Assembly: GCF_009720485.1 (NCBI RefSeq) | Contig: NZ_CP045245.1 | Location: forward strand, 2,666,001-2,730,000 | Direction of reading: 5' to 3' | DNA length: 64,000 nucleotides | From: Cellulomonas sp. JZ18 | GTDB taxonomy: Bacteria > Actinomycetota > Actinomycetes > Actinomycetales > Cellulomonadaceae | Part shown: one piece after another, positions 1 to 64,000 of the stretch | Position numbering within the stretch: position 1 is the stretch's first letter | How the letters are laid out: every line of letters starts with the position of its first letter | The notes under the pieces: generated by a model | What the model was told of the DNA's origin: nothing | Database searches by the model: none | Seen by the model: the letters and a program-made list of their open reading frames with translations, nothing else | Position numbers and translations under genes: made by a program

Positions 1-1
1 G

Positions 2-901
2 TCGATCGACGAGGCGTTCCTCGACGTGGCGGGGCTGCACCGGCTCGACGCCACCGCGCCCGTCGACCTGGCGGCACGGGTGCGGGCGCGGGTGCGCGAC
101 GAGGTCGGCCTGCCGATCACCGTCGGCGTCGCCCGCACGCCGTTCCTCGCCAAGGTGGCGAGCCGCGTGGCCAAGCCCGACGGTCTGCTGCTGGTGCCGC
201 CGGACGGCGAGGACGCGTTCCTGCACCCCCTCCCGGTCGAGCTGCTGTGGGGTGTCGGCGAGGTGACCGCCGCACGCCTGCACGGGTACGGGCTGCGCAC
301 GGCCGGCGAGGTCGCGGCGCTGCCCGAGCACGTGCTCGTCGGCGTCCTCGGCCCCGCGGCCGGGCACCACCTGCACGCGGTCGTGCACGGGCGGACGCCC
401 GAGCGGGTCGTGACCGACCGGCGGCGCGCGTCCGTGGGGGCGCAGCGCGCGCTCGGACCGGGCCCGCACACGCCGGCGTTCGTCCGCTCGGCGCTGCTGG
501 GGCTCGTCGACCGGGTCGCGCGGCGCCTGCGCGGCGGGCACCGCACCGCCCGCACGGTCGTGCTGCGCCTGCGCTTCGCCGACTACACGCGCGCGACGCG
601 CTCGCACTCCCTGCGGCACGGCACGGACTCCGGCGAGCAGCTCGCCGCGGCGGCGACGGCCCTGCTCGACGACGCGGCGCCGCTGATCCGCGAGCGCGGC
701 CTGACGCTCGTCGGGGTCGCCCTGACGAACCTCGGCTCGGACGCGGCGGTGCAGGACGTGCTGCCGCTCGAGCACGCCGACCGGGCCCCGCTGGACGCCG
801 CCGCCGACGCGGTCCTGCGGCGGTTCGGGGGCGGCGCCGTGGTCCGGGCCAGCCTGCTGCGCACCGGCGACGGGTTCGCGGCGCCCCAGCTCGACGACTG
901 A
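2..901 (+). CDS. dinB: DNA polymerase IV (Y-family), 5' partial
   Basis: Translesion polymerase that copies past damaged template bases. About 299 C-terminal residues are present. The frame is already open at base 2 and begins with SIDEAFLDV, the palm-domain motif whose Asp-Glu pair binds catalytic metal. It is followed by the thumb helix-hairpin-helix region (LLWGVGEVTAARL, about residue 80) and a little-finger domain from about residue 165. The true start lies before the window. No QLxLF-type sliding-clamp motif is obvious at the C-terminus (it ends APQLDD). The neighbour on the other strand ends 25 bases away, so the two genes converge. Confidence 0.93.
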   Translation, partial: SIDEAFLDVAGLHRLDATAPVDLAARVRARVRDEVGLPITVGVARTPFLAKVASRVAKPDGLLLVPPDGEDAFLHPLPVELLWGVGEVTAARLHGYGLRTAGEVAALPEHVLVGVLGPAAGHHLHAVVHGRTPERVVTDRRRASVGAQRALGPGPHTPAFVRSALLGLVDRVARRLRGGHRTARTVVLRLRFADYTRATRSHSLRHGTDSGEQLAAAATALLDDAAPLIRERGLTLVGVALTNLGSDAAVQDVLPLEHADRAPLDAAADAVLRRFGGGAVVRASLLRTGDGFAAPQLDD

Positions 902-926
902 CCGGGCGGCCGGCAGACGTGGCGGG

Positions 927-1869
927 CTAGGCGCCCCCATGACCGTCGTGCTCCGCGCGCACCCGGCGCACCTCCTGCGCGAGCGCGTCCGCGTCCAGCG
1001 CCGGCCGCCCGCCCGGCCGCGCGGCCGTGCTCCCGGCGGCCACGGTCGCCCACCAGCCCGCCGTCGGGGCGTCGTGGCCGGCGAGGAGCGCGGCGGTGAG
1101 CCCGGCGACGAACGCGTCCCCGCCCCCGTGGGGTCCACCGGCTCGCCGCCGACCAGCGGCAGCACGACGTGGCCGCCGTCCCAGGCGACGACGTTCGCGC
1201 CGCCCGCCTCGAGCGCGACCACCCGCGGCCCGCGCGCGACCAGCTCGCGCGCGGCCCGCACGACGGCGCCCTCCCCTGCGGCGCGTCGCCGACGAGCAGC
1301 GCGGTCTCCGCGTCGTCGGCGCGCAGCACGTGCACGGACGCGAGCAGGCGCTCGCGCAGCGCGTCGTCCTCGGGCGCGCCGTCCGCCACGACGAGCGCGT
1401 CGCCGACCGCGTCGAGCGCCGCGGCGACCGCGTCCGCCGGCTGCTGCAGCTGCAGCAGGACGGCCCGCGCCGTCCCGAGCACGCCGGCGGCCGCGCGCAC
1501 GTCGTCCGGGCGCAGCAGGACGTCCTGCGGGACGTGCTCGAGCAGGCGCCGCTCGCCGCCGTCGGCGACCACGTCGAGCAGCAGCGCGGTCGAGGCCCCC
1601 CTCCTGCGCACCACGGCGGCGACGTCGACGCCGTCGGCACGGGCGCGGGCGAGGACCGCGTCCGCGGCCGCGTCGTCCCCGACGACACCGACGAGCGCGG
1701 TGCGCAGCCCGAGCTGCGCGCAGCCCACGGCCTGGTTGGCCCCCTTGCCCCCGAGCACCTCCAGCCGCTCGTGCACGGGCGCGGACCCGCCCGCCGCGGG
1801 CACCGCCTCGACCCGCACCACCAGGTCCCGCGCGACCTGACCGACCACCACGACGTCCACGCCCCGCAC
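927..1869 (-). CDS. rbsK: PfkB-family ribokinase, broken by two single-base deletions
   Basis: Probable ATP-dependent kinase of D-ribose or a similar sugar. The N-terminus (VVVVGQVARDLVV, then GGKGANQAVG) is the ribokinase substrate-binding part. The first frame is lost near base 1274, where a CCCC run should be CCCCC. The middle (VVRAARELVARG to VDPTGAG) lies in a second frame. The last part (GDAFVAGLTAALLAG to the stop) lies in a third frame after another missing base near 1119. With both bases restored, the product is 314 residues with an intact VDPTGAGDAF anion-hole/catalytic-base motif. The start at GTG 1869 is favoured; GTG 1860 is also possible. It diverges from the GH65 gene. Either sequencing error or a pseudogene; error is preferred because other genes here show the same defect. 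Confidence 0.82.
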
Positions 1870-1979
1870 CTCCGTCCCGCGCGCCCCGGACGGGGGCCTG
1901 CGCACCGACCACCCTGCTGGTGCCGCCCGCGGTCCGCCCGCGCAGCGCTCGTGCACCCGTCCCGGACGCGTGGTCCACT

Positions 1980-4298
1980 GTGCGCGTGCCGCTGACCGTC
2001 GAGCCCTGGACCCTGCGCGAGCCGACGCTGGACGTCGACGACCTGCCCCGCACGGCCGCGCTCCTCACCGTCGCGAACGGGCACCTCGGCGTGCGCGGCG
2101 TGCTCGAGGAGCAGCGGCCCGCCGTCGCCGGCGGCACGCTGCTGGCCCCCGTGTACGAGCGCCACCCGCACGACTACCCCGAGCCCGCGTACGGCTACCC
2201 GGACCACGACGAGCGCCTCGAGCCCGTCGTCGACGCGTGCGGGGTGGACCTCGAGGTCGACGGCGAGCCGCTCGACGTCCGCACGGGCTCCCTCGAGCAC
2301 CACGAGCGGCGCCTCCACCTGCGCACCGGTGTCCTGGAGCGGGAGGCGGTGTGGACCTCGCCCGGCGGCACCCCGGTCGAGGTGCGCACCCGACGCTGGG
2401 TGTCGCTCGTGCGGCGCGAGCTCGTCGTGACGGCGTACGAGGTGCGCGCCCCGCAGGGTGCGCGGGTGCGCGTGCGGGTCGTGCCCGGCTGCCCCGGTCC
2501 GGGGGGCGCCCCCGGCCGCGGGGCCGACGGCAGCGCCGGTCCCGGCCTGGTCAGCGAGGCCTGCGGGCACGACGCGGGCCGCACGTGGGTCGCGCAGCGC
2601 ACCGTGCTCGCCGGTGTGGGGGTCGTCCTGGCGACCGAGCACGACGTCACGGCCGGCGACGGGGTGGTGCACGGCTGGACGCAGGACGCGCACGGGTGGG
2701 TGCTGGACGCGGACCTGCCGCCGGGCGGCTGGGTGCGGCTCGCCGGCCGCGCGGCGTACGCGTGCGGGCGCCGGCCGGTCGAGGGGCTGCTCGCGGACGC
2801 GCGGACGGTCCTGGCGGACGCGGAACGCGCGGGCGAGGACCGGCTCGAGGCGGAGCACCGCGCGTTCCTCGACGACGTGTGGGAGCGGGCGGACGTCGTC
2901 GTCGAGGGCGACGACGAGCTGCAGCAGGCGGTCCGGCTCGCGGTGCTGCACACCGTGCAGGCCGCGGCCCGCGTCGAGGGCACCGGTCTGCGCGCCAAGG
3001 GCCTGACCGGGCTCGGGTACCACGGGCACACGTTCTGGGACGCGGAGGGCTTCGTGCTGCCGGTCCTCGACCACGTGCTGCCGCACGCGTCGGCGGCGCA
3101 CCTGCGGTGGCGGCACGCCACGCTCCCCCGCGCCGTCGAGCGCGCCCGCACGCTCGGGCTGCCGGGCGCCGCCTTCCCGTGGCGGACGATCTCGGGCGAG
3201 GAGTGCTCGGGGTACTGGCCGGCGAGCACCGCGGCCGTGCACGTCACCGCGGACGTCACGGACGCGCTCGTGCGGCACGTGGCCGCGACGGGCGACGACG
3301 CGCTCGAGCAGGAGGTCGGGGTGGACCTGCTCGTGCACGGGGCGCGCTTCTGGATGGGCCGGGGCCACCACGACGACGACGGCGCGTTCCACGTGCACGG
3401 GGTGACGGGACCGGACGAGTACACGGCCGTCGTCGACGACAACACGTACACCAACCTCGTGGTGGCGCGGTCGCTGGAGGCCGCGGTACGCGTCACGGCG
3501 CGCTGGCCGCACGAGGCGCGCCGGCTCGGCGTCGACGACGACGAGCGTGCGCGGTGGGCGGCGGCGGCGGCCGCCGTCGTCGTGCCGTACGCCGCGGACC
3601 TGGGCGTGACCGAGCAGTCCGCCGGGTTCACGCGGCGGCCGCGCTGGGACTTCGCGCGCGTGCCGGACGGGTGGACGCCGTTCGAGGACCGGGTGCACTA
3701 CACCGAGCTGTACCGGCACCAGCTCGTCAAGCAGGCGGACCTCGTGCTCGCGCTCGTCGTGGCGGGCGACCGGTTCACGGCTGACCAGAAGCGCCGCGAC
3801 TTCGCCTACTACGAGCCGCTGACGGTGCGCGACTCGTCGCTGTCGGCGAGCGTCCAGGCCGTCGTCGCCGCCGAGCTGGGCCACCTGACCCTCGCGCACC
3901 GGTACACGCGCGAGTGCGCGTTCATCGACCTGCACGACCTGCGCCACGAGACGCAGGAGGGCGTGCACGTGGCGTCGATGGCCGGGGCCTGGGACGCGCT
4001 CGTGCGCGGGTTCGGCGGGCTGCGGCTGGACCACGGGCACGTGCGGGTCGGCCCGCGCCTGCCGCCGGGCATCTCCCGGCTGCGGTTCCGCGTCCGGGTC
4101 GACGGGTCGCACGTGGAGGTCGACGCCCGGCGCGACGGGGTGACGTACCGGCTGCTGGCGGGTGAGCGGGTCGTGCTGCGCCACGAGGACGAGGAGCTCA
4201 CGCTGTCGCCCGACGCCCCGCAGGTCGAGCGCGAGCTCGTGCCCGTCGCCGAGCCGACGCCGCCCCGGCAGCCGCCGGGACGCGAGCCGCGCGGCTGA
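1980..4298 (+). CDS. Glycoside hydrolase family 65 protein (disaccharide phosphorylase type)
   Basis: GH65 enzymes are mostly inverting phosphorylases of maltose, trehalose, kojibiose or nigerose that release beta-glucose 1-phosphate; a few are hydrolases. The 772 residues fit the family: an N-terminal beta-sandwich (about 1-260), a helical linker and an (alpha/alpha)6 barrel (about 300-690). The general acid is Glu480 in TGPDEYT. Other family landmarks are GYHGHTFWDAE and FPWRTISGEE, and QLVKQADLV near the phosphate-binding side. The substrate cannot be told from sequence. GTG 1980 is used; GTG 1986 is equally possible. A ribokinase-family gene diverges from it, so sugar use is the shared theme. 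Confidence 0.9.
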   Translation: MRVPLTVEPWTLREPTLDVDDLPRTAALLTVANGHLGVRGVLEEQRPAVAGGTLLAPVYERHPHDYPEPAYGYPDHDERLEPVVDACGVDLEVDGEPLDVRTGSLEHHERRLHLRTGVLEREAVWTSPGGTPVEVRTRRWVSLVRRELVVTAYEVRAPQGARVRVRVVPGCPGPGGAPGRGADGSAGPGLVSEACGHDAGRTWVAQRTVLAGVGVVLATEHDVTAGDGVVHGWTQDAHGWVLDADLPPGGWVRLAGRAAYACGRRPVEGLLADARTVLADAERAGEDRLEAEHRAFLDDVWERADVVVEGDDELQQAVRLAVLHTVQAAARVEGTGLRAKGLTGLGYHGHTFWDAEGFVLPVLDHVLPHASAAHLRWRHATLPRAVERARTLGLPGAAFPWRTISGEECSGYWPASTAAVHVTADVTDALVRHVAATGDDALEQEVGVDLLVHGARFWMGRGHHDDDGAFHVHGVTGPDEYTAVVDDNTYTNLVVARSLEAAVRVTARWPHEARRLGVDDDERARWAAAAAAVVVPYAADLGVTEQSAGFTRRPRWDFARVPDGWTPFEDRVHYTELYRHQLVKQADLVLALVVAGDRFTADQKRRDFAYYEPLTVRDSSLSASVQAVVAAELGHLTLAHRYTRECAFIDLHDLRHETQEGVHVASMAGAWDALVRGFGGLRLDHGHVRVGPRLPPGISRLRFRVRVDGSHVEVDARRDGVTYRLLAGERVVLRHEDEELTLSPDAPQVERELVPVAEPTPPRQPPGREPRG

Positions 4299-4318
4299 CG
4301 GGACGCGAGCCGCGCGGC
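4277..4318. repeat. 19-bp direct repeat at the end of the GH65 gene
   Basis: A 19-base block (gggacgcgagccgcgcggc) occurs at 4277-4295 and again, perfectly, at 4300-4318. The first copy lies at the 3' end of the GH65 reading frame and the second in the short gap before the convergent histidine kinase ends at 4331. It may be a local duplication; no function is evident. Confidence 0.7.
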
Positions 4319-4330
4319 GGACGGGGACCG

Positions 4331-6151
4331 TCAGCGCTCGCCGGGCGGGACGGCGGGCAGCGTGACGAGGAACGTCGTGCCCTCGCCCACGGTGCTGCGG
4401 ATCTCCATGCCGCCGCCGTGCGCGTCGACGACCGCCTTGGTGATCGACAGCCCGAGCCCGACGCCGGGGATCGCGCGGCGCGTCGCGTTCGTCGCCCGGA
4501 AGAACCGCCCCGTGAGCTGCGCGAGCTCGTCGGCGGGGATGCCGATCCCGGTGTCGGACACGGCCAGGCGCGCGCCGCCGTCCGGCAGCGGCGTCAGCGC
4601 CACGCGCACGGTCCCGCCGGCGGGCGTGAACTTCAGCGCGTTCGAGACGAGGTTGTCGACGACCTGGCCGAGGCGCACCGGGTCCGCCTCGAGCCGCGCC
4701 TCCTCGAGCTCCGCGACGAGGGTCACCTGCGCCTGCTCGGCCGTCGGGGCGGCGGACGCCACGGACGCGCGCGCGACGGCGGCGAGGTCGGTGGGCTGCG
4801 GGCTGATGGCGAACGTCCCGGCGTCCACCTGCGCGGACAGCAGCAGGTCGCTGACCAGCCGCAGCTGGCGCCGGGCGTTGCGCTCGACGATCGTCAGGTA
4901 CTCCCGCTGCTCGTCGCTGAGCGGCTCGGTGCCGTCCATGAGCAGCTCGAGGTAGCCGAGGACCGACGTGAGCGGCGTGCGCAGCTCGTGGCTGACGAGC
5001 CCGATGAACTGGTCCTTGAGGCGGGCCGCCTCCCGCTCCGCGGTGACGTCCGTGGCGACGACGACGTAGCCGCCGACCGCGCCGTCGGGCTCCAGCCGCC
5101 GCGTCACCGCCAGCCGGACCACCACGTGCGTGCCGTCCGCGCGCACGTAGGTCCAGTCCCGCACGTCGGCGCTGCCCGACCGGACGGGCGCGACGAGCGC
5201 GTCCACGAGGTCCCGCTGCTCGGCGAGCGCCTCGCCGTCCGGCCGGGGCGCCGCGCGGTGGGGGCCCCGTCGCTCGTCGATCTCGCTGCGCAGGTGGAAG
5301 TCGGTCAGGTGCCGGCGCCCGACGACCTCGCCCTGCGCGTACCCGAGCAGACGCTCGGCCCCGGGGTTGAAGACCTCGACGAGCCCTTCGCGGTCGGTGG
5401 CGATGATGGCCTGCTCGGTGGCGGAGTCGATCACGGAGATGAGCTGCTCGCGGGCGGCGCGCTGCGCGCTCGCGACGTGCTGCAGCTCGACCGCCGCCTG
5501 CCGCGTGCGCTCCAGCAGACCCGCCTGCCGCACCTGCAGCGCCTGCAGGCGGCGGTTGTGCGCGCGCAGGCGCTGCGTCATCTCGTGCACGAAGACGCTG
5601 ATCGCGAGCGCGCTGGCCGCCACGAGCAGGCTGCGCAGCACGACGACGTCCTGCTCGACGTCGGGGTCCACCAGGGTGGACGTCAGGACGGTCGCCGCCG
5701 TCCCCAGGGTCGCGACGACGATGCGGGCGCGCCCGGGCCGCGCACTGAGCGTGATGACCGGCAGGTACACCAGCGCGGCGTACGGTGACGCGAGCCCGCC
5801 GGTGCCCATGCGCAGGGCCGCGACCGCGGCGATCTGCAGCAGCGGCAGCACGTCCTCGGCGCCGCCCGGCAGGCGCCGCCACGGCACGGCGAGCGCGAGC
5901 ACGAGCGAGAGCACGGTGAGCCCGGCGGCGACGACCACGGGCGCGGTGTCCGTGACGCGTACGCCCGGCAGCCCGAACGTCGCCGACGCGACCGCGAACA
6001 GGACCGCGAACGGCAGCTGGCGCTCGAGGACCGAGCCCTCCGGCCCGAGGCGCCGGATGAGGTCGCTCAGCGGGTGGGTGGGCGCGTCGTCGTCCCGGGC
6101 CTCCGGCGGTGCGGTGGCCGGGACCGCGGGCAGCGGTGCGGCCGGGCTCAC
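4331..6151 (-). CDS. Membrane-bound PAS-domain sensor histidine kinase
   Basis: A sensor kinase of 606 residues. Five or six hydrophobic segments (about 48-190) form the membrane part. A PAS domain follows (about 234-370, with AIIATDREGLVEVFNPGAE). Then come HisKA with the phospho-acceptor His388 in SHELRTPL and a complete HATPase domain (N-box NLVSNALKF, G1 DTGIGIP, G2 GVGLGLS). It is the last gene of a six-gene operon. Its GTG start overlaps the stop of the 63-residue membrane protein by 4 bases (GTGA). The receiver domain fused to the deacetylase at the head of the operon is the obvious candidate partner, which is inference. The signal it senses is unknown. Confidence 0.92.
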   Translation of the reverse strand: MSPAAPLPAVPATAPPEARDDDAPTHPLSDLIRRLGPEGSVLERQLPFAVLFAVASATFGLPGVRVTDTAPVVVAAGLTVLSLVLALAVPWRRLPGGAEDVLPLLQIAAVAALRMGTGGLASPYAALVYLPVITLSARPGRARIVVATLGTAATVLTSTLVDPDVEQDVVVLRSLLVAASALAISVFVHEMTQRLRAHNRRLQALQVRQAGLLERTRQAAVELQHVASAQRAAREQLISVIDSATEQAIIATDREGLVEVFNPGAERLLGYAQGEVVGRRHLTDFHLRSEIDERRGPHRAAPRPDGEALAEQRDLVDALVAPVRSGSADVRDWTYVRADGTHVVVRLAVTRRLEPDGAVGGYVVVATDVTAEREAARLKDQFIGLVSHELRTPLTSVLGYLELLMDGTEPLSDEQREYLTIVERNARRQLRLVSDLLLSAQVDAGTFAISPQPTDLAAVARASVASAAPTAEQAQVTLVAELEEARLEADPVRLGQVVDNLVSNALKFTPAGGTVRVALTPLPDGGARLAVSDTGIGIPADELAQLTGRFFRATNATRRAIPGVGLGLSITKAVVDAHGGGMEIRSTVGEGTTFLVTLPAVPPGER

Positions 6152-6339
6152 CGCGTCACGGCCTGCAGCACGACGGCGAGCGCCGTCGCCGCGGCGGCGA
6201 CCGCCGAGGCGACGACCGTCCACCGCTCACCGCGCCGGTTCGCCGCGATCTCGTCCTCGAGCGCGTCCGGCGTGAGCGTGGCCCAGTGCTGCGTGCGCGG
6301 CACCTGCCCGTGCGCCGCGGTCGGCGTGGGTGCGCTCAT
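6148..6339 (-). CDS. 63-residue single-pass membrane protein in the glycan operon
   Basis: Not recognised. It has a soluble N-terminal half (with TLTPDALEDEIAANRRGERW) and one C-terminal hydrophobic helix (about 43-61, ASAVAAAATALAVVLQAV). Its ATG overlaps the glycosyltransferase stop (ATGA), and its own stop overlaps the kinase start (GTGA). It is therefore translated as part of the operon and is not a chance frame. Small membrane partners of this kind often accompany processive GT2 synthases (PgaD beside PgaC is the known example), which makes an accessory role for the glycosyltransferase a reasonable guess. Confidence 0.75.
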   Translation of the reverse strand: MSAPTPTAAHGQVPRTQHWATLTPDALEDEIAANRRGERWTVVASAVAAAATALAVVLQAVTR

Positions 6340-7823
6340 GCCGCCACCTTCCCCGTCTTCTCGGTCTTGTCCCACACCATCGCCGCGCCGCGCCGCTCCT
6401 GCGCGTACGCGTCGAGGGTGATGGCGCACAGCAGGGGGCCGTACCCGACCGCGTAGAGCAGCGGCCGGGACAACCAGCCGACCCACCGGCGCCCCTCGAG
6501 GGCGCGGACCACGCGGGCCATGAGCATCGACAGCGCCGGCCAGGAGTAGAGCAGCAGGAGCAGGGCCTCGCGGCCCGCGTCGCTCAGCTCGAGCCCGAAC
6601 CAGCCGGGGACGACCACGGGCCAGAACTCGGGGAAGCCCGCCGCGACGACGAGGGCGAGCGCGCCGAGCCCCGGGAACGTGAGCGCCTCGAACCAGGACC
6701 GGCGTGCGGTGTCGAGGTCGACGAGCAGGGCGGTCACGGTGACGTACACGTACGCGGCGACGCCGACCCACCACAGCGTGCCGAACAGCCGCGTCGCCGT
6801 CTCGGGCGAGACCAGGTGCAGCCCGACCAGCCCGACGGACGCCAGGACCAGCGTGAACGGCAGCGCGTAGGTGGAGAACCAGATGAGGCCGAACCCGAAC
6901 GACCCGAGGCGGTGGGTGCGCGACGGCCGGAACCACAGGTGCCGGAAGCGGCGGGTGATCTGCGCGTTCCCGCGTGCCCAGCGCGCCCGCTGCTTCCACA
7001 GCGCCCGCACCGAGTCCGGCTCCTCCGCCAGCACGACGGCCGACCCGTCGAACACGACCTGCCGCCCCTCGAGCTGGGTGAGGAACGTCGTGACGGTGTC
7101 CTCGGCGAGGGTCGTGGTGTCGATGCGCCCGCCCAGCGCCACGAGGTTCTCCCGCGTGTGCAGCTGCGCGCCGCCGGCGAGGCAGGCGAGCGCGCCGAGG
7201 ACGTTCTGCGCCCGGCGCGCGCACGCCTGCGCGGTCACGTACTCGTAGCCGATGAACCGGGCGACCGCGCCCGGGCGCTCGCTGCCCTCACGGATGTAGG
7301 CCGTGACCGCACCGATGCGCGGGTCGGCCAGGTGCCGCGTCATCCGGCGCAGGGAGTCGGGCCGGAAGATGACGTCGGCGTCCGTGACGAGCAGCGCCTG
7401 CATCCAGTCGTCCGCCAGGACGCGCTCGATGCCGTGGTTCAGCGTGTGCGCCTTGCCCTGCCCGCCCTGCTCGCGGCGCAGGTGCACGACCCGCCCCGGG
7501 TAGCGCTCCGCGAGCGCGCGGACGACCTCGGGCGTGTCGTCCGTGCTCGCGTCGTCGACGACGTGGACGCGCAGGCGCTCGGGCGGGTACTGCAGCCGCA
7601 TCAGCCGCCCCACCGACGCGGTGAGCACCGCGCCCTCGTTCCAGGCCGGGATGAGCACGGCGACGTTCGGCAGGTACGGCGCCGCCCGCGAGAGGTGGTT
7701 GCGCCACGCGTGCACGGGCAGCAGCACGTACTGGTACAGGCCGCCGAGCGCGGGCAGGACCCCGATCGCGACGCAGACGACGAGCAGGGCGACGAGCACG
7801 TCGCGCAGCAGGTCCGCGGTCAT
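6336..7823 (-). CDS. Processive GT2 family glycosyltransferase, membrane synthase type
   Basis: 495 residues resembling the NodC/PgaC/hyaluronan-synthase group, which polymerise and extrude beta-linked sugar chains from UDP-sugars. One N-terminal membrane helix (about 8-28) precedes the GT-A domain. All acceptor and donor motifs are visible: VLIPAWNEG, Asp90/91 in VVDDAST, DAD at 148-150, TLAED at 238-242 and QRARW at 278-282 (the QxxRW motif of processive enzymes). Four to six C-terminal membrane segments follow. The ATG overlaps the PHP gene stop (ATGA). The actual sugar is not readable. The nearby PIG-L deacetylase domain suggests an N-acetylated sugar, by inference. Confidence 0.9.
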   Translation of the reverse strand: MTADLLRDVLVALLVVCVAIGVLPALGGLYQYVLLPVHAWRNHLSRAAPYLPNVAVLIPAWNEGAVLTASVGRLMRLQYPPERLRVHVVDDASTDDTPEVVRALAERYPGRVVHLRREQGGQGKAHTLNHGIERVLADDWMQALLVTDADVIFRPDSLRRMTRHLADPRIGAVTAYIREGSERPGAVARFIGYEYVTAQACARRAQNVLGALACLAGGAQLHTRENLVALGGRIDTTTLAEDTVTTFLTQLEGRQVVFDGSAVVLAEEPDSVRALWKQRARWARGNAQITRRFRHLWFRPSRTHRLGSFGFGLIWFSTYALPFTLVLASVGLVGLHLVSPETATRLFGTLWWVGVAAYVYVTVTALLVDLDTARRSWFEALTFPGLGALALVVAAGFPEFWPVVVPGWFGLELSDAGREALLLLLYSWPALSMLMARVVRALEGRRWVGWLSRPLLYAVGYGPLLCAITLDAYAQERRGAAMVWDKTEKTGKVAA

Positions 7824-8584
7824 GCCGTCCTCCCGCCGGTGCCCGCCGCCGCGAGCCGTCGGTACCGGCCCACGTCGTCGGCGACGTGGGCGTCCGTGGA
7901 CGCGACGAGCAGCACGCCGGCCTGCGCCCACCGCGCGCGCACGCGCGGGCCCGGGCAGTCCCACTTCTCGTTGACCTCGGCGGGCGTGCCGGAGGCGACG
8001 AGCACCGCGGCGAGCGCGTCCAGCAGGTCGTCCGGCACGTCGTCCTCCGTGAGCCCGACCTTGGGCAGCACCGAGAACGGGTGCGCGAGCTGGGCGCGGC
8101 CGGTGCGCTCGACGGCGCGCGCGGTCGCCGTCACGAGCATCTCCACGACGTCCGCCGGCCGCACCGCCCCGGCGTCGAGCCGCTCGCGCACCGTGCGCGG
8201 GCTCCACGGGCCGTCCGGCCCGGGCAGCTGGTGGTCCGCGAGCAGCACCCGGTCCGGGCCGTCCGGCGTGCCGAGCGCCGCGAGCACGTCGGCGGGGGCG
8301 TCGACACGGCCGCCGGTGTCGAGGACCTTCGCCTCGACGCCCGTCAGCACCTCGAGCCCGTCGACCGGCGGCAGCGCGCGCACGGCCGCGAGCATCGCGG
8401 GGACGTGCGTCGACGTCGTGCGCACGTGGTCGACCATGCGGACCCGCCGCAGCCCGGCGCGCGCGGCGGCCGCCAGGTTCTGCGCGGGCGTCGAGACGGC
8501 GTCGTCGGAGAAGGTGGAGTGCACGTGGTGGTCCTCGTCCAGGCGCGGGGCGCCGGGCGCGAGGTCGCGGCCGTCGGTGCTCAT
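7820..8584 (-). CDS. PHP-domain metal-dependent phosphoesterase
   Basis: 254 residues of the PHP (polymerase and histidinol phosphatase) superfamily. Metal-binding motifs are in order: DHHVHSTFS near the N-terminus (HxH), MVDHV, GVEAKV, AQLAHPFS and STDAHV near the C-terminus. PHP proteins hydrolyse phosphate esters. Relatives include histidinol phosphatase, nucleases and the CpsB-type protein-tyrosine phosphatases that control capsule synthesis. Placement between an ATP-grasp enzyme and a processive glycosyltransferase, with ATGA overlaps at both ends, suggests a step or control point in the same pathway. Substrate unknown. Confidence 0.88.
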   Translation of the reverse strand: MSTDGRDLAPGAPRLDEDHHVHSTFSDDAVSTPAQNLAAAARAGLRRVRMVDHVRTTSTHVPAMLAAVRALPPVDGLEVLTGVEAKVLDTGGRVDAPADVLAALGTPDGPDRVLLADHQLPGPDGPWSPRTVRERLDAGAVRPADVVEMLVTATARAVERTGRAQLAHPFSVLPKVGLTEDDVPDDLLDALAAVLVASGTPAEVNEKWDCPGPRVRARWAQAGVLLVASTDAHVADDVGRYRRLAAAGTGGRTA

Positions 8585-9549
8585 CGCGGTGCCAGGACGT
8601 CCTCGACGGGCAGGAACACGTCCTCGAGGTAGCGCACGTTCGCCACGGCGCGGTGCTCGACGTGGTCCGGGACGTCGCGGCCGAGCACCGCGTCCAGCAC
8701 GAGCGACGGCATGTCGACGCCCGACGCGACCGTCAGCGGCATCGACCCGGGGAACCGCGGGTTGACCTCCAGCAGCGCCGGCCGGCCCTCGGCGTCCCGC
8801 TTCAGCTGCACGTTCGCGACCGACGTCAGGCCGACCGCGCGCGCGACGGCGGTGGCCGTGGCGACCAGCTCCTCGTCGTGCAGCGTGAGGCCCGCGACGG
8901 CGATGCCCGAGTCCACGCGCTTGCGCGCCCGCGGCACCGCTGCCACCACGTGCCCGTCCGGCCGCGCGAGCACGTCCACGGAGTACTCGTCGCCCGGCAG
9001 CAGGTCCTGCACCAGCAGGTCCTCCTCGGCGTGCACGGCGTCGAGCTCGGCGGCCGAGGTCACGGTGCGCACCCCGCGCGATCCCGCCCCGCGACGCGGC
9101 TTGACGATGACGGGGAACGACCAGCCGTCGAGCGCCTGCGGCGTGCCGACCAGCTCGGTGCGCGGCACCCGGACCGTGCGCGCGCACGCGCGCGCCAGGG
9201 CGAGCTTGTCCAGGCACGTCTCGATCGTCGCCAGGGACGGCGAGGCGAGCAGCGTCCCCGCGGCGGCGAGCTCGTCGCGGACCGCCGCGAGGTGCGGCAG
9301 CTCCACGTCGACCGTGGGGTACACGACGTCGACGCGGTCCTCGCGGCACGTCGCCCGCACGACGTCGACGAAGTCGTCGGCGCTCCCCGCCGGCACCAGG
9401 CGGCGGCGCTCGGCGGGCACGAGGTACAGCGCGCTCGCCCACGGGTCCATGTCCGCCGCGAGGACCTCGACGTCGCCGCGGCGCTGCAGGGAGCGGATCA
9501 CCGCGACACCCGCGGCCCCGCCCGCACCCGTGACCAGGACCCGCGTCAT
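8581..9549 (-). CDS. ATP-grasp family carboxylate-amine ligase, CarB-like
   Basis: 322 residues. The N-terminal pre-ATP-grasp domain (VLVTGAGGAAGVAVIRSLQ) is Rossmann-like. The ATP-grasp core follows (FPVIVKPRRGAGSRGV, then EEDLLVQDLLPGDEYSVDV and LLEVNPRFPGSMPLT with the metal ligands Glu and Asn). The closest recognisable architecture is that of carbamoyl-phosphate-synthase-like ATP-grasp proteins. The family forms amide or peptide-type bonds by way of an acyl phosphate. In this operon it could acylate an amine exposed by the PIG-L deacetylase domain; that is a hypothesis. The ATG overlaps the fusion-gene stop and the stop overlaps the PHP start, both ATGA. Confidence 0.87.
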   Translation of the reverse strand: MTRVLVTGAGGAAGVAVIRSLQRRGDVEVLAADMDPWASALYLVPAERRRLVPAGSADDFVDVVRATCREDRVDVVYPTVDVELPHLAAVRDELAAAGTLLASPSLATIETCLDKLALARACARTVRVPRTELVGTPQALDGWSFPVIVKPRRGAGSRGVRTVTSAAELDAVHAEEDLLVQDLLPGDEYSVDVLARPDGHVVAAVPRARKRVDSGIAVAGLTLHDEELVATATAVARAVGLTSVANVQLKRDAEGRPALLEVNPRFPGSMPLTVASGVDMPSLVLDAVLGRDVPDHVEHRAVANVRYLEDVFLPVEDVLAPR

Positions 9550-10613
9550 GCCACCACCCCCTCGTCCCGCGCCGCGTGCAGGACGGCCGCCCCGGCCGCC
9601 CGCTCCCCCGCGCCGAGCGCCGCCGCGGCGCGCACGGTCTCCAGGGGCTCGGCGTACGTGCCCGTGCCGAACCGCGACCAGTACCGCGCGGTCGCGCGCA
9701 CCAGGTCCGGCTCCATGTAGTCCCGGTGGGCCTGCGAGGCGAACGCGGCAAGCATCTGCAATTTCGTCTCGACGAAGCCGTCGACCGGCACGAACCGGTC
9801 GGGGCGGAACTCGACCGTGGCGGACGGGCTCTGGAAGCACGCGAGCGACGCGACGCGCCGGGTCGCCACCATGACGGCCTCGTGCACCGCGCGGTGGTCC
9901 TGGTGCCGGTCGTGGCGCGAGTGCGTGTAGCAGACGGTGGGGCGCACGTCCGCGACCGTCTCCTCCACGACCCGGATCAGCCCCTCGGCGGGCGCCATCC
10001 TGGTGTCGGGGAAGTCGTGCAGGAACAGCCGGGCGCCGATGACGGCCGACGCCGCCAGCGCCTCGCGCCGCCGCACGTCGGCGTCGCCGCCCACGGCACC
10101 GCCGGACATCGTCAGCACGACGACCGTGTCGCCCGCCGCCCGGTGGGACGCCAGCGTCGCGCCCACGCCGATCTCCACGTCGTCGGGGTGCGCGCCGACG
10201 GCCAGCACGACCCCGCCGGACGACGCGGTCGCGCGCCGCCGCCCCTCGGCGGCGAGCGCCGTGACGCGCTCGAGCAGCGTGCTCGCCGCGACGGGCTTGA
10301 CGAGGAACTCGTCGGCGTCGCGGCGCAGCGCCTCCACCGCGTAGTCCACGCTGGCGAACGCGGTCATGACGGCGACGGGCACGCCGGGCGCGCGCGAGCG
10401 GAGCTCGACGAGCAGCTCGAGCCCGCTCATCCCGGGCATCTGGATGTCGGTGACCACGGCGTCGAACCGGTGCTGCGCGACCTGCTCGAGCGCGGACGAC
10501 GGGTCGTGCACGACCGTCACCGCCATACCGCCGCGACGGCCCAGGACCGTGCGCACGTACTGCGCGGTGTCGACGTCGTCCTCGACGACGAGGACCTCGT
10601 ACTGCTCGTCCAC
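9546..10613 (-). CDS. Response-regulator receiver fused to PIG-L/LmbE deacetylase
   Basis: First gene of the operon, 355 residues. Residues 1-125 are a CheY-like receiver with the acidic pair 12/13, phospho-acceptor Asp56 (VVTDIQMPG), Thr84 and Lys106 (LVKP). After a short linker, residues 133-355 are a PIG-L/LmbE domain with GAHPDD at 140-145 and HDRHQDH at 234-240, which matches the zinc-binding His/Asp/His set of MshB and PIG-L enzymes. These enzymes remove acetyl groups from N-acetylated sugars. A receiver as the input to an enzyme of this kind is uncommon; phosphorylation may gate the activity. The GTG start at 10613 has a strong purine-rich ribosome site (ggggggag) upstream. Confidence 0.9.
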   Translation of the reverse strand: MDEQYEVLVVEDDVDTAQYVRTVLGRRGGMAVTVVHDPSSALEQVAQHRFDAVVTDIQMPGMSGLELLVELRSRAPGVPVAVMTAFASVDYAVEALRRDADEFLVKPVAASTLLERVTALAAEGRRRATASSGGVVLAVGAHPDDVEIGVGATLASHRAAGDTVVVLTMSGGAVGGDADVRRREALAASAVIGARLFLHDFPDTRMAPAEGLIRVVEETVADVRPTVCYTHSRHDRHQDHRAVHEAVMVATRRVASLACFQSPSATVEFRPDRFVPVDGFVETKLQMLAAFASQAHRDYMEPDLVRATARYWSRFGTGTYAEPLETVRAAAALGAGERAAGAAVLHAARDEGVVA

Positions 10614-10771
10614 TGCGCTCCCCCCCGGGCCGTCCCCGGTCACGCTAACCCGGCCCGACGGGGCGCGGCGCACGACGGGGACGTCCCGGGCAGGCCGCTG
10701 ACCTGCGGCGTCGGGACGAATGGGGACGGGTCGGGCGGTCGCGTGCAGACATCACCCGATGACGCGCGCAC

Positions 10772-10804
10772 GCCCCGGCCCCGCTGGGTGCGGGACCGGG
10801 GCGT
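10772..10804. terminator. GC-rich hairpin downstream of the tcyP-like gene
   Basis: A stem of about 13 pairs (gccccggccccgc against gcgggaccggggc, one imperfect pair) around a 5-6 base loop. It lies between the divergent end of the receiver/deacetylase operon and the 3' end of the symporter at 10852. No T-tract follows, as is usual at this GC content. It would serve the minus-strand symporter transcript. Confidence 0.5.
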
Positions 10805-10851
10805 GCGGCGGCGCGCGCGGCGCCGTGGTGCGGGGGCGCGGGGGCGCGGGG

Positions 10852-12372
10852 TCAGCCGCGCAGGCTCGCGGCCTCCTCGCGGGCGGGCACGGTGGCGTCG
10901 GTGGCCTGCGTGTCCGCCTGCTCCTCGCGCACCTGGTCGACCTCGTCACGGAACAGGTCGTCGACGCTCGCCGACTCGTACCGGGCCACGTCGAGGATGC
11001 CCTCGCGCTTGGCGACGATCGCCGGCACGAGCGCCTGCCCGGCGACGTTCACGGCCGTGCGGCCCATGTCGAGGATCGGGTCGATCGCCAGCAGCAGGCC
11101 GACGCCCGCGAGCGGCAGGCCCAGCGTCGACAGCGTGAGCGTGAGCATGACGACCGCGCCGGTCAGGCCCGCGGTGGCCGCCGAGCCGACGACCGACACG
11201 AACGCGATGAGCAGGTAGTCCGTCACGGACAGGTCCACGCCGAACAGCTGCGCGACGAAGATCGCCGAGATCGCCGGGTAGATCGAGGCGCAGCCGTCCA
11301 TCTTGGTGGTCGCGGCCAGCGGCACCGCGAACGACGCGTACGGCGCCGGCACCCCGAGGTTGCGCTCGGTGACCCGCTGCGTCACGGGCAGCGTGCCGAT
11401 GGACGAGCGGGACACGAACGCGAGCTGGATCGCCGGCCACGCGCCGCGGAAGTACGCGCCGACCTTCAGGCCGTTGGTGCGCAGCAGCACCGGGTAGACG
11501 ACGCCCAGGACGACCGCCAGGCCCACGTAGATCGCCAGCGCGAACGTCGCGAGCGGGGCGAGCAGGTCCCAGCCGTAGGTCGCGACGGCGCGGCCGATGA
11601 GGCCGAGCGTGCCGAGCGGCGCGAGGCGGATGACCCACCACAGCACCTTCTGCACGACCGTCAGCGCCGAGCGGCTGAACGCGAGGAACGGCTCGGCGGC
11701 CTTGCCGGTGCGCAGCGCGGCGATGCCCACCACGAGCGCGACGACGACGATCTGCAGGACGTTGAACGAGATCGACGTGTCGGCGGTGAAGGTCCCGTCC
11801 GCGCCGGCCTCGAGGCCCGTGTCGGCCTCCAGGCCGAGGAAGTTGCCCGGGATCAGGCCGTTGAGGAAGTCGAGCCAGCTGCCGGTGGAGCTGGGCTCGG
11901 CGCCCTCCTCCGCGGTCAGCGTCGTGCGGGCGCCGGGCTGGAAGAGCAGGCCGAGGCCGATGCCCACGGTCACCGAGATCGCGGCCGTGATCGCGAACCA
12001 CAGCAGCGTCTGCCAGGCGAGCCGGGCGGCGTTCGTCACCTGCCGCAGGTTCGCGATCGAGGCGACGATGGCCAGGAAGACCAGCGGCGGGACGATCGCG
12101 CGCAGGAGCGTCACGAACGCCGAGCCGATCTCGCTCAGCGTGGTGGTGAGCCAGTTGGGGTTCCCGTCGGCGTTCACGGGGCCCATGCGCAGCGCGAGCC
12201 AGCCGAGCAGGACGCCCAGGCCGAGGCCCAGGAGCACCTGCACGGTGAAGGACGGCATCCGCAGCCGGCGCTTGGGGGCGTGGTGGTGTCGGTCGTGGTG
12301 GAGGACACGGGTGTCGGTGCCTTTCGCTGGGCGCGCGGGGGCGCCGTCGGCGGTGCGTGCTGGTCTCGTCAC
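10852..12372 (-). CDS. tcyP: Dicarboxylate/amino acid:cation symporter, TcyP-like (probable cystine uptake)
   Basis: 506 residues of the DAACS family, sodium- or proton-coupled carriers with eight helices and two re-entrant loops. C-terminal landmarks are FVSRSSIGTLPV (HP1 serine-rich tip), TTKMDGCASIYPA and DPILDMGRTAVNV. The last two resemble E. coli YdjN/TcyP more than DctA or GltP, from memory. Cystine is also supported by the upstream Cys-containing leader peptide. A His- and Arg-rich stretch precedes the first helix, so the true start may be the ATG near 12258 rather than GTG 12372; neither has a convincing ribosome site. A charged tail (EEQADTQATDATV) ends the protein. Confidence 0.82.
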   Translation of the reverse strand: MTRPARTADGAPARPAKGTDTRVLHHDRHHHAPKRRLRMPSFTVQVLLGLGLGVLLGWLALRMGPVNADGNPNWLTTTLSEIGSAFVTLLRAIVPPLVFLAIVASIANLRQVTNAARLAWQTLLWFAITAAISVTVGIGLGLLFQPGARTTLTAEEGAEPSSTGSWLDFLNGLIPGNFLGLEADTGLEAGADGTFTADTSISFNVLQIVVVALVVGIAALRTGKAAEPFLAFSRSALTVVQKVLWWVIRLAPLGTLGLIGRAVATYGWDLLAPLATFALAIYVGLAVVLGVVYPVLLRTNGLKVGAYFRGAWPAIQLAFVSRSSIGTLPVTQRVTERNLGVPAPYASFAVPLAATTKMDGCASIYPAISAIFVAQLFGVDLSVTDYLLIAFVSVVGSAATAGLTGAVVMLTLTLSTLGLPLAGVGLLLAIDPILDMGRTAVNVAGQALVPAIVAKREGILDVARYESASVDDLFRDEVDQVREEQADTQATDATVPAREEAASLRG

Positions 12373-12464
12373 GCGGGAGGAGCAGGAGGCGTCCGTCGTC
12401 GGACGCGGCGGTCCGGCCTCAGGGCCGGACGGGTCCGGCGTTCAGGGCCGGACGGGCACGGGGC
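12373..12464 (-). promoter_or_regulatory. Tandem hairpins between leader peptide and symporter, probable attenuator
   Basis: Three inverted repeats sit between the leader-peptide stop and the symporter start: 12390-12405 (cgtccg/cggacg), 12411-12430 (gtccggcc/ggccggac, perfect 8 pairs, 4-base loop) and 12433-12453 (gtccggc/gccggac). The second and third share the same arm sequence, so the arm at 12411-12418 can also pair with 12446-12453. Mutually exclusive pairings downstream of a short peptide are the layout of translation-coupled attenuators. The regulatory outcome is inferred. Confidence 0.55.
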
Positions 12465-12548
12465 TCAGCGCGGGAGGGCGCGACACAGCGCGCTGGCGAC
12501 CCTGCGCAGGTCGACGGCGCGGCGCTCGGTCAGGTCCCACGTGCTCAC
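12465..12548 (-). CDS. 27-residue leader peptide upstream of the TcyP-like symporter
   Basis: A short frame starting at GTG 12548 with gggggag upstream. It reads MSTWDLTERRAVDLRRV then ASALCRALPR. The pattern, with RRAVDLRRV followed by SALCR, matches a class of actinobacterial putative leader peptides that I recall in front of sulfur and cysteine genes. Ribosome pausing at the single Cys codon and the Arg codons (C22, R23) would couple charged tRNA-Cys supply to folding of the downstream hairpins. No database search was possible. The match is by pattern memory. Confidence 0.65.
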   Translation of the reverse strand: MSTWDLTERRAVDLRRVASALCRALPR

Positions 12549-12716
12549 GCGGTACGGCTCCCCCGGTCTCGTACGGCGGCCGCGCGACGCGGCCGTGGGT
12601 GTCAACAGCGTCCCCCGCCGGTTTCATCCCGGGTCGGGCACCCGGGTCGCGCCGGGCACGAGCAGAGCCCGAGCAGGGGCACGCGCACGGGCACGGGCAC
12701 CACCGCCCGGCGGGAC

Positions 12717-12722
12717 TAGAGT
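12717..12722 (+). promoter_or_regulatory. Candidate -10 element for hmuO
   Basis: TAGAGT fits the actinobacterial TAnnnT -10 consensus. It lies about 54 bases before the heme oxygenase GTG, leaving room for a short leader with a cgaggag ribosome site. No clear -35 is visible. Confidence 0.35.
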
Positions 12723-12776
12723 CGGCGCGACCTCCCGACGAGGCGTGAGCCCCGCCCCCTGCCCTCGAGGAGCCCC

Positions 12777-13451
12777 GTGACCGTCGCCGACGCCGCCCGC
12801 GTCCCCTGCGACCCCGACCTGCCGCTGTCCGTCCGGCTGCGCACCGGCACGCGCGCCGACCACGAGGCGGCCGAGCGGAGCGCGTTCGTCGAGCACCTCC
12901 TGTCCGGCGCGCTCACGCGGGACGCCTACGTGGACCTGGCCGTGCAGCAGCACGCCGTGTACACCGCGCTCGAGGAGGTGGGCGACGCGCTGCTCGCCAC
13001 GACCCCCGACGCGTCCGCCGTCGTCCTCGAGGACCTGCGCCGACTTCCGTCGATCGAGGACGACCTCGCGTTCCTGCTGGGCGCCGACTGGCCGGCCCGG
13101 GCGCGCGTCCTGCCGGCGACCGCGCGCTACGCCGCGCACCTGCGCGAGCACGCCACCACGCTGCCGCGCTGGGTCGCGCACGCCTACACGCGCTACCTCG
13201 GCGACCTGTCGGGCGGCCAGGTCGTCCACCGGATGATGCAGCGGCACTACGGGCTGGGCGAGCAGGGCCTGTCGTTCTACCGCTTCGCCGCGGCTCCGAG
13301 GGTCACGCCGTTCAAGGACGAGTACCGCGACCGGCTCGACGCGCTGCCGCTGACCGAGGAGCAGCGTCGGGAGGTCGTCGACGAGGCCCGGCGGGCGTTC
13401 GCCCTCAACCGCGGCGTCTTCGCCGACCTGGGCGCTGTCCACCACCCCTGA
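12777..13451 (+). CDS. hmuO: Biliverdin-producing heme oxygenase
   Basis: A 224-residue HO-1/HmuO-type enzyme that opens heme to biliverdin, carbon monoxide and ferrous iron with electrons from a reductase. The proximal heme ligand is His29 in TGTRADHEAAE. The distal-helix glycines are in YLGDLSGGQ (about 140-148), the signature that lets the helix kink over heme. The length is that of bacterial HmuO. The GTG 12777 start has cgaggag before it. No heme importer or iron-regulator gene adjoins it, so it may serve general heme turnover or iron release. Confidence 0.93.
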   Translation: MTVADAARVPCDPDLPLSVRLRTGTRADHEAAERSAFVEHLLSGALTRDAYVDLAVQQHAVYTALEEVGDALLATTPDASAVVLEDLRRLPSIEDDLAFLLGADWPARARVLPATARYAAHLREHATTLPRWVAHAYTRYLGDLSGGQVVHRMMQRHYGLGEQGLSFYRFAAAPRVTPFKDEYRDRLDALPLTEEQRREVVDEARRAFALNRGVFADLGAVHHP

Positions 13452-13558
13452 CGCCGCCCGCCGGCCTCCGGCCCTCCTCCTGCGTGCTGAGCCGGACGCG
13501 GCCGGCTCCACCCGACGACGGTGCCGGGGCCCGCGGCGGCCGTGGCAGGGTGACGTGC

Positions 13559-14992
13559 GTGACCACCGCTCCGCTGCCCGCGCCGCTGCCCGCGGCGCCG
13601 CCCGTGGCCGCCGACGCCGTGGCCGGCGACGCACCCGTGCGGGGCGCGCTCACGGAGCTGCAGGCGCGCCGGCTGGGGCCGGTGCGCCGCTACTTCGCGC
13701 AGCACCCCCGCGCGATGGACGCGGTCGTCGTCGTCGTCTACGCGCTGCCGGGCCTGCTCCTGGCCACGGCGGCCTCCGACACCGCGATCCGGCGCGAGGA
13801 CGTGGGCGACGGCCGCATCGCAGTCATCCTGGCCGTCATGCTCGGCGGCTTCGTGGCCGGCGCGGTCGCGCTCAACTGGCGGCGCACGCGGCCCGTCACC
13901 GTGGCCGGCACGCTGGCCGGACTGGTCGCGCTGTCGTACGCCCTCACCGGGTCGCCGGGCACGCTCGACCTCGCCCTGACCCTCGCGGTGTACGCGGTCG
14001 CCGCGAACCGCCCACCGCGCGTCACCTGGGCCACCGTCGGCATCGCGTACCTCGTCGTCGCCGGCAGCACGCTGGCCTGGCAGGACGACGACCTGGTGGA
14101 GGTCGACGCGGCCGTGACCGCCCCCGCGCCCGCCGGGGACCCGGCGACCGCGGACGTCGACGTCCTCGCGGTCGCACCCACGCCGCTCGACGACGGCGCC
14201 TCCATGCCGGCGCGGGTGTTCAGCGCGTCGGCCGAGCTCGCGGTCCTGCTCATCGCGACGTCCATCGGCACGAGCGTGCGCAACCGCCGCCTGCACGTGG
14301 CCGAGCTCGTCGAGCGCACGAACGCCCTGGCCCGCGAGCGCGACCAGCAGGCGCAGATCGCGCAGGCCGCGGAGCGCTCGCGCATCGCCCGGGAGATGCA
14401 CGACGTGGTCGCGCACAGCATCACGGTGATGATCGCGCTGTCCGACGGCGCGAACATCGCGCTGACGCGCTCGCCCGACGCCGCGCGCACCGCGCTCGGC
14501 GAGCTGTCGTCCACGGGGCGGTCCGCGCTCGCCGAGATGCGCCGCGTCCTGGGCGTGCTCGACGACGACGGCGCCCCGATGACCCCGCAGCCCGGCAGCC
14601 ACGACCTCGTCGCGCTCGTGGAGCGTTTCCGCACCGCCGGCCTGCCGGTCGACGCCCGCGGCCTGACCACGGCCCTGCCCGACGAGGCGACGCTGCAGAT
14701 CGCGGTGCACCGCGTGGTCGCCGAGGCGCTCACGAACGCCCTGCGCCACGCCCCCGGCACGCCCCGCGTGCAGCTGTGCCTGACCCGCACCGAGACCGCC
14801 GTCGTCGTCGAGGTGCTCGACGACGGCCCGCGCGGGCCCGTCCCCGACGCCGGTGGGGCCGGCCGCGGGCTCATCGGCATGCGGGAGCGCGCCGCCGTGT
14901 ACGGCGGTGCGGTCGAGGCCGGACCACGACCCGAGGGTGGGTGGCGCGTGCGCGTCACCCTGCCCTGGACCACGACCACGGAGGACGCATGA
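13559..14992 (+). CDS. NarL-type sensor histidine kinase (HisKA_3)
   Basis: 477 residues. Four or five N-terminal membrane helices (about 53-240) are interrupted by an acidic loop rich in Ala, Pro and Asp (about 175-218). The dimerisation/phospho-acceptor domain has His281 in REMHDVVAHS, as in the HPK7/DesK-LiaS group. A HATPase domain follows (EALTNALRHAP, GRGLIGMRERAAVYGG). It overlaps the response regulator by ATGA, so the two form a cognate pair. GTG 13559 is chosen because agggtga is well spaced before it; GTG 13550 is in frame upstream. Confidence 0.92.
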   Translation: MTTAPLPAPLPAAPPVAADAVAGDAPVRGALTELQARRLGPVRRYFAQHPRAMDAVVVVVYALPGLLLATAASDTAIRREDVGDGRIAVILAVMLGGFVAGAVALNWRRTRPVTVAGTLAGLVALSYALTGSPGTLDLALTLAVYAVAANRPPRVTWATVGIAYLVVAGSTLAWQDDDLVEVDAAVTAPAPAGDPATADVDVLAVAPTPLDDGASMPARVFSASAELAVLLIATSIGTSVRNRRLHVAELVERTNALARERDQQAQIAQAAERSRIAREMHDVVAHSITVMIALSDGANIALTRSPDAARTALGELSSTGRSALAEMRRVLGVLDDDGAPMTPQPGSHDLVALVERFRTAGLPVDARGLTTALPDEATLQIAVHRVVAEALTNALRHAPGTPRVQLCLTRTETAVVVEVLDDGPRGPVPDAGGAGRGLIGMRERAAVYGGAVEAGPRPEGGWRVRVTLPWTTTTEDA

Positions 14993-15684
14993 CCCGGGTT
15001 CTGCTCGTCGACGACCAGGCGCTGCTGCGCATGGGCTTCCGCCTCGTGCTCGACGCCGAGGACGACCTCGAGGTCGTCGGCGAGGCCGGTGACGGGCGCG
15101 CCGCGCTCGAGCAGGTCGCGGCGCTGCGGCCCGACGTCGTGCTCATGGACGTGCGCATGCCCGGCATGAACGGCATCGAGGCCACCGAGCGCCTCGTCGC
15201 CGAGCACCCGGGCACGCGGGTGCTCATCCTCACGACGTTCGACCTCGACGAGTACGCGTTCGCGGCGCTGCGGGTCGGTGCGAGCGGGTTCCTGCTCAAG
15301 GACGCCCGGCCCGCGGAGCTCGTCGCCGCCATCCGGTCGGTCGCGTCCGGGGACGCCGTGGTCTCGCCGCGCGTCACCCGGCGCATGCTCGAGCTGTTCG
15401 CCCCCCAGCTGCCGGCCGCCGACGCGCAGGCCGACGGCGACGGCGTGCACCCGCGGCTGCGGGACCTGACGCCCCGCGAGCTCGAGGTGCTGCGGCACAT
15501 GGCGGAGGGGCTGTCGAACGGCGAGATCGCGGCGACGCTGTTCCTCTCCGAGGCGACCGTGAAGACGCACGTCGGCAACGTGCTCGCCAAGCTGCGCGTG
15601 CGGGACCGGGTGCAGGCCGTGGTGCTCGCGTACGAGGTGGGCGTCGTGGGTGCGGGCCGCACGGGCGGGCGCACCGCCCGCTGA
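14989..15684 (+). CDS. LuxR/NarL-family response regulator
   Basis: 231 residues. The receiver domain has the acidic pair at 8/9 (VDDQ), phospho-acceptor Asp54 (VLMDVRMPG) and Lys in LLKDARP. A GerE/LuxR helix-turn-helix follows (LTPRELEVLRHMAEGLSNGEIA, split by a short acidic linker from the receiver). It is the partner of the kinase just upstream. A hairpin at 15695-15733 probably ends the transcript, so the alpha/beta hydrolase after it may be a separate unit or a target gene. Confidence 0.94.
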   Translation: MTRVLLVDDQALLRMGFRLVLDAEDDLEVVGEAGDGRAALEQVAALRPDVVLMDVRMPGMNGIEATERLVAEHPGTRVLILTTFDLDEYAFAALRVGASGFLLKDARPAELVAAIRSVASGDAVVSPRVTRRMLELFAPQLPAADAQADGDGVHPRLRDLTPRELEVLRHMAEGLSNGEIAATLFLSEATVKTHVGNVLAKLRVRDRVQAVVLAYEVGVVGAGRTGGRTAR

Positions 15685-15694
15685 GCGCGCGCCG

Positions 15695-15733
15695 CCGACC
15701 CGCCCGATGAGTTCGTGCGCGCCGGCGGGTCGG
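15695..15733 (+). terminator. Hairpin after the response regulator
   Basis: Perfect 10-pair stem (ccgacccgcc at 15695-15704, ggcgggtcgg at 15724-15733) with a 19-base loop, starting 10 bases after the response-regulator stop. No T-tract. Confidence 0.5.
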
Positions 15734-15795
15734 AGGCAGGTGGACGCAGCACGCGCCGACCCGCACCCGCACCCGGACCCGCGAAGGAGCCGACG

Positions 15796-16716
15796 ATGAC
15801 CGAGCCCACCACCACCGAGCCCACCGCCACCGAGCCCACCACGACCGAGACCCAGGCGTTCCGCACGCTCGACGTGCCGGGCGCCACCATCGCGTACGAC
15901 GTGCGCGGACCGCTGCCGACGGCGGACGGCGAGCCGCCGCTCGTGCTCATCGGCCAGCCCATGGACGCCTCCGGGTTCGGCACGCTCGCCTCGTACCTGA
16001 CCGAGCGCACGGTCGTGACGTACGACCCTCGCGGCATCGGGCGCAGCACCCGCACCGACGGCAGCCGCACGAACGACCCGCGGCAGCAGGCGCAGGACCT
16101 GCACGCGCTGGTCGCCGCGCTCGGCGGCGGTCCGGTCGACCTCTTCGGGTCGAGCGGCGGCGCGGTCACGGGCCTCGCGTGGGTCACCGCGCACCCGGAG
16201 GACGTCCGGACGTTCGTCGCGCACGAGCCCCCGCTCCTCGGCGTGCTCCCCGACGCCGACCGCGCCGCGGCGGCCGCGGCCCGCGTCGACGCCGCGTACG
16301 CCGAGCGCGGCTGGGGCGCCGGCATGGCGGCCTTCATCGCGCTGACGTCCTGGCAGGGCGAGTTCCCGGAGGACTTCCTCGCCGAGCTCCCCGACCCGGC
16401 CCAGCTCGGTCTGCCCACCGAGGACGACGGCTCGCGCGAGGACCCGCTGCTGTCGGGCGCGTCGAAGCCCGTCACGGCCTACGAGCCGGACCTCGACACG
16501 CTGCGCTCGGTGCCCACCCGGGTCGTGCTCGCGGCGGGGGTCGAGAGCGCGGGGCTGCTCACCTCGCGGGCGACGTACGCGCTCGCCGAGCGGCTCGGCA
16601 CCGAGGTCGCGGTGTTCCCCAGCGGCCACGGCGGCTTCCTCGGCGACGAGTACGGCATGCCCGGCGAGCCGGAGGCGTTCGCGGCGCGCCTGCGCGAGGT
16701 GCTGGCGGGCGCCTGA
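15796..16716 (+). CDS. Alpha/beta hydrolase
   Basis: 306 residues. A Thr/Glu/Pro-rich N-terminus (three TEPT-type repeats) leads into an alpha/beta-hydrolase fold. The oxyanion region is near VLIGQPMD, the nucleophile elbow is DLFGSSGGAV (Ser in GSSGG), and the likely catalytic His is in FPSGHGGFL near the C-terminus. The substrate is unknown; esterase, lipase or peptidase activity are all possible. The ATG 15796 has aaggag before it. It follows the two-component pair by about 110 bases and is the first candidate for control by it. Confidence 0.88.
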   Translation: MTEPTTTEPTATEPTTTETQAFRTLDVPGATIAYDVRGPLPTADGEPPLVLIGQPMDASGFGTLASYLTERTVVTYDPRGIGRSTRTDGSRTNDPRQQAQDLHALVAALGGGPVDLFGSSGGAVTGLAWVTAHPEDVRTFVAHEPPLLGVLPDADRAAAAAARVDAAYAERGWGAGMAAFIALTSWQGEFPEDFLAELPDPAQLGLPTEDDGSREDPLLSGASKPVTAYEPDLDTLRSVPTRVVLAAGVESAGLLTSRATYALAERLGTEVAVFPSGHGGFLGDEYGMPGEPEAFAARLREVLAGA

Positions 16717-16722
16717 CCCTCG

Positions 16723-16765
16723 GCGTGCAGCGTTCGGGACGTGGGACGTCCCGAACGCTGCACGC
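16723..16765. terminator. Perfect 20-bp inverted repeat between convergent genes
   Basis: Arms at 16723-16742 and 16746-16765 are exact inverses with a 3-base GGG loop. The repeat sits between the hydrolase stop (16716) and the stop of the convergent FBP-domain gene (16786), so it can act as a terminator for both strands. This is the strongest hairpin in the window. Confidence 0.8.
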
Positions 16766-16785
16766 GGCCGGCGCCGACCGGCTGC

Positions 16786-17289
16786 TCAGCGGGTGCTGAG
16801 CACCTCCGCGACGAAGCGCAGCGACCGCTCGCGCAGCCCTGCCACGCGCCGCGCGACGATCTCCTCGCGCACCGCCTCGACGTCCGAGCCCGCCTCGGTG
16901 CGGGTCGGCGGGCGCCGCACGTTCGCCGAGCACAGGAAGTCGGTGCAGATGAGCGTGCCGATCGTGTTGCCCCGCCGGCCGGACGCGCCGCCCCGGCGGG
17001 CGACGTACAAGGTCACGTCGTCCGTGACGACGACGTCCTCGCACCACGCGCACACCGCACGGCGGCGGGCGCGGGTGCCGTCGCTCGCGCGCAGCAGCAC
17101 GCCGGTCGGCTCGCCGTCGACCTCGAGGACGACGTACGCGTTCAGGGGTGCCTTGCGGTCACGCCAGCCGAGGTAGTCGAGGCGGTCCCAGTCGAGGGCG
17201 TCGAGGTCGGGGAGGGTGGCCTGCGTCGCCTCGCGCCGGGACGCGTTGACGAAGGCGGAGCGGATCTGCTTCTCGGTGAGGGCGTGCAT
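16786..17289 (-). CDS. FBP_C-domain (treble-clef zinc finger) protein
   Basis: 167 residues resembling the elongation factor G-binding FusB/FusC C-terminal domain found across actinobacteria. Four cysteines are arranged as CAWCED and CTDFLC, about 50 residues apart, which fits a treble-clef zinc site. N-terminal helices (ALTEKQIRSAFVNAS) precede it. FusB proteins bind EF-G and release it from stalled ribosomes. For the actinobacterial members the role is not established, so a translation-factor role is inference. ATG 17289 is used; frames further upstream have no better start. Confidence 0.85.
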   Translation of the reverse strand: MHALTEKQIRSAFVNASRREATQATLPDLDALDWDRLDYLGWRDRKAPLNAYVVLEVDGEPTGVLLRASDGTRARRRAVCAWCEDVVVTDDVTLYVARRGGASGRRGNTIGTLICTDFLCSANVRRPPTRTEAGSDVEAVREEIVARRVAGLRERSLRFVAEVLSTR

Positions 17290-17659
17290 GGGGGTCTCGG
17301 CTTCCGTGGGTCGGGAGCCGCCGGCCGGGGCGTGCGGGTGCACGCGCGCACGGACCGGGTGGGTCCGCAGGACGGTCGGCGGCGGGGCGGACGTGCCACG
17401 TCGCGCCTGCGACACCGGGGGCGCGGTGCGCGCCACGACCCACGAGCACCGGGCAGGGCGGACGCGACGGCACGGGCCGTCACGTCACCGCCGGGCGGGG
17501 ACGGGTCCGGGTGTCAGAGGGGCGCGACGCGATCGCGCGCGGACGCCGAGCAGGCCTGCACGGCCACCTCGCGTCCCGCGGTCTCGTCCCGCACGTCTCG
17601 CTCCTCGTCCCGGTCGTGGCCGCCGCCCTCGCGGCGGCCGACCGTCGATGCTACGCCCC
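17290..17659. other. Intergenic stretch, no gene recognised
   Basis: About 370 bases between the FBP-domain start and the helicase terminator. A 25-codon minus-strand frame ending at 17514 (reading about REVAVQACSASARDRVAPL) has no good start or ribosome site. No tRNA-like or clear riboswitch-like fold was seen. It must hold the promoter for the FBP-domain gene. Confidence 0.5.
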
Positions 17660-17703
17660 GCCGCCGGCAGGGCCAACGGCTCTTCCGCGCCCCTGCCGGC
17701 GGC
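17660..17703 (-). terminator. Hairpin downstream of the DEAD-box helicase
   Basis: A 13-pair perfect stem (17660-17672 with 17691-17703) and an 18-base loop, 10 bases past the helicase stop codon on the minus strand. Confidence 0.6.
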
Positions 17704-17712
17704 AGGTGCCGC

Positions 17713-19308
17713 TCAGCGGCCGCGGCGCGCGCCGGCGCGGGCGCCCATCGACATGCGCACGGCCCCGCTCGGCCCGGACCCCGGGGTCGACGTCGAGTAG
17801 GTGGTGCCGCGCGGCGCCCCGCCCTCGCGGCGACCCGGCTCGCGCGACTGGCCCGCGCTGGCGGCGGTGCCGGTCGCGGCACCCGTGCCGGTCCCCCGGC
17901 CGCGTCCGCCGCGGCGGCGCCGGCGGGCGCCGCCCGCCGCGTCCCGCGTCGTGCCGTCGCCGGAGGTCGCACCCGATCCCGCGGGGCCGCGGCTCGCGCC
18001 GCCCTGCACCCCACGCGCGCCGGACTGCTCGCCGCGTCGGGCGGCCGGACGTGCGCCGCCCCCGGAGGACGCGGCCCCGCGGCCGCCGCCCTGCCGCGCC
18101 GGCTCCGGCACCGCGGTCGCGACGACCGGCGCCATCGGCGCGCCGACGAGCCGCTCGAGCACCGCGTCACCGGCACGCACCGCCTGCGGCCGCACCTGGA
18201 TGCCGGCCTGCCGCGTCATGGTGCGCACCTCGTGCTCCTGCTCGGGCAGGACGAGCGTCGCCACGGTGCCGCCCGACCCGGCGCGCGCCGTGCGGCCGGA
18301 GCGGTGCAGGTAGGCCTTGTGCTCGGCGGGCGGGTCGACGTGCACGACGAGCTCGACGTCGTCGACGTGGATGCCGCGCGCCGCGATGTCGGTCGCCACG
18401 AGCACCCGGACCTCCCCGGACGAGAAGGCCTCGAGGTTGCGCTCGCGCGCACCCTGGCTGAGGTTGCCGTGCAGGTCCACGGCGGGGATGCCCGTCGCGG
18501 TGAGCTGCTTGGCGAGCTTCTTGGCCTGGTGCTTGGTGCGCATGAACAGGACGCGGCGGCCGGTGCCGGAGGCGAGGTGGCGGACGACGTCCTTCTTCGT
18601 CTCGGCGCCGTCGACGTGGAAGACGTGGTGCGTCATCGTCGCGACGGGCGACGCGGCGGAGTCGACGGAGTGGCGCAGCGGGTCCTTGAGGAACGCCGTC
18701 ACGAGCTTGTCCACGCCGTTGTCGAGCGTCGCGGAGAACAGCATCCGCTGACCGCCGGCCGGCGTCGCGGACAGGATGCGCCGCACCCCGGGCAGGAACC
18801 CGAGGTCGGCCATGTGGTCGGCCTCGTCGAGCACCGTGACGCGGACGTCGGCGAGCGAGACGACCTTCTGGCCCATGAGGTCCTCGAGACGGCCGGGGCA
18901 GGCGACGACGACGTCGACGCCGGCCTTGAGCGCCGCCTCCTGCGGGCGCTGCGACACGCCGCCGAAGATGGTGGTGACGCGCAGCCCGGCGGCCTGCGCG
19001 AGCGGCTCGAGCGTGGCGGCGATCTGCGACGCGAGCTCGCGGGTCGGGGCCAGGACGAGGCCGGTCGGGCGACCGGGCGTGCGGCGGACGGCACGGGTGC
19101 CGGGCACGAGCCCGGCGAGGCGCGCGACGAGCGGCAGGCTGAACGCGAGCGTCTTGCCGGAGCCGGTGCGCCCGCGGCCGAGCACGTCGCGGCCGGCGAG
19201 GGTGTCCGGCAGCGTCGCGGCCTGGATCGGGAACGGGTCGCTCACGCCGCGGTCGGCGAGGGAGCGGACGAGGACCTCGGGCAGGCCGAGGGAGGAGAAG
19301 CTGGGCAC
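17713..19308 (-). CDS. DEAD-box ATP-dependent RNA helicase
   Basis: 531 residues. The two RecA-like domains (about 1-370) carry every core motif: Q-motif with DPFPIQ, Walker A GRTGSGKT, PTRELA, VLDEADHM, SAT, then TDIAARGIHVDDV and HRSGRTARAG. The C-terminal 150 residues are low-complexity and basic, with RGG/RRRRGGRGRG clusters that normally bind RNA. Such helicases remodel rRNA or mRNA, often in the cold. The GTG 19308 start follows a purine-rich site. Its closest relatives are the RhlE/CsdA types; the exact subtype cannot be fixed here. Confidence 0.93.
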   Translation of the reverse strand: MPSFSSLGLPEVLVRSLADRGVSDPFPIQAATLPDTLAGRDVLGRGRTGSGKTLAFSLPLVARLAGLVPGTRAVRRTPGRPTGLVLAPTRELASQIAATLEPLAQAAGLRVTTIFGGVSQRPQEAALKAGVDVVVACPGRLEDLMGQKVVSLADVRVTVLDEADHMADLGFLPGVRRILSATPAGGQRMLFSATLDNGVDKLVTAFLKDPLRHSVDSAASPVATMTHHVFHVDGAETKKDVVRHLASGTGRRVLFMRTKHQAKKLAKQLTATGIPAVDLHGNLSQGARERNLEAFSSGEVRVLVATDIAARGIHVDDVELVVHVDPPAEHKAYLHRSGRTARAGSGGTVATLVLPEQEHEVRTMTRQAGIQVRPQAVRAGDAVLERLVGAPMAPVVATAVPEPARQGGGRGAASSGGGARPAARRGEQSGARGVQGGASRGPAGSGATSGDGTTRDAAGGARRRRRGGRGRGTGTGAATGTAASAGQSREPGRREGGAPRGTTYSTSTPGSGPSGAVRMSMGARAGARRGR

Positions 19309-19417
19309 GGTGGGTCGCCTTTCGCGGCGGTCGTGGGGGCGTCCGCCAGCACCACGGGCCGGGACGCGGGCGCGCTCTGCGAGGACTTCGATCGCGGCAC
19401 GCCGGTCCCAGTGTGCC

Positions 19418-20731
19418 CTATCGCGGGCCCGTGACCTGTGCCGACTCGCTCACACCGTCGCCGCGTGCGTCCGCGGACCCCCCGTCCGCCGCCTCCGCAG
19501 CGGTCCCGGACGGGCCGTGCGCCGGCGTCGCACGCGGCCCGATCGGGCGCACGCGGCCGGCCACGAGGAGGCCGAGCGCGATCGCCACCGTGAGCGGCAG
19601 CAGCGCGGGCCGCACCCCCACCTCCTCGGCGAGCAGCCCGAGCAGCGGCGGCGCCGTGAGCTGCGCGAACGAGCTGAACGACGTCGCGACCGCCACCCGG
19701 GCGGCGGCCCGCTCGGGCTCGTCGGCGGCCGCCGCGACCGCGAGCGGGTTCGGCAGCGCGGCGCCGACGCCCCACGCGAGGACGCCGAGCCACGCGAGCG
19801 GCAGCGTCGGGGCGAGGCAGAACAGCAGCAGCCCGCCCAGCGCGCACAGCTGCGACGCGCGCAGCACGACGACGCGCCCGAGCCGGTCGACCAGCCGCGT
19901 GCCGGTGAGCCGCACCACGGTCATCGCGGTGACGAACGAGCCGTACGCGAGCGCGCCGACGGCCTCCGGCTGGTCGAGCCCCGTGGCGACGGCGAGGCTC
20001 AGCCAGTTCGCGGCCGACCCCTCGGCGAGCGCGGAGGCCAGCAGCACGACGCCGATGAGCAGCGTGCGCGGCTCGGTCCAGGCCGCGAGCGCCGCACCGC
20101 GCGCCGCACCACGGGCAGCGCGGCCGCCGCCCGACGGTCCGGCGTCGAGCGCGGTCGCCGGCCGCACCGTGGCGAACCGTCCGGTCGCGACGAGGACCGC
20201 GACGACGAGCACGTGCAGGGACACGGGCACGCCGGCCGCGGATGACACCGCCCCGAGGAGCGCGCCGAGGGCGGCCCCGACCGAGAACGCCGCGTGCATG
20301 TGCGGCAGCACCGTGCGCCCGACCCGCCGCTCGACGCGCGCGCCGTCGAGGTTGATCGGCACGTTCACGAGCGCCCCGCTCGCACCGTTGAGCAGCGCAC
20401 CCACCGCGAAGACCGGCACGCTGCCGAGCGCGGTGCCCGCCGCGACCAGGCCGAGGCCGGTCAGCGCACCGCTCGTCGCCACGACGACGGTGCGCCGCGT
20501 GCCGAGCCGGCCGACGACCGCCCCGGCCAGGAGCAGGGTGACGAGCGCACCGGCGGCGCCGGCCACGAGCAGCGCGCCGAGTGCGCCCGTGGACACCCCG
20601 AGCGACTCGCGGATCGACGGCAGCCGGCTCAGCCAGCTCGGCCCGATGACCCCGAACAGCGCGAACTGCGCGAGCAGCGCCAGCCGGGCGGAGCGCACGG
20701 CGGCGTCGGTCCCCGAGAGCTCGCTGCGCAC
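19418..20731 (-). CDS. MFS transporter
   Basis: 437 residues, about 12 hydrophobic segments in two halves joined by a Gly/Arg-rich loop near residue 205. The N-half motif GRLGTRRTVVVATSG is the MFS loop 2-3 signature. The fold resembles the YbjJ/fucose-permease-like exporters (GPSWLSRLPSIRESL at the N-terminus is typical of that group). The substrate is unknown. It diverges from a TetR gene across 96 bases, the common arrangement of a repressor and the exporter it controls. The C-terminal 40 residues are disordered. Confidence 0.88.
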   Translation of the reverse strand: MRSELSGTDAAVRSARLALLAQFALFGVIGPSWLSRLPSIRESLGVSTGALGALLVAGAAGALVTLLLAGAVVGRLGTRRTVVVATSGALTGLGLVAAGTALGSVPVFAVGALLNGASGALVNVPINLDGARVERRVGRTVLPHMHAAFSVGAALGALLGAVSSAAGVPVSLHVLVVAVLVATGRFATVRPATALDAGPSGGGRAARGAARGAALAAWTEPRTLLIGVVLLASALAEGSAANWLSLAVATGLDQPEAVGALAYGSFVTAMTVVRLTGTRLVDRLGRVVVLRASQLCALGGLLLFCLAPTLPLAWLGVLAWGVGAALPNPLAVAAAADEPERAAARVAVATSFSSFAQLTAPPLLGLLAEEVGVRPALLPLTVAIALGLLVAGRVRPIGPRATPAHGPSGTAAEAADGGSADARGDGVSESAQVTGPR

Positions 20732-20813
20732 CGGGACATCGTCCCCCGCCCCACCGGGGGGACGCGCGCAGGGCCCACCAGCCGGGACCGCCGGCCGCAG
20801 CGGCGTGCCCTGC

Positions 20814-20819
20814 TAGCGT
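20814..20819 (+). promoter_or_regulatory. Candidate -10 for a leaderless TetR mRNA
   Basis: TAGCGT ends 8 bases before the ATG at 20828, which would place the transcript start at or next to the start codon. No ribosome site is present in that gap, which supports a leaderless message. Confidence 0.45.
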
Positions 20820-20827
20820 CGGCGCCC

Positions 20828-21496
20828 ATGCCGCGACCCGCGGGACGTCCGCGCACCGCGGGTCCCTCCCCCACCGGCCTCGGCACGCGCGCGGACATCC
20901 TCCACGCGGGCGCGCGCCTGTTCTGCACGGTCGGGTACGGGAGCACGAGCACGCATGCGCTCGCCGAGGTCGCGGGCGTGCGGCAGGCCACGCTGTACCA
21001 CCACTTCCCCGGCAAGCACGCGGTGCTCCTCGAGCTGCTGCTCGGCACGGTCCAGCCGTCGCTCGAGGCGGCCCGCCACCTGCTCGCGCGGGACGAGCCG
21101 GCGCCCGCGCGGCTGTGGTCGCTGTGCGCGGGGGACGTGCGGCTGCTGTGCGCCGGCGAGGACAACCTCGGTGCGCTCTACCTGCTGCCGGAGCTGGACG
21201 ACGAGCGGTTCGCGCCGTTCCACGAGCGCCGCGGCGAGCTGGAGGACGCCTACCGGGCGCTGGTCGCGGCCTGCGGCGTGCCACCGGCCGACGTGGTGCG
21301 CACCGCCGCGCTCGTGCTGGGGCTGGTCGAGAGCGTCATCCTCCAGCGCCGACGGGCGCCGGAGACGCTCGACGCGCGCACCGCCGAGGCCGTCGCGGAC
21401 GCGGCCCTGGCGCTGGTCGGCCTCGACCGCGACGCGTGCGCCGAGCACGCGCGCACCGCCCGGGCGCTGCCGGCCGCGGACACCGCCGCGGGCTGA
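20828..21496 (+). CDS. TetR/AcrR family transcriptional regulator
   Basis: 222 residues. The N-terminal helix-turn-helix is at about 18-65 (ADILHAGARLF, then STHALAEVAGV and ATLYHHFPGKHAVL). The ligand-binding C-terminus is not recognisable. It diverges from the MFS gene and probably represses that gene and itself. No clean palindrome was found by eye in the 96-base gap. The likely leaderless start at ATG 20828 is used. Confidence 0.92.
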   Translation: MPRPAGRPRTAGPSPTGLGTRADILHAGARLFCTVGYGSTSTHALAEVAGVRQATLYHHFPGKHAVLLELLLGTVQPSLEAARHLLARDEPAPARLWSLCAGDVRLLCAGEDNLGALYLLPELDDERFAPFHERRGELEDAYRALVAACGVPPADVVRTAALVLGLVESVILQRRRAPETLDARTAEAVADAALALVGLDRDACAEHARTARALPAADTAAG

Positions 21497-21508
21497 GCGC
21501 GGCGCGGG

Positions 21509-22132
21509 TCAGCGCGGCGGCCGCCGCCCGTCGAGCACGGCGTGCAGCGCCCCGGTCGCCGCGACCGCCGCGACCGGCAGCCACTCGGACGCCTGCGGGA
21601 ACGCGAGCATGGTGCCGAGCGCCGCCAGGTACAGGTTCGTCAGCCCCGACGTCGTGCGCAGGCCGCGCAGCGCGCCGTCGAGGAGCCGCGCGACGCGTCC
21701 CCCGCGCCGGCCGGGGCCCTCCGCGGCGTCCGGGTCGAGCGTGGCCGCGTGCCCCAGCAGCGTGAACCCGAGCACGGCGACCACCGTGACGAGCGCCGCC
21801 GCCCGCCACGCGTCGCCGTCGACGGCGGTCAGCGCCGCCGGCACGGCGAGCACGACGCCGATGGTCATCGCGACGAGGTCGGCGGTCGGGGCGCGCGTCA
21901 GGTCGAACGGGCGGCGCGCTGCCGACGCGACGGCCGACCGGTTCGCCGTGCCCCACAGCACCGCGGGGAACAGCACCACCCACAGCAGCGCGAGCTCGCG
22001 GACCGTGGCCGCCAGGCACGCGCCGACCACGAGACCGAGGGCCAGCCCGCCGACGTGCACGAGGGCCCGCGGGAGCAGGCCACGGCGGGCGCGTGCGGGC
22101 GCGGGAGGGTCGGGGGTCGTCACGGTGGGCAC
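21509..22132 (-). CDS. Hypothetical multi-pass membrane protein
   Basis: Not recognised. 207 residues with about five hydrophobic segments (about 22-60, 85-105, 115-132, 160-185), among them LALGLVVGACLAATV and LLWVVLFPAVLWGT. No catalytic motif is evident. The start is GTG 22132. It ends convergently, 12 bases from the TetR stop, with no room for a conventional terminator. Confidence 0.75.
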   Translation of the reverse strand: MPTVTTPDPPAPARARRGLLPRALVHVGGLALGLVVGACLAATVRELALLWVVLFPAVLWGTANRSAVASAARRPFDLTRAPTADLVAMTIGVVLAVPAALTAVDGDAWRAAALVTVVAVLGFTLLGHAATLDPDAAEGPGRRGGRVARLLDGALRGLRTTSGLTNLYLAALGTMLAFPQASEWLPVAAVAATGALHAVLDGRRPPR

Positions 22133-22196
22133 GCGCCCGACCGTAGCCGGACCGCCGGGTGGGCCGGCGCACCGGACGGCACCGCCCGGCGGCGCG

Positions 22197-22820
22197 TCAC
22201 CGCTCGACGAGGGCCGGGTGCCGCGGGTCGTCGGTGCGCACGACCACGTCCGCCACGTCCTGCGGCGCGACCTCGTCCTCGTACCGGGCGAACGCGGGCA
22301 GCTGCCACGCCCGCTCGGGGCCCAGCCGGCGCGCGAGGGTCGCGGGCCGCACGGTCAGGTGCACGGTCAGCTCGGCGTCGAACCAGCGCCCGAGCAGCAG
22401 CTCGCCGTCGAGCACGAGGACCGCGCGCTCGGGCACGGTCGCGTACGCGGCGCGGGTCGCGCGGTCCCGGGCCGCGTCCCACAGCGTCGGCAGGTACCGG
22501 CCCTCGGCGGCGAACGGGTCGAGCACCTCCCGCGCGAGGGCGCCCGCGTCGAGCCGGTCCTCCAGGTACGCGTCGGGGTCCTGCCGGCCGTGCTCCCACC
22601 GCAGCGACGCGGGCCGCAGGAAGTCGTCCGCGTGCACCCGCGCCACGGCGTGCCCGGCCGCGCGCAGCGGCTCGACGAGCGCGTCGGCGAGGTCGCCCGG
22701 ACGCAGCGGCGCCGCCCCGTCGACGAGGACGCGCCGCCGCCCGTCCCCGCCGAGCACGAGGCCGACGACGTGGTCGACGAGCGCGGCGGGGCTGACGGGA
22801 CGGACGGGCACGTGCACCAC
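22197..22820 (-). CDS. Uridine kinase-like protein with a degenerate P-loop
   Basis: 207 residues with the overall pattern of uridine/nucleoside kinases: a first strand and loop VLVDGAAPLRPGDLADAL, then a HADDFLRPASLRWEHG segment like the substrate-binding DDFY region, AYATVPERAVLVLDGELL and a final base-binding region. The Walker A motif GxxGxGK[ST] is absent: Gly-Lys-Ser is replaced by Arg-Pro-Gly-Asp. Normal ATP binding is therefore doubtful. Such P-loop-less relatives exist in actinobacteria (from memory). Function unknown; it may be a non-catalytic relative. Confidence 0.7.
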   Translation of the reverse strand: MVHVPVRPVSPAALVDHVVGLVLGGDGRRRVLVDGAAPLRPGDLADALVEPLRAAGHAVARVHADDFLRPASLRWEHGRQDPDAYLEDRLDAGALAREVLDPFAAEGRYLPTLWDAARDRATRAAYATVPERAVLVLDGELLLGRWFDAELTVHLTVRPATLARRLGPERAWQLPAFARYEDEVAPQDVADVVVRTDDPRHPALVER

Positions 22821-22860
22821 CCCACCACGGCACGTCCCGCGGCGTCGTGCCGGCCGTGGC

Positions 22861-22917
22861 GGGACGGGTCGGACGGGCAGGTCGGACGGACGGGTCGGAC
22901 GGACGGGTCAGACGGGC
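22861..22917. repeat. Short tandem repeat (ggtcggacggacg unit)
   Basis: About four imperfect copies of a 13-base unit between two minus-strand genes, running into the last codons of the downstream one. A similar but shorter pattern is at 22795-22810. No hairpin function is clear. Confidence 0.6.
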
Positions 22918-23699
22918 GGCGCGGGGAACCGCACGCCGGTCCCCCAGCCGACCTCCCACCCCTGCGACTCGTCGAACCAGTCGGCGAAGGAGATCGGCAG
23001 CCGCCGCTCGCGCTCGACGAGCGCGAGCAGCTCGGCGTACCAGCCGGCGTAGGTCCAGTCCCGCCAGGGGCGCCCGAACGCGGGCAGGGCCGCGACGAGG
23101 GCGTCGGCGACCGCGTCGGGGGTCGTGGAGGCGGTGACGTCGAGGCCGACGACGTCCGTGCCGTTCCCCGTCGACCAGGACAGCTCGCGCCGGCCCGCGT
23201 CCTCGCCGACCGACCCCGGGGCGACCGACAGCGTCAGGTGCCAGTACATGCCCGACGCCGACATGCCCGGCGACACCCGCACGTGCTGGTGCCCGCGCCG
23301 GTGCAGCACGGCGACGGCCTGCAGCACGCGCACCGCGACGACGTTCGCCGCGTCGAGCAGCCGCGGCGCCCAGAACGGCTGCTCGGTGTAGAGGAAGAAG
23401 CCGTCGAGCGGTGCCACGTCGTCGCCCACGGCCACGCGGCACATGCGCCCCGTGCGGCTGGGCACCACCCACAGGGTCGTGCGGTGGTCCATCCGGCCGA
23501 GGAAGGCCTGCACCCCCGCGCGGGTGGTGTCGCCGGCGAGGACGCACTCCACCCCACCGAGCAGGGCCGTCACGTACGCGGGGTGCGCCGAGGCGCCGTC
23601 GGACACGGTGGCCTCGGACGTCTCGGCCACCCACCGCTGCAGCAGCCGGACGAGGTCGCTGAGGTCGGTGCAGCGCTGTCCGGGCGGGATGAAGGCCAT
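22908..23699 (-). CDS. Hypothetical protein, 263 residues
   Basis: Not recognised. It is a soluble alpha/beta protein beginning MAFIPPGQRC with a strong gaggag ribosome site. It has no signal peptide or membrane helix. Notable segments are RRGHQHVRVSPGMSASGMYWHLTL and the Trp-rich C-terminus (RPWRDWTYAGWYAELLALV, SFADWFDESQGWEVGWGTG). The ordered, conserved-looking Trp/Asp pattern suggests a real folded domain. The context gives no hint of a role. Confidence 0.78.
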   Translation of the reverse strand: MAFIPPGQRCTDLSDLVRLLQRWVAETSEATVSDGASAHPAYVTALLGGVECVLAGDTTRAGVQAFLGRMDHRTTLWVVPSRTGRMCRVAVGDDVAPLDGFFLYTEQPFWAPRLLDAANVVAVRVLQAVAVLHRRGHQHVRVSPGMSASGMYWHLTLSVAPGSVGEDAGRRELSWSTGNGTDVVGLDVTASTTPDAVADALVAALPAFGRPWRDWTYAGWYAELLALVERERRLPISFADWFDESQGWEVGWGTGVRFPAPPV

Positions 23700-23800
23700 G
23701 CGGGCTCCTCGGTACGGGTGCGTCGGCCGCACGGTACCGGTCCGGCCGGACGCGCCGACGGGCCGCCGCACCGGGTCGGTGCGACGGCCCGCCGTCGTGG

Positions 23801-26377
23801 TCAGGCGACGGGTGCGTCCGCGCGGCTGCCGGCACCGGTCGGCACGACCGGGTGCTCGCGCTCGAGCCGCGCGCCCTCGACGTCGACGTCCGGCAGGAGC
23901 CGGTCCAGCCAGCGCGGCAGCCACCACGCCTTCTCCCCCACCAGGTGCAGGAACGCCGGCACCAGCGTCATGCGCACGACGAACGCGTCGACCAGCACGC
24001 CGAACGCGAGCGCGAAGCCCATGGGCCGGATGACGGCGATGTGCGAGAACACGAAGCCCGCGAAGACGGACACCATGATGATCGCGGCGGCCGTGACGAC
24101 GGCCCGGCCGGCCCGCACGCCCTCCGCGACCGCCTGCCGCGCCGTCGCCCCGTGCGCGTACGCCTCACGCACGCCGGAGGTGAGGAACAGCTGGTAGTCC
24201 ATCGCGAGGCCGAACAGGATCCCGATGACGATCGTCGGCAGGAAGCTCAGCACGGGGCCCGGGTCGTGCACGCCGAACAGCTCGCCCAGCCACCCCCACT
24301 GGTAGACGGCCGTGACGGCGCCGAACGTCGCCAGCAGCGACAGCACGAACCCGAGCGTCGCGACGAGGGGCACGAGGACCGAGCGGAACACCATGACGAG
24401 GATCAGCAGCGACAGCCCGACGACGAGCGCGAGGTAGCCGGGCAGCGCGTCGCTCAGCTTCTCGGAGATGTCGATGTTGGCGCTGGCGACGCCCGCGACC
24501 GAGAACGTCGCCGCCGGGTCGTCGACCGTGAGGTCGCGCAGCGTGTGCACGAGCTCCTCGGTGGCGACGTCGTTCGGGCCGCTGCCCGGCAGCACCTGGA
24601 ACGCGAGGACCGTGCGGTCCTCGTTCGTGCCGATGGGCGCGACCGCGCGCACGTCGTCCTGCTCCATGAGCACGGCACCCAGGTCGGCCTGCAGGCCCGT
24701 GAGCTCGTCCTGCGCGACGCCGTCCGGCACGTCCGCGACGACCAGGAGCGTGCCGTTCGCGCCCTCGCCGAACTCCTCGGCGGTGGTCGTGTAGGCGGCG
24801 TACTGCGTGGTGTCGGTGGCCTCCTGCGACCCGTCGGGCAGGCCGAGACGCATGGAGGCGGCCGGCAGCGCCGCCACGAGCAGCACCGCGACGCCGAGCA
24901 CGAGCGAGAGCACCGCGCGCGGCGTGGACATGACGCGGGCGGGCGCGTGGTGCTCCTCGCCCGCAGCCTCCCGGGCCCTGCGCGGCAGGACGCGCGTGCC
25001 GGCGAGGCTGAGCAGCGCCGGCGTGAGCGTCACGGCCAGCAGCACCGCGACCGCCACGCTCGCCGCGGCCGCCGTGCCCATGAGCCCGAGGAACGGGATG
25101 CCCGTGACGTTCAGCGCGAGCAGCGCGATGAGCACGGTGCTGCCCGCGAACACGACCGCGTTGCCGGACGTGCCGGTCGCCAGGCCGATGGACTCGGGCA
25201 CCGACATGCCCCGGCGCAGCTGCTGGCGGTGCCGGTTGAGGATGAACAGCGAGTAGTCGATGCCGACCGCGAGGCCGAGCATGAGGCCCAGCACCGGGGT
25301 CACCGACGACATCTCGACGACCGACGAGAACGCGAGCGTGCCGAGCGCGGCGACGCCGACCCCGAGCAGCGCGTTGAGCAGGGGCAGCCCGGCGGCGACG
25401 AGCGTGCCGAGCATGACGAGCAGGACCACGACGGCCACCGCCACGCCGATCGCCTCCGCGGCGCCGCCGAGCTGCGGCACGCCCGAGGCGAGCTCGTTGG
25501 AGAACGCGACCTCGACGCCGTCGGGCGTCGCGCCCTCGACCGCCGCGATCACCGCGTCCTTGGTCTCGGGCGTCACGTCGAACTGCGGGTCCTCGAAGAC
25601 GACGGTCGCCAGCGCGGCCGAGCCGTCCTCGGAGACCTGCCGGATCTCCGCGGCCATGTCGAGCAGCGCACGGCCCTGCTCGAGCTGCGGCTCCTGCGCC
25701 TCCAGCTGCGCACGCCCGGCCTCGAGCTCGGCCGCACCGGCCTCGAGCTCCGCGCGCCCGGCGTCGAGCTGCGCCTGCTGGGCGTCCAGCTGCGCCTGCG
25801 CGGCGGCCAGCTGCGCCTGCCCGGCCGCGAGCTGGGCGGGCGACGCCCCCGCGGCAGCGCCGGCCGCCGCCCCGGCCTCGAGCTGCGCGCGGGCGGCGTC
25901 GAGCTGCGCCTGGCCCGCGTCGAGCTGCGCGCGCGACGCGGCGAGCTGCGCCTCCCCGGCCTCGAGCTGTGCGCGCCCCTGCGCGAGCTGCGCGGCCCCG
26001 TCCTCGAGCTGCTGCGCCTGCTGCGCGCGCTGCGCCTCGGTGGCGAACGGGTCGACGGCGGTCTCGACGCCGTCGACCTCGGCCGCCGCGGCGACGGCCG
26101 CGGCGACGCCCGTCCGCTGGTCGTCGTCGAACGCCTCGCCGTCCGCGGTCGAGAAGACGACCGTGCCCGTGCCGCCGCTCGTGCCGGGCAGCTCGTCCTG
26201 CAGGCGCTGCGTGAGCCGGTCGGTCGCCGTGCCGGGGATGCTGACGGTCGAGACGAGCGTGCCGCCGAACCCGAGGTACGCGGCGCCCGCGACGAGGAGC
26301 GCGACGAGCCACGCGGCGACGACGCGCCACGGGTGCCGGGCCGACGAGCGGCCGAGCCGGTAGAGCAGTCCTGCCAT
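23801..26377 (-). CDS. MMPL/RND family membrane transporter with coiled-coil insert
   Basis: 858 residues. It has the two-fold RND plan: helix 1 (about 18-38), a large extracytoplasmic domain, five helices (about 330-490), a second domain and five more helices (about 665-835). Landmarks include GLAVGIDYSLFILNRHR and GLAMDYQLFLTSGVREA, the proton-relay Asp regions of MmpL proteins. MMPL proteins export lipids or drugs. The first periplasmic domain contains an unusually regular seven-residue repeat. The start is ATG 26377 with aggagag before it. A TetR gene diverges 157 bases away and probably controls it. Confidence 0.92.
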   Translation of the reverse strand: MAGLLYRLGRSSARHPWRVVAAWLVALLVAGAAYLGFGGTLVSTVSIPGTATDRLTQRLQDELPGTSGGTGTVVFSTADGEAFDDDQRTGVAAAVAAAAEVDGVETAVDPFATEAQRAQQAQQLEDGAAQLAQGRAQLEAGEAQLAASRAQLDAGQAQLDAARAQLEAGAAAGAAAGASPAQLAAGQAQLAAAQAQLDAQQAQLDAGRAELEAGAAELEAGRAQLEAQEPQLEQGRALLDMAAEIRQVSEDGSAALATVVFEDPQFDVTPETKDAVIAAVEGATPDGVEVAFSNELASGVPQLGGAAEAIGVAVAVVVLLVMLGTLVAAGLPLLNALLGVGVAALGTLAFSSVVEMSSVTPVLGLMLGLAVGIDYSLFILNRHRQQLRRGMSVPESIGLATGTSGNAVVFAGSTVLIALLALNVTGIPFLGLMGTAAAASVAVAVLLAVTLTPALLSLAGTRVLPRRAREAAGEEHHAPARVMSTPRAVLSLVLGVAVLLVAALPAASMRLGLPDGSQEATDTTQYAAYTTTAEEFGEGANGTLLVVADVPDGVAQDELTGLQADLGAVLMEQDDVRAVAPIGTNEDRTVLAFQVLPGSGPNDVATEELVHTLRDLTVDDPAATFSVAGVASANIDISEKLSDALPGYLALVVGLSLLILVMVFRSVLVPLVATLGFVLSLLATFGAVTAVYQWGWLGELFGVHDPGPVLSFLPTIVIGILFGLAMDYQLFLTSGVREAYAHGATARQAVAEGVRAGRAVVTAAAIIMVSVFAGFVFSHIAVIRPMGFALAFGVLVDAFVVRMTLVPAFLHLVGEKAWWLPRWLDRLLPDVDVEGARLEREHPVVPTGAGSRADAPVA
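25660..26011 (-). repeat. 21-bp tandem repeats encoding a heptad (AQLxAGx) coiled coil
   Basis: Residues 123-240 of the MMPL protein are about 16 near-identical heptads of the form A-Q-L-x-A-G-x, broken once by an Ala/Gly stretch (170-179). The DNA repeats at 21-base intervals (gcgtcgagctgcgcc-like). The heptads predict a long alpha-helical hairpin projecting from the membrane. Repeats of whole codon multiples allow length change without frameshift. Confidence 0.8.
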
Positions 26378-26521
26378 GGAGGTCTCTCCTGCGAGGTCGT
26401 GGGGAGGCACCGCGACGCTGCGGAGGCCGAGGGGGAGCACCCGGATCGTAGGCGACGAACTTGATGCCGGTCATCCGCTTCCAACGCACGAGGGCCGGAA
26501 GTTGATCCCCCGCATCAGCGG

Positions 26522-26527
26522 TAGCCT
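26522..26527 (+). promoter_or_regulatory. Candidate -10 for a leaderless TetR mRNA
   Basis: TAGCCT lies 7 bases before the ATG at 26535, again predicting a transcript that starts at or beside the start codon. A TTGATC at 26502-26507 is too close to be an ideal -35. Confidence 0.4.
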
Positions 26528-26534
26528 GCCGCGC

Positions 26535-27188
26535 ATGACGGTCGAGGGCGCGACGGGGACGGGCCGCAGCCTGCGCCGCGACGCCCAGCGCAACCGCGAG
26601 CGGATCGTCGAGGCGGCGCGCGCGCTGTTCGCCGAGCGCGGCCTCGCGGTCGGCTTCAACGAGATCGCGCACCGCGCGGGCGTCGGCGTCGGGACCGTCT
26701 ACAACCGGTTCGCGGACAAGGACGAGCTCGTGAGCGCGGCCCTGCAGGAGCCCGCGCGCGACCTGCTGCGCGTCGCGGAGCAGGCGCGCGGCGCCGAGCG
26801 GGCCCGTGACGGCCTCGTGCTCGTCCTCGACGGCATCGCCGCGCTGCTCGCCGCCAACCTCGGGCTGCGCGACATCGCGCTCACCTTCGACGAGCAGACG
26901 GTCCCCGACCCCGGACCGGCGATCGCCGACGCCATCGACGACCTCCTCGCACGGGCGACCGCCGAGGGCGACCTGCGCGCCGGCGTCACGGTGCACGACC
27001 TCGTCGTGGTGCTGTGGATGGTCACCGAGGTCGCCCGGCACTCCCCCGAGCACCCCGAGCTCTACCGGCGCTACCTGCAGGTGCTCGTCGACGGGCTCAC
27101 CGCGGGCACCGCCCCGCTGGAGGTCGCGGGGGCGCCCGAGGCGACGTCGGCCCTGTCCCGGCGGTGGGCGGGCGGCTCGCGCCGCTGA
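26535..27188 (+). CDS. TetR/AcrR family transcriptional regulator
   Basis: 217 residues. The DNA-binding domain is at about 15-62 (RIVEAARALFAERGLAVGFNEIAHRAGVGVGTVYNRF, two segments of one HTH). The C-terminal half is helical and of the type with no fixed ligand assignment. It diverges from the MMPL transporter gene, the usual layout for a repressor of its own pump. Operator sites were not identified with confidence; the gap contains acttgatgc and agttgatcc as similar half-sites. ATG 26535. Confidence 0.92.
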   Translation: MTVEGATGTGRSLRRDAQRNRERIVEAARALFAERGLAVGFNEIAHRAGVGVGTVYNRFADKDELVSAALQEPARDLLRVAEQARGAERARDGLVLVLDGIAALLAANLGLRDIALTFDEQTVPDPGPAIADAIDDLLARATAEGDLRAGVTVHDLVVVLWMVTEVARHSPEHPELYRRYLQVLVDGLTAGTAPLEVAGAPEATSALSRRWAGGSRR

Positions 27189-27286
27189 CCCGGCGCCGTC
27201 GGCTACCCCGTTCGGGCCGCCTGTCCCCCGCGCGAGGGACCTGCGCTGTCCGCGTGACGGGGACCCGGCGCACGGCACGCGCTCCG

Positions 27287-27292
27287 TAGCGT
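27287..27292 (+). promoter_or_regulatory. Candidate -10 for the CPBP protease/two-component operon
   Basis: TAGCGT about 50 bases before ATG 27342, with a gggagg ribosome site in between. No convincing -35. Confidence 0.35.
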
Positions 27293-27341
27293 CCGGGACG
27301 GGCCGCGGCGACCGACCGCGGCACGAACGGGAGGACCGGTC

Positions 27342-28268
27342 ATGCGCCTGCTCGCACAGCTCGGAGCCGTGGGGCTCGCCACCGCGGTCGGCAGCGCCGC
27401 CGTGACGGCGGTCGACGGGAGGTGGCTGCCCACCCTCGTCCTGGGGGTCGCCGCGGCCGCGCTCGCCCTCGTCGTCTACCGATGGGTCGTCGCACGGACG
27501 GAGCGCCGGGTGGTCGTCGAGGTCGCGCGCGCCGGCGCCGCCGGGGCGACCGCGCGCGGCGTGGCCCTCGGGGCGCTGGTCTTCACGGCCGTCATCGCGA
27601 CGGTCGCGGCGCTCGGTGGGTACCGCGTCGAGGGACCGGGGTCGGCGACGACCGCGCTCGGGCTCGTCGGCTTCATGACCGCCGCGGCCGTGACCGAGGA
27701 GCTGCTGTTCCGCGGCGTGCTGTTCCGGGTGGTCGAGGAGCGCGCCGGCACGTGGGGTGCGCTGGTCCTGACGGCGGTCCTGTTCGGCGCCGTGCACCTC
27801 ACGAACCCCGGCGCGAGCCTCTGGGGCGGCACCGCCGTGGCGATCGAGGCGGGGGCGATGCTGGCGGCCGCCTACGCCGCGACCCGCACCCTGTGGCTGC
27901 CGATCGGCATCCACCTGGGCTGGAACCTCGTCGCGTCGGGCGTGTTCGGCACGGAGGTGTCCGGCAACGGCACGCCGCAGGGCCTGCTCGACGGCGCGAC
28001 GTCCGGGCCGGTGCTGCTGTCCGGGGGCGCCTTCGGCCCCGAGGCGAGCCTGCCCGCCGTGCTCGCGGGCGTCGCCCTCACCGTCGCGTTCCTACGGCTC
28101 GCGCACCGCCGCGGGCGCCTGCTGCCCCGCCGCGGCCGCCGGTCGACGGCCGTAGGCACCGGCGGGGCGACGGGCAGGGCGACGGGCAGGGCGACGGGCA
28201 GGGCGACGGGCAGGGCGACGGACGGGGCGACGCCCGCGCAGGCTCCGCCCGCTACCGTCGGGGCGTGA
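27342..28268 (+). CDS. CPBP family intramembrane metalloprotease (CAAX-like)
   Basis: 308 residues with about seven membrane segments. The ABI/CPBP catalytic motifs are all present: Glu119-Glu120 with Arg124 in TEELLFRG, His152 in GAVHL, and His191 with Asn195 in HLGWN. These glutamic-type proteases cut substrates within the membrane. The tail (about 265-308) is a GRAT repeat of low complexity. The stop overlaps the kinase start (GTGA), so the protease is made together with the two-component pair and may take part in its signalling or be its output. Confidence 0.92.
   Translation: MRLLAQLGAVGLATAVGSAAVTAVDGRWLPTLVLGVAAAALALVVYRWVVARTERRVVVEVARAGAAGATARGVALGALVFTAVIATVAALGGYRVEGPGSATTALGLVGFMTAAAVTEELLFRGVLFRVVEERAGTWGALVLTAVLFGAVHLTNPGASLWGGTAVAIEAGAMLAAAYAATRTLWLPIGIHLGWNLVASGVFGTEVSGNGTPQGLLDGATSGPVLLSGGAFGPEASLPAVLAGVALTVAFLRLAHRRGRLLPRRGRRSTAVGTGGATGRATGRATGRATGRATDGATPAQAPPATVGA
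28165..28224 (+). repeat. 12-bp tandem repeat (gggcgacgggca) in the CPBP protease tail
   Basis: Four perfect copies at 28165-28212 and a fifth diverged copy to 28224, encoding Gly-Arg-Ala-Thr units. A 12-base unit keeps the frame when copy number changes. Confidence 0.85.
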
Positions 28269-29434
28269 GCGACCCGCGACGCCTCGCCGAGGTCTGGCGC
28301 GGCCTGCCCCTCGTCGTGCGCGACCTGCCCCTCGCCGCCGCGCTCGCGCTCAGCCCGCTGGTCCCCGCGCTCCGGGGCCAGGGCACGCAGCTCGGCGAGG
28401 TGCCGCAGCGGCCCGGGGACGCGCTGGCCGTCGCGGTGGTCGCCCTGCAGGCGGCGCCGCTGGCCGTGCGCCGGCGGCTGCCGCTCGTGTGCCTCGCACT
28501 GGTGGTGACGGGCTTCGCCGTCGACCAGCTGCGCGGCTACCACACGACGGCGAGCGTCGCCCTGCCGATCGCGCTGCTGAGCACCGGCCTGCACCTGGAC
28601 CGGTTCCGCCGCACCACCGCCGCCGTCGCGACCGCGGCCTACGTCGCGCTCGCCGTCGGCGTCGCCCGGCAGGGCGGCGGGGAGGACGTCGGCGGGTACG
28701 TGGCCTTCCTCCTCGCCCTGGCGGTCGCGTGGGGCGCCGGCGCGTGGCTGCGCGGGGCGCGGGCGGCCGAGGCGGCGCAGCGCCGGCGCGTGGCCGAGGC
28801 GTCCCGCGGCGCGGAGCGGGCGCGCATCGCCCGGGAGCTGCACGACGTCGTGACCCACCACGTCACGGCGATGGTCGTGCAGACCGAGGCCGCGCGGTAC
28901 CTCACCACCGACCCCGCACGGCTCGACGCGACCCTCGCGGAGGTGGGCGCCACGGGACGACGCGCGATCGGCGACCTGCGGCACCTGCTCGACGTCCTGG
29001 ACCCGGACGCGACCACCGCCGGTCGGCGCCCCGCCGCGGGCGACGTGCGCGAGCTCGTCGCGCAGGCGCGGCGGGCGGGGCAGCCGGTCGAGCACGTCGA
29101 GGAGGGCGCGGCGGCGCTCACCACCGGCAGCACGGCGGTGGCCGTGCACCGCGTCGTCCAGGAGGCGCTGACGAACGCGCTCAAGCACGCGCACGGCAGC
29201 CCGACGACCGTCCATGTGCAGCACGGCGAGGAGGAGGTCACGGTGGAGGTGGCGACGCAGGCAGCCGTGCCGGGGGTGCACCCGCGCGACGCCGTCGTGC
29301 CGGCCGGCGGCGGCCGCGGGCTCACGGGCCTGCGCGCCCGTGTCGCCCTGCTCGGCGGTGACCTCGAGGCGGGGGCGCGCCCCGGCGGACCGTGGGTCGT
29401 GCGCGCCCGCGTGCCGCAGGGGGACGCGACGTGA
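28265..29434 (+). CDS. NarL-type sensor histidine kinase (HisKA_3)
   Basis: 389 residues. Four or five short membrane helices (about 22-162) with almost no extracellular domain suggest sensing within the membrane or of the cell envelope, as in LiaS/DesK-type kinases. Phospho-acceptor His193 is in RELHDVVTHH. The HATPase carries QEALTNALKHAHG and GGRGLTGLRARVALLGG. The start at GTG 28265 overlaps the protease stop, and the stop overlaps the regulator start (both GTGA), giving a tightly coupled three-gene operon. Confidence 0.92.
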   Translation: MSDPRRLAEVWRGLPLVVRDLPLAAALALSPLVPALRGQGTQLGEVPQRPGDALAVAVVALQAAPLAVRRRLPLVCLALVVTGFAVDQLRGYHTTASVALPIALLSTGLHLDRFRRTTAAVATAAYVALAVGVARQGGGEDVGGYVAFLLALAVAWGAGAWLRGARAAEAAQRRRVAEASRGAERARIARELHDVVTHHVTAMVVQTEAARYLTTDPARLDATLAEVGATGRRAIGDLRHLLDVLDPDATTAGRRPAAGDVRELVAQARRAGQPVEHVEEGAAALTTGSTAVAVHRVVQEALTNALKHAHGSPTTVHVQHGEEEVTVEVATQAAVPGVHPRDAVVPAGGGRGLTGLRARVALLGGDLEAGARPGGPWVVRARVPQGDAT

Positions 29435-30087
29435 CCGACCCGCTGCGCGTGCTGGTGTGCGACGACCAGCCCCTCATCCGCACCGGCTTCACGACGATCG
29501 TCGACGCCCAGCCCGACATGACCGTGGTGGCGACCGCCGAGGACGGACGCTCCGCGGTGGCGCTCGCGCGGCGGCTGCGTCCCGACGTCGTCGTCATGGA
29601 CGTGCGGATGCCGGTCCTCGACGGCATCGCGGCGACCCGCCGGCTCGCGGGCGAGGGCGTCACCGATCCCGTGAAGGTGCTCGTCGTGACGACGTTCGAC
29701 CTCGACGAGTACGTGTACGAGGCGCTGCGGGCGGGCGCGAGCGGGTTCCTGCTGAAGGACGCGCCACCGGCGCGGCTGCTGGACGGCATCCGCGTCGTCG
29801 CGGCCGGGGACGCGCTGCTCGCACCGGAGGTGACGCGCCGCCTCGTCGGCCGCTACGCCAGCCGGGTCAGCCCGCCGCCCGGGGCGGACGAGGAGCGGCT
29901 GACGCCGCGCGAGCTCGAGGTGCTGCGGCTGGTCGCGCAGGGCATGTCCAACGCGGAGATCGCGGCGGAGCTCGTCCTCAGCCACGAGACCGTCAAGACG
30001 TACGTCTCCCGCATCCTCGCCAAGCTCGACCTGCGGGACCGCGTGCAGGCCGTGGTCCACGCGTACCGGCGCGGCATCGTCACCTGA
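29431..30087 (+). CDS. LuxR/NarL-family response regulator
   Basis: 218 residues. The receiver has CDDQ at 10-13, phospho-acceptor Asp57 (VVMDVRMPV) and Lys in LLKDAPP. The C-terminal LuxR helix-turn-helix reads LTPRELEVLRLVAQGMSNAEIA. It is the partner of the upstream kinase. It converges on a TetR gene with only a 4-base gap, so no separate terminator fits between them. Confidence 0.94.
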   Translation: MTDPLRVLVCDDQPLIRTGFTTIVDAQPDMTVVATAEDGRSAVALARRLRPDVVVMDVRMPVLDGIAATRRLAGEGVTDPVKVLVVTTFDLDEYVYEALRAGASGFLLKDAPPARLLDGIRVVAAGDALLAPEVTRRLVGRYASRVSPPPGADEERLTPRELEVLRLVAQGMSNAEIAAELVLSHETVKTYVSRILAKLDLRDRVQAVVHAYRRGIVT

Positions 30088-30091
30088 GCGG

Positions 30092-30772
30092 TCAGCGCCG
30101 CCCGAGCCGCTCCAGGCCGTCCAGCAGCAGGTCGAGGCCGAACTCGAACTCGCTCTGGTCGTCGCACCAGCCGAGGGTGCTCCCGGGGTCGTCGTGCACG
30201 ACCTCGGCGAGCATGCCCGCGAGGTTCGGCACCATCGCCAGCAGCGCCGGGTCGATCTCGGTGGCACCGCCGTCCGGGTCGTCCAGCCGCAGCTCCTGGG
30301 TGAACCCGTACATGCGGCTGCCGAGCGCGTGCAGCGCGTGGTGCACGAGGTCGTAGGAGAGGCCCCCGTCGCGCATGAGCCCCACCACGCCGTCGACGTA
30401 GCGCGCCATCGTCGGCGCGAGCACGGCGCGCGCCTCCAGCAGCCCCGGGAGCCACGGGTGCCGCAGCAGGACGCGGCGCGCCCCGAGGACGCGGGCACGC
30501 AGGTCTCCTCGCCACGTGCCGGGCGTGGACGTGGAGCCGAAGCCCCCCACCTCCGCCTCGATCTCGGTGAACACGAGCTCGACGAGGCCGTCGAGGATCG
30601 CGTCCTTGTTCGGCACGTGGTGGTACAGCGACATCGCCTCGACCCCGAGGGCCTCCGCGAGGCGGCGCATCGTCAGGGCGTCCAGGCCCTCGCGGTCGGC
30701 GAGGTCGCGAGCAGTCTCGAGCACGCGCTCGCGGGTCAGGCGCGCGCGGGCAGCCGTGCTGCGCGTGGGCAT
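30092..30772 (-). CDS. TetR family regulator (TetR_C_1-like)
   Basis: 226 residues. The HTH covers about 14-55 (RVLETARDLADREGLDALTMRRLAEALGV). SLYHHVPNKDAILDGLVE then matches the classical TetR/TetR_C_1 group rather than the AcrR type. ATG 30772 has gaggaggtggg before it. It diverges from the oxidoreductase gene, and two identical palindromes lie in the gap next to that gene's start. This is the clearest repressor/operator pair in the window. Confidence 0.93.
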   Translation of the reverse strand: MPTRSTAARARLTRERVLETARDLADREGLDALTMRRLAEALGVEAMSLYHHVPNKDAILDGLVELVFTEIEAEVGGFGSTSTPGTWRGDLRARVLGARRVLLRHPWLPGLLEARAVLAPTMARYVDGVVGLMRDGGLSYDLVHHALHALGSRMYGFTQELRLDDPDGGATEIDPALLAMVPNLAGMLAEVVHDDPGSTLGWCDDQSEFEFGLDLLLDGLERLGRR

Positions 30773-30850
30773 CCCACCTCCTCGCGATCGGCCCTCACTG
30801 TACGACGGGGCCGCGGCCGGCCTCTGGACGCGGCGGTGCGGACGGTCTAC

Positions 30851-30877
30851 CTTACGACGTAAGACTTACGACGTAAG
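30851..30877. promoter_or_regulatory. Double TetR operator (CTTACGACGTAAG twice)
   Basis: Two identical 13-base sites, 30851-30863 and 30865-30877, each a perfect palindrome around a central A. They are spaced 14 bases start to start and lie just before the ribosome site of the oxidoreductase. The spacing and position fit binding by the divergent TetR protein. Control of the gene at 30888 is inferred. Confidence 0.85.
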
Positions 30878-30887
30878 GGAGACGGCC

Positions 30888-31895
30888 ATGAGCGAGACCA
30901 GCACCGCGCCCACGTCCACCACGACCCGCGCGGCGGTCGCCGACCGCTTCGGCGGACCGGAGGTCGTGCGGCTCGCCGACGTCCCCCGTCCGCGGCCCGC
31001 CCCGGGCGAGGTGCTCGTCCGGATGCGCGCGGCGTCCGTCACGGTCGCCGACCACCGCATCCGCGCCCGGGACGTCCCCCGCGGGATGCGCCTGGCGACG
31101 ATCCCGTTCCTCGGCTGGCGCCGTCCGCGCCACCCCGTCCTCGGGGTCGACGGCGCGGGCGTGGTGGAGGCGCTCGGGGACGGGGTCACGGACCTCGGCG
31201 TCGGCGACGAGGTGCTCGTCGTGCGCGACCTCGCGATGGGCTGCCACGCCGAGCTCGTCACCGTGCGTGCCAACCACGCGGTCCGCAAGCCGGCGGCGCT
31301 GTCCTTCGTCGAGGGCGCCGCGCTGCTGTTCGGCGGCATGACGGCCCTGTCGTTCCTCGCGCACGTGGACCTGCGGGAGGGCACGCGCGTCCTGGTCAAC
31401 GGCGCGTCGGGGGCGGTCGGGACGGCCGTCGTCCAGCTGGCCGCCGCCGCGGGGGCGCACGTGACGGGGGTGTGCAGCGGCGCCAACGCGGACCTGGTGC
31501 GCGGCCTGGGGGCCGCCCGCGTCGTCGACTACGGGACGACCGACTTCGCGCGCGAGGACGAGCGCTACGACGTCGTCGTCGAGTGCGTCGGCAACGCGCC
31601 GTACGCCCGGGTGGCCCCCGTGCTCCGGCGTGGCGGGACCCTGCTGATGGTCGTCGGCGACCTGGCGGGGATGGCGACGGCGGCGTGGCACAGCCGCCGG
31701 CTGGGCGGGCTCGTCACGTTCCGCGGCGCCGGCCCCGGTGTCCCCGAGCGGCTGCGCCGCCTCGTCGCGCTCGCCGAGCAGGGCGTGCTGCGGCCCGTGG
31801 TGGACCGCACGTTCGCGTTCGACGACGTCGTCGCGGCGCACCGGTACGTCGACACCGGACGCAAGCGCGGGAACGTCCTGCTCGTCCTGCCGTGA
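30888..31895 (+). CDS. NAD(P)H-dependent MDR oxidoreductase, quinone reductase-like
   Basis: 335 residues of the medium-chain dehydrogenase family. The GroES-like N-domain (about 12-150) lacks the Cys cluster that binds structural zinc. The Rossmann domain carries VNGASGAVGTAVVQLA and the C-terminus LRPVVDRTFAFDDVVAAHRYV. This is the zinc-free quinone-oxidoreductase pattern. It probably reduces a quinone, enone or similar compound. The divergent TetR repressor suggests induction by a small molecule, possibly the substrate. ATG 30888 has aaggga upstream. Confidence 0.9.
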   Translation: MSETSTAPTSTTTRAAVADRFGGPEVVRLADVPRPRPAPGEVLVRMRAASVTVADHRIRARDVPRGMRLATIPFLGWRRPRHPVLGVDGAGVVEALGDGVTDLGVGDEVLVVRDLAMGCHAELVTVRANHAVRKPAALSFVEGAALLFGGMTALSFLAHVDLREGTRVLVNGASGAVGTAVVQLAAAAGAHVTGVCSGANADLVRGLGAARVVDYGTTDFAREDERYDVVVECVGNAPYARVAPVLRRGGTLLMVVGDLAGMATAAWHSRRLGGLVTFRGAGPGVPERLRRLVALAEQGVLRPVVDRTFAFDDVVAAHRYVDTGRKRGNVLLVLP

Positions 31896-31929
31896 GCCCG
31901 GCAGGGGCCGGCGCACGGCGAGGTCAGGC

Positions 31930-32520
31930 TCACGCGCGCCGGGCGCGGACCTCCTTCTGCGCGCGCCGGAACGTGCGCGGGTAGGCGGGGCAGTCCCGGT
32001 CGCCGACGAACGGGGTGGTCGTCGGCTCCCGCAGGAGCACGCCGCCCGCGCGCCACGCCTGCACGAGGGCGCCGGCGGCCGCGTCGACCCACGGCTTCGC
32101 GGTCGTGCCGCCGGTGTCCGCCTGTCCCCAGCGCCCGGCGAGCGGCGCGAGCACGACGTCCGTGCCGTCGGCCGTGGGGCGTGCCGTGACGACCACCCAG
32201 GTCTTCTCGACCTTCCGCGGCACGAAGCGGCCCGCGAGGCCGAGCGTCACCACGTCGACCACGTCCGAGACCAGCCCGCGGCGCCAGGTGGCCGCGTCGT
32301 CGCCGATCTCGACGACCCGCGTCGTCCACGTCGGCGCGAGCCGCGCGAGCTCCGCCTCGAGCGCAGGCGCCCCCGGCACGAACCCCTGCGCGAGGAGGGA
32401 GTCGACCGCCCGCGCGACGGCGTGCTCGGGCGCCTCACGCACCAGTGCACGGTGCGCCCGCGGCAGCAGGCCCGTGCCGACGAGGCGTACGCCGCCGGCG
32501 TCCGCGCCGCGTCCCCTCAC
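31930..32520 (-). CDS. Hypothetical protein of the WXG100 cluster, 196 residues
   Basis: Not recognised. It is a soluble mixed alpha/beta protein with no signal peptide. GLAGRFVPRKVEKTWVVVTARPTADGTDVVLAPL suggests a central beta sheet. The GTG 32520 start overlaps the WXG100 stop (GTGA), so it is translated as part of the cluster. A chaperone or an EspG-like partner for the WXG protein is possible by context only; sequence gives no support. Confidence 0.72.
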   Translation of the reverse strand: MRGRGADAGGVRLVGTGLLPRAHRALVREAPEHAVARAVDSLLAQGFVPGAPALEAELARLAPTWTTRVVEIGDDAATWRRGLVSDVVDVVTLGLAGRFVPRKVEKTWVVVTARPTADGTDVVLAPLAGRWGQADTGGTTAKPWVDAAAGALVQAWRAGGVLLREPTTTPFVGDRDCPAYPRTFRRAQKEVRARRA

Positions 32521-32807
32521 AGCGACCAGGCCCGCGCGACCGCCTCGTCCGCGCGCCGGTACGCCGCCGACGAGGTCCGCACGGCGTCCGCCGCGGCGGC
32601 GAGCACCTGCTCGAGGTGCGCCATCTCGCCGTCCCACGCGCCGTGCGCGCCGCCGAACGCCCGCTGGGCCGCACCCGTCCAGCGGCCGCCGAGGTCGCGA
32701 GCCGCAGCGAGGAGCCGGGCGCGCTCGTCGCCGATCCCGGCGCTCCCCGCCTCGACGGTCCCCGCCACCCGCAGCAGCTCCTCGTACTCCGCCGTCACGT
32801 CAGCCAC
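32517..32807 (-). CDS. WXG100 family protein (ESAT-6-like type VII substrate)
   Basis: 96 residues, all helical, with the central turn motif Trp-Thr-Gly (GGRWTGAAQRAF, about 42-53) and heptad Ala/Leu patterns on both sides, as in EsxA/EsxB. WXG100 proteins form helical-hairpin dimers exported by EccC-driven type VII systems. The C-terminal YxxxD/E secretion signal is YRRADEA (Tyr-Arg-Arg-Ala-Asp), which fits. No EccB/C/D/E machinery is in the window. GTG 32807. Confidence 0.88.
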   Translation of the reverse strand: MADVTAEYEELLRVAGTVEAGSAGIGDERARLLAAARDLGGRWTGAAQRAFGGAHGAWDGEMAHLEQVLAAAADAVRTSSAAYRRADEAVARAWSL

Positions 32808-32834
32808 GGCGCACCTCCCGCCTCGTCGTCCCCG

Positions 32835-33284
32835 TCACCGCCGCAGCTCCCGCGCGATCCGCTGCGCCAGCTCGTCGTGGTGCCGCCGCGACTGCTCCGC
32901 CGCGCCGGTCACCACGCGCGCCGGGCTGGGCTCCGGCTCGGTCTCGTCCTCGTCCTGCGCGCGCCACTGGTCGTGCACCTCGGCCAGGCGCTGTGCGGAC
33001 AGCTCGCGCAGCGCACGCGCCTGCGGCGAGGTGTCCACGCCCGAGAAGACGTCCGCGAGGGTCGTGCGGCCCAGGTCGACGCGCTGCTGCACCACCTGCC
33101 ACTCCCGCCCGAGGGCGCCGCTGCGAGCGGCCTGCGCGCGCTCCTCGTCGGCGCGGGCGTCCTCCTCCGCCTCGCGGGCCAGCCGGGCGTCGAGCGCGGC
33201 GCCCCCCTCGCGCAGCGCCCGCAGGACGCGGTCGAACAGCTCGGGCAGGTCGGGCGTGCCCCCGTCCGCGGCTCCGGTCGCCAT
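32835..33284 (-). CDS. Helical hypothetical protein of the WXG100 cluster
   Basis: Not recognised. 149 residues, strongly charged and almost wholly alpha-helical (ELFDRVLRALREGGAALDARL, split by turns), with an acidic linker (EDETEPEPSP). Its ATG overlaps the stop of the upstream gene by one base (TGATG). It could be an antitoxin- or chaperone-like partner of the large WXG-type protein. It has no catalytic motif. Confidence 0.72.
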   Translation of the reverse strand: MATGAADGGTPDLPELFDRVLRALREGGAALDARLAREAEEDARADEERAQAARSGALGREWQVVQQRVDLGRTTLADVFSGVDTSPQARALRELSAQRLAEVHDQWRAQDEDETEPEPSPARVVTGAAEQSRRHHDELAQRIARELRR

Positions 33285-34477
33285 CAGACCCTCGCCGCCG
33301 CGGCGCGGGCGAAGCCCTCGGCCAGGTCGACCATGCGCATCGTCGCGTCCACCACCGCCGTCTGGCCCTGCACCATGCCGGAGACCAGGTCGTAGGCGAT
33401 GTTGACCCACTTGTACGCCCACAGGACGTCGTCGACGATCTCCTGCACCATGACGGCCGCCTCGATGCCGGCGACGATCCAGCCCGCGACGGGCACGGCC
33501 GCCTCGACCGCCATCCGCATGAGCTTCTCGCTGACGCGGCGCAGCACCTTCATGATCTGCGAGGCGATCTCCTTGCACACGACCACGAGCCCCGTGAGCA
33601 TCGTCGCGACCGTGCCCGGTACGCCGGCGACGGCCTCGTGCGCGCGCCCGACCGCCGCAGCGGCCAGCAGGAACGCCTCGGACCCGGCACCCGTCCAGCT
33701 CGCCATCGGCGGCACGAGCCCGGTCGTGTTCGACGCGATGCCGCCGAGCGCGTCGCCGGTGTGCCGCCACGCCATCGACGCCTCGCGGACGCGGACCCAG
33801 TTGCCCGCGAACGGCTTGGTGATCTCCTCGAGCAGCGAGTAGCCGAACAGCTTCTCGAACACCCAGTCGACGCTGCCCAGCAGCAGCCCCGCCTTCCAGC
33901 GGATCGACTCGATCTCCGGGTCGTCCGCCTGCGGGGCCACGAGGAACTCCCGCACGGCGACGGCCTCCGTCACCGAGCGCTGGGACGCCAGGCCGTCGCG
34001 CAGCCGCTGCCCGACGTCCCCGCCGGTGCGGTGCGCCCACGCGGCGGCGTTGTACCCGTCCCAGAACGCCTGGTGGAACAGGTTCCCGTCCGGCTCGCCG
34101 TACCGCTCCGGCGCACCCTGCTGCGCCGCGCCCAGCCGGGGGGTCTCGGGCTCCCGGTACGGCGCGGTGTGCGTGCCCAGGAGACCGGCGACCTCCGCGA
34201 CGGCGGCCGCGGCGGTGCGCTCGGCCTCCACGTACGCCTCGCGCGTCTGCCCCATCCGCTCGGCGGCGGTCCCGTAGACCTGCGCCGACAGGTCGAGCAC
34301 CTGGCACGCGCCGTCCACCAGGGCCTCGTTGACCGGCAGCAGCAGCTGCAGGATCAGCCCGAGGTCGCCGTCCAGGCGGGCGTACTGCTCGAGGTGGTCC
34401 CGGGTCGCCCGGGCGTGCCCCTCCTGGCGGTCCAGCACCTGCTGGGCGAGGCCCAGGTTCGCGAAGTCGACGTCCAC
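33284..34477 (-). CDS. Large WXG-type helical protein, probable type VII substrate
   Basis: 397 residues, first gene of the cluster. The N-terminal 100 residues are a helical hairpin-like domain (LGLAQQVLDRQEGHARATRDH). A second WXG-like turn is at MASWTGAGSEAF (about 258-269) inside another helical block, and amphipathic or hydrophobic helices follow (MAVEAAVPVAGWIVAGIEAAV). It looks like an ESX-type substrate without a recognisable enzymatic C-terminal domain. Start GTG 34477 is preceded by ctcccggaga-like sequence. Function unknown. Confidence 0.75.
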   Translation of the reverse strand: MDVDFANLGLAQQVLDRQEGHARATRDHLEQYARLDGDLGLILQLLLPVNEALVDGACQVLDLSAQVYGTAAERMGQTREAYVEAERTAAAAVAEVAGLLGTHTAPYREPETPRLGAAQQGAPERYGEPDGNLFHQAFWDGYNAAAWAHRTGGDVGQRLRDGLASQRSVTEAVAVREFLVAPQADDPEIESIRWKAGLLLGSVDWVFEKLFGYSLLEEITKPFAGNWVRVREASMAWRHTGDALGGIASNTTGLVPPMASWTGAGSEAFLLAAAAVGRAHEAVAGVPGTVATMLTGLVVVCKEIASQIMKVLRRVSEKLMRMAVEAAVPVAGWIVAGIEAAVMVQEIVDDVLWAYKWVNIAYDLVSGMVQGQTAVVDATMRMVDLAEGFARAAAARV

Positions 34478-34593
34478 ACACCCTCCCGGAGAAGCCGAAG
34501 CGGGACTCTACCGGCGGACCGGACGCCCCGGACGGCGCGTCACCTGGTCGGACGGCTCTCGCACGGGCCGGGCGCTCCCGGGCCCGGGCACGA

Positions 34594-34630
34594 CGAAGGC
34601 CGCCGCCCCGCGCGGGGACGACGGCCTTCG
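34594..34630 (-). terminator. Terminator hairpin after tmRNA
   Basis: Outer perfect 9-pair stem (cgaaggccg at 34594-34602, cggccttcg at 34622-34630) enclosing a second palindrome ccccgcgcgggg at 34606-34617. It begins 32 bases past the tmRNA 3' end on the minus strand. Confidence 0.65.
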
Positions 34631-34661
34631 GTCCGCGCCGACGTGCGGCGGGGGCTGGGAG

Positions 34662-35025
34662 TGGAGGTGGCGGGAATCGAACCCGCGTCCGATGACGTGG
34701 AACCAGGGATTCTCCGGGTGCAGTCCGCTAGCGAGTTTCTCGGCCCCCACGTTCACACGGACAAGACGTGGACAGGCCCAGTCGGCTAGGAGTCCCGCCC
34801 GCCCCACCGACGAGGACGGACAGCAGTGGCTCTCTAGATGACGCCAGTGACTAAGCCGAGAGCATGCTTAGGCTGACGGACTTCGAGGCTCGCTCAGGCG
34901 GCGAGGGCGAAGTCGGTGCGCTTGTTATCGGCACCTATGAGTCGCACGGAGCGTTTACGAGATAACCGTGCGTCCTCGACCCGCTTCTCCTGGATCGACG
35001 ACCACCGTCGAAACCGATCACCCCC
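34662..35025 (-). ncRNA. ssrA: tmRNA (transfer-messenger RNA)
   Basis: The 5' end GGGGGTGATCGGTTTCGAC and the 3' end ggttcgattcccgccacctcca form the tRNA-Ala-like domain: 5' GGGGGUG pairs with 3' CACCUCC, and the T-arm is intact. CCA is not encoded. The tag frame at 34932-34894 reads ADNKRTDFALAA and ends in TGA. The C-terminal ALAA is the ClpXP/ClpAP degron used on proteins released from stalled ribosomes. SmpB, its obligate partner, is at 47171-47646. The size (364 bases) is typical of one-piece tmRNA. A true tRNA was excluded because only the half-domains are present, 300 bases apart. Confidence 0.95.
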
Positions 35026-35175
35026 AGGGGTGTGTTCACTTGTCAAGCACCGTGCCGCACCCCTCGCGGGGGGACGGTCGGTGAGGTCCAGCGTACGGCA
35101 CAACGTGCCCCGCGTCCCCGGCATTCCCGCCGGCGGGGCCACGTCCGCCGCCCGGTGCACGGCGGTGCACGGCCG

Positions 35176-36153
35176 TCACAGGTCCGGTGCGCACACCCCG
35201 CGCCCCAGCGCCGCCAGCCCCGCGCGGTCGCCAGCCTGGAACGTCGTCACGGCGTGGGACCGGCGCGGGTGCATGAGCTGTGTCGCGTCGTCCACGTGGT
35301 CGAGCCCCAGGACGTGCGCGACCTCGTGGCGCAGCGTCGGCAACCACGACGGGGTGCCGTCCGGCAGGGGCGGGTCGGCGAGCGTCGCGGCGTCGAGCAC
35401 GACCGCGCCGCTCACGTGCACGCGCACGCCGTCGGGCCGCTCGGCCGTCGCCGGACCGCCGAGGCCCGCGACGTCGCCGGCGAGCAGCGGCTCCGTCGAC
35501 TCGTCGGCGAACCCGAGCAGCACGGGCGCCCACCGCTCCCCGTACCGGTCCGGCTGGTAGGCCGGACGGTCCGTCGTCACGGGCTCGTCGGTGCTGCCGA
35601 CGTCGAGGACCTGCAGGCCCGTCGCCGCCGTCACCTCGGCCATGACCGCCCCGACCGTGGCCGCGAAGCCGTCCGGCGCACCCGCGGGGTTCACCACGTA
35701 GCGGATGGGGCGGCACGGCGACCACGCCACGGGGACCTCCACGCCGTCGACGACCTGCGTCGCGCTGAACGCGTACGCGCCGCCCGCGGGGTCGACCGAC
35801 GGCGGCGTACCGATCGGGACCGGCGCCTCGCCCTGCCCCGGCGGCGGTCCACCGAGGGCCCGCAGCTCGCCGGGCGACGCGGTCAGGGACTCCCACACCG
35901 ACCCGAGGTCGGGGTGCGCCTCGACCCAGCGCACCAGCTGGACCGCGAGGGGCGAGGCCAGGAGCAGGGCGACGAGCAGCGGCACCAGGCGTCGTCCGCG
36001 GGCCCGCCGGGCGTCCTGCACGCCCCACGACGTCGGTGGCGACGCCGGCGCGCCCGGACCGCGCCGCGCGTCGTCAGCGCGTCGCGCGTCGTCCACGACC
36101 CACTGCGGGATGCGCCCCGACGGCGCGCGGGGCAGGTCGTCCGGCGTGCTCAT
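35176..36153 (-). CDS. Membrane-anchored or secreted matrixin-like zinc metalloprotease
   Basis: 325 residues. A polar N-terminus with one hydrophobic helix (about 51-70, RLVPLLVALLLASPLAVQLV) gives a type II anchor or uncleaved signal. The catalytic domain carries HEVAHVLGLDH at 276-286 (HExxHxxGxxH) and the downstream Met-turn methionine (Met294 in QLMHP), as in metzincins. Pro- and Gly-rich sequence joins the two parts. The protease is expected to act outside the membrane. ATG 36153 is supported by the shape of the N-terminus. Its relation to the neighbouring small genes is unknown. Confidence 0.87.
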   Translation of the reverse strand: MSTPDDLPRAPSGRIPQWVVDDARRADDARRGPGAPASPPTSWGVQDARRARGRRLVPLLVALLLASPLAVQLVRWVEAHPDLGSVWESLTASPGELRALGGPPPGQGEAPVPIGTPPSVDPAGGAYAFSATQVVDGVEVPVAWSPCRPIRYVVNPAGAPDGFAATVGAVMAEVTAATGLQVLDVGSTDEPVTTDRPAYQPDRYGERWAPVLLGFADESTEPLLAGDVAGLGGPATAERPDGVRVHVSGAVVLDAATLADPPLPDGTPSWLPTLRHEVAHVLGLDHVDDATQLMHPRRSHAVTTFQAGDRAGLAALGRGVCAPDL

Positions 36154-36440
36154 CCCGGCATCATCGACCGGCACGCACCGGACCGTGAGCGCGGCGCACC
36201 GGCGGGTGCCGCCCGCGTCCGCGACGTCACCCGAGCGGCCCCTGCGCGACCGGGACCACCGCACGGCCGGGGCCGTCCGTGCGGCGGGGCGCCCGTCCGG
36301 ACGTGCGCGTCGACCTCGACGTCCACCGGGTGCTCCAGCAACGTCAGGCCGCCCGTCACCGCCTCGACGTCCGCTCCCGCGTCCAGCAGGTCCCGCAGGC
36401 GCGGCAGGTCCTCCGCCGGACGCCGGGTGCGGCGCGGCCG
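36150..36440 (-). pseudogene. Remnant of an ankyrin-repeat gene
   Basis: The frame reads AEDLPRLRDLLDAGADVEAV and TGGLTLLEHPVDVEVDAH, then degenerates. It matches part (about residues 38-85) of the intact ankyrin protein at 38349-38798 almost residue for residue, but lacks that protein's N-terminus and its following repeat (YLLARGADPLA). There is no start codon or ribosome site. It adjoins the end of the gene at 36442-37014 and overlaps the metalloprotease start by 4 bases at its other end. Confidence 0.7.
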
Positions 36441-36441
36441 C

Positions 36442-37014
36442 TCACAGCCCGGCCCCGACCGTGCGCAGCACGTCGAGCACCTCGAGCGGACGCGCGTCCA
36501 TGGCGGCCGCCTCCAGGTGCAGGAGCACCGTCAGGCCGTCGAGGTCCCCGCACGCGTCCTCCAGCGCCGCTAGCGCGGACGTGATCGCCCACGTGACGTG
36601 CTCCCGGTGCGTGCGTCCGTGCGTCACCGGCCGGAGGTCGGCGTCGAGCGCGAGGGTGGGCAGCGCGACGACGACCGGCGTGCCACCGTCACCGCGGTCG
36701 TTGACGAGCACCTGCGCCGCGCGGCTGCGGGGGTCGGCCCCCGCGTACCGCTCGGCCGCGAGGGGGAACATCATCAGCTGCGCGTCGCAGCCGGCCCCCA
36801 CGGCGGCGACGCCACCCTGCCGCACCTCGTACGGGTAGTCCGGGTCGAGCCCGGCGACGACCTGGCGGTAGCGCTCGGCGTTGCCGACCCCGACGACGAA
36901 ACGCACGGGCGGACGCCGCGTCGCGGCGGACCGTGCCACGCCGTCCGCCCGCAGCCCGTCCGCCGCGCCAGCGACCCGACCGCGCTCCCCCGGTGGACCT
37001 GCCGGCTCAGTCAC
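36442..37014 (-). CDS. Hypothetical protein, possible macro-domain-like fold, 190 residues
   Basis: Not confidently recognised. After a disordered N-terminus (about 1-35) it has VRFVVGVGNAERYRQVVAG, then VVVALPTLALDAD and THREHVTWAITSALAALEDAC. The order (glycine loop, Asn, a strand with VALPT, then a long helix) is reminiscent of macro domains, which bind ADP-ribose; this is tentative. GTG 37014 overlaps the previous stop by 8 bases and is the preferred start. It sits in a row of coupled small genes of immunity-array type. Confidence 0.65.
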   Translation of the reverse strand: MTEPAGPPGERGRVAGAADGLRADGVARSAATRRPPVRFVVGVGNAERYRQVVAGLDPDYPYEVRQGGVAAVGAGCDAQLMMFPLAAERYAGADPRSRAAQVLVNDRGDGGTPVVVALPTLALDADLRPVTHGRTHREHVTWAITSALAALEDACGDLDGLTVLLHLEAAAMDARPLEVLDVLRTVGAGL

Positions 37015-37303
37015 CGACGATCCAGAAGTACCCACCGCTCCTCGCCATCAGCAGCGCCACCTCCCGGAGCTTGTTCGCGTCGTCGCGAAGATCGGGCCGG
37101 TCCCGCGCCAGCACGTCGAGCTCGTCGATGACGCGCTGAAGCTGGAAGGAGTTGAACATCGTGTCGCTGTGAAGGTTCATGTCACCCAGGAGGCCGCCAC
37201 CGCCGGCGGTGGCGTCGGCCACCCTGTCGAGCTCGCCGTCGAGAGCCACGTCCGCGTGCACACGGGCGTGGACCATGTTGTGCAGGTGCAGGTTCCGACC
37301 CAC
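37007..37303 (-). CDS. Small hypothetical protein, 98 residues
   Basis: Not recognised. It begins VGRNLHLHNMVHARVHADVA behind an excellent ribosome site (ctggaggtctgcg before GTG 37303), which fixes the start. The N-terminal half looks beta-rich with several His residues. The C-terminal half is a helix (QLQRVIDELDVLARDRPDL). Its size, solubility and place among short coupled genes resemble immunity proteins of polymorphic toxin systems. That is a contextual guess. Confidence 0.72.
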   Translation of the reverse strand: MGRNLHLHNMVHARVHADVALDGELDRVADATAGGGGLLGDMNLHSDTMFNSFQLQRVIDELDVLARDRPDLRDDANKLREVALLMARSGGYFWIVGD

Positions 37304-37818
37304 CGCAGACCTCCAGAGCCACCGGACCCCCTCACATGCCGAGGCCGACCACCACGACGCCACCGGACCGGGACGCGCGGTGCACGGTCCGACGGCGCCG
37401 CGCACCCACAGGCGCAGGGGAAGCCCCACGACGTCCCCCGGACAGCTCGGTGCGCGCCGACGCAGCACCGCTCGGCCGGGGGTCACCAGCCGGCGCGACG
37501 CTGCCCGTACGAGGCAGTACTTCTCGCGCGTCGACGGTAGCGGCTCTCCGCCCACGAGGGGCGTCCTCCCCTCGAACGGCCATGACCGTGCCGTGCAACG
37601 CCCGGCCGCGCGGTCGCCCGTCCAGCCCGCGTGCGGGTCCACCGGGGGCCGACGACGTCACCGCCGCGGCTCGGGGCGCGGGCGGGGCCGGCCGTGCTTG
37701 CGCGGGACCCACCCGTCCCCTGCGGTGACCATGCCGACGATCCTGCCCGACGACCGCCCTCGCGGGGCCGCAGTTCCCACGCGGGCGCTCCCGCGGGCGC
37801 AGGGGCCCCGGCCGGGGC
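37304..37818. other. Gap without a recognised gene inside the small-gene row
   Basis: 515 bases between two small minus-strand genes. A 24-codon minus frame near 37730-37658 (starting MVTAGDGWVPRKHGRPRPRP) has no partner domain. It could be the 3' remnant of a lost gene. The DNA is less regular in codon pattern than its flanks. The promoter of the gene starting at 37303 must lie near its low end. Confidence 0.5.
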
Positions 37819-38349
37819 TCAGGGCAGGACCGCGTGGACCGCGCGCCAGTCGTCCAGCCGCGGGTCCCCGGCGCGCTCGCTCACGACGAGGGCGGGCGCC
37901 AGGAGGTTCTTCACCTGCCGCAGGCGGTGCATCCGGTCTCGCGGCAGGTCCCGCCAGCGCGCGGCGTCGGCCGCGAGCTGCGCCGGGTCGGAGGGCAGCG
38001 CCGCCAGCACGAGGTCGACCGCGGCCCGTGCGTCGAGCAGCGCCACCCCGGGCCTGGGCCCTCCGGCGCACGCCAGCGCGAACGCCGTGAGGTGCAGGCG
38101 CCGCACGAGCGCGTCGTCGGACCCGAGCGCCCCCGCCTCGACCGCACGCGCCAGCACGTCGACGACCACCGGGCTGCACACGACCCAGGCCTGCTCGTCC
38201 AGGGTCGGGCCGTCCGTCTGGACGGCGTGCGTCAGCAGCCAGACGAGGGCCCGCCACCGTCCCGCGCCGAGGTCCGCCGGCGCGGGCGGCTCCGCCAGCG
38301 CCCGCACCAGATCGTGCAGGTCGCGTCCCGCGAGCCGCTCGACGTCCAT
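37819..38349 (-). CDS. Hypothetical helical protein, 176 residues
   Basis: Not recognised. All-alpha, beginning MDVERLAGRDLHDLVRALAE. It has several Ala/Leu-rich helices (RRLHLTAFALACAGG, RAAVDLVLAALPSD) and ends in a Pro-Leu tail. There is no signal peptide and no metal or nucleotide motif. Its ATG overlaps the ankyrin-gene stop by one base (TGATG), so the two are translated together. It may be an immunity or regulatory partner of the ankyrin protein. Confidence 0.7.
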   Translation of the reverse strand: MDVERLAGRDLHDLVRALAEPPAPADLGAGRWRALVWLLTHAVQTDGPTLDEQAWVVCSPVVVDVLARAVEAGALGSDDALVRRLHLTAFALACAGGPRPGVALLDARAAVDLVLAALPSDPAQLAADAARWRDLPRDRMHRLRQVKNLLAPALVVSERAGDPRLDDWRAVHAVLP

Positions 38350-38798
38350 CACGCGCCCTTCGGTGCCTCGGCCGGCCGGGCCGAGCCCGGCGCACCGGCA
38401 CGACCGCCGGCCGCGAGGTGGGACTCGATCAGCGCGACCGCGAGCCAGTGCCCGCCCAGGCGCGCCGCCTGGAGCGCCGACCCGGCGCCGTGCGCACCCC
38501 GCGCAAGGGGGTCCGCGCCGCGCGCGAGCAGGTACGCCGTCGTGTCCACGTGCAGCGGCGCGCCCCGTTGGACGTGCGCGTCGATCTCGACGTCCACCGC
38601 GTGCTGCAGCAGCGTCAGGCCGCCCGCCACCTCCTCGACGTCGGTCCCCGCGTCGAGCAGGTCCCGCAGGCGCGGCAGGTCCTCGTGCTCGACCGCGGCG
38701 TGCGCCGGCGACGCCTCCGCTCCCCTCACGCACCCGCTGCCGGCGCTCGGGACGGGGGCGGGCTCCGTCGTCACGGCCCCCTCCCACTCCAGGGTCAC
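38349..38798 (-). CDS. Ankyrin-repeat protein, 149 residues
   Basis: A disordered N-terminus (about 1-30) is followed by two to three ankyrin-type repeats: AVEHEDLPRLRDLLDAGTDV, GGLTLLQHAVDVEIDAHVQR, then YLLARGADPLARG. The final helix pair is ALQAARLGGHWLAVALIES. Ankyrin repeats bind other proteins. Small ankyrin proteins are frequent as immunity proteins in toxin loci, which fits this context. The GTG 38798 start overlaps the stop of the upstream gene (GTGA). A truncated relative lies at 36150-36440. Confidence 0.82.
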   Translation of the reverse strand: MTLEWEGAVTTEPAPVPSAGSGCVRGAEASPAHAAVEHEDLPRLRDLLDAGTDVEEVAGGLTLLQHAVDVEIDAHVQRGAPLHVDTTAYLLARGADPLARGAHGAGSALQAARLGGHWLAVALIESHLAAGGRAGAPGSARPAEAPKGA

Positions 38799-39271
38799 GC
38801 CGGCTCCTGCCAGCGCGCGGTGAGGTCGGCCGCCGTCACCCGGATGCGTCCGTCGGTCAGGGCGATCTCGTGGCTGCACCCGTCCGCGTGCGGGACGACC
38901 TCGTCGAGCTGCACGCTGCCGAGCCGGGTGTCGGCCCAGCCGCCGTCGAGCGCGCCGCGGTCGCCCGGCTCCACGACCAGCCCGGTCACGTCGCGGTAGG
39001 TGATGACCAGGCCGGCGTCGTGCTTGAAGCGGTGGGGACCCAGCTGCAGCTCCACCGCGAGCCGGTCCCGGGAGTCCCGCACGACGAGGGCGGACAGGCG
39101 CAGGTCCTTGACGCAGCGGACCGAGCCGAAGTCGTAGTGGTCGGGGTCCAGGGCGAACGCGGCAGCCCCGGGCGGCAGTCGCTCCGCGAGCACCGGCAGC
39201 CGCTCGAGGTAGGGGCGCGGGTCGAGCGAGAACCCGTCGCGCACGCTCTCGACCAGGACGTGCTCCATCAT
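38795..39271 (-). CDS. Hypothetical protein, 158 residues, immunity-array context
   Basis: Not recognised. Mixed alpha/beta: PGAAAFALDPDHYDFGSVRC, LRLSALVVRDSRDRLAVELQL and FKHDAGLVITYRDVTGLVVE suggest a beta sheet resembling small immunity-protein folds. There is no signal or membrane segment. Two ATG codons lie in tandem (39271 and 39268); the ggagga site is better spaced for 39268. It is the first gene of the three-gene chain ending at 37819, joined by GTGA and TGATG overlaps. Confidence 0.72.
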   Translation of the reverse strand: MMEHVLVESVRDGFSLDPRPYLERLPVLAERLPPGAAAFALDPDHYDFGSVRCVKDLRLSALVVRDSRDRLAVELQLGPHRFKHDAGLVITYRDVTGLVVEPGDRGALDGGWADTRLGSVQLDEVVPHADGCSHEIALTDGRIRVTAADLTARWQEPA

Positions 39272-39428
39272 CGTTCCTCCGTCGTGCTCGGCAACGTCCC
39301 GGCGTCGTCCGTGCGTCGGGACTCGCGGTGGTGCCGGGCGGCGCCCGCTCGCGCAGGACCTGCAGGGCGTTCGCGGGTCCTGTCCATGGGCGCTCCTTCC
39401 AGGTGGACGAGCACCGTGGGGTCCACCA

Positions 39429-39833
39429 TCAGCCGATGATCCGGTCGGGATCGACGCCGTAGGCGGTGAGATCCCGCGAGACGCTGGAGATGAAGTCACG
39501 AGCACATGCCTCGATGACGTCGTCCGACACCGGTCCGCTCCGCACGTGAGAGGACTGTTCGGAGAAGACGACCCACCCGTTGCCTTCTCGCGCGATGGTG
39601 ACCAGCCCGATGAGGGAGGACGACAGGGAGTCGAGCCGAAAGTCCTGGCGTTCGACGGCGCGCAGCCACCGGGTCAGACTCCACGCCAGCTCCGCGACCG
39701 GGAAGCACGGCTCGTCGTAGATGACCACGTCTCGATCGACGATGGTGAGATCTGCCTGGACGGACACCAGGTAGTCCGTGACGAGATCGCCCCCCAGCTC
39801 CGAGAAGTCGATGCCCTCGTGGTGGAACTGCAT
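39429..39833 (-). CDS. Hypothetical immunity-like protein of lower GC content, 134 residues
   Basis: Not recognised with confidence. It starts MQFHHEGIDFSELGGDLV and contains VSVQADLTIVDRDVVIYDEP, FPVAELAWSLTRWLRAVER and EGNGWVVFSEQ, a pattern shared by short immunity-type families. Its bases (many A and T at third codon positions, e.g. atgaccacgtctcgatcg) differ from the surrounding genes, and the 225 bases up to ligC share this. That suggests recent acquisition of the segment. ATG 39833 is preferred. A separate transcript is likely. Confidence 0.7.
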   Translation of the reverse strand: MQFHHEGIDFSELGGDLVTDYLVSVQADLTIVDRDVVIYDEPCFPVAELAWSLTRWLRAVERQDFRLDSLSSSLIGLVTIAREGNGWVVFSEQSSHVRSGPVSDDVIEACARDFISSVSRDLTAYGVDPDRIIG

Positions 39834-40059
39834 CGACTCGTGCCGATCCTCTCCGAGTGAGCCGTGATCACGCGCGCGTCGAGCGCAACCACGACCCGCG
39901 CGCCTGTCTCGTTTCGCCTGCCGGCAACCGTAGAGGCCATGCCCACCATGACTCTCGCGAATATCTCCTGTCGGGGACGCGGAGAGAACGTGCGATCTCC
40001 GTCCGCCCTGGGGACGCACCACCTGTGCGGCTGTCGGTGGTCTGGCCCACGATGGCCCC

Positions 40060-41121
40060 ATGGACCTGCCCGTGATGCCGCCCGTCGCGCCGATGCTCGC
40101 GAAGTCGGTGAAGGAGATCCCCGACGTGGGGCACGTGGAGCCGAAGTGGGACGGGTTCCGCACGATCGTCTTCCGCGACGGCGACGACGTGGAGCTGGGC
40201 AGCCGCAACGAGAAGCCGATGACGCGCTACTTCCCCGAGCTCGTCGCGGCGCTCAAGGAGAACCTGCCGGAGCGCTGCGTGGTCGACGGGGAGATCGTCG
40301 TCGTCACCGGCGACCGGCTCGACTTCGATGCCCTCCAGCAGCGGATCCACCCCGCGGCCTCGCGCGTCAAGCTGCTCGCCGGGCAGACGCCCGCGTCGTT
40401 CGTCGCGTTCGACCTGCTGGCGCTGGGCGACGAGGACCTCATGCGCACGCCCTTCCGCGAGCGCCGCGCGCGGCTGGTCGAGGCGCTGGCCGACGCGCAG
40501 GCGCCGGTGCACGTCACGCCCGCGACCGGCGACATGGACGAGGCGCAGCGGTGGTTCACGCAGTTCGAGGGCGCCGGCCTCGACGGGGTCGTCGCCAAGC
40601 CGCTCGACGGCACCTACCAGCCCGACAAGCGGACGATGTTCAAGGTCAAGCACGAGCGCACGGCCGACTGCGTGGTCGCGGGCTTCCGGTGGCACAAGAC
40701 GGGCGACGTGGTCGGTTCGCTGCTGCTGGGGCTGTGGTCCGACGACGGGCACCTGCAGCACGTCGGCGTGAGCGCGTCGTTCCCGATGGCACGCCGCAAG
40801 AGCCTGCTCGACGACCTCGCGCCCTACCGCGACGTCGACCTGGCCGAGCACCCGTGGGGCTCGTGGGCGGACCAGTCGGCCCACGCCGACCGCCGCATGC
40901 CCGGTGCCGTCAGCCGCTGGAACGCGCAGAAGGACCTGTCGTTCGTCCCGCTGCGCCCCGAGCTCGTCGTCGAGGTCGCGTACGACCACATGGAGGGCGA
41001 CCGGTTCCGGCACACCGCGCAGTTCCGCCGCTGGCGCACCGACCGCGACCCGCGCTCGTGCACCTACGCCCAGCTCGACGAGCCGGTGCGGTTCGAACTC
41101 GCGCAGATCCTCGGCGGCTGA
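40060..41121 (+). CDS. ligC: ATP-dependent DNA ligase, LigC type
   Basis: 353 residues. The adenylation domain has the nucleotidyl-lysine motif EPKWDGFR (Lys29) near the N-terminus, then VVDGEIVV and GLDGVVAKPLDG (motif IV) and a motif V-like KVKHERTADCVV. The OB-fold domain ends near PVRFELAQ. The short architecture without a polymerase or nuclease domain matches mycobacterial LigC, a secondary ligase in repair. Ku and LigD are not nearby. It follows the low-GC small gene after a 225-base gap with no terminator recognised. Start ATG 40060; cacgatggcccc precedes it, so the mRNA may have a very short leader. Confidence 0.9.
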   Translation: MDLPVMPPVAPMLAKSVKEIPDVGHVEPKWDGFRTIVFRDGDDVELGSRNEKPMTRYFPELVAALKENLPERCVVDGEIVVVTGDRLDFDALQQRIHPAASRVKLLAGQTPASFVAFDLLALGDEDLMRTPFRERRARLVEALADAQAPVHVTPATGDMDEAQRWFTQFEGAGLDGVVAKPLDGTYQPDKRTMFKVKHERTADCVVAGFRWHKTGDVVGSLLLGLWSDDGHLQHVGVSASFPMARRKSLLDDLAPYRDVDLAEHPWGSWADQSAHADRRMPGAVSRWNAQKDLSFVPLRPELVVEVAYDHMEGDRFRHTAQFRRWRTDRDPRSCTYAQLDEPVRFELAQILGG

Positions 41122-41196
41122 GCGCCCGTCGGACGAGCCGGTGCACCACCTCGACCGCCGGCGCACCCGGACCTCGACGGACGCCCGTCCCCGGCC

Positions 41197-41202
41197 TACC
41201 GT
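41197..41202 (+). promoter_or_regulatory. Candidate -10 for the DUF427 gene
   Basis: TACCGT lies 47 bases before ATG 41250, followed by a cccggaggtc ribosome site. The -35 is not clear. Confidence 0.35.
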
Positions 41203-41249
41203 GCGGAAGGACGGCAGACCGCCGCCCCCCACGTCACCCGGAGGTCGCC

Positions 41250-41552
41250 ATGCCCACCGCCACCCTGAACGGCACCGTCCTCGCCGAGGCCGCCGAGTCC
41301 GACGTGCTGCACATCGAGGGGAACGTCTACTTCCCGCCGGCCAGCGTCCGCACGGACCTGCTGGAGACGTCGCCCACGCCGTACGTCTGCCCCTGGAAGG
41401 GCGAGTGCCAGTACTGGTCCGTCCGCGACGGGGACGAGCTGCGCGCGGACCAGGCCTGGTCCTACCCGCACCCGTACCCCAGCGCCTTCGAGCGCGTCGG
41501 CGCGGACTTCAGCGGCTACGTCGCGTTCTCCCCGGACGTCGAGGTCCGCTGA
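41250..41552 (+). CDS. DUF427 domain protein, 100 residues
   Basis: A small soluble protein with the DUF427 signature: NVYFPPASVRTDLL, CPWKGECQYWSV and AWSYPHPYPSA, followed by YVAFSPDVEV. The family is a compact beta barrel with a conserved Cys-Pro-Trp-Lys-Gly segment. Its biochemical role is not settled, although some members are linked to nucleotidyl- or redox-related enzymes. Start ATG 41250 has a cccggaggtc site. No operon partner is apparent. Confidence 0.9.
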   Translation: MPTATLNGTVLAEAAESDVLHIEGNVYFPPASVRTDLLETSPTPYVCPWKGECQYWSVRDGDELRADQAWSYPHPYPSAFERVGADFSGYVAFSPDVEVR

Positions 41553-41567
41553 CCACGGCCCGCACCG

Positions 41568-41617
41568 CGAGCGCACCGGTCATCGGGTGAGCGCACCACT
41601 CGTCTCCGGTGCGCTCG
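41568..41617. terminator. 12-bp perfect hairpin between convergent genes
   Basis: cgagcgcaccgg at 41568-41579 pairs with ccggtgcgctcg at 41606-41617 across a 26-base loop. It lies between the DUF427 stop (41552) and the DUF6480 stop (41657) and can serve both strands. A further ggtgcgctcg copy sits at about 41629. Confidence 0.55.
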
Positions 41618-41656
41618 TGCGACGCGTGGTGCGCTCGACACGTGGTCGCGCCTCGG

Positions 41657-41905
41657 TCAGTCGCCGATCCCGATCGCGTAGCCGACGAAGTACAGGCCGA
41701 CCAGCACGACGACCACGCCGACGATCGCGTAGACGAGCCAGTTCGACCCGGTGGACCCGACCTTCGGCTGGTGCGCGGACAGCCCCGACGTGGTCGACGA
41801 CTCCCCGGGCGGGGTGTCCCCCGGGTTCACGCCTCCGCCGGCCTCCAGGCCGGGCGTGTCGTCGGGCTGCGGGTCGGGGGTGCTCGCCCCGGGTGACTGG
41901 CTCAT
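41657..41905 (-). CDS. Small membrane protein, DUF6480-like
   Basis: 82 residues. The N-terminal half is disordered and acidic, Pro- and Gly-rich (PDPQPDDTPGLEAGGGVNPG, then TPPGESSTT), a pattern I recall for DUF6480. One C-terminal membrane helix spans about 55-78 (WLVYAIVGVVVVLVGLYFVGY). ATG 41905 is fixed by a gaaggggacgc ribosome site. Function unknown. Confidence 0.78.
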   Translation of the reverse strand: MSQSPGASTPDPQPDDTPGLEAGGGVNPGDTPPGESSTTSGLSAHQPKVGSTGSNWLVYAIVGVVVVLVGLYFVGYAIGIGD

Positions 41906-41977
41906 GCGTCCCCTTCTCTCCGGACTGCTCGCTCCACCGTCGCCCCCGGCCACCCGGACGGCAACCGGAGGCGCCGG

Positions 41978-43573
41978 TCAGCCCTCCACCGTGAGGATCT
42001 CGGCGTCCAGCGCCACGTCGGTGTCGAGCGTGACGTACCCGCGGTCCTCGAAGAGCACCGTCAGACGGTCCGCCTCGACGACGGACACGACGCCCGGCCC
42101 GAACTCCTGGTGCCGCACGGCCTGGCCGGGTCGCACGCGGTCCTCCGACGCCCGCACCGAAGTCCCGGCGTCGCACGAGTCGCAGTGCCCGCACACGTCG
42201 CGGCGCTCCTCGCCCAGCAGCTCGAGCAGCAGCCGCCGGCGGCAGTCCGTCGTGTCGGTGTAGGTGCGGACGAGGTCGACGCGGGACGTCTCGAGCCGTG
42301 CTCGGCGCTCGCGCTCGGCCTTGACGTCGGCGAGGACGCGGCGGACCCGAGCGCCCTCGACGGTCCGGAACCTCCCGTCGTCGTCCCGGACGGCCCCGAC
42401 GCGCTGCAGCTCGCCGAGGGCGCGCGCGACCGTGCGGCGCGCGAGCTCGGTGCGCTCCGCCAGCGTCGCCTGGTCGGCCGGTCCCTCCTCGAGCGCACGG
42501 ACGACGGAGGTCAGCGTCTGCGGGCGCGACCCGCCGCTCGCCCGCTGGTAGCGGGCCAGGCCGTGGTCCTCGGGGCGGTGCACGACGAGCGCACGCGCCG
42601 GCTCCTCGTCACGGCCCGCGCGGCCGACCTCCTGGTAGTACGAGTCGAGCGTCGTGGGCGGCCCGGCGTGCACGACGAGGCGCACGTCGGCCCGGTCGAC
42701 GCCCATGCCGAACGCCGAGGTCGCGACGACGAGGTCGGCGTCCCCGGACAGGAACCGGTCCTGGGCCGCGGAGCGCTCCTTGGCCGGCAGGCCCGCGTGG
42801 TAGACGAGCGCGGGGCGCCCGTCCTCCGCGAGCGCCCCCGCGAGGGCCTCGGTGTGCGCGCGGGTGCGTGCGTAGACGATGACGGCGCCCGGCTCGTCGA
42901 GCACGGCCTCGCGCACGTACGCGTCGCGCTCGTCCTCGCTGGCCGCGGGGCGTGCGCCGAGCCAGATGTTCGGGCGGTCGGCGTCGTGCACGAGCACGCG
43001 CGGGTCGCGCATCTCGAGCTGGGCGACGATCTCCTCGCGCACGTGCGCGGAGGCTGTCGCGGTGAGCGCCAGCACGCGGGGGTCGCCGAGCCGGTGCACG
43101 GCCCAGCCGACGAGCAGGTAGTCCGGCCGGAAGTCGTGCCCCCACTCGCTCACGCAGTGCGCCTCGTCGACCACGACGAGCCCCACGTCCGCCTGCTGGA
43201 GGGCGTCGAGGACGACCTCCCGCTGGAGCTGCTCCGGTCCGAGCAGCAGCACGTCGAGGTCGCCGGACGCCGCCGCCTCGAGCGCCTCGCGCTGCTGCGC
43301 GGCGGTCCGCGCGGAGCTGACCGACGCCGCCCGCAGCCCCGACTCGCGCAGCGAGGTCACCTGGTCGCGCTGCAGCGCGAGGAGCGGCGAGACCACGACC
43401 GTCAGCCGCTCGGCGACGAGCGTCGCCACCGCGTACACCGCCGTCTTGCCCGCCCCCGTGCGGGCCACGAGGAGCGTGTCGTGCTCCGCCAGTCCCGCGA
43501 GGGCGTCGCGCTGCGACTCCCGCAGCTCGACCCCCTCACCCAGCACGCGCGTCACCGCGGCGTCGACGTCCAC
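41978..43573 (-). CDS. recQ: RecQ-family ATP-dependent DNA helicase
   Basis: 531 residues. Motif 0 and I (ESQRDALAG, VARTGAGKT), motif II VVDEAHCVSEWGHDFRPDY, motif III LTATAS, then ATSAFGMGVDRADV and YQEVGRAGRDEE. The RQC zinc site is complete: one Cys (DTTDCRRR), then CGHCDSC 16 residues later. A winged-helix-like segment lies at about 350-400. The C-terminal 60 residues form a small beta domain (GQAVRHQEFGPGVVSVV); a HRDC domain is absent. It unwinds DNA in repair and recombination restart. GTG 43573. Confidence 0.92.
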   Translation of the reverse strand: MDVDAAVTRVLGEGVELRESQRDALAGLAEHDTLLVARTGAGKTAVYAVATLVAERLTVVVSPLLALQRDQVTSLRESGLRAASVSSARTAAQQREALEAAASGDLDVLLLGPEQLQREVVLDALQQADVGLVVVDEAHCVSEWGHDFRPDYLLVGWAVHRLGDPRVLALTATASAHVREEIVAQLEMRDPRVLVHDADRPNIWLGARPAASEDERDAYVREAVLDEPGAVIVYARTRAHTEALAGALAEDGRPALVYHAGLPAKERSAAQDRFLSGDADLVVATSAFGMGVDRADVRLVVHAGPPTTLDSYYQEVGRAGRDEEPARALVVHRPEDHGLARYQRASGGSRPQTLTSVVRALEEGPADQATLAERTELARRTVARALGELQRVGAVRDDDGRFRTVEGARVRRVLADVKAERERRARLETSRVDLVRTYTDTTDCRRRLLLELLGEERRDVCGHCDSCDAGTSVRASEDRVRPGQAVRHQEFGPGVVSVVEADRLTVLFEDRGYVTLDTDVALDAEILTVEG

Positions 43574-43717
43574 CCGCCACCTCCGTCCGGCGCGCCGGTG
43601 CGGCGGCCCCGCACCGTCCTACCCACCGCCGGCCCCCGGCGCGCGGTGAACGCCCGTTCCCCGCACCCGCTGCGACGAGCGTCACGCGGCCGTCGCGCGG
43701 GTCCGGCGGGGCGCACG

Positions 43718-43723
43718 TACGGT
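43718..43723 (+). promoter_or_regulatory. Candidate -10 for ndh
   Basis: TACGGT lies 38 bases before ATG 43761, followed by a ccccggagg ribosome site. Confidence 0.35.
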
Positions 43724-43760
43724 CGACTCGTCCCGTCCGCCCCCACCCCGGAGGTCCCCC

Positions 43761-45194
43761 ATGAGCCCGTCGCAGCGTCCCCACGACGTCGTGGTCGTCG
43801 GCTCCGGGTTCGGCGGCCTGTTCGCGACGCGTGCGCTCGCGAGCGCACCCGGTGTGCGCGTCACCGTCGTCAGCGGCTCCAACCACCACCTCTTCCAGCC
43901 GCTGCTGTACCAGGTGGCGACGGGCGTGCTGTCGTCGGGCGAGATCGCACCCGCGACGCGCGACGTGCTGCGCCGTCAGCGCAACGCGCGGGTGCTGCTC
44001 GGCGTCGTGGAGGACGTGGACCTCGACGCGCGCGAGGTGGTGCACCGCTCCCCCGCCGGCGTGACGCGCACCCGCTACGACAGCCTCGTGGTGGCGGCGG
44101 GCGCCGGGCAGTCGTACTTCGGGCGGGACGAGTTCGCCGAGCACGCGCCGGGCATGAAGAGCCTCGACGACGCGCTCGAGATCCGCGGGCGCATCTTCGG
44201 CGCGTTCGAGCTGGCGGAGGTGACCCGCGACGAGGCGGCCGTGGAGCGGCTGCTCACGTTCGTCGTCGTCGGGGCCGGTCCGACCGGCGTCGAGATGGCC
44301 GGGCAGGTCGCCGAGCTCGCGCACCGCGTGCTGCCCGGGCAGTTCCGGCACGTCGACCCGCGCCGCACGCGCGTGCTGCTCGTCGACCCGGTCGACCACG
44401 TGCTGCCGGGCTACCCCGAGCGCCTCAGCCGCGCCGCGACGCGTGAGCTCGAGGAGCAGGGCGTGGAGATCTGGACGGGCTGGAAGGTCGTCGACGTCGA
44501 CCAGGAGGGCGTCGAGGTCGAGAACGGCGACGGTGAGCGGCGCAGGCTGCCGTCGTCGTGCAAGATCTGGGCCGCCGGTGTGCAGGGCGCGCCGATCGGG
44601 CGAGTGCTCGCCGAGCGGGCCGGCGTGGAGGCCGACCGCTCCGGACGGGTCCCCGTCGAGCCGGACTGCACGCTGCGGGGGCATCCCGAGGTGTTCGTCA
44701 TCGGCGACCTCATGAAGCTCGACGGGCTGCCGGGCGTGGCGCAGGTCGCCATGCAGAGCGCGGAGCACGCGGCCGAGCAGATCCGCCGACGGGTCGACGG
44801 CCGCCCCACGGGCCGGCCCTTCGAGTACCACGACAAGGGCAGCATGGCGACGGTGTCCCGCTTCTTCGCCGTCGCGACGGTGGGCCGCGTCGAGACCTCC
44901 GGGTTCCCCGCGTGGCTGCTCTGGCTCGGGGTGCACCTGTTCTACCTGGTCGGCTTCAAGAACCGCGTGACCACCCTGCTGCACTGGGCCGTGTCGTTCG
45001 TCGGCCGCGGCCGCGCCGAGCGCGCCGCGACGTGGCAGCAGGTCATCGGCCGCAACGCCCTGCGGCGCGAGGGCGGCACGACCTTCGGGTCCCGCGAGCT
45101 CGCGCCCGGGGCGCGGTCCGGGTCGGGTGCGGACGCAGCCGACGACGAGGCCCGCGTGACCGACCGCGGGGACCAGGACGCACGCGGGACCTGA
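43761..45194 (+). CDS. ndh: Type II NADH dehydrogenase (NDH-2)
   Basis: 477 residues. The FAD-binding Rossmann motif is VVVVGSGFGGLFATRAL at the N-terminus and the NADH-binding one is FVVVGAGPTGVEMAGQVAEL (about 170). The quinone-side sequence is LFQPLLYQVATGVLSSGEIA. A C-terminal amphipathic/hydrophobic segment (LLWLGVHLFYLVGFKNRV) anchors it to the membrane. It passes electrons from NADH to quinone without pumping protons. The tail beyond 440 is disordered and acidic. The ATG 43761 has ccggagg upstream. Confidence 0.95.
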   Translation: MSPSQRPHDVVVVGSGFGGLFATRALASAPGVRVTVVSGSNHHLFQPLLYQVATGVLSSGEIAPATRDVLRRQRNARVLLGVVEDVDLDAREVVHRSPAGVTRTRYDSLVVAAGAGQSYFGRDEFAEHAPGMKSLDDALEIRGRIFGAFELAEVTRDEAAVERLLTFVVVGAGPTGVEMAGQVAELAHRVLPGQFRHVDPRRTRVLLVDPVDHVLPGYPERLSRAATRELEEQGVEIWTGWKVVDVDQEGVEVENGDGERRRLPSSCKIWAAGVQGAPIGRVLAERAGVEADRSGRVPVEPDCTLRGHPEVFVIGDLMKLDGLPGVAQVAMQSAEHAAEQIRRRVDGRPTGRPFEYHDKGSMATVSRFFAVATVGRVETSGFPAWLLWLGVHLFYLVGFKNRVTTLLHWAVSFVGRGRAERAATWQQVIGRNALRREGGTTFGSRELAPGARSGSGADAADDEARVTDRGDQDARGT

Positions 45195-45218
45195 CGCGCC
45201 GACGACCGGGTCGGTCGC

Positions 45219-47174
45219 CTACCAGCCGCCCCCGCCGCCACCGCCGACGCCACCGCCGGAGTAGCCCCCGCCCGAGAAGCCGGACCCGCCCGACGAGCCG
45301 GGCGTCGGCGCGCTGATCGCGTCCGTCGCGACCGTCTGGAACCGGTCCATCGCGCCCGCGAAGCCCGTGCCCCATAAGTAGGGCCCGGTCGTCCACGAGC
45401 CCACGTACCAGTCGGGCTGTGCGACGTCACGGCCCTGCGCGGCGAGGTCCGCGAAGACGCGCGCCCACCGCTCGGCCAGGCCGAACACGATCGCGTACGG
45501 CAGGTAGCGCGAGAACAGGTCCTCGCCCTCCTCGAACCGCAGCTGCTCGGCCTCGGCGGTCGCCAGGTAGCGACGGAACCCGAGGGTCTGCGCGAGCACC
45601 GCCGTGCCGTCGGCGGTGCGCGCCGGCGCCGCGCCGGACAGGGCCAGGACGACGACGCCGACGAGCCCCAGCGCCGCCGGGACGAGCGCGAGCCCCGGCG
45701 CGGACTGGACGCCCGCGGCCATCAGCACGACCACCCCGATGACGCCCACGAGGAGGAGCAGCACGCCCGTGACGCCCCACGCCGTGCGGACCGCCTTCGG
45801 GTTCGCACGGAACCACCCGGCCTCCGTGACGTGCTCGTACAGCAGGTCCTGCACCTTGCCCATGGACGCGGCGAACGTCGTCCTCAGCTCCGACAGGCGC
45901 ACCTCGTCCCGCCCCTGGAACAGCTCGCGCACGAGCAGCGCCTCGAACGGCAGCAGGCCCTCGGTGTCGTGCCGCAGCCGCACGAGCGTCCAGTCGTCGG
46001 CCTTGCGGCCCTCGCGCGCCGGCGGCACCTCCTCGATGCGCAGCCACCCGCGCACGGCGAGGTCGATGATCGTGGCCGTGACGTCCACGGGGTCGGCCTT
46101 CTCGTCCACGAGCGTGCCGACCTCACCCGGCCGCTCCCCCTCCGGCGGCGTGAACCGGACCGTGACGGCGTCGCGCCGGTCGCGGTGCCCGATCGCCGCC
46201 TCCTGCCCCGCGACCGGGCGCAGCCCCGGGGTCAGGCCGAGGTACGCGCGGTCGCGCCCCGTGCGCCGCACCCGGCGCACCGCGAGGGCCGTGCCGAGCG
46301 CCAGCACCCCCGCCGCGGCGGCGCCGCCCGCGCTCGCGGGCCGGACCGGGGCGAACGGGTCGAGCTTCTCGCGCAGGATCGGCTCGGCGCCGGTGAAGGT
46401 GCCGCCGGGCCAGCCCGTCACGGTCGTGAACCGGTCGCCGACGGGCACGACGTCCTGCGTGAACGTCGCGGACGTGCCGTCGGCGGAGGCGGACCCGCAG
46501 GGCGTCGTCGCCCCCTCGGGCCCCGCGAAGCAGGCCGCGCCCTCGACGGCCGCCGGACCCGTGACGGTGACGCGCAGGTCCGACAGCGGCACCTCCCACC
46601 CGCCGCCGATGACGTCCCAGTACAGCTCGTCGCCCGAGTGCTGCGCGTTGGCCGGGTTGAGCCAGCCCCGCACCGTGAACGCCACCCGGTAGGTCTGCAC
46701 GCCCGAGACGTCGTCGACGTCCTCGTCGCCGATGCGCAGCACGAGGGCGGCGCCCTCGTCCTCCCGGTGCAGGTCGGCCGGAGCGCCGGTGGGGCTGGAG
46801 ACGGTGACGTCGGAGTACGCGAAGACGCGGTCGAGCTCGTCGTCGTACGGCACCCGCGTCGGGTAGGTGAGGTACGGCCCGTGCCCCGGGTCGTCGCCGA
46901 AGTCGAAGTCGAGCTCGATCTCGACGCGGACCGCGCCGTCGTCGGCGACGTCCGCACGGGCCTCGTAGCGGGTGATCTCGCGGCCGGACGTGAGGTCGCC
47001 CGGACGGGCGGGCGCCACCGCGCGGGCCGACGACGGGGCGAGCAGGATCACGCCGAGCGCGACGAGGACGACGAGCGCGAGCACCGTGAGGCGTCGCACC
47101 GCCCCGACGACCGCGCGGACGTCGTCGTCCGGCACGGGCGCGTCCGGACCGCCGGCCGCGTCCCCGCGCCTCAC
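45219..47174 (-). CDS. DUF2207 family membrane protein
   Basis: 651 residues. A leading hydrophobic segment (about 25-48, [17 protein letters not shown]) works as signal or anchor. A large extracytoplasmic DUF2207 domain (about 60-270) follows, then a membrane helix at about 280-300 and a cytoplasmic region. Two more helices are at about 490-545 ([37 protein letters not shown]). The C-terminus is a Gly/Ser-rich tail ([18 protein letters not shown]). Family function is unknown. GTG 47174 overlaps the smpB stop (GTGA). Confidence 0.88.
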
Positions 47175-47646
47175 CGGTCGCGCTTCTCGCGCATGGCGCG
47201 CTGCGCCTCCAGGTTGTCCTGGCGCTCGCGCAGCGCCTGGCGCTTGTCGTACTCGCGCTTGCCCCGCGCCAGCGCGATCTCGATCTTCGCCCGCCCGTCG
47301 AGGAAGTAGAGCGCGAGCGGGACGATCGTCTGCCCCTTCTCGCGGGTCCGCGCCTCCAGGCGGTCGATCTCCTGGCGGTGCAGCAGCAGCTTGCGCTTGC
47401 GGCGCGGCGCGTGGTTGGTCCACGTGCCCTGCGAGTACTCGGGATGTGCACGCCGTGCAGCCACGCCTCGCCGCCGTCGACCTCCACCCACCCGTCGATG
47501 AGCGAGGCACGCCCGGCGCGCAGCGCCTTCACCTCGGTGCCGGACAGCACCATGCCCGCCTCGAGGACGTCCTCGATGACGTAGTCGTGCCGGGCCTTGC
47601 GGTTGGCCGCGACCATGGTGCGCCCGGTCGTCGTCGCCTTGGCCAC
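47171..47646 (-). CDS. smpB: SsrA-binding protein SmpB, one base missing
   Basis: SmpB binds tmRNA and brings it to stalled ribosomes. The N-terminus ([21 protein letters not shown], then GTEVKALR) and the C-terminus ([39 protein letters not shown]) are both typical but lie in different frames. The shift is at 47441-47443, where a GGG run should be GGGG (HGVHIP then EYSQG). With the base restored the length is 158 residues, the family norm. The basic C-terminal tail is retained. Start GTG 47646. Most likely a sequence error, since tmRNA is intact at 34662. Confidence 0.93.
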
Positions 47647-47746
47647 GGCTCGGTCCTCCTGGTGCTCGCTGTGCTGGGGTGCCGCACGAGCCTACCCGCG
47701 CCTGTCCGACGCGCCCCAGGTGATTGCCCAGGGCGAACGGCGTCCG

Positions 47747-49201
47747 TCAGAGGCCGAGGTACGGCGCCGGGTCGCGCGTCGCGCCGTCGATGTACACCTC
47801 GAAGTGGAGGTGGCACGCGGCGGACGTCCCCGTGTTGCCCGCGTAGCCGAGCAGCTGACCCGCCTGCACGCTCTGCCCGGCGCCGACGCGGAACGAGGAC
47901 ATGTGGTTGTAGCTCGACATCAGGGACGAGCCGTTGACCCAGCCGTGGTCGATCATCACCTGGTTGCCGTAGCCGCTGCGGAAGCGGGTCCACTGCACGG
48001 TGCCCGCCCGCCCGGCGTACACGGGCTCGCCGCACCGGTCACGCAGGTCGATGCCGGCGTGCATGCGGTAGTAGCCCAGCACCGGGTGCAGGCGCATGCC
48101 GTACTTCGACGTCACGTACATCGGGTTGTGCGCGGTCGGGTTCGCGAACAGCGCGCCGGGCTTCGCACCGCCGGGCGGGGCGCTCGTCCCGCCGCCACCG
48201 CCACCGCCGCCACCGCCGCCCCCGGTGCTCGGCTTCTGCCCGGCCGCGGCCCGCGCCGCCTCCTCGGCGGCGCGCTGCTGACGCTGCTGCTCGATGATCT
48301 GCGCGAGCTCCGACGCCACGGCCTGCCGCTCGGCGTCGACGGCCGCCGCCTGCGCGGCCGCCTCGGCCTTCTGCGCCTCGATCGACGCCTTCTTCGCCTG
48401 CTGCTCGGCGAGCAGCCGCTCGACCTCGACCTTCGCGGCCTCGGCCGCGGCCTGCGCCTGCTCGGCCTCGACGAGCTTCTGGTCGGCCGCGGCCTTGATC
48501 TCGGCGACCTTGTCGCGCACGGCGGCCTGACGGGCCTGCGCGTTCTTGTTCTTGGCGACGATCTCCTGCAGCTCGTCGAGCACCTGCGCCTGCGTGCGCA
48601 TCGCCGTCGACACCATGCCGTACCGCTGGACGAAGTCCTGCGAGCTCTCGGCGTCGAGCATGACGCTCATGCCGGATACGTCCCGCCCGCCCTTGTAGGC
48701 CTCGCGCGCCATCTGCCCGATGGCGGCGCGGATCTCGTCCTCGCGGGCGTCGTCCACGACGATCTGCTCGGCGATCGCCGTCTCCTCGTCCTCGGCCGCG
48801 GCCAGCCGGGCGGCCTGCAGGTCCGCCTCGCGCTGGGCGGCCTTCGCGGCGGCGACGGCCGCGTCGAGGGCCGCCTGCGCCTGCGGCAGCTGCGCCTCGA
48901 CGGCCGCGAGCTCCGCGACGGCCGTCGCCAGTGCGCCGTCGAGCTCCTCCATCGCCGCGGCGAGGTCGGCGGCGCGCTGGTCGGCGGCGGCGCGGCGCTG
49001 CTCGGCGGCCGCGCGGCGGTTCGACAGGTCGTCCGCGACGGCGGGGCCGGCGACCCCCAGCAGCGCCGGGAGCGCGACGGCCGCCGCGGCCAGGAAGGCG
49101 ACCAGCGCACCCCCGGGACCGCGCCCCCGCAGGGCGGAGCGCATCGGGTGCGGCGCCGGGGCGTCGGCGGGTCGCGGGGTCCGGTCGTGGCGTCGTCGCA
49201 T
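47747..49201 (-). CDS. M23 family peptidoglycan hydrolase with coiled coil, FtsEX-linked
   Basis: 484 residues. A positively charged N-terminus and hydrophobic segment (about 30-56) form a signal peptide. A long coiled coil (about 58-320, Ala/Gln/Glu heptads) follows, then a 12-residue Gly linker and the M23 (LytM) domain (about 350-484). Its metal ligands are present in MHAGIDLRD and HLHFEV, so it should be active. The architecture is that of EnvC. It begins 2 bases after the ftsX stop. FtsEX is the known activator of such hydrolases during division, so this is its likely partner. Confidence 0.92.
   Translation of the reverse strand: MRRRHDRTPRPADAPAPHPMRSALRGRGPGGALVAFLAAAAVALPALLGVAGPAVADDLSNRRAAAEQRRAAADQRAADLAAAMEELDGALATAVAELAAVEAQLPQAQAALDAAVAAAKAAQREADLQAARLAAAEDEETAIAEQIVVDDAREDEIRAAIGQMAREAYKGGRDVSGMSVMLDAESSQDFVQRYGMVSTAMRTQAQVLDELQEIVAKNKNAQARQAAVRDKVAEIKAAADQKLVEAEQAQAAAEAAKVEVERLLAEQQAKKASIEAQKAEAAAQAAAVDAERQAVASELAQIIEQQRQQRAAEEAARAAAGQKPSTGGGGGGGGGGGGTSAPPGGAKPGALFANPTAHNPMYVTSKYGMRLHPVLGYYRMHAGIDLRDRCGEPVYAGRAGTVQWTRFRSGYGNQVMIDHGWVNGSSLMSSYNHMSSFRVGAGQSVQAGQLLGYAGNTGTSAACHLHFEVYIDGATRDPAPYLGL
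48190..48223 (-). repeat. Poly-glycine codon tract (12 Gly)
   Basis: Alternating ggc and ggt codons encode 12 consecutive glycines between the coiled coil and the M23 domain of the hydrolase. It is a flexible linker and a site prone to length variation. Confidence 0.85.
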
Positions 49202-49202
49202 G

Positions 49203-50116
49203 TCAGACCTTCGTGTAGCGGCTCAGGGTGACGAGGGACGAGATCGCGGCGAGCACGATCGCGACCACGAGCAGGAGCGGGGCGATGGCCAGCACGTCGG
49301 CGGTGCTCACGTACGGCACCCACGTGACGGACTGCCCGAGCCAGTCGGTGACGAGGTACTCGACCCCGAACCACAGCCCGGTGACCGCCAGCGCGGCGCC
49401 GATCGTCGCCGCGATCGCGCCCTCGAGCATGAACGGCAGCTGGATGAACAGCGTCGACGCGCCCACGAGGCGCATGATGCCGGTCTCGCGGCGCCGGCTC
49501 AGTGCCGACAGCCGGATCGTGGTCGTGATGAGCAGGACCGCCGCGAGCAGCATGATCGCCGCGATGCCGCCCGCCGCCCACGTCGCGCGGTCCAGCACGA
49601 GGAACAGGTTGTCGAACAGCCGTCGCTGGTCCTCGACGTCCTCGACACCGGGTCTGCCCGACACGACGTCCGCGACCACCTGGTACTGCTCGGGTCCGTG
49701 AGCTTGATGCGGTACGAGGCGTTCATGTCGTCCACCGTCGCGGCCGACGCCCAGAACTGGTCGCCGAACTGCCGCTGGAACGACTCGTACGCCTCCTCCT
49801 TGGTCTCGGTGTAGATCTCCTCGATGTACGGCGCGACCTCGGGCGCCTCGAGCGCGCCGAGGATGTCCTGGCGCTGCTCCTCGGTGACCTCGCCGGCAGC
49901 GCACGTGCGCTCGGCGGAGTTGGCCGGGCAGAGGAAGACGGAGACCTCGACCTTGTCGTACCAGTCGTCCTTCATCTTCCCGATCTGCGTCTGCAGCAGG
50001 GCCGCGGCGCCGAGGAAGGTGAGGCAGACGAACGTGACGAGGACGACCGAGACCGTCATCGACAGGTTGCGGCGCAGGCCGATGCCGATCTCGGAGAGGA
50101 TGAACTGGAGGCGCAC
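49203..50116 (-). CDS. ftsX: Cell-division protein FtsX, one base missing
   Basis: Membrane subunit of the FtsEX ABC-type regulator of cell-wall hydrolases. The N-terminal cytoplasmic arm and helix (QFILSEIGIGLRRNLSMTV, VVLVTFVCLTFLGAAALL) and the large extracellular domain lie in one frame. The last three helices (GIAAIMLLAAVLLITTTIRL, AIAATIGAALAVTGLWFGVE and VLAIAPLLLVVAIVLAAIS) lie in another. The shift is at 49692-49694: GGG should be GGGG (IKLTDP then EQYQVV). Restored length is 304 residues. Start GTG 50116. Confidence 0.94.
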
Positions 50117-50127
50117 GGTCGATCCCC

Positions 50128-50816
50128 TCAGCGGTCCGAGCCGTACACGCCGCGCGACTGGTCACGGACGAGCTCGCCCGTGCTCAGCTCGACGACGCGC
50201 TTGCGCATCTGGTCGACGATCTCGTCGTCGTGCGTCGCCATGACCACGGTGGTGCCGGTGCGGTTGATGCGGTCGAGCAGGCGCATGATCCCCAGGGAGG
50301 TGGTCGGGTCGAGGTTGCCGGTCGGCTCGTCCGCCAGCAGGATCGACGGCCGGTTGACGAACGCGCGGGCGATCGCGACGCGCTGCTGCTCACCGCCGGA
50401 CAGCTCGTGCGGGCGGCGCTTCTCCTTGCCGGCGAGGCCGACCATGTCGAGCACGTCGGGCACCGTGGTGAGGATGTGGTGGCGCGGCTTGCCGATGACC
50501 TGCAGCGCGAACGCGACGTTCTCGAAGACCGTCTTGTTGGGCAGCAGGCGGAAGTCCTGGAACACCGCGCCGATCTGCCGGCGCATGTGCGGCACCTTCC
50601 AGCTCGACAGCGACCCGAGCTCCTTGCCGGCGACGAACACCCGGCCGGCGGACGCCCGCTCCTCGCGGAGCACGAGCCGCAGGAACGTGGACTTGCCGGA
50701 GCCGGAGGCCCCGACGAGGAACACGAACTCCCCGCGCTCGACGTCGAGCGACACCCGGTCGAGCGCGGGCGGGCACCCCGGGCGTAGACCTTCGTCACGT
50801 TCTCGAACCGGATCAC
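50128..50816 (-). CDS. ftsE: Cell-division ATP-binding protein FtsE, one base missing
   Basis: ABC ATPase of FtsEX, 229 residues when corrected. The N-terminal 13 residues ([14 protein letters not shown]) are in one frame and the rest in another. A GGG run at 50767-50769 should be GGGG so that ARGARP continues [13 protein letters not shown]. The remaining motifs are complete: Walker [11 protein letters not shown]-loop FQDF, signature LSGGEQQR, Walker B ILLADEP, H-loop THD. The start is GTG 50816. It ends 11 bases before ftsX begins, as in most actinobacteria. Confidence 0.94.
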
Positions 50817-51003
50817 GGCGCGGACCTCGTCTGTCGTCGGGCTCGTCGCGGGCGCGGCGGGCCACCCGCGGACTCACGGGCACCGTCGAGGGTAGGAAGC
50901 GCCGAGCGGCCCCCGGGGCAGGACACGCCGCCGCGCTCCCTGTGAATCGGTACGCCCGAGCGGGTGATGCCCGGCTCGTCCCGGAACGTCCGGGGACGGC
51001 GGC

Positions 51004-52124
51004 TCAGGCGTCGGCCGGTGCCACCTGCTGTGCGCGGCGCCAGCGGATGCCGGCCTCGATGAAGTCGTCGATGTCCCCGTCGAACACCGCGGCCGGGTTG
51101 CCGACCTCGTGCTCGGTGCGCAGGTCCTTGACCATCTGGTACGGCTGCAGCACGTACGAGCGCATCTGGTCGCCCCAGCTCGCCTTGATGTCGCCCGCGA
51201 GCTCCTTCTTGGCGGCGCGCTCCTCCTCCTGGCGCTGCAGGAGCAGGCGGGACTGCAGGACGCGCAGGGCCGCGGCGCGGTTCTGGATCTGCGACTTCTC
51301 GTTCTGCATCGACACGACGATGCCGGTGGGGATGTGCGTCATGCGGACCGCGGAGTCGGTCGTGTTGACGGACTGCCCGCCGGGCCCGGACGAGCGGAAC
51401 ACGTCGACCTTGATCTCCGACTCGGGATCTCGATGTGGTCGGTCTGCTCGATGAGCGGGATGACCTCGACCGCGGCGAACGACGTCTGCCGGCGGCCCTG
51501 GTTGTCGAACGGCGAGATGCGCACGAGGCGGTGCGTGCCGGCCTCGACGGACAGGTGCCCGAACGCGTACGGCGCCTTGACCTCGAACGTCGCGGACTTC
51601 AGGCCCGCCTCCTCCGCGTAGGAGGTGTCGAGCACCGACGTCGGGTAGCCGTGCCGCTCGGCCCAGCGCAGGTACATGCGCAGGAGCATCTCCGCGAAGT
51701 CGGCGGCGTCGACGCCGCCGGCGCCGGCGCGGATCGTCACGACGGCGTCGCGGATGTCGTACTCCCCTGCGAGCAGCGTGCGCACCTCGAGCTCGCCGAG
51801 GTCCTTGCGGATGCCGACGAGCTCGGCCTCGGCCTCCGCGAGGGTGTCGGCGTCGTCCTCCTCGGCCGCCATCTCGACGAGCGTCTCGAGGTCGTCGATG
51901 CGCCCGCCGAGCTTGGTGACCCGGTCGAGCTCGGACTGCGCGGACGACAGGGCGCTCGTCACCTTCTGCGCCGCCTCGGGGTCGTCCCACAGGTCGGGGG
52001 CGGACGCCTGCTCGGAGAGCTCGGCGATCTTCGCCCGCAGCGCGGCGGGGTCGCTCACCGACTGGATGGACTCCAGGGTGCTGCGCAGCTCGCGGATCTC
52101 GGCGGGGAAGTCGGTGGTGGCCAC
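51004..52124 (-). CDS. prfB: Peptide chain release factor 2, one base missing
   Basis: RF2 ends translation at UGA and UAA. The N-terminus starts [19 protein letters not shown] (GTG 52124). The stop-codon tripeptide SPF (RISPFDNQG) is present in the first frame and the catalytic GGQ (SGPGGQSVN) in the second. The shift is at 51424-51426, where GGG should be GGGG (DHIEIP then ESEIKVDV). Corrected length is 373. The known programmed frameshift of prfB occurs near codon 26 at CUU UGA. This one lies near codon 234 without that signal, so it is not programmed. Confidence 0.94.
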
Positions 52125-52185
52125 GACCGTCCAGGGTACCCGCTGGAGGCAACGGGACCGGGCCGGGGCCGCGGCGGGAGGGCCC

Positions 52186-52563
52186 TCAGGCGAGGCGGGC
52201 GGCGCCGAGGGCGCCCACCACCAGGGCCACGGGCACGGCGGCGACGACGACCGCGGCGGTCCCCCGGCCACGCTCGCTCTCGACCCGGCGGGCCCGCAGG
52301 CCGAGCACCACGGCGACGAGGACGAGCGCGAGCCAGACGCCGGCCAGCACGACGCCGAGCGCGCTCGTCGGCGGGCGCTCGGGTGCGAGCGCGGCGGCGA
52401 TGCCCGCGGCGACGGCGGCGACGGTCGCCACGAACGCGAGCACGGAGGCCGCCGCGACGACCAGCGCCCAGGTGGCGGTGCGCGAGCGGGGCGGGCGCAC
52501 CGGCCCGCGGGCTCCCGGGCGGTCGGGGACGGGCGCGGGGCCGTCGGGGGATGGCTCGGTCAT
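52186..52563 (-). CDS. Small hypothetical membrane protein, 125 residues
   Basis: Not recognised. A Pro-rich polar N-terminus (about 1-28) is followed by three hydrophobic segments (about 32-53, 60-85, 98-122: [58 protein letters not shown]). A short basic loop ([11 protein letters not shown]) separates the last two. It starts at ATG 52563, about 60 bases from the prfB start, and is possibly in the same transcript. Confidence 0.7.
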
Positions 52564-52645
52564 CGGAGCAGCGTGGCAGACGCGCCGCCCGGGGGCGGCG
52601 ACCGCTGACGCACCGCGAGCACTTGACCGGTCCAGAGAACGGGTG

Positions 52646-52679
52646 GCACTGTAGCGGTACAGGCACTGGAGCGGTACAG
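52646..52679. promoter_or_regulatory. Tandem 17-bp repeat with inverted core CTGTA-N4-TACAG
   Basis: Two adjacent 17-base copies, 52646-52662 and 52663-52679, differ at one base (GCACTG[T/G]AGCGGTACAG). The first contains a palindrome CTGTAGCGGTACAG. They lie 22 bases before the ribosome site and start of the small basic protein at 52701, where an operator would sit. The protein that binds them is unknown. Confidence 0.6.
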
Positions 52680-52700
52680 AGCGGAACGAAGGTGAGCGAC

Positions 52701-52979
52701 ATGGAGACGATGGGACTCGGCGTCCTGGGCGTGCGGCTGTCACGCCTGCAGTCCGAGAGCGCGGAGCCGTGGGCCCCCCAGGTGGACGAGACGGCGCACG
52801 AGCGTCGCGTCGCGCAGCGGGCCGCCCGACGCGCCGAGCGCGTGGCCCGGGCCGGGCACGCGCCGGTGCGGGTCGCCGCGCCGCGGCGGGTGGCGGCGCA
52901 CGCGCTGCACCGGCTCGCCGACACCCTGGCCCCGGCCGAGCCGCACGGGCGCGGGCACGTCGGTCAGCCGGTGCGCTGA
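52701..52979 (+). CDS. Small basic hypothetical protein, 92 residues
   Basis: Not recognised. It begins METMGLGVLGVRLSRLQSES and becomes strongly basic and Ala/Arg-rich (RRVAQRAARRAERVARAGHA, PRRVAAHALHRLADTLA), with helical potential. ATG 52701 is preceded by aaggtgag at good spacing; GTG 52692 is an in-frame alternative. It has a repeat-containing upstream region of its own. Whether it binds nucleic acid or a partner protein is unknown. Confidence 0.62.
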   Translation: METMGLGVLGVRLSRLQSESAEPWAPQVDETAHERRVAQRAARRAERVARAGHAPVRVAAPRRVAAHALHRLADTLAPAEPHGRGHVGQPVR

Positions 52980-53068
52980 TGCGCACCCCGGGCGTGACGG
53001 GGGCGGACCGCGACGCCACGGTCCGCCCCTCACCCACGCGGCCGCGGCTCGGCGCGAGCGCGGCGACC

Positions 53069-53074
53069 TACCCT
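53069..53074 (+). promoter_or_regulatory. Candidate -10 upstream of the LacI regulator
   Basis: TACCCT lies 7 bases before ATG 53082, the first codon of an 11-codon frame (MTYRTGVSWAA) whose TGA overlaps the LacI GTG at 53114. This would make a leaderless uORF coupled to the regulator. Confidence 0.3.
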
Positions 53075-53113
53075 GGTGCGCATGACGTACCGGACGGGGG
53101 TCTCGTGGGCCGC

Positions 53114-54190
53114 GTGACGCTGCAGACGGTGGCCGACAAGGTCGGGGTCAGCCGGATGACGGTGTCGAACGCGTTCTCCCGGCCGGACCAGCTGTCGGAG
53201 GCGCTGCGGGCGCGCATCCTCGCGGCGGCCGCCGAGCTCGGCTACGTCGGCCCCGACCCCGCCGCGCGGGCGCTCGCCCGCCGCAGCGCGGGTGCCGTGG
53301 GCGTCGTGCTCACCGACTCCCTCGGCGAGGCGTTCCTCGACCCGGTGGCGGCCGCGTTCTTCGGCTCGCTCGCCGAGTCGCTCGCGCCGACGGGCCTGGC
53401 GGTCTCCCTCGTCCCGGCCGAGAACGTCGGCGGGCACGTGCCGGCGCGCGACCTCGCGCTGGACGGGGCCGTGGTCTACGCGTGCGCGGGTGACACCGAG
53501 GCGGTCGAGTGGCTGCGCAGGCGCCGCCTGCCGCTGGTGTTCGTCGACCAGGACCCCGTGCCCGGCTCCGCCGGCGTCCTGCTCGACGACCGCGCCGGCG
53601 GACGGGTCGCCGTGGAGCACCTGCTCGCGCTCGGGCACCGCGACGTCGCCGTCCTCACGATGAACAGCGACCGCACCGCACCCGGCTGGGCGGACGACCC
53701 GCGCCGTGGCGGCTCGAACCACGTCGCCCGTGAGCGCGCGGCCGGCGCCCTCGACGCGCTCGACGCGGCCGGTCTGCCGGGCCGCGTGTACGAGGTGGTC
53801 GACAACCACGACCACCTGATCGCCCCCGGGGTCGCCGACCTCGTCGCCGGGCCGCGGCGGCCCACGGGCGTCGTGTGCTTCTCCGACCTCATGGCCGCGC
53901 ACCTCGTGCGCGCCGCGCAGGCGGCCGGGCTCACGGTCCCGGACGACCTCTCGGTCGTCGGCTTCGACGACAGCGTCCACGCGCACACCGTGCGGCCCGC
54001 CCTCACGACGGTCCGCCAGGACTTCGCGGCGAAGGGCCGGTTGGCGGCGTCCGCGCTGACGGAGGCGATCAGCCGGTCGCGCGCCGGTGCCGAGGACGCG
54101 GAGGAGCCGTACGAGCCGCCGCTCGCACGCATCCCGGTCGAGCTCGTCCTGCGCGACAGCACGGCGCCGCCCGCCGGTACGACCTCCTGA
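53114..54190 (+). CDS. LacI family transcriptional regulator
   Basis: 358 residues. The N-terminal HTH is VTLQTVADKVGVSRMTVSNAF with the hinge-helix region (PDPAARALARRSAGAVGVVL). A periplasmic-binding-like ligand domain follows (about 60-330: VGVVLTDSL, RRLPLVFVDQDPV, TGVVCFSDLMAAHLVRAA, LSVVGFDDS). Regulators of this type bind sugars or related effectors. Its target genes are not adjacent, so it may act at a distance. GTG 53114 overlaps the 11-codon uORF stop (GTGA); GTG 53105 is also possible, with ggggg before it. Confidence 0.9.
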   Translation: MTLQTVADKVGVSRMTVSNAFSRPDQLSEALRARILAAAAELGYVGPDPAARALARRSAGAVGVVLTDSLGEAFLDPVAAAFFGSLAESLAPTGLAVSLVPAENVGGHVPARDLALDGAVVYACAGDTEAVEWLRRRRLPLVFVDQDPVPGSAGVLLDDRAGGRVAVEHLLALGHRDVAVLTMNSDRTAPGWADDPRRGGSNHVARERAAGALDALDAAGLPGRVYEVVDNHDHLIAPGVADLVAGPRRPTGVVCFSDLMAAHLVRAAQAAGLTVPDDLSVVGFDDSVHAHTVRPALTTVRQDFAAKGRLAASALTEAISRSRAGAEDAEEPYEPPLARIPVELVLRDSTAPPAGTTS

Positions 54191-54242
54191 CGGTCCGGCC
54201 AGGACGCGCTGCGGGTCCGGCGACGACGCGCCGACGGTCGGG

Positions 54243-54770
54243 CTAGGACGCGCGCGCCGTCGCCTCCGCCTCCAGCGCGATCCCGTCCGACCACGGCGCC
54301 ATCACCCAGCTCAGCAGCACCGGCCGGGTGACCGCACCGAGCCGGACGACCGCGGAGCGCCCGTCCGGCGTCGACGCCTCCAGCACCCGGACACCGTCCC
54401 AGCGCGCCGCCGTCTCGGGGTGCGCGGCCACGTACTCCTCCACCGCGGCGCGCACGCCCGCGTCCGTGAGCGGGACGCCCGCCGGTCCGCGCGAGCCGCC
54501 GAAGTACCGGTCGTCGGAGACCGCGTCGGCGGCCGCGAGCGCGGCGAGGTCGGCCGTCGCGAGCAGCCGCTTGCGGTCCAGGTGCACACCGGTGGCCGAG
54601 ACCGTGACCGTCACGAGCAGCAGCACGAGCACCGCCGTGCCGAGGGCCAGGACGGTGACCTGCCCGTCGTCGCCGCGGACGCCCGCACGTGCGCGGAGCC
54701 CGAGCCTGAGCCCCGCGGTGCGCCTCGCCGTGCCGCGGTCCGCGCGTACGGACCGCGCCGTCCCGGTCAC
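54243..54770 (-). CDS. TadG-like pilus-assembly/Flp-associated protein
   Basis: 175 residues. After about 33 basic residues comes DDGQVTVLALGTAVLVLLLVTV (about 38-58), the N-terminal pilin-like segment of TadE/TadG-type proteins. A helix follows (RKRLLATADLAALAAADAV) as in the Tad_N group, with an extracytoplasmic domain to the end. It resembles the Rv3654c-type TadE-like proteins of actinobacterial Tad loci. GTG 54770 overlaps the previous stop (GTGA). It is the last gene of the pilus operon. Confidence 0.82.
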   Translation of the reverse strand: MTGTARSVRADRGTARRTAGLRLGLRARAGVRGDDGQVTVLALGTAVLVLLLVTVTVSATGVHLDRKRLLATADLAALAAADAVSDDRYFGGSRGPAGVPLTDAGVRAAVEEYVAAHPETAARWDGVRVLEASTPDGRSAVVRLGAVTRPVLLSWVMAPWSDGIALEAEATARAS

Positions 54771-55285
54771 CGCCCCACCACCCGGTACGCGTCCACGTCC
54801 GCCGTCCGCTCGACGCGCACGGGCACCTCGAGCGGCACGGCGTCCCGCACGAACGTGGGCACGAACGGCAGCGGCACGCGGATCTCGACGGCCGCCGTCA
54901 CCTGCTCCCCCGGCTCGAGGCACCGGTCGACCGAGCAGGCGAGCACCAGGGCGTCGGCCGGGGCGTCGTCGAACCCCTGGTCACGCAGCGCCACACCCAC
55001 GGCCGTGAGGGCCCGCCCCTCGGCGGCGGCCGCGTCGGGTGCGGCGACGTAGACGCGGGCGGCCTCCCGGGCCGCGCCCTCCGCCGCGAACGTCGCCGCC
55101 TGGACGCGCCCGAGCACGAGGACGAGGTACACGACCGGCACGAGCAGGACGAGCGCGACGCCGAGGAACTCGACCAGGGCGCTCCCCTCGTCCCGTCCCG
55201 CGCCGCGCCCCTGGCCGCCCGTGCCCCGCAGCCGGGCCCGCACCACCCGCAGCACGCCGCGGACCCGCACCCGTACGCGTCTCAC
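54767..55285 (-). CDS. TadE-family pseudopilin
   Basis: 172 residues. A basic stretch (about 1-33) precedes GSALVEFLGVALVLLVPVVYLVLVL (about 35-60), a TadE-type N-terminal signal and helix with Glu five residues after the Gly-Ser. AATFAAEGAAREAARVYV follows. The extracytoplasmic part has two cysteines (ACSVDRC). It starts at GTG 55285, overlapping the previous stop (GTGA). Confidence 0.85.
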   Translation of the reverse strand: MRRVRVRVRGVLRVVRARLRGTGGQGRGAGRDEGSALVEFLGVALVLLVPVVYLVLVLGRVQAATFAAEGAAREAARVYVAAPDAAAAEGRALTAVGVALRDQGFDDAPADALVLACSVDRCLEPGEQVTAAVEIRVPLPFVPTFVRDAVPLEVPVRVERTADVDAYRVVGR

Positions 55286-55659
55286 GCCGCCTCCACGGGC
55301 GCGTGCCCGTCGACCTCGAGCGTCCCCGCCGGCCCGAGCAGCCCCACCAGCGGCAGCGGCGCCCGGACCGTGACGCGCACGAGCGGCAGCCCGTCGACCT
55401 CCACGACGCGCGCGGCCACGTCCTGCGCGTACGCCTCGGAGAGCGACGCCCGGAGCAGCACGACGGTGCGCGCCGCGCCGTCGTCCGCGTCGCGGCCGAC
55501 GTGCGCCCCGTACCGGGCGCCCTCCGCGGCCGCGTCGATGCACGTGTTCCGCACGTGCTGCACGATCGCGAGCTGCAGCACCGACATCGCCAGCACCACG
55601 ACGAGGCCACCGACGAGCACGAAGTCGACGACCGCGGACCCGTGGTCGCCGCGCCTCAG
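55282..55659 (-). CDS. TadE-family pseudopilin, probable CTG start
   Basis: 125 residues. The family motif GSAVVDFVLVGG is at about 7-18 (Asp in place of Glu), followed by VVVLAMSVLQLAIVQHV and the conserved DAAAEGARYGAHV. No ATG, GTG or TTG lies upstream of the motif in frame. The CTG at 55659 overlaps the previous stop as CTGA, matching the GTGA pattern of the neighbouring genes, so a CTG start is proposed. An undetected base loss is the alternative. Confidence 0.72.
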   Translation of the reverse strand: MRRGDHGSAVVDFVLVGGLVVVLAMSVLQLAIVQHVRNTCIDAAAEGARYGAHVGRDADDGAARTVVLLRASLSEAYAQDVAARVVEVDGLPLVRVTVRAPLPLVGLLGPAGTLEVDGHAPVEAA

Positions 55660-55865
55660 CCGGCGTTCGGCGAGACCGACCGGACCGCGTTCTCGAACAG
55701 CTCCGTGAGCGCGCTGCCCGCCACGACCCACAGCACGGACACGATGCCCGCCGTCATGAGCGTGATGAGCACCCAGCCCGGCACGTCCCCCCGGTCGCCC
55801 TGCGCCGCCACGGCGCACCACCGCTGCTGCAGCCGCACCGCGCAGGCGCGCACCCAGTCCGCCAT
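55656..55865 (-). CDS. Flp-type pilin-like small membrane protein (DUF4244-like)
   Basis: 69 residues: a basic leader (VRACAVRLQQRWCAVAAQGD), then RGDVPGWVLITLMTAGIVSVLWVVAGSAL (one hydrophobic helix) and a short C-terminus (LFENAVRSVSPNAG). The layout is like Flp major pilins and the small DUF4244 proteins in actinobacterial Tad loci. ATG 55865. It is the best candidate for the pilin subunit; cleavage by a prepilin peptidase encoded elsewhere is assumed. Confidence 0.78.
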   Translation of the reverse strand: MADWVRACAVRLQQRWCAVAAQGDRGDVPGWVLITLMTAGIVSVLWVVAGSALTELFENAVRSVSPNAG

Positions 55866-55922
55866 CGTCCACTCCCGTCCTCTGCGGACGCCCCGACGGG
55901 CGTCCCCCGTGCACCGCGCGGG

Positions 55923-56852
55923 TCACAGGCCGACCCGCAGGACCACCACGCTGGGGAAGACGGCGAACAGGACGGTCACCGGGAGGATGAGGAAGACCAC
56001 CGGGACCATCATGAGCACCTCCTTGCGCCCACCGGTCTGCATGAGGGCGCGCCGCCCCTCCTCGCGCACGTCCTGCGCCTGCGCGCGCAGCACGTCGGCG
56101 AGCGGCGACCCGCGCTCGACGGCGACGGCGACGCCCTCGGCGAAGCGGGCGAGCGCCGGCATGCCCGTCCGGTCCGCCAGCGCGTGCAGCGCGAGCGTGA
56201 GCGGGGCTCCCGCCCGCGCCTCCGCGAGCGTGCGCGCGAGCTCGTCGGTCAGCTCGCCGCGCGTCTGGCGCACCACGCGCTCGAGTGCACCGACGGCCCC
56301 CTCGCCCGCGCTGACGGCGAGGGCGAGCAGCTCGGTGACCGTCGGCATCTGCGAGAGCATCCGCTCCTCGCGCCGGCGCACCTGGCGCCCGAGCAGCCAG
56401 TCGGGCACGAGCGCGCCCGTCAGCCCGACGACCGCCACGAGCGCGAGCAGCGCCGGCAGCGCACCCCCGCGGCTCGCGGCCAGCACGAGCGCGAGCGCCA
56501 GCCCGACGGCGAGCCCGACGGCCGCCCCCACGACCTGCTGCGCGCGGAACTGCTCGACGGTCTCCCGCCGGCCAGCACGCTCGAGCCGCCCCCGCAGCTC
56601 GGCGGCGGGCGAGCCGACCCGCGCGAGCAGGCGCACCGCGTCGGCGAGGAACGGTGCGACCAGGCGCTCCAGCACGCCCCAGGGGCCGCGGGGCGCCGGC
56701 GCGCGCAGCAGCGCGGACGTCCCCCGCACCCGCAGGTAGGGCGCCAGCCGCTGGTCGAGGGTCGTGCGGCGCGAGCCCAGCGCCCACGCGACGAGCGCGG
56801 CGCCGGTGCCGCCGAGCAGCCCGATGAGCGCGCCGGCCACCGCGGGGCTCAC
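55923..56852 (-). CDS. tadC: Tad pilus inner-membrane protein TadC
   Basis: 309 residues of the type II secretion F / TadC family. An N-terminal helix (about 4-25) and a soluble part come first, then a helix pair at about 110-160. A cytoplasmic T2SSF domain follows with QMPTVTELLALAVSAGEGAV, and a C-terminal helix (MMVPVVFLILPVTVLFAVFP). TadB and TadC form the platform for pilus assembly. The GTG 56852 overlaps the tadB stop (GTGA). Confidence 0.9.
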   Translation of the reverse strand: MSPAVAGALIGLLGGTGAALVAWALGSRRTTLDQRLAPYLRVRGTSALLRAPAPRGPWGVLERLVAPFLADAVRLLARVGSPAAELRGRLERAGRRETVEQFRAQQVVGAAVGLAVGLALALVLAASRGGALPALLALVAVVGLTGALVPDWLLGRQVRRREERMLSQMPTVTELLALAVSAGEGAVGALERVVRQTRGELTDELARTLAEARAGAPLTLALHALADRTGMPALARFAEGVAVAVERGSPLADVLRAQAQDVREEGRRALMQTGGRKEVLMMVPVVFLILPVTVLFAVFPSVVVLRVGL

Positions 56853-57709
56853 CGCAGCACCCGCGGGTCGTCGGGCAGGCGCGCGACCCGCAGCATGAGC
56901 CGGTACGCGACGAGCGTCGCCACGGCGCCGGCGAGCAGGACCAGCGCACCCGCGGTGGAGTCGTAGGCCTGCAGCGCCTCGGGGCGCGTCGCGAGCATCG
57001 CGAGCACCGCCCAGGGCGCGGCGACGGCGAGCCGGGCCGCGTAGACGGTCCAGCTCTGGCGCGCCTCGATCTCGCCCCGGGTCCGCAGGTCGTCGCGCAG
57101 GAACGACGAGAGGGTGCGCAGCAGCCGACCCAGGTCGGTCCCGCCGACGTCCCGGGTGAGCCGCAGCGCCTCCACCACGCGGTCCGCGACGGGGTCCGCC
57201 AGCCGGTCCTTGAGGGCGTCGAGGCACTCGGCGAACCGGCCCGTCGCCCGGTAGTCCTCCGCGAACGCCCGGAAGGGCGCGCGCAGCTCGGCCGGTCCGC
57301 GGTCCCCTACCTGGGCCACCGCCTCGGGCAGCGACAACCCGGCTCGCACGCCCGACGCCAGGTGGTCCACGACGTCCGGCCACAGCGCCCGCGTGCGGGC
57401 GAGCCGTCGCCGCGCCCGGCCCCGCACGAGCGCCCACGGCGCGCCGGCGCCGAACCCGCCGAAGCACCCGGCGACGGCGGGGACGGGCACGAGCAGCAGC
57501 GCGACACCGGCGACGACGAGACCGACGACCGCGCTCACGGCGACGAAGCCCGCCGGGCTGACCCCCGTGACCTCCGCCTGCGTGAGGGTGTCGCGCACGC
57601 GCTGCGCCCAGCGGGCACCCGGCCCCTCCGGGCGGGGCACCACGGGCCAGAACGACCACCACACGGAGGCCAGGCCGGCCCCCAGCAGGAGCCCTGCGAC
57701 GACACCCAC
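56849..57709 (-). CDS. tadB: Tad pilus inner-membrane protein TadB
   Basis: 286 residues, type II secretion F-like. It has N-terminal helices (about 3-22, 52-90), a soluble T2SSF domain (LWPDVVDHLASGVRAGLSLPEAVAQ, split by helices, and ALRLTRDVGGTDLGRLLR) and C-terminal helices (about 225-280). It starts at GTG 57709, 3 bases after the tadA stop. Together with TadA and TadC it drives pilin export. Confidence 0.9.
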   Translation of the reverse strand: MGVVAGLLLGAGLASVWWSFWPVVPRPEGPGARWAQRVRDTLTQAEVTGVSPAGFVAVSAVVGLVVAGVALLLVPVPAVAGCFGGFGAGAPWALVRGRARRRLARTRALWPDVVDHLASGVRAGLSLPEAVAQVGDRGPAELRAPFRAFAEDYRATGRFAECLDALKDRLADPVADRVVEALRLTRDVGGTDLGRLLRTLSSFLRDDLRTRGEIEARQSWTVYAARLAVAAPWAVLAMLATRPEALQAYDSTAGALVLLAGAVATLVAYRLMLRVARLPDDPRVLR

Positions 57710-57712
57710 CCG

Positions 57713-58933
57713 TCAGCCCTGCCGCAGGAGGGACACGACGTCGATCCCGGCGCGGGCGAAGCGCTCGACGTGCGGCGGGAAGCCGTCGGCCCGCACGAGG
57801 TGGCCGTCGCGGGTCGTGAACACGTCGGCGGTCTCGACGACCCCCGCCTCCACGCGGCCGGGCACCGCCACGACCTCGCGCGTGCGGCGCCGGCCCTGCC
57901 GGTCGAGCTCGAGGTGGACCACCAGGTCGACCACCGACGCGACGGTGGGCACCACGAACCGGTCGGAGATGTTCTCGCCCGCCAGCAGCGGGAGCGTGCA
58001 CAGCTTCGTCAGGGCCTCGCGCGCGGAGCTGGCGTGGATCGTGCACATGGCGGGCACCCCGGCGTTGAGCGCGATGAGCAGGTCCAGGGCCTCGGCCTCG
58101 CGGACCTCGCCGACGAGGATCCGGTCGGGGCGCATGCGCAGCGCCTCCTTGACGAGCCGGCGCAGGCTGATCTCTCCCGTGCCCTCGAGGTTCGCCTGCC
58201 GGCACTGCATCGCCACCCAGTCGCGCAGCGCGGGACGCAGCTCGAAGACCTCCTCGCAGCTGACGACGCGCTCGCGCGGCGGGATCGCGCCCGCGAGCGC
58301 GTTGAGCATGGTCGTCTTGCCCGCCTGCGTCGCGCCCGAGACCAGCACGTTGAGCCCGGCGCGCACGGCGGCCTGGAGGAAGGCGGCGGCCGCCGGCGTG
58401 AGCGAGCCGAGGGCCACGACGTCGTCGAGGCTCGTCGCCCGGACGACGTACTTGCGGATGTTCACCGACCAGTGCCGCCGGGTGACGTCCGGGATCACGG
58501 CGTGCAGCCGCTCCCCGCCGGCCAGCGACGCGTCGACGAACGGGGAGGACAGGTCCAGGCGCCGCCCGGACACCTTGAGCATCTGCTCCACGAGGTCGCG
58601 CACCTGCGCCTCGGTGAGGATCGTCGTGGTCAGCTCCGGCTCCCCGCGGCGGGCGACGAACACCTGCGTCGGGCTGTTGATCCAGATCTCCTCGACCTCG
58701 TCGTCGAGGTAGCGCTGCAGCGGACCGAGGCCGGCGACCGCGTCGACCACGGCCTTGTGCACGGCGGCGGCGTCGGCGAGCGGCGGCACCGCGCCGAGCA
58801 GCGACCGCTCGTCGTAGTCCGCGATCGCCGCCTGCACCAGGGCGTGCACGCCGGCGCGGTCCCGCACGGGGTCGACGCCGCGCCGGCGGATCAGCTCGCG
58901 CACCTCGCCCTCGAGGATCGCCACGCCGTCCAT
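57713..58933 (-). CDS. tadA: Tad secretion/pilus ATPase TadA (CpaF)
   Basis: 406 residues of the VirB11-like secretion ATPase family. It has an N-terminal helical domain, then VLVSGATQAGKTTMLNAL (Walker A in the actinobacterial form GATQAGKT), the Asp and His boxes (RILVGEVREAEALDLLIAL, CTIHASSA) and Walker B. It powers assembly by TadB and TadC. It is the first gene of the pilus operon; the usual TadZ/CpaE localisation factor is not upstream of it. ATG 58933 is used; GTG 58939 is also in frame. Confidence 0.93.
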   Translation of the reverse strand: MDGVAILEGEVRELIRRRGVDPVRDRAGVHALVQAAIADYDERSLLGAVPPLADAAAVHKAVVDAVAGLGPLQRYLDDEVEEIWINSPTQVFVARRGEPELTTTILTEAQVRDLVEQMLKVSGRRLDLSSPFVDASLAGGERLHAVIPDVTRRHWSVNIRKYVVRATSLDDVVALGSLTPAAAAFLQAAVRAGLNVLVSGATQAGKTTMLNALAGAIPPRERVVSCEEVFELRPALRDWVAMQCRQANLEGTGEISLRRLVKEALRMRPDRILVGEVREAEALDLLIALNAGVPAMCTIHASSAREALTKLCTLPLLAGENISDRFVVPTVASVVDLVVHLELDRQGRRRTREVVAVPGRVEAGVVETADVFTTRDGHLVRADGFPPHVERFARAGIDVVSLLRQG

Positions 58934-59163
58934 GCCCACCCCCGCTCCGCGATGTCGGATTCGTCCCGTTCGGGGCGTCACGGTAGGGCACCTCGGCCGC
59001 CGGTCGCAGCCCCCGTCCACAGACGTCCGCTCGCGTCGCCGGGCCAGGACGCGCTCCCCGCCGGGTGACGAGCACCACTCGGACGGGTCGCCCGGCGGCC
59101 CCGACGCCGCTACGGTGGCGCCCCACGACGGTGTGACACGGCGCACGTGCAGGGGGAATGCGG

Positions 59164-61181
59164 ATGGCCACGCCACGCGGTCCGTACAGGACCGGTGACG
59201 AGACGGGACCAACGGCGACGCCGTCGTTGTGGGAGCGCTACCAGCAACGCCGGTCCGCGGCGGCACAGCTCCGCGCGCTCCTCCCCTACGCCGGCCTGCC
59301 CCTCGTCGCCGGCACGCTGGCGGTGCACGCCGTCGCGGGGGCAGCACCCGTCGTGTTCCTCGTCGCCACGGGGCGTGCGCTGGGCGACCTCGCGAACGAG
59401 GGAGCGGCACGCTGGCTCGCCGTCGCCGTGGCCGCCTTCCTCCTCCAGCAGGCGCTCGCGCCCGTGCAGCTGCTGCTGTCGCGCACGGTCGCACGCCGCG
59501 TCGACGCGGCGTGCATCGAGCGCCTCACCACGTTCGCCCTGCACGAGGCGGAGCTGAGCGGCCTGGAGCGGCCCGACGTCGCGGACCGCCTCGCGCAGGC
59601 CGACGAGGCGTTCGAGCAGTGGACCCTCACCCCCGGCGCGGCCGTCGAGGGGGCGCTCGCGCTGACCGCCCGCTACACCCAGCTCGTCGGCGCCGTGGTC
59701 CTGCTCGGCGTCGTCGCGGGTCCCGGCGCGGCGCTCGCCGGCGCGCTCGTCGCCCTCGTCGCGCGGCTGGGCCACGCCGAGGCGTTCCGGCGGTGGGGCG
59801 GGCTCGTCCGACGGTTCGCACCGCTGCGGCGTCGCGTCACCTACGTGCGGGAGCTGGCGACCGGCACGCGCGCCGCGAAGGAGATCCGGACCCTGGGCCT
59901 GCTCGACTGGCTCGACGAGCGGTACGTGGCGGAGAACAGGGTCGTGCTGGACGCGCTGTGGACGTGGCGCAGGCGCGTGTACGGGCGTCCGTTCCTCGGC
60001 TACCTCGTGATCGCGCTCGTCGGCTCCGCCGTCGCCCTCCTCCTCGTCGCGCGCAGCGGTGCCGGCGCGGACGTGGCGAGCACCAGCATGGCGGTGCAGG
60101 CCGTGCTCGTGTGCGGACGCTTCGGCGTCGTCTTCCCGGAGTCGGACGTCAAGCTCGTCTACGGGCGCAGCGCGTGGACGGCGCTCCTCGAGCTCGAGGA
60201 GATCGCTCGGCGCTCCGGCGCGGTCGCCCCGGGTGCCTCCGCCGCGCCGGGGCGGCCACCGCAGGAGCGGCGCGCCCACGCGGAGCAGCCGCGGCGCCGG
60301 GAGCCGCTGAGCGACGAGGACCGCCACGACGCGGCCCGCGCCCACGGCGTCTTCCGCGTCGAGGACCGCGTCGCCGCGCCGGTGGACGCGGTCGTCCCCC
60401 GGCGCGCCGTGCGGCTCGAGGGGTGCGCTTCGGGTACCGACCCGACCGGCCGGTGCTCGACGGGCTCGACCTGGAGCTGCCGGTGGGCTCGTCGACGGCG
60501 CTCATCGGCGTCAACGGCGCGGGGAAGACGACGCTCGTCAAGGTGCTCACCGGCACCTACGTGCCCGACGAGGGGCGGGTCACCGTCGACGGCACCGACC
60601 TGCGCACCCTCGACCGCGACGCCTGGCAGGCCGCCTTCGCCGTCACCTTCCAGGAGTTCCTCCGCTACCCCGTCCCCCTGCGTGAGAACGTCGCGATGGG
60701 GGCCGTCGCCCACCGGGACGACGACGCCGGGCTGCGCGACTGCCTGCGCCGGGTCGGCCTCGGCGCGCTCCTCGACGAGCTGCCGCAGGGGCTGGACACG
60801 CCGCTCACGCGCGCGGTGCCCGGCGGGCGCGACCTGTCGGGCGGGCAGTGGCAGCGCCTGGCCCTGGCGCGGGCGCTGTTCGCCGTCCGGCACGGCGCGT
60901 CCGTCCTCGTCCTGGACGAGCCGACCTCCCAGCTCGACGCCCGCGGCGAGGCGGAGTTCTACGACGGGTTCCTCGAGCTCACGCGCGGCGTCACGAGCCT
61001 GGTCATCTCGCACCGCTTCGCGACCCTGCGCCGCGCCGACCGGATCGTCGTGCTCGACGGCGGACGCGTGGTGGAGTCCGGCACGCACGACGAGCTCGTG
61101 GAGCTCGACGGCCGCTACGGGCGCATGTTCGAGGTCCAGGCCCGCCGGTTCCGGGCCGCCGCGGGAGGGGCGCCGCGATGA
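59164..61181 (+). CDS. ABC exporter half-transporter (permease-ATPase), one base missing
   Basis: Six-helix ABC transporter domain (about 35-330) fused to an ATPase domain (about 425-665). The join is out of frame: the ATPase part needs one extra G at 60420-60423 (RLEG then VRFGYRPDRPVLDG). The rest is intact: Walker A NGAGKTTLVKVL, Q-loop TFQEF, signature LSGGQWQRLALARAL, Walker B VLVLDEP and H-loop ISHRFA. Corrected length is 672. ATG 59164 is preferred because agggggaatgcgg gives the right spacing. The stop overlaps the next exporter start (ATGA), suggesting a heterodimer. Confidence 0.88.
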
Positions 61182-63001
61182 GGGACGTGCTGCGGTGCCT
61201 CGGCCGCCTGCTCGCCCTCGGGTGGGCTCTCGACCGCCGCCGGTTCGCCACCGGCGCCGGGCTGCTCCTGCTGGGCGCGGTCGCGACCCCGGTCGTCGCC
61301 GTGGGCGTCGGCCGCCTGGTCGACGACGTCGTGGCGGGCGCCCCGGACCGCGCCGCCGTGTGGGCCCTCGTCGTGGCGGCCGCACTGGCCGGCGAGCTCA
61401 TGCTCGGCCACTTCGCGCACCTGTCGTACTTCGAGCTCGCCGAGCTCACCGAGGAGCGCCTCAACCGCGACCTGCTGCGGCTGGTGAACGGTCACCCGCG
61501 TCTGGACACGAGCGACGACCCCGCCTTCGCCGACCGTGCGGACCTGCTCCGCCAGGACGTCATGCAGATGCGCGGCGCGATGCAGTCCGGCCTCCAGCTC
61601 GGCGCCACGTCCGTGCAGCTGCTCCTGACCGCGGTCGTGCTCGCCACCGTGTCACCCGCGCTGCTCCTGCTCGCCGCGGCGGCGGCCCTGCCCGTCCTCG
61701 CCGGCCGCCGCGCCGAGGAGACGCTGCAGCGCGCCCGGGAGGACCAGGCCCCCACGACGCGCGCCGTCCGCGCGCTGCGCCGGCTCGCGACGAGCCCGAC
61801 GTCGCAGGCGGAGGTCCGCCTCAGCGGGGCTGCGGACTTCGTCGTCGCCCGGCAGCGCGCGCTGCTGACGACGTACTCGACCGCCATGCGGCGTGCCGAC
61901 GTCCGGTACGCGGCGCTGCGGACCGCGGGGCAGCTCACCTTCGGCCTGGCGTACGCGGCCGCCGTGGTGTGGGTCTTCGTGCTGGCGCGCCGCGGGCAGG
62001 CGAGCGCGGGCGACGTCGTGCTGACCATCACCCTCGCCACGCAGCTCAGCCTCCAGATGGCCGCCGGCCTGGAGCAGCTCGGCACGGTGCACCGCGCCGC
62101 CGCCGGTCTGCGGCGCTTCGACGCCCTCGCACGCGAGGTCGACGACGCGGACGTCGCCACGGGCCCGGCGCCCGCACCGCTGCACCCCGGGGACGGTGTG
62201 CGCCTCGAGCAGGTCACGTTCCGCTACCCGGGGGCTGCGGCACCGGTGCTGCACGGGGTCGACCTGCACCTGCCCGCGGGATCGTCCGTGGCGCTCGTCG
62301 GCGAGAACGGCGCAGGCAAGACCACGCTGCTCAAGCTGCTGGTCGGTCTGTACCGCCCCACGTCGGGACGCGTGCTCGTCGACGGGGTCGACCTCGCGCA
62401 CACCCCGCCGGCCGACTGGTTCGCCCGGACCGCGGCGCTCCACCAGGACGCGGCCCGCGTGGAGCTCTCGCTGCAGCACAGCGTGGGCGTCGGCCTGCTC
62501 GAGCGCGTCGACGACGAGGACGCGGTCCGGGACGCGCTGGCCCGCGCACGGTCGCCCCTGCGGGACGCCCTGCGCACCGACGAGCTCGTGGGGCTGGGGT
62601 ACGGCGACGGCCGGGACCTGTCCGGCGGCCAGTGGCAGGACCTCGGCTTCGCGCGCGCTCTCATGCGCAGCGACGCCCGGCTGCTCGTGCTGGACGAGCC
62701 GGCGTCCGCGCTCGACGCGCTGGCCGAGCAGCGCCTCGTCGACGCCTACCAGGCCACGGCGGCCGAGCTCGCGGCACGGGCGGGCGGCGTCACCGTCTTC
62801 GTCACCCACCGGCTGTCGACGGTCCGGCTCGCCGACCGGATCGTCGTCCTGGCCGACGGCCGCGTCGCGGAGCAGGGCGGGCACGCGGAGCTCCTGGCCC
62901 GCGGGGGCCGGTACGCCGAGCTCTGGGCGACGCAGGCGCGCGCGTACAGCCACGACGGCCCCGGTGCGGGTGCGGGCGGCTCGGGGGAACGCGCCCCGTG
63001 A
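61178..63001 (+). CDS. ABC exporter half-transporter (permease-ATPase)
   Basis: 607 residues. Six N-terminal helices (about 20-310, with LLLGAVATPVVAVGVGRLVD) are followed by an ATPase domain with Walker A GENGAGKTTLLKLL, signature LSGGQWQDLGFARAL, Walker B LLVLDEP and H-loop VTHRLSTV. It pairs with the preceding half-transporter (ATGA overlap). Exporter pairs of this type often move peptides, lipids or antibiotics. The stop overlaps a 36-codon frame and is then followed by a glycosyltransferase-like gene, hinting at a secondary-metabolite or surface-glycan cargo. Confidence 0.92.
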   Translation: MRDVLRCLGRLLALGWALDRRRFATGAGLLLLGAVATPVVAVGVGRLVDDVVAGAPDRAAVWALVVAAALAGELMLGHFAHLSYFELAELTEERLNRDLLRLVNGHPRLDTSDDPAFADRADLLRQDVMQMRGAMQSGLQLGATSVQLLLTAVVLATVSPALLLLAAAAALPVLAGRRAEETLQRAREDQAPTTRAVRALRRLATSPTSQAEVRLSGAADFVVARQRALLTTYSTAMRRADVRYAALRTAGQLTFGLAYAAAVVWVFVLARRGQASAGDVVLTITLATQLSLQMAAGLEQLGTVHRAAAGLRRFDALAREVDDADVATGPAPAPLHPGDGVRLEQVTFRYPGAAAPVLHGVDLHLPAGSSVALVGENGAGKTTLLKLLVGLYRPTSGRVLVDGVDLAHTPPADWFARTAALHQDAARVELSLQHSVGVGLLERVDDEDAVRDALARARSPLRDALRTDELVGLGYGDGRDLSGGQWQDLGFARALMRSDARLLVLDEPASALDALAEQRLVDAYQATAAELAARAGGVTVFVTHRLSTVRLADRIVVLADGRVAEQGGHAELLARGGRYAELWATQARAYSHDGPGAGAGGSGERAP

Positions 63002-63108
63002 ATCGCCGAAGAATGCGCGGACGTCCCCGGTCGACCGTCGCCCGGCATTTCTCCGAAAATCGTTCCGGACGGGGGCCCGGCAGCGCGCGAGAAAGGGGGC
63101 ACGAATGA
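62998..63108 (+). CDS. Possible 36-residue basic peptide between exporter and next gene
   Basis: GTG 62998 overlaps the exporter stop (GTGA), and its TGA at 63106-63108 overlaps the next start (ATGA). It reads VNRRRMRGRPRSTVARHF and then basic sequence to RERGHE. Both overlaps would fit translational coupling. However, third-position GC is only about two thirds, well below neighbouring genes, and there is no hydrophobic or Cys/Ser/Thr-rich core. It may be a chance open frame. Confidence 0.22.
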   Translation: MNRRRMRGRPRSTVARHFSENRSGRGPGSARERGHE

Positions 63109-64000
63109 CACAGCCGCGCGTCAGCGTCTCTGTCATGGCACATCCGCGCCGCGCTGGGCCCGCACATTCTCTCACCCGTTCGTGTGATGGCATGCCGGTG
63201 CGCGTGGTGCTCGACCCGGACCCGGACGGCCCACCGAGCACCGTCCGGACCGCCCGGCGTGCGTGGCGTCCCTGGCACGCCTCCGCGACCCACCACCTCC
63301 TGCTCCAGGACGACGTCACACTGCCGCCGGACTTCGGCCGGCACGTGACGGCAGCCGTGGCGGCCCGCCCGGACGCGGCCCTCAGCTTCTTCAGCGAGTG
63401 GGGGTCGTTCACGTCGCACGCGCTGCGGGTCGGCGCCTACGCGGGCTACCCGTGGGTCCGCCAGCCCGACACCTACCTCGCGACCCAGGCGCTCGTCCTC
63501 CCGGTCGGGCACGCGGACGCACTCGCGCACCTGCTCGCCGGTGCCGACCTCGACGAGCCCGACGACCACGCGGTGCACCGGTACGTCACCGGAGCCGGGA
63601 TCGAGCACCTCGTGAGCAGCCCGAACCTCGTCCAGCACGACGACCGGCCGAGCGTCGTCGGCAACGGCGCGATGGGCGCCCGGCGCGCCACCGTGCCGCT
63701 GGCGGCGTCCGCGCCGCCGAGCGCCACGTGGTGGCGCGGTGACGCCCTGACGTCCCTCCGCCGCGTGCCGAGCGTCTTCTGGCGTCACGCCACCCCGTCG
63801 TCGTACGAGCAGGGGCCCGGACCGGCGGCACCCTGGGTCGTCGCGCCGACGCAGCGGACGTTCGGCGACGCGCACGAGGACGTCGTGGCGCGCGTGCACG
63901 CGATGCTGCGGTCGGCGCTGCGCGCACCGGTCGACGGGCCCGTCGGCGCCGTGCTGCCGGACGTGGCCGTGACGACCGCAGCGCAGCTCGCGGTCGCCCG
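63105..64000 (+). CDS. Glycosyltransferase-like protein, 3' partial
   Basis: 298 codons are open up to the window edge. It begins MTQPRVSVSVMAHPRRAGPA with an excellent ribosome site (gaaaggggg) 5 bases upstream. The N-terminus, the Arg/Trp-rich VRTARRAWRPWHASATHHLLL and Asp69-Asp70 in LLLQDDVTLPPDF look like a GT-A glycosyltransferase with a short acidic metal site, a pattern I recall in small phage- and actinobacterial GT2-like proteins. No hydrophobic anchor is seen. The substrate is unknown. It is in the same orientation as the exporters and may modify what they transport. The 3' end is missing. Confidence 0.5.
   Translation, partial: MTQPRVSVSVMAHPRRAGPAHSLTRSCDGMPVRVVLDPDPDGPPSTVRTARRAWRPWHASATHHLLLQDDVTLPPDFGRHVTAAVAARPDAALSFFSEWGSFTSHALRVGAYAGYPWVRQPDTYLATQALVLPVGHADALAHLLAGADLDEPDDHAVHRYVTGAGIEHLVSSPNLVQHDDRPSVVGNGAMGARRATVPLAASAPPSATWWRGDALTSLRRVPSVFWRHATPSSYEQGPGPAAPWVVAPTQRTFGDAHEDVVARVHAMLRSALRAPVDGPVGAVLPDVAVTTAAQLAVA

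Follow-up and report, generated by a model that had tools for sequence, protein, structure and literature searches.

Why should a PIG-L deacetylase carry the receiver of a two-component system, and what purpose would this serve in an operon that also encodes a membrane glycosyltransferase and a sensor kinase? The genes in question occupy the minus strand (10613-4331) of the window, by which we mean the whole stretch of 64,000 nucleotides from Cellulomonas sp. JZ18 that was analysed:

9546..10613, minus strand: receiver/PIG-L zinc deacetylase fusion, 355 aa, GTG start, operon gene 1 (PF00072 100 bits, PF02585 90 bits)
8581..9549, minus strand: ATP-grasp ligase, PRK12767 / 2PN1 type, 322 aa (Pfam above gathering score)
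7820..8584, minus strand: PHP-type metallohydrolase, 254 aa (Pfam 25.2 bits, metal-site residues, YcdX/PolX profile matches)
6336..7823, minus strand: membrane GT2 glycosyltransferase, 495 aa, with DD, DAD, AED and QxxRW motifs (Pfam above gathering score)
6148..6339, minus strand: small protein, 63 aa, single C-terminal membrane helix (translation, family profile, hydropathy)
4331..6151, minus strand: membrane sensor histidine kinase with PAS, 606 aa, GTG start (HATPase_c 101.5, HisKA 69.6, PAS_9 31.8 bits)

Translation reproduced exactly the six-gene, fully overlapping operon of the preliminary description, with its coordinates and a 4-base overlap at each of the five junctions (ATGA at four, GTGA at one). 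A promoter and terminator scan of 4200-10900 found 0 and 0 (shuffles, 0.0 and 0.3). Response_reg and PIG-L, ATP-grasp, GT2, and HisKA, HATPase_c and PAS all score above their Pfam gathering scores, and the Pfam scan of the six genes found no exporter and no PgaB-type domain. Hydropathy predicts a single helix for the small protein and three strong segments for the kinase; for the receiver/PIG-L fusion, the ATP-grasp ligase and the PHP enzyme it predicts no membrane segment.

The Response_reg and PIG-L matches (PF02585 at 89.9 bits, gathering score 28.2) bear out the earlier claim that a two-component receiver is fused to the deacetylase. The fusion protein has the phospho-acceptor aspartate and the conserved lysine of a receiver: in 95 aligned fusions (90 distinct), Asp56 and Lys106 are present in 95/95, and position Thr84 is Thr in 93 and Ser in 2. 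The catalytic residues are likewise intact, with AHPDD in 95/95 and the positions of HQDH conserved in 94, 93, 94 and 95 of the 95, the last His being the invariant one. The deacetylase, predicted to be cytosolic, has neither signal nor membrane segment and sits behind the receiver, and should therefore not reach an exported glycan; the likeness to PgaB drawn in the preliminary description is lost on this point. One locus (L152) has the PIG-L/ATP-grasp/PHP/GT2 set with a receiver-less PIG-L, suggesting an enzymatic core with the receiver as its control.

The glycosyltransferase had been described as a processive-type GT2 with a complete QxxRW, and this stands: the motif reads QRARW, with Q278, R281 and W282 unchanged across the 27 sequences aligned (window included), and the C-terminus has a conserved W-x-K-T-x-K-x-G-x-V. 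In structure comparison, the fold matches span hyaluronan and cellulose synthases, the multi-helix C-terminus can be aligned to hyaluronan synthase (378 residues) and to BcsA (367 residues), and the best match is the archaeal mannosyltransferase PcManGT. The protein combines a membrane GT2 domain, a processive signature and a synthase-like fold, as expected of synthase-dependent polysaccharide systems in the general sense. Its best NCBIfam model is PgaC_IcaA, at 119.5 bits vs a cut-off of 422.3, and with the profile of the GT2 itself, E. coli PgaC reaches 96.6, YaiP 40.5 and NfrB 18.1 bits.

The ATP-grasp fold search matched biotin carboxylases, PylC and an amino-acid ligase alike and does not indicate a substrate; the enzyme may carry out the amidation suggested in the preliminary description. 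The PHP protein scores 25.2 bits with PF02811, just under the gathering score of 26.4; across 23 aligned sequences (window included) H22, D27, H53, E84, H118, H168 and D231 are invariant and H20 and H233 conserved in at least 90%. Among solved structures its profile lies nearest to YcdX (43.7 bits) and PolX (39.9 bits). No CpsB model or structure was among the matches listed for the PHP protein in model and structure searches, and the analysis found no support for the idea of a CpsB-type control of capsule.

The gene for the 63-residue protein overlaps the GT2 stop codon, and its product is, as judged by profile, a member of an unnamed, conserved family of one-helix microproteins whose genes lie next to that of the GT2 in Actinomycetota, Proteobacteria and Rhodothermales. 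The family profile gives its members >30 bits and E. coli PgaD 2.5 bits. Together with the GT2 score, this lends no support to the PgaC/PgaD likeness suggested earlier. As for the kinase, an H-NOX gene lies next to its gene in two gammaproteobacterial loci, for which reason the signal there could be nitric oxide.

The preliminary description had made its reading depend on the gene order being conserved beyond this strain. The order recurs in many genera: among the 80 best relatives, 45 loci have receiver/PIG-L followed by ATP-grasp, PHP and GT2 on one strand. Of 36 genomes in the genus, the same 21 contain genes for ATP-grasp, PHP and GT2 along with a close PIG-L relative (>300 bits), and the remaining 15 are without all four at the thresholds used; the ATP-grasp neighbor is the receiver/PIG-L fusion in 21/21 of the genus loci (L001-L021). 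The recurrence of the order in many genera and the co-inheritance of the genes make the grouping more than chance. The GT2 gene is not adjacent to the operon in C. algicola and three Leifsonia, and a GT2 of 788-803 bits is encoded elsewhere in 4/4 of these genomes; in the three Leifsonia, PIG-L, ATP-grasp, PHP and the small protein stay together. Overlaps of exactly 4 bases were counted in relatives at 45/56 ATP-grasp/PHP, 32/48 PHP/GT2 and 27/66 PIG-L/ATP-grasp junctions, counts that are biased upward by picking the start codon nearest to -4.

The fusion is present in several phyla. A search with the whole fusion, in which 5 candidates were scored per genome, gives a lower bound of at least 3/396 genomes (own genome counted), and a PIG-L search with up to 8 candidates scored per genome gave 4/346 (own counted). 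In the Kangiella phylum sample, 36/349 genomes match at 1e-28, Kangiella itself counted; in 29 loci examined from the other 35, a receiver signal was absent, as were ATP-grasp and GT2 within ~1.5 kb. Genes sampled on the flanks in relatives (ABC ATPase, aminotransferase, CN hydrolase, FAD-binding, FMN reductase, IMPDH) seem specific to particular lineages.

The four readable proteobacterial loci (L087, L094, L101, L099) each have a TPR protein after the GT2. The three that were scanned (L087, L094, L101) fall below the PgaA and BcsC cut-offs. The YaiO family was also considered for these three and rejected, with no TIGR04390 match at E 0.001 (YaiO itself, 182.4 bits). Two related clusters, L155 and L158, have a WecB-type epimerase above cut-off beside PIG-L, GT2 and ATP-grasp, which points to a HexNAc sugar.

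The best explanation of the locus, to which we give about an even chance, is a glycan pathway of the synthase type under phosphorelay control. In it, the PAS kinase in the membrane would phosphorylate the receiver of the receiver/PIG-L protein and thereby gate the cytosolic zinc deacetylase. This enzyme, working at the inner membrane face, would strip an amino-sugar precursor of its N-acetyl group; the precursor may be a nucleotide sugar, a sugar phosphate or a primer. The amine so exposed may then receive a different substituent from the ATP-grasp ligase, either an amino acid or another carboxylate, and the PHP enzyme may take phosphate off a pathway intermediate. The membrane GT2 would polymerise the tailored sugar and move the chain across the membrane, with the one-helix protein possibly acting as a membrane tether for the GT2 or for the soluble enzymes; in proteobacteria, the outer-membrane-type TPR protein would export the chain. 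It is possible, if rather doubtful, that the full version of this scheme applies across phyla, as a signalling-to-glycan system in which a receiver-switched deacetylase and an ATP-grasp enzyme swap the N-acetyl of an amino sugar before polymerisation, with the microprotein holding the assembly together. If true, the chemistry of a glycan (its charge or side group), besides its amount, would follow an outside signal. The set is co-inherited, occurs in several phyla and is present in culturable soil genera, and this allows the effect of phosphorylation on surface-glycan composition to be tested.

Other products can be envisaged. The GT2 might add one or a few sugars to a lipid carrier or membrane lipid, with cytosolic deacetylation by PIG-L and addition of an amino acid by the ATP-grasp enzyme yielding a signal-controlled aminoacyl-glycolipid that changes surface charge, a logic that HpnI/HpnK or mycothiol synthesis also follows. 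PcManGT as top structural match and an operon without a Pfam exporter are consistent with such a lipid product. So are the PDB matches of a PIG-L profile that had YaiS among its sequences, as these include BshB1, MshB and pseudoaglycone deacetylases, characterised enzymes that act on small glycoconjugates. We consider it unlikely, however, given the QxxRW motif, the C-terminal helices shared with hyaluronan synthase and BcsA, and the TPR protein that adjoins the GT2 in proteobacteria.

The locus might instead serve a small-molecule or regulatory pathway: the deacetylated amino sugar, or what the ligase makes of it, would act as a signal or as a thiol- or metal-binding metabolite, and the GT2 would perform only a final conjugation. 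Such a pathway would fit the Leifsonia arrangement, and PIG-L plus a ligase is akin to the logic of mycothiol and bacillithiol synthesis. Yet these Leifsonia genomes still carry the distant GT2, and within the genus the distribution of the GT2 coincides exactly with that of ATP-grasp and PHP (21 of 36 genomes), which makes this pathway improbable. A variant poly-N-acetylglucosamine system, with the GT2 as PgaC, the small protein as PgaD and PIG-L replacing PgaB, draws on the PgaC_IcaA model and the PgaC score; it appears improbable when the shortfall from the PgaC cut-off, the PgaD score and a deacetylase without export or membrane segment, in an operon lacking a PgaB-type domain, are set against these. 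The phosphorelay-controlled glycan pathway remains our preferred reading.

Some Cellulomonas make curdlan; no link between curdlan and the operon was seen in the literature search. No description of the fusion or of the gene set was found in open-licence PMC papers, and a term search of the accessible text of PMC12419801, PMC1183210 and PMC5847659 gave no mention of PIG-L or LmbE. The silence of the latter two weighs little, since PMC1183210, in its accessible part, sets other enzymatic outputs aside and PMC5847659 concerns archaea.

Among known systems, BshB1 and MshB belong to the PIG-L family too and have its zinc motif (2ixd, 90.7 bits; BshB1 6p2t, 87 bits). The bacillithiol deacetylase BshB1 as such was rejected (77.6 vs an equivalog cut-off of 182.5). 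The pgaABCD and ica systems unite a GT2 synthase and a small membrane protein with a deacetylation step, all of which have counterparts here; their Gram-negative versions add an outer-membrane TPR protein, to which the TPR proteins of the proteobacterial loci may correspond. Membership of this PNAG group was rejected, however: the synthase lies below the PgaC/IcaA cut-off, the deacetylase is not an exported PgaB/IcaB-type enzyme and the partner is unrelated to PgaD by profile. A phospho-receiver is also fused to an enzyme in the chemotaxis protein CheB. The signal control of known polysaccharide synthases is mostly exerted through c-di-GMP or transcription; here the control point appears to be the deacetylase directly joined to a two-component receiver, before polymerisation. 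The E. coli NfrB/NfrA/WecB (NGR) pathway, as far as the accessible text describes it (PMC8669472, PMC8669469), resembles the system proposed here in having a signal-controlled GT2, an outer-membrane partner and HexNAc supplied by WecB, whose type of epimerase recurs in the L155 and L158 clusters. Its control is by c-di-GMP, whereas here the receiver is on the deacetylase, NfrB is distant from the GT2 profile, and no PIG-L, ATP-grasp or PHP is annotated in the E. coli nfr region. In archaeal MTH_548, receivers are joined to a GT2 of the same Pfam domain (PF13641) and reported, in the accessible text, from a single family (PMC5847659), whereas the fusion described here places the receiver on the deacetylase and extends over several phyla. 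The uncharacterised E. coli yaiS-yaiP-yaiX-yaiO genes, of which yaiX is interrupted by IS2 in MG1655, likewise place a PIG-L-type deacetylase (YaiS, 121.6 bits with the PIG-L profile) beside a GT2-type glycosyltransferase and an outer-membrane protein. They differ in the low GT2 score of YaiP, in having no ATP-grasp, PHP, receiver or kinase annotated there, and in that the YaiO model gives no match to the TPR proteins of the related clusters in proteobacteria. The operon supplies, besides an unnamed microprotein family, a context in which yaiS-yaiP-yaiX-yaiO can be viewed.

The preliminary description took six adjoining genes for one operon, and the order of its leading four, receiver/PIG-L, ATP-grasp, PHP and GT2, proved to be conserved outside the strain, in many genera. 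The genes lie on the minus strand from 10613 to 4331, in DNA with a G+C content of 76.2%, and every junction is an overlap of exactly 4 bases (ATGA four times, GTGA once). In Pfam scans, the first protein combines Response_reg and PIG-L domains, i.e. a response-regulator receiver fused to a zinc deacetylase, the second matches ATPgrasp_Ter and ATP-grasp_3, the third matches PHP slightly below the cut-off, the fourth has a GT2 domain, and the kinase carries HisKA, HATPase_c and PAS. The 63-residue protein had no match in the scan. The flanking genes are:

1950-4298, plus strand: GH65 family protein, downstream of the operon and convergent with it
10852-12372, minus strand: SDF-type dicarboxylate symporter, upstream of the operon
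12777-13451: heme oxygenase
13484-14992: HisKA_3 kinase

Elsewhere in the window, a tmRNA gene (34659-35025, minus strand) encodes the tag ADNKRTDFALAA.

Comparison of the receiver/PIG-L protein with 84,980 species genomes (E 1e-3) returned at least 554 similar stretches, possibly not all of them fusions. Gene order was analyzed in the best 80, a sample tilted toward close relatives, and profile scans detected both domains in all of these. ATP-grasp, PHP and GT2 follow receiver/PIG-L in this order and on the same strand at 45 of the 80 loci, with the kinase next in 34 of the 45. By label, the ordered loci belong to Cellulomonas (12), Microbacterium (10), Blastococcus (6), Leucobacter (2), eight further named genera (one each) and seven MAGs or unnamed strains. 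The named closest relatives of the receiver/PIG-L gene among the matches listed are nearly all Cellulomonas, with one MAG labelled Brevundimonas. PHP is missing and ATP-grasp and GT2 are kept at 4/80 loci (Kangiella, Marinicella and two gammaproteobacterial MAGs), ATP-grasp, PHP and kinase occur with GT2 not adjoining at another 4/80, and a kinase followed by a reversed ATP-grasp gene is found at 5/80, with L064 and L097 (L-numbers denote loci from relatives) being similar. A Burkholderiales MAG likewise has ATP-grasp in reversed orientation. The remaining 20 are truncated, rearranged or consist of receiver/PIG-L with or without a kinase. A second type of receiver/PIG-L, followed by a kinase, is seen at L039, L051, L056, L064, L069, L070 and L097, and nearby are a GT2 gene in reversed orientation, from another subfamily, and a distantly related ATP-grasp gene; Cellulomonas sp. 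KH9 and C. avistercoris have both types.

The genes are also inherited together. ATP-grasp (E 1e-30), PHP (E 1e-30), GT2 (E 1e-100) and a PIG-L relative scoring over 300 bits are found in the same 21 of 36 genomes of the genus, and the first three are absent from the other 15 at these thresholds. The PIG-L relative adjoining ATP-grasp is the fusion in 21/21 (L001-L021). A weaker PIG-L relative (253-293 bits) occurs in six of the 15 negative genomes; two of the positive ones have one in addition to the stronger copy. Were the genomes independent, two of the genes would share exactly the same distribution by chance with a probability of 1.8e-10, a figure that kinship weakens. Linkage is looser than presence: in genome G008, GT2 lies about 2 Mb from ATP-grasp, and in G013 it is on a separate contig, the assembly breaking within PHP so that linkage is not readable. 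Among 17 genomes examined, those of L024, L044, L048 and L049 have the operon without GT2, yet encode GT2 elsewhere (788-803 bits), and those of L076, L078, L079, L084, L086 and L054 lack matches to both GT2 and ATP-grasp. Receiver/PIG-L is isolated at L091, L093 and L095, with ATP-grasp and GT2 together elsewhere in the genome (plus PHP in that of L093), and the L092 genome has two separate pairs, PIG-L/GT2 and ATP-grasp/PHP. Two counterexamples stand against strict co-inheritance. At L053 (Blastococcus atacamensis), ATP-grasp and PHP are present, but the best GT2 in the genome scores only 140.7 bits, a strong one being lost, broken or unassembled; the L089 genome has GT2 and no ATP-grasp match at 1e-40. 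The ATP-grasp, PHP and GT2 genes of Bacteroidota, Myxococcota and a Frankia MAG (L188, L186, L187, L192) are at loci separate from receiver/PIG-L, several of which adjoin other kinases or receivers.

In an alignment of 95 receiver/PIG-L sequences including that of the window (90 distinct), Asp56 and Lys106 of the receiver are invariant (95/95 each) and Thr84 is kept in 93/95, with Ser in the other two; in the PIG-L half, AHPDD and the final His of HQDH are both found in 95/95. With motif residues so nearly invariant, both halves look selected for function. GT2 keeps D90 D91, D148-A-D150, E241 D242, Q278/R281/W282 and a C-terminal W484-x-K486-T487-x-K489-x-G491-x-V493 (27 sequences), and PHP keeps H22, D27, H53, E84, H118, H168 and D231 (23 sequences). 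Lacking a membrane segment and being joined to a receiver, the deacetylase should act either ahead of the membrane step or on the membrane's inner face. Given the adjoining ligase, the simplest chemistry would be deacetylation followed by re-acylation, a logic known from mycothiol and bacillithiol synthesis, and the re-acylated product would feed the membrane synthase, GT2.

A small protein accompanies GT2 in most cases. In a redundant set of 78 stretches with GT2 above 500 bits, 55 have an ORF (43-105 residues, a single strong helix) that starts at or near the GT2 stop, exactly at -4 in 51 of the 55 (starts nearest -4 were preferred); in three of the 23 stretches without it, GT2 is cut off. 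The family has an acidic/basic stretch with the consensus ADEIAADRRAERRLI, then a helix with a V-V-R end. A profile from 53 seeds, run on six frames of 192 loci (28,159 ORFs), gave 64 matches above 30 bits, mostly seeds, the independent ones being L044, L048, L049 and L099; the next best scored 17.7. The match is directly behind GT2 in 56 of the 64. Of the remaining eight, one is the small protein of the window itself, one comes from a copy of locus L089, and the rest come from three Leifsonia operons, each present together with a copy. In these Leifsonia operons, GT2 is elsewhere in the genome and the small protein is behind PHP:

L044:11872-12042: small protein
L048:11768-11941: small protein
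L049:11779-11952: small protein

Its persistence where GT2 does not adjoin it points to a function for the soluble enzymes too. None of the six members scanned reached the cut-off of a Pfam or NCBIfam model, and the named database members among those listed are annotated hypothetical or uncharacterized.

In Gammaproteobacteria, a hybrid kinase is divergent from the receiver/PIG-L gene:

L087:5980-8821: hybrid kinase beside the cluster, an arrangement seen in part at L094, L100 and L101

It is accompanied by an H-NOX gene at L087 (Pfam, 106 bits) and an H-NOX-like ORF at L094 (by sequence only); none was seen at L100 or L101. A TPR protein of 414-468 residues, the tail of which looks by eye like an outer-membrane barrel, follows GT2 at L087, L094, L101 and L099; the L100 contig stops within GT2. 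By sequence or clustering only, a NarL-like regulator ORF is also recognized at L087, L100 and L101, as is an ORF near these clusters that resembles a low-molecular-weight tyrosine phosphatase.

Relatives without a receiver have PIG-L, ATP-grasp, PHP and GT2 (L152), or PIG-L, a GT2 of another subfamily and ATP-grasp (L155, L157, L158). Behind the latter genes are:

L155:10373-11590: WecB-type UDP-GlcNAc 2-epimerase, 254.6 bits (wecB cut-off 210.15)
L158:5606-6727: WecB-type UDP-GlcNAc 2-epimerase, 271.4 bits (same cut-off)

The L157 contig stops ahead of this place. The epimerase hints at a ManNAc-type sugar, and the receiver looks like a control added onto a PIG-L/ATP-grasp/GT2 core.

The distribution of the fusion in the phylum is patchy, with at least 3 of 396 sampled genomes positive, the window's own counted. 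In the sample from the phylum of Kangiella (349 genomes), the 29 other matches examined showed no fusion beyond Kangiella's own. Stand-alone PIG-L proteins with 36-44% identity to that of Kangiella occur in genomes of 1.3-2.9 Mb (L119-L147), with none of the other operon genes found within about 1.5 kb.

A description of the gene set or of the fusion was not found in the open-licence literature, the scope of the search. A term search of two signalling censuses, PMC1183210, which sets other enzymatic outputs aside, and PMC5847659, on archaea, found no mention of PIG-L or LmbE. Fusions of receivers to metabolic enzymes are known, e.g. REC-GT2 in methanogens (PMC5847659). The closest named genes are yaiS/yaiP/yaiX/yaiO of E. 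coli, with YaiS scoring 121.6 bits against the PIG-L profile and YaiP 40.5 against that of GT2. In logic, the operon is close to NfrB/WecB of E. coli.
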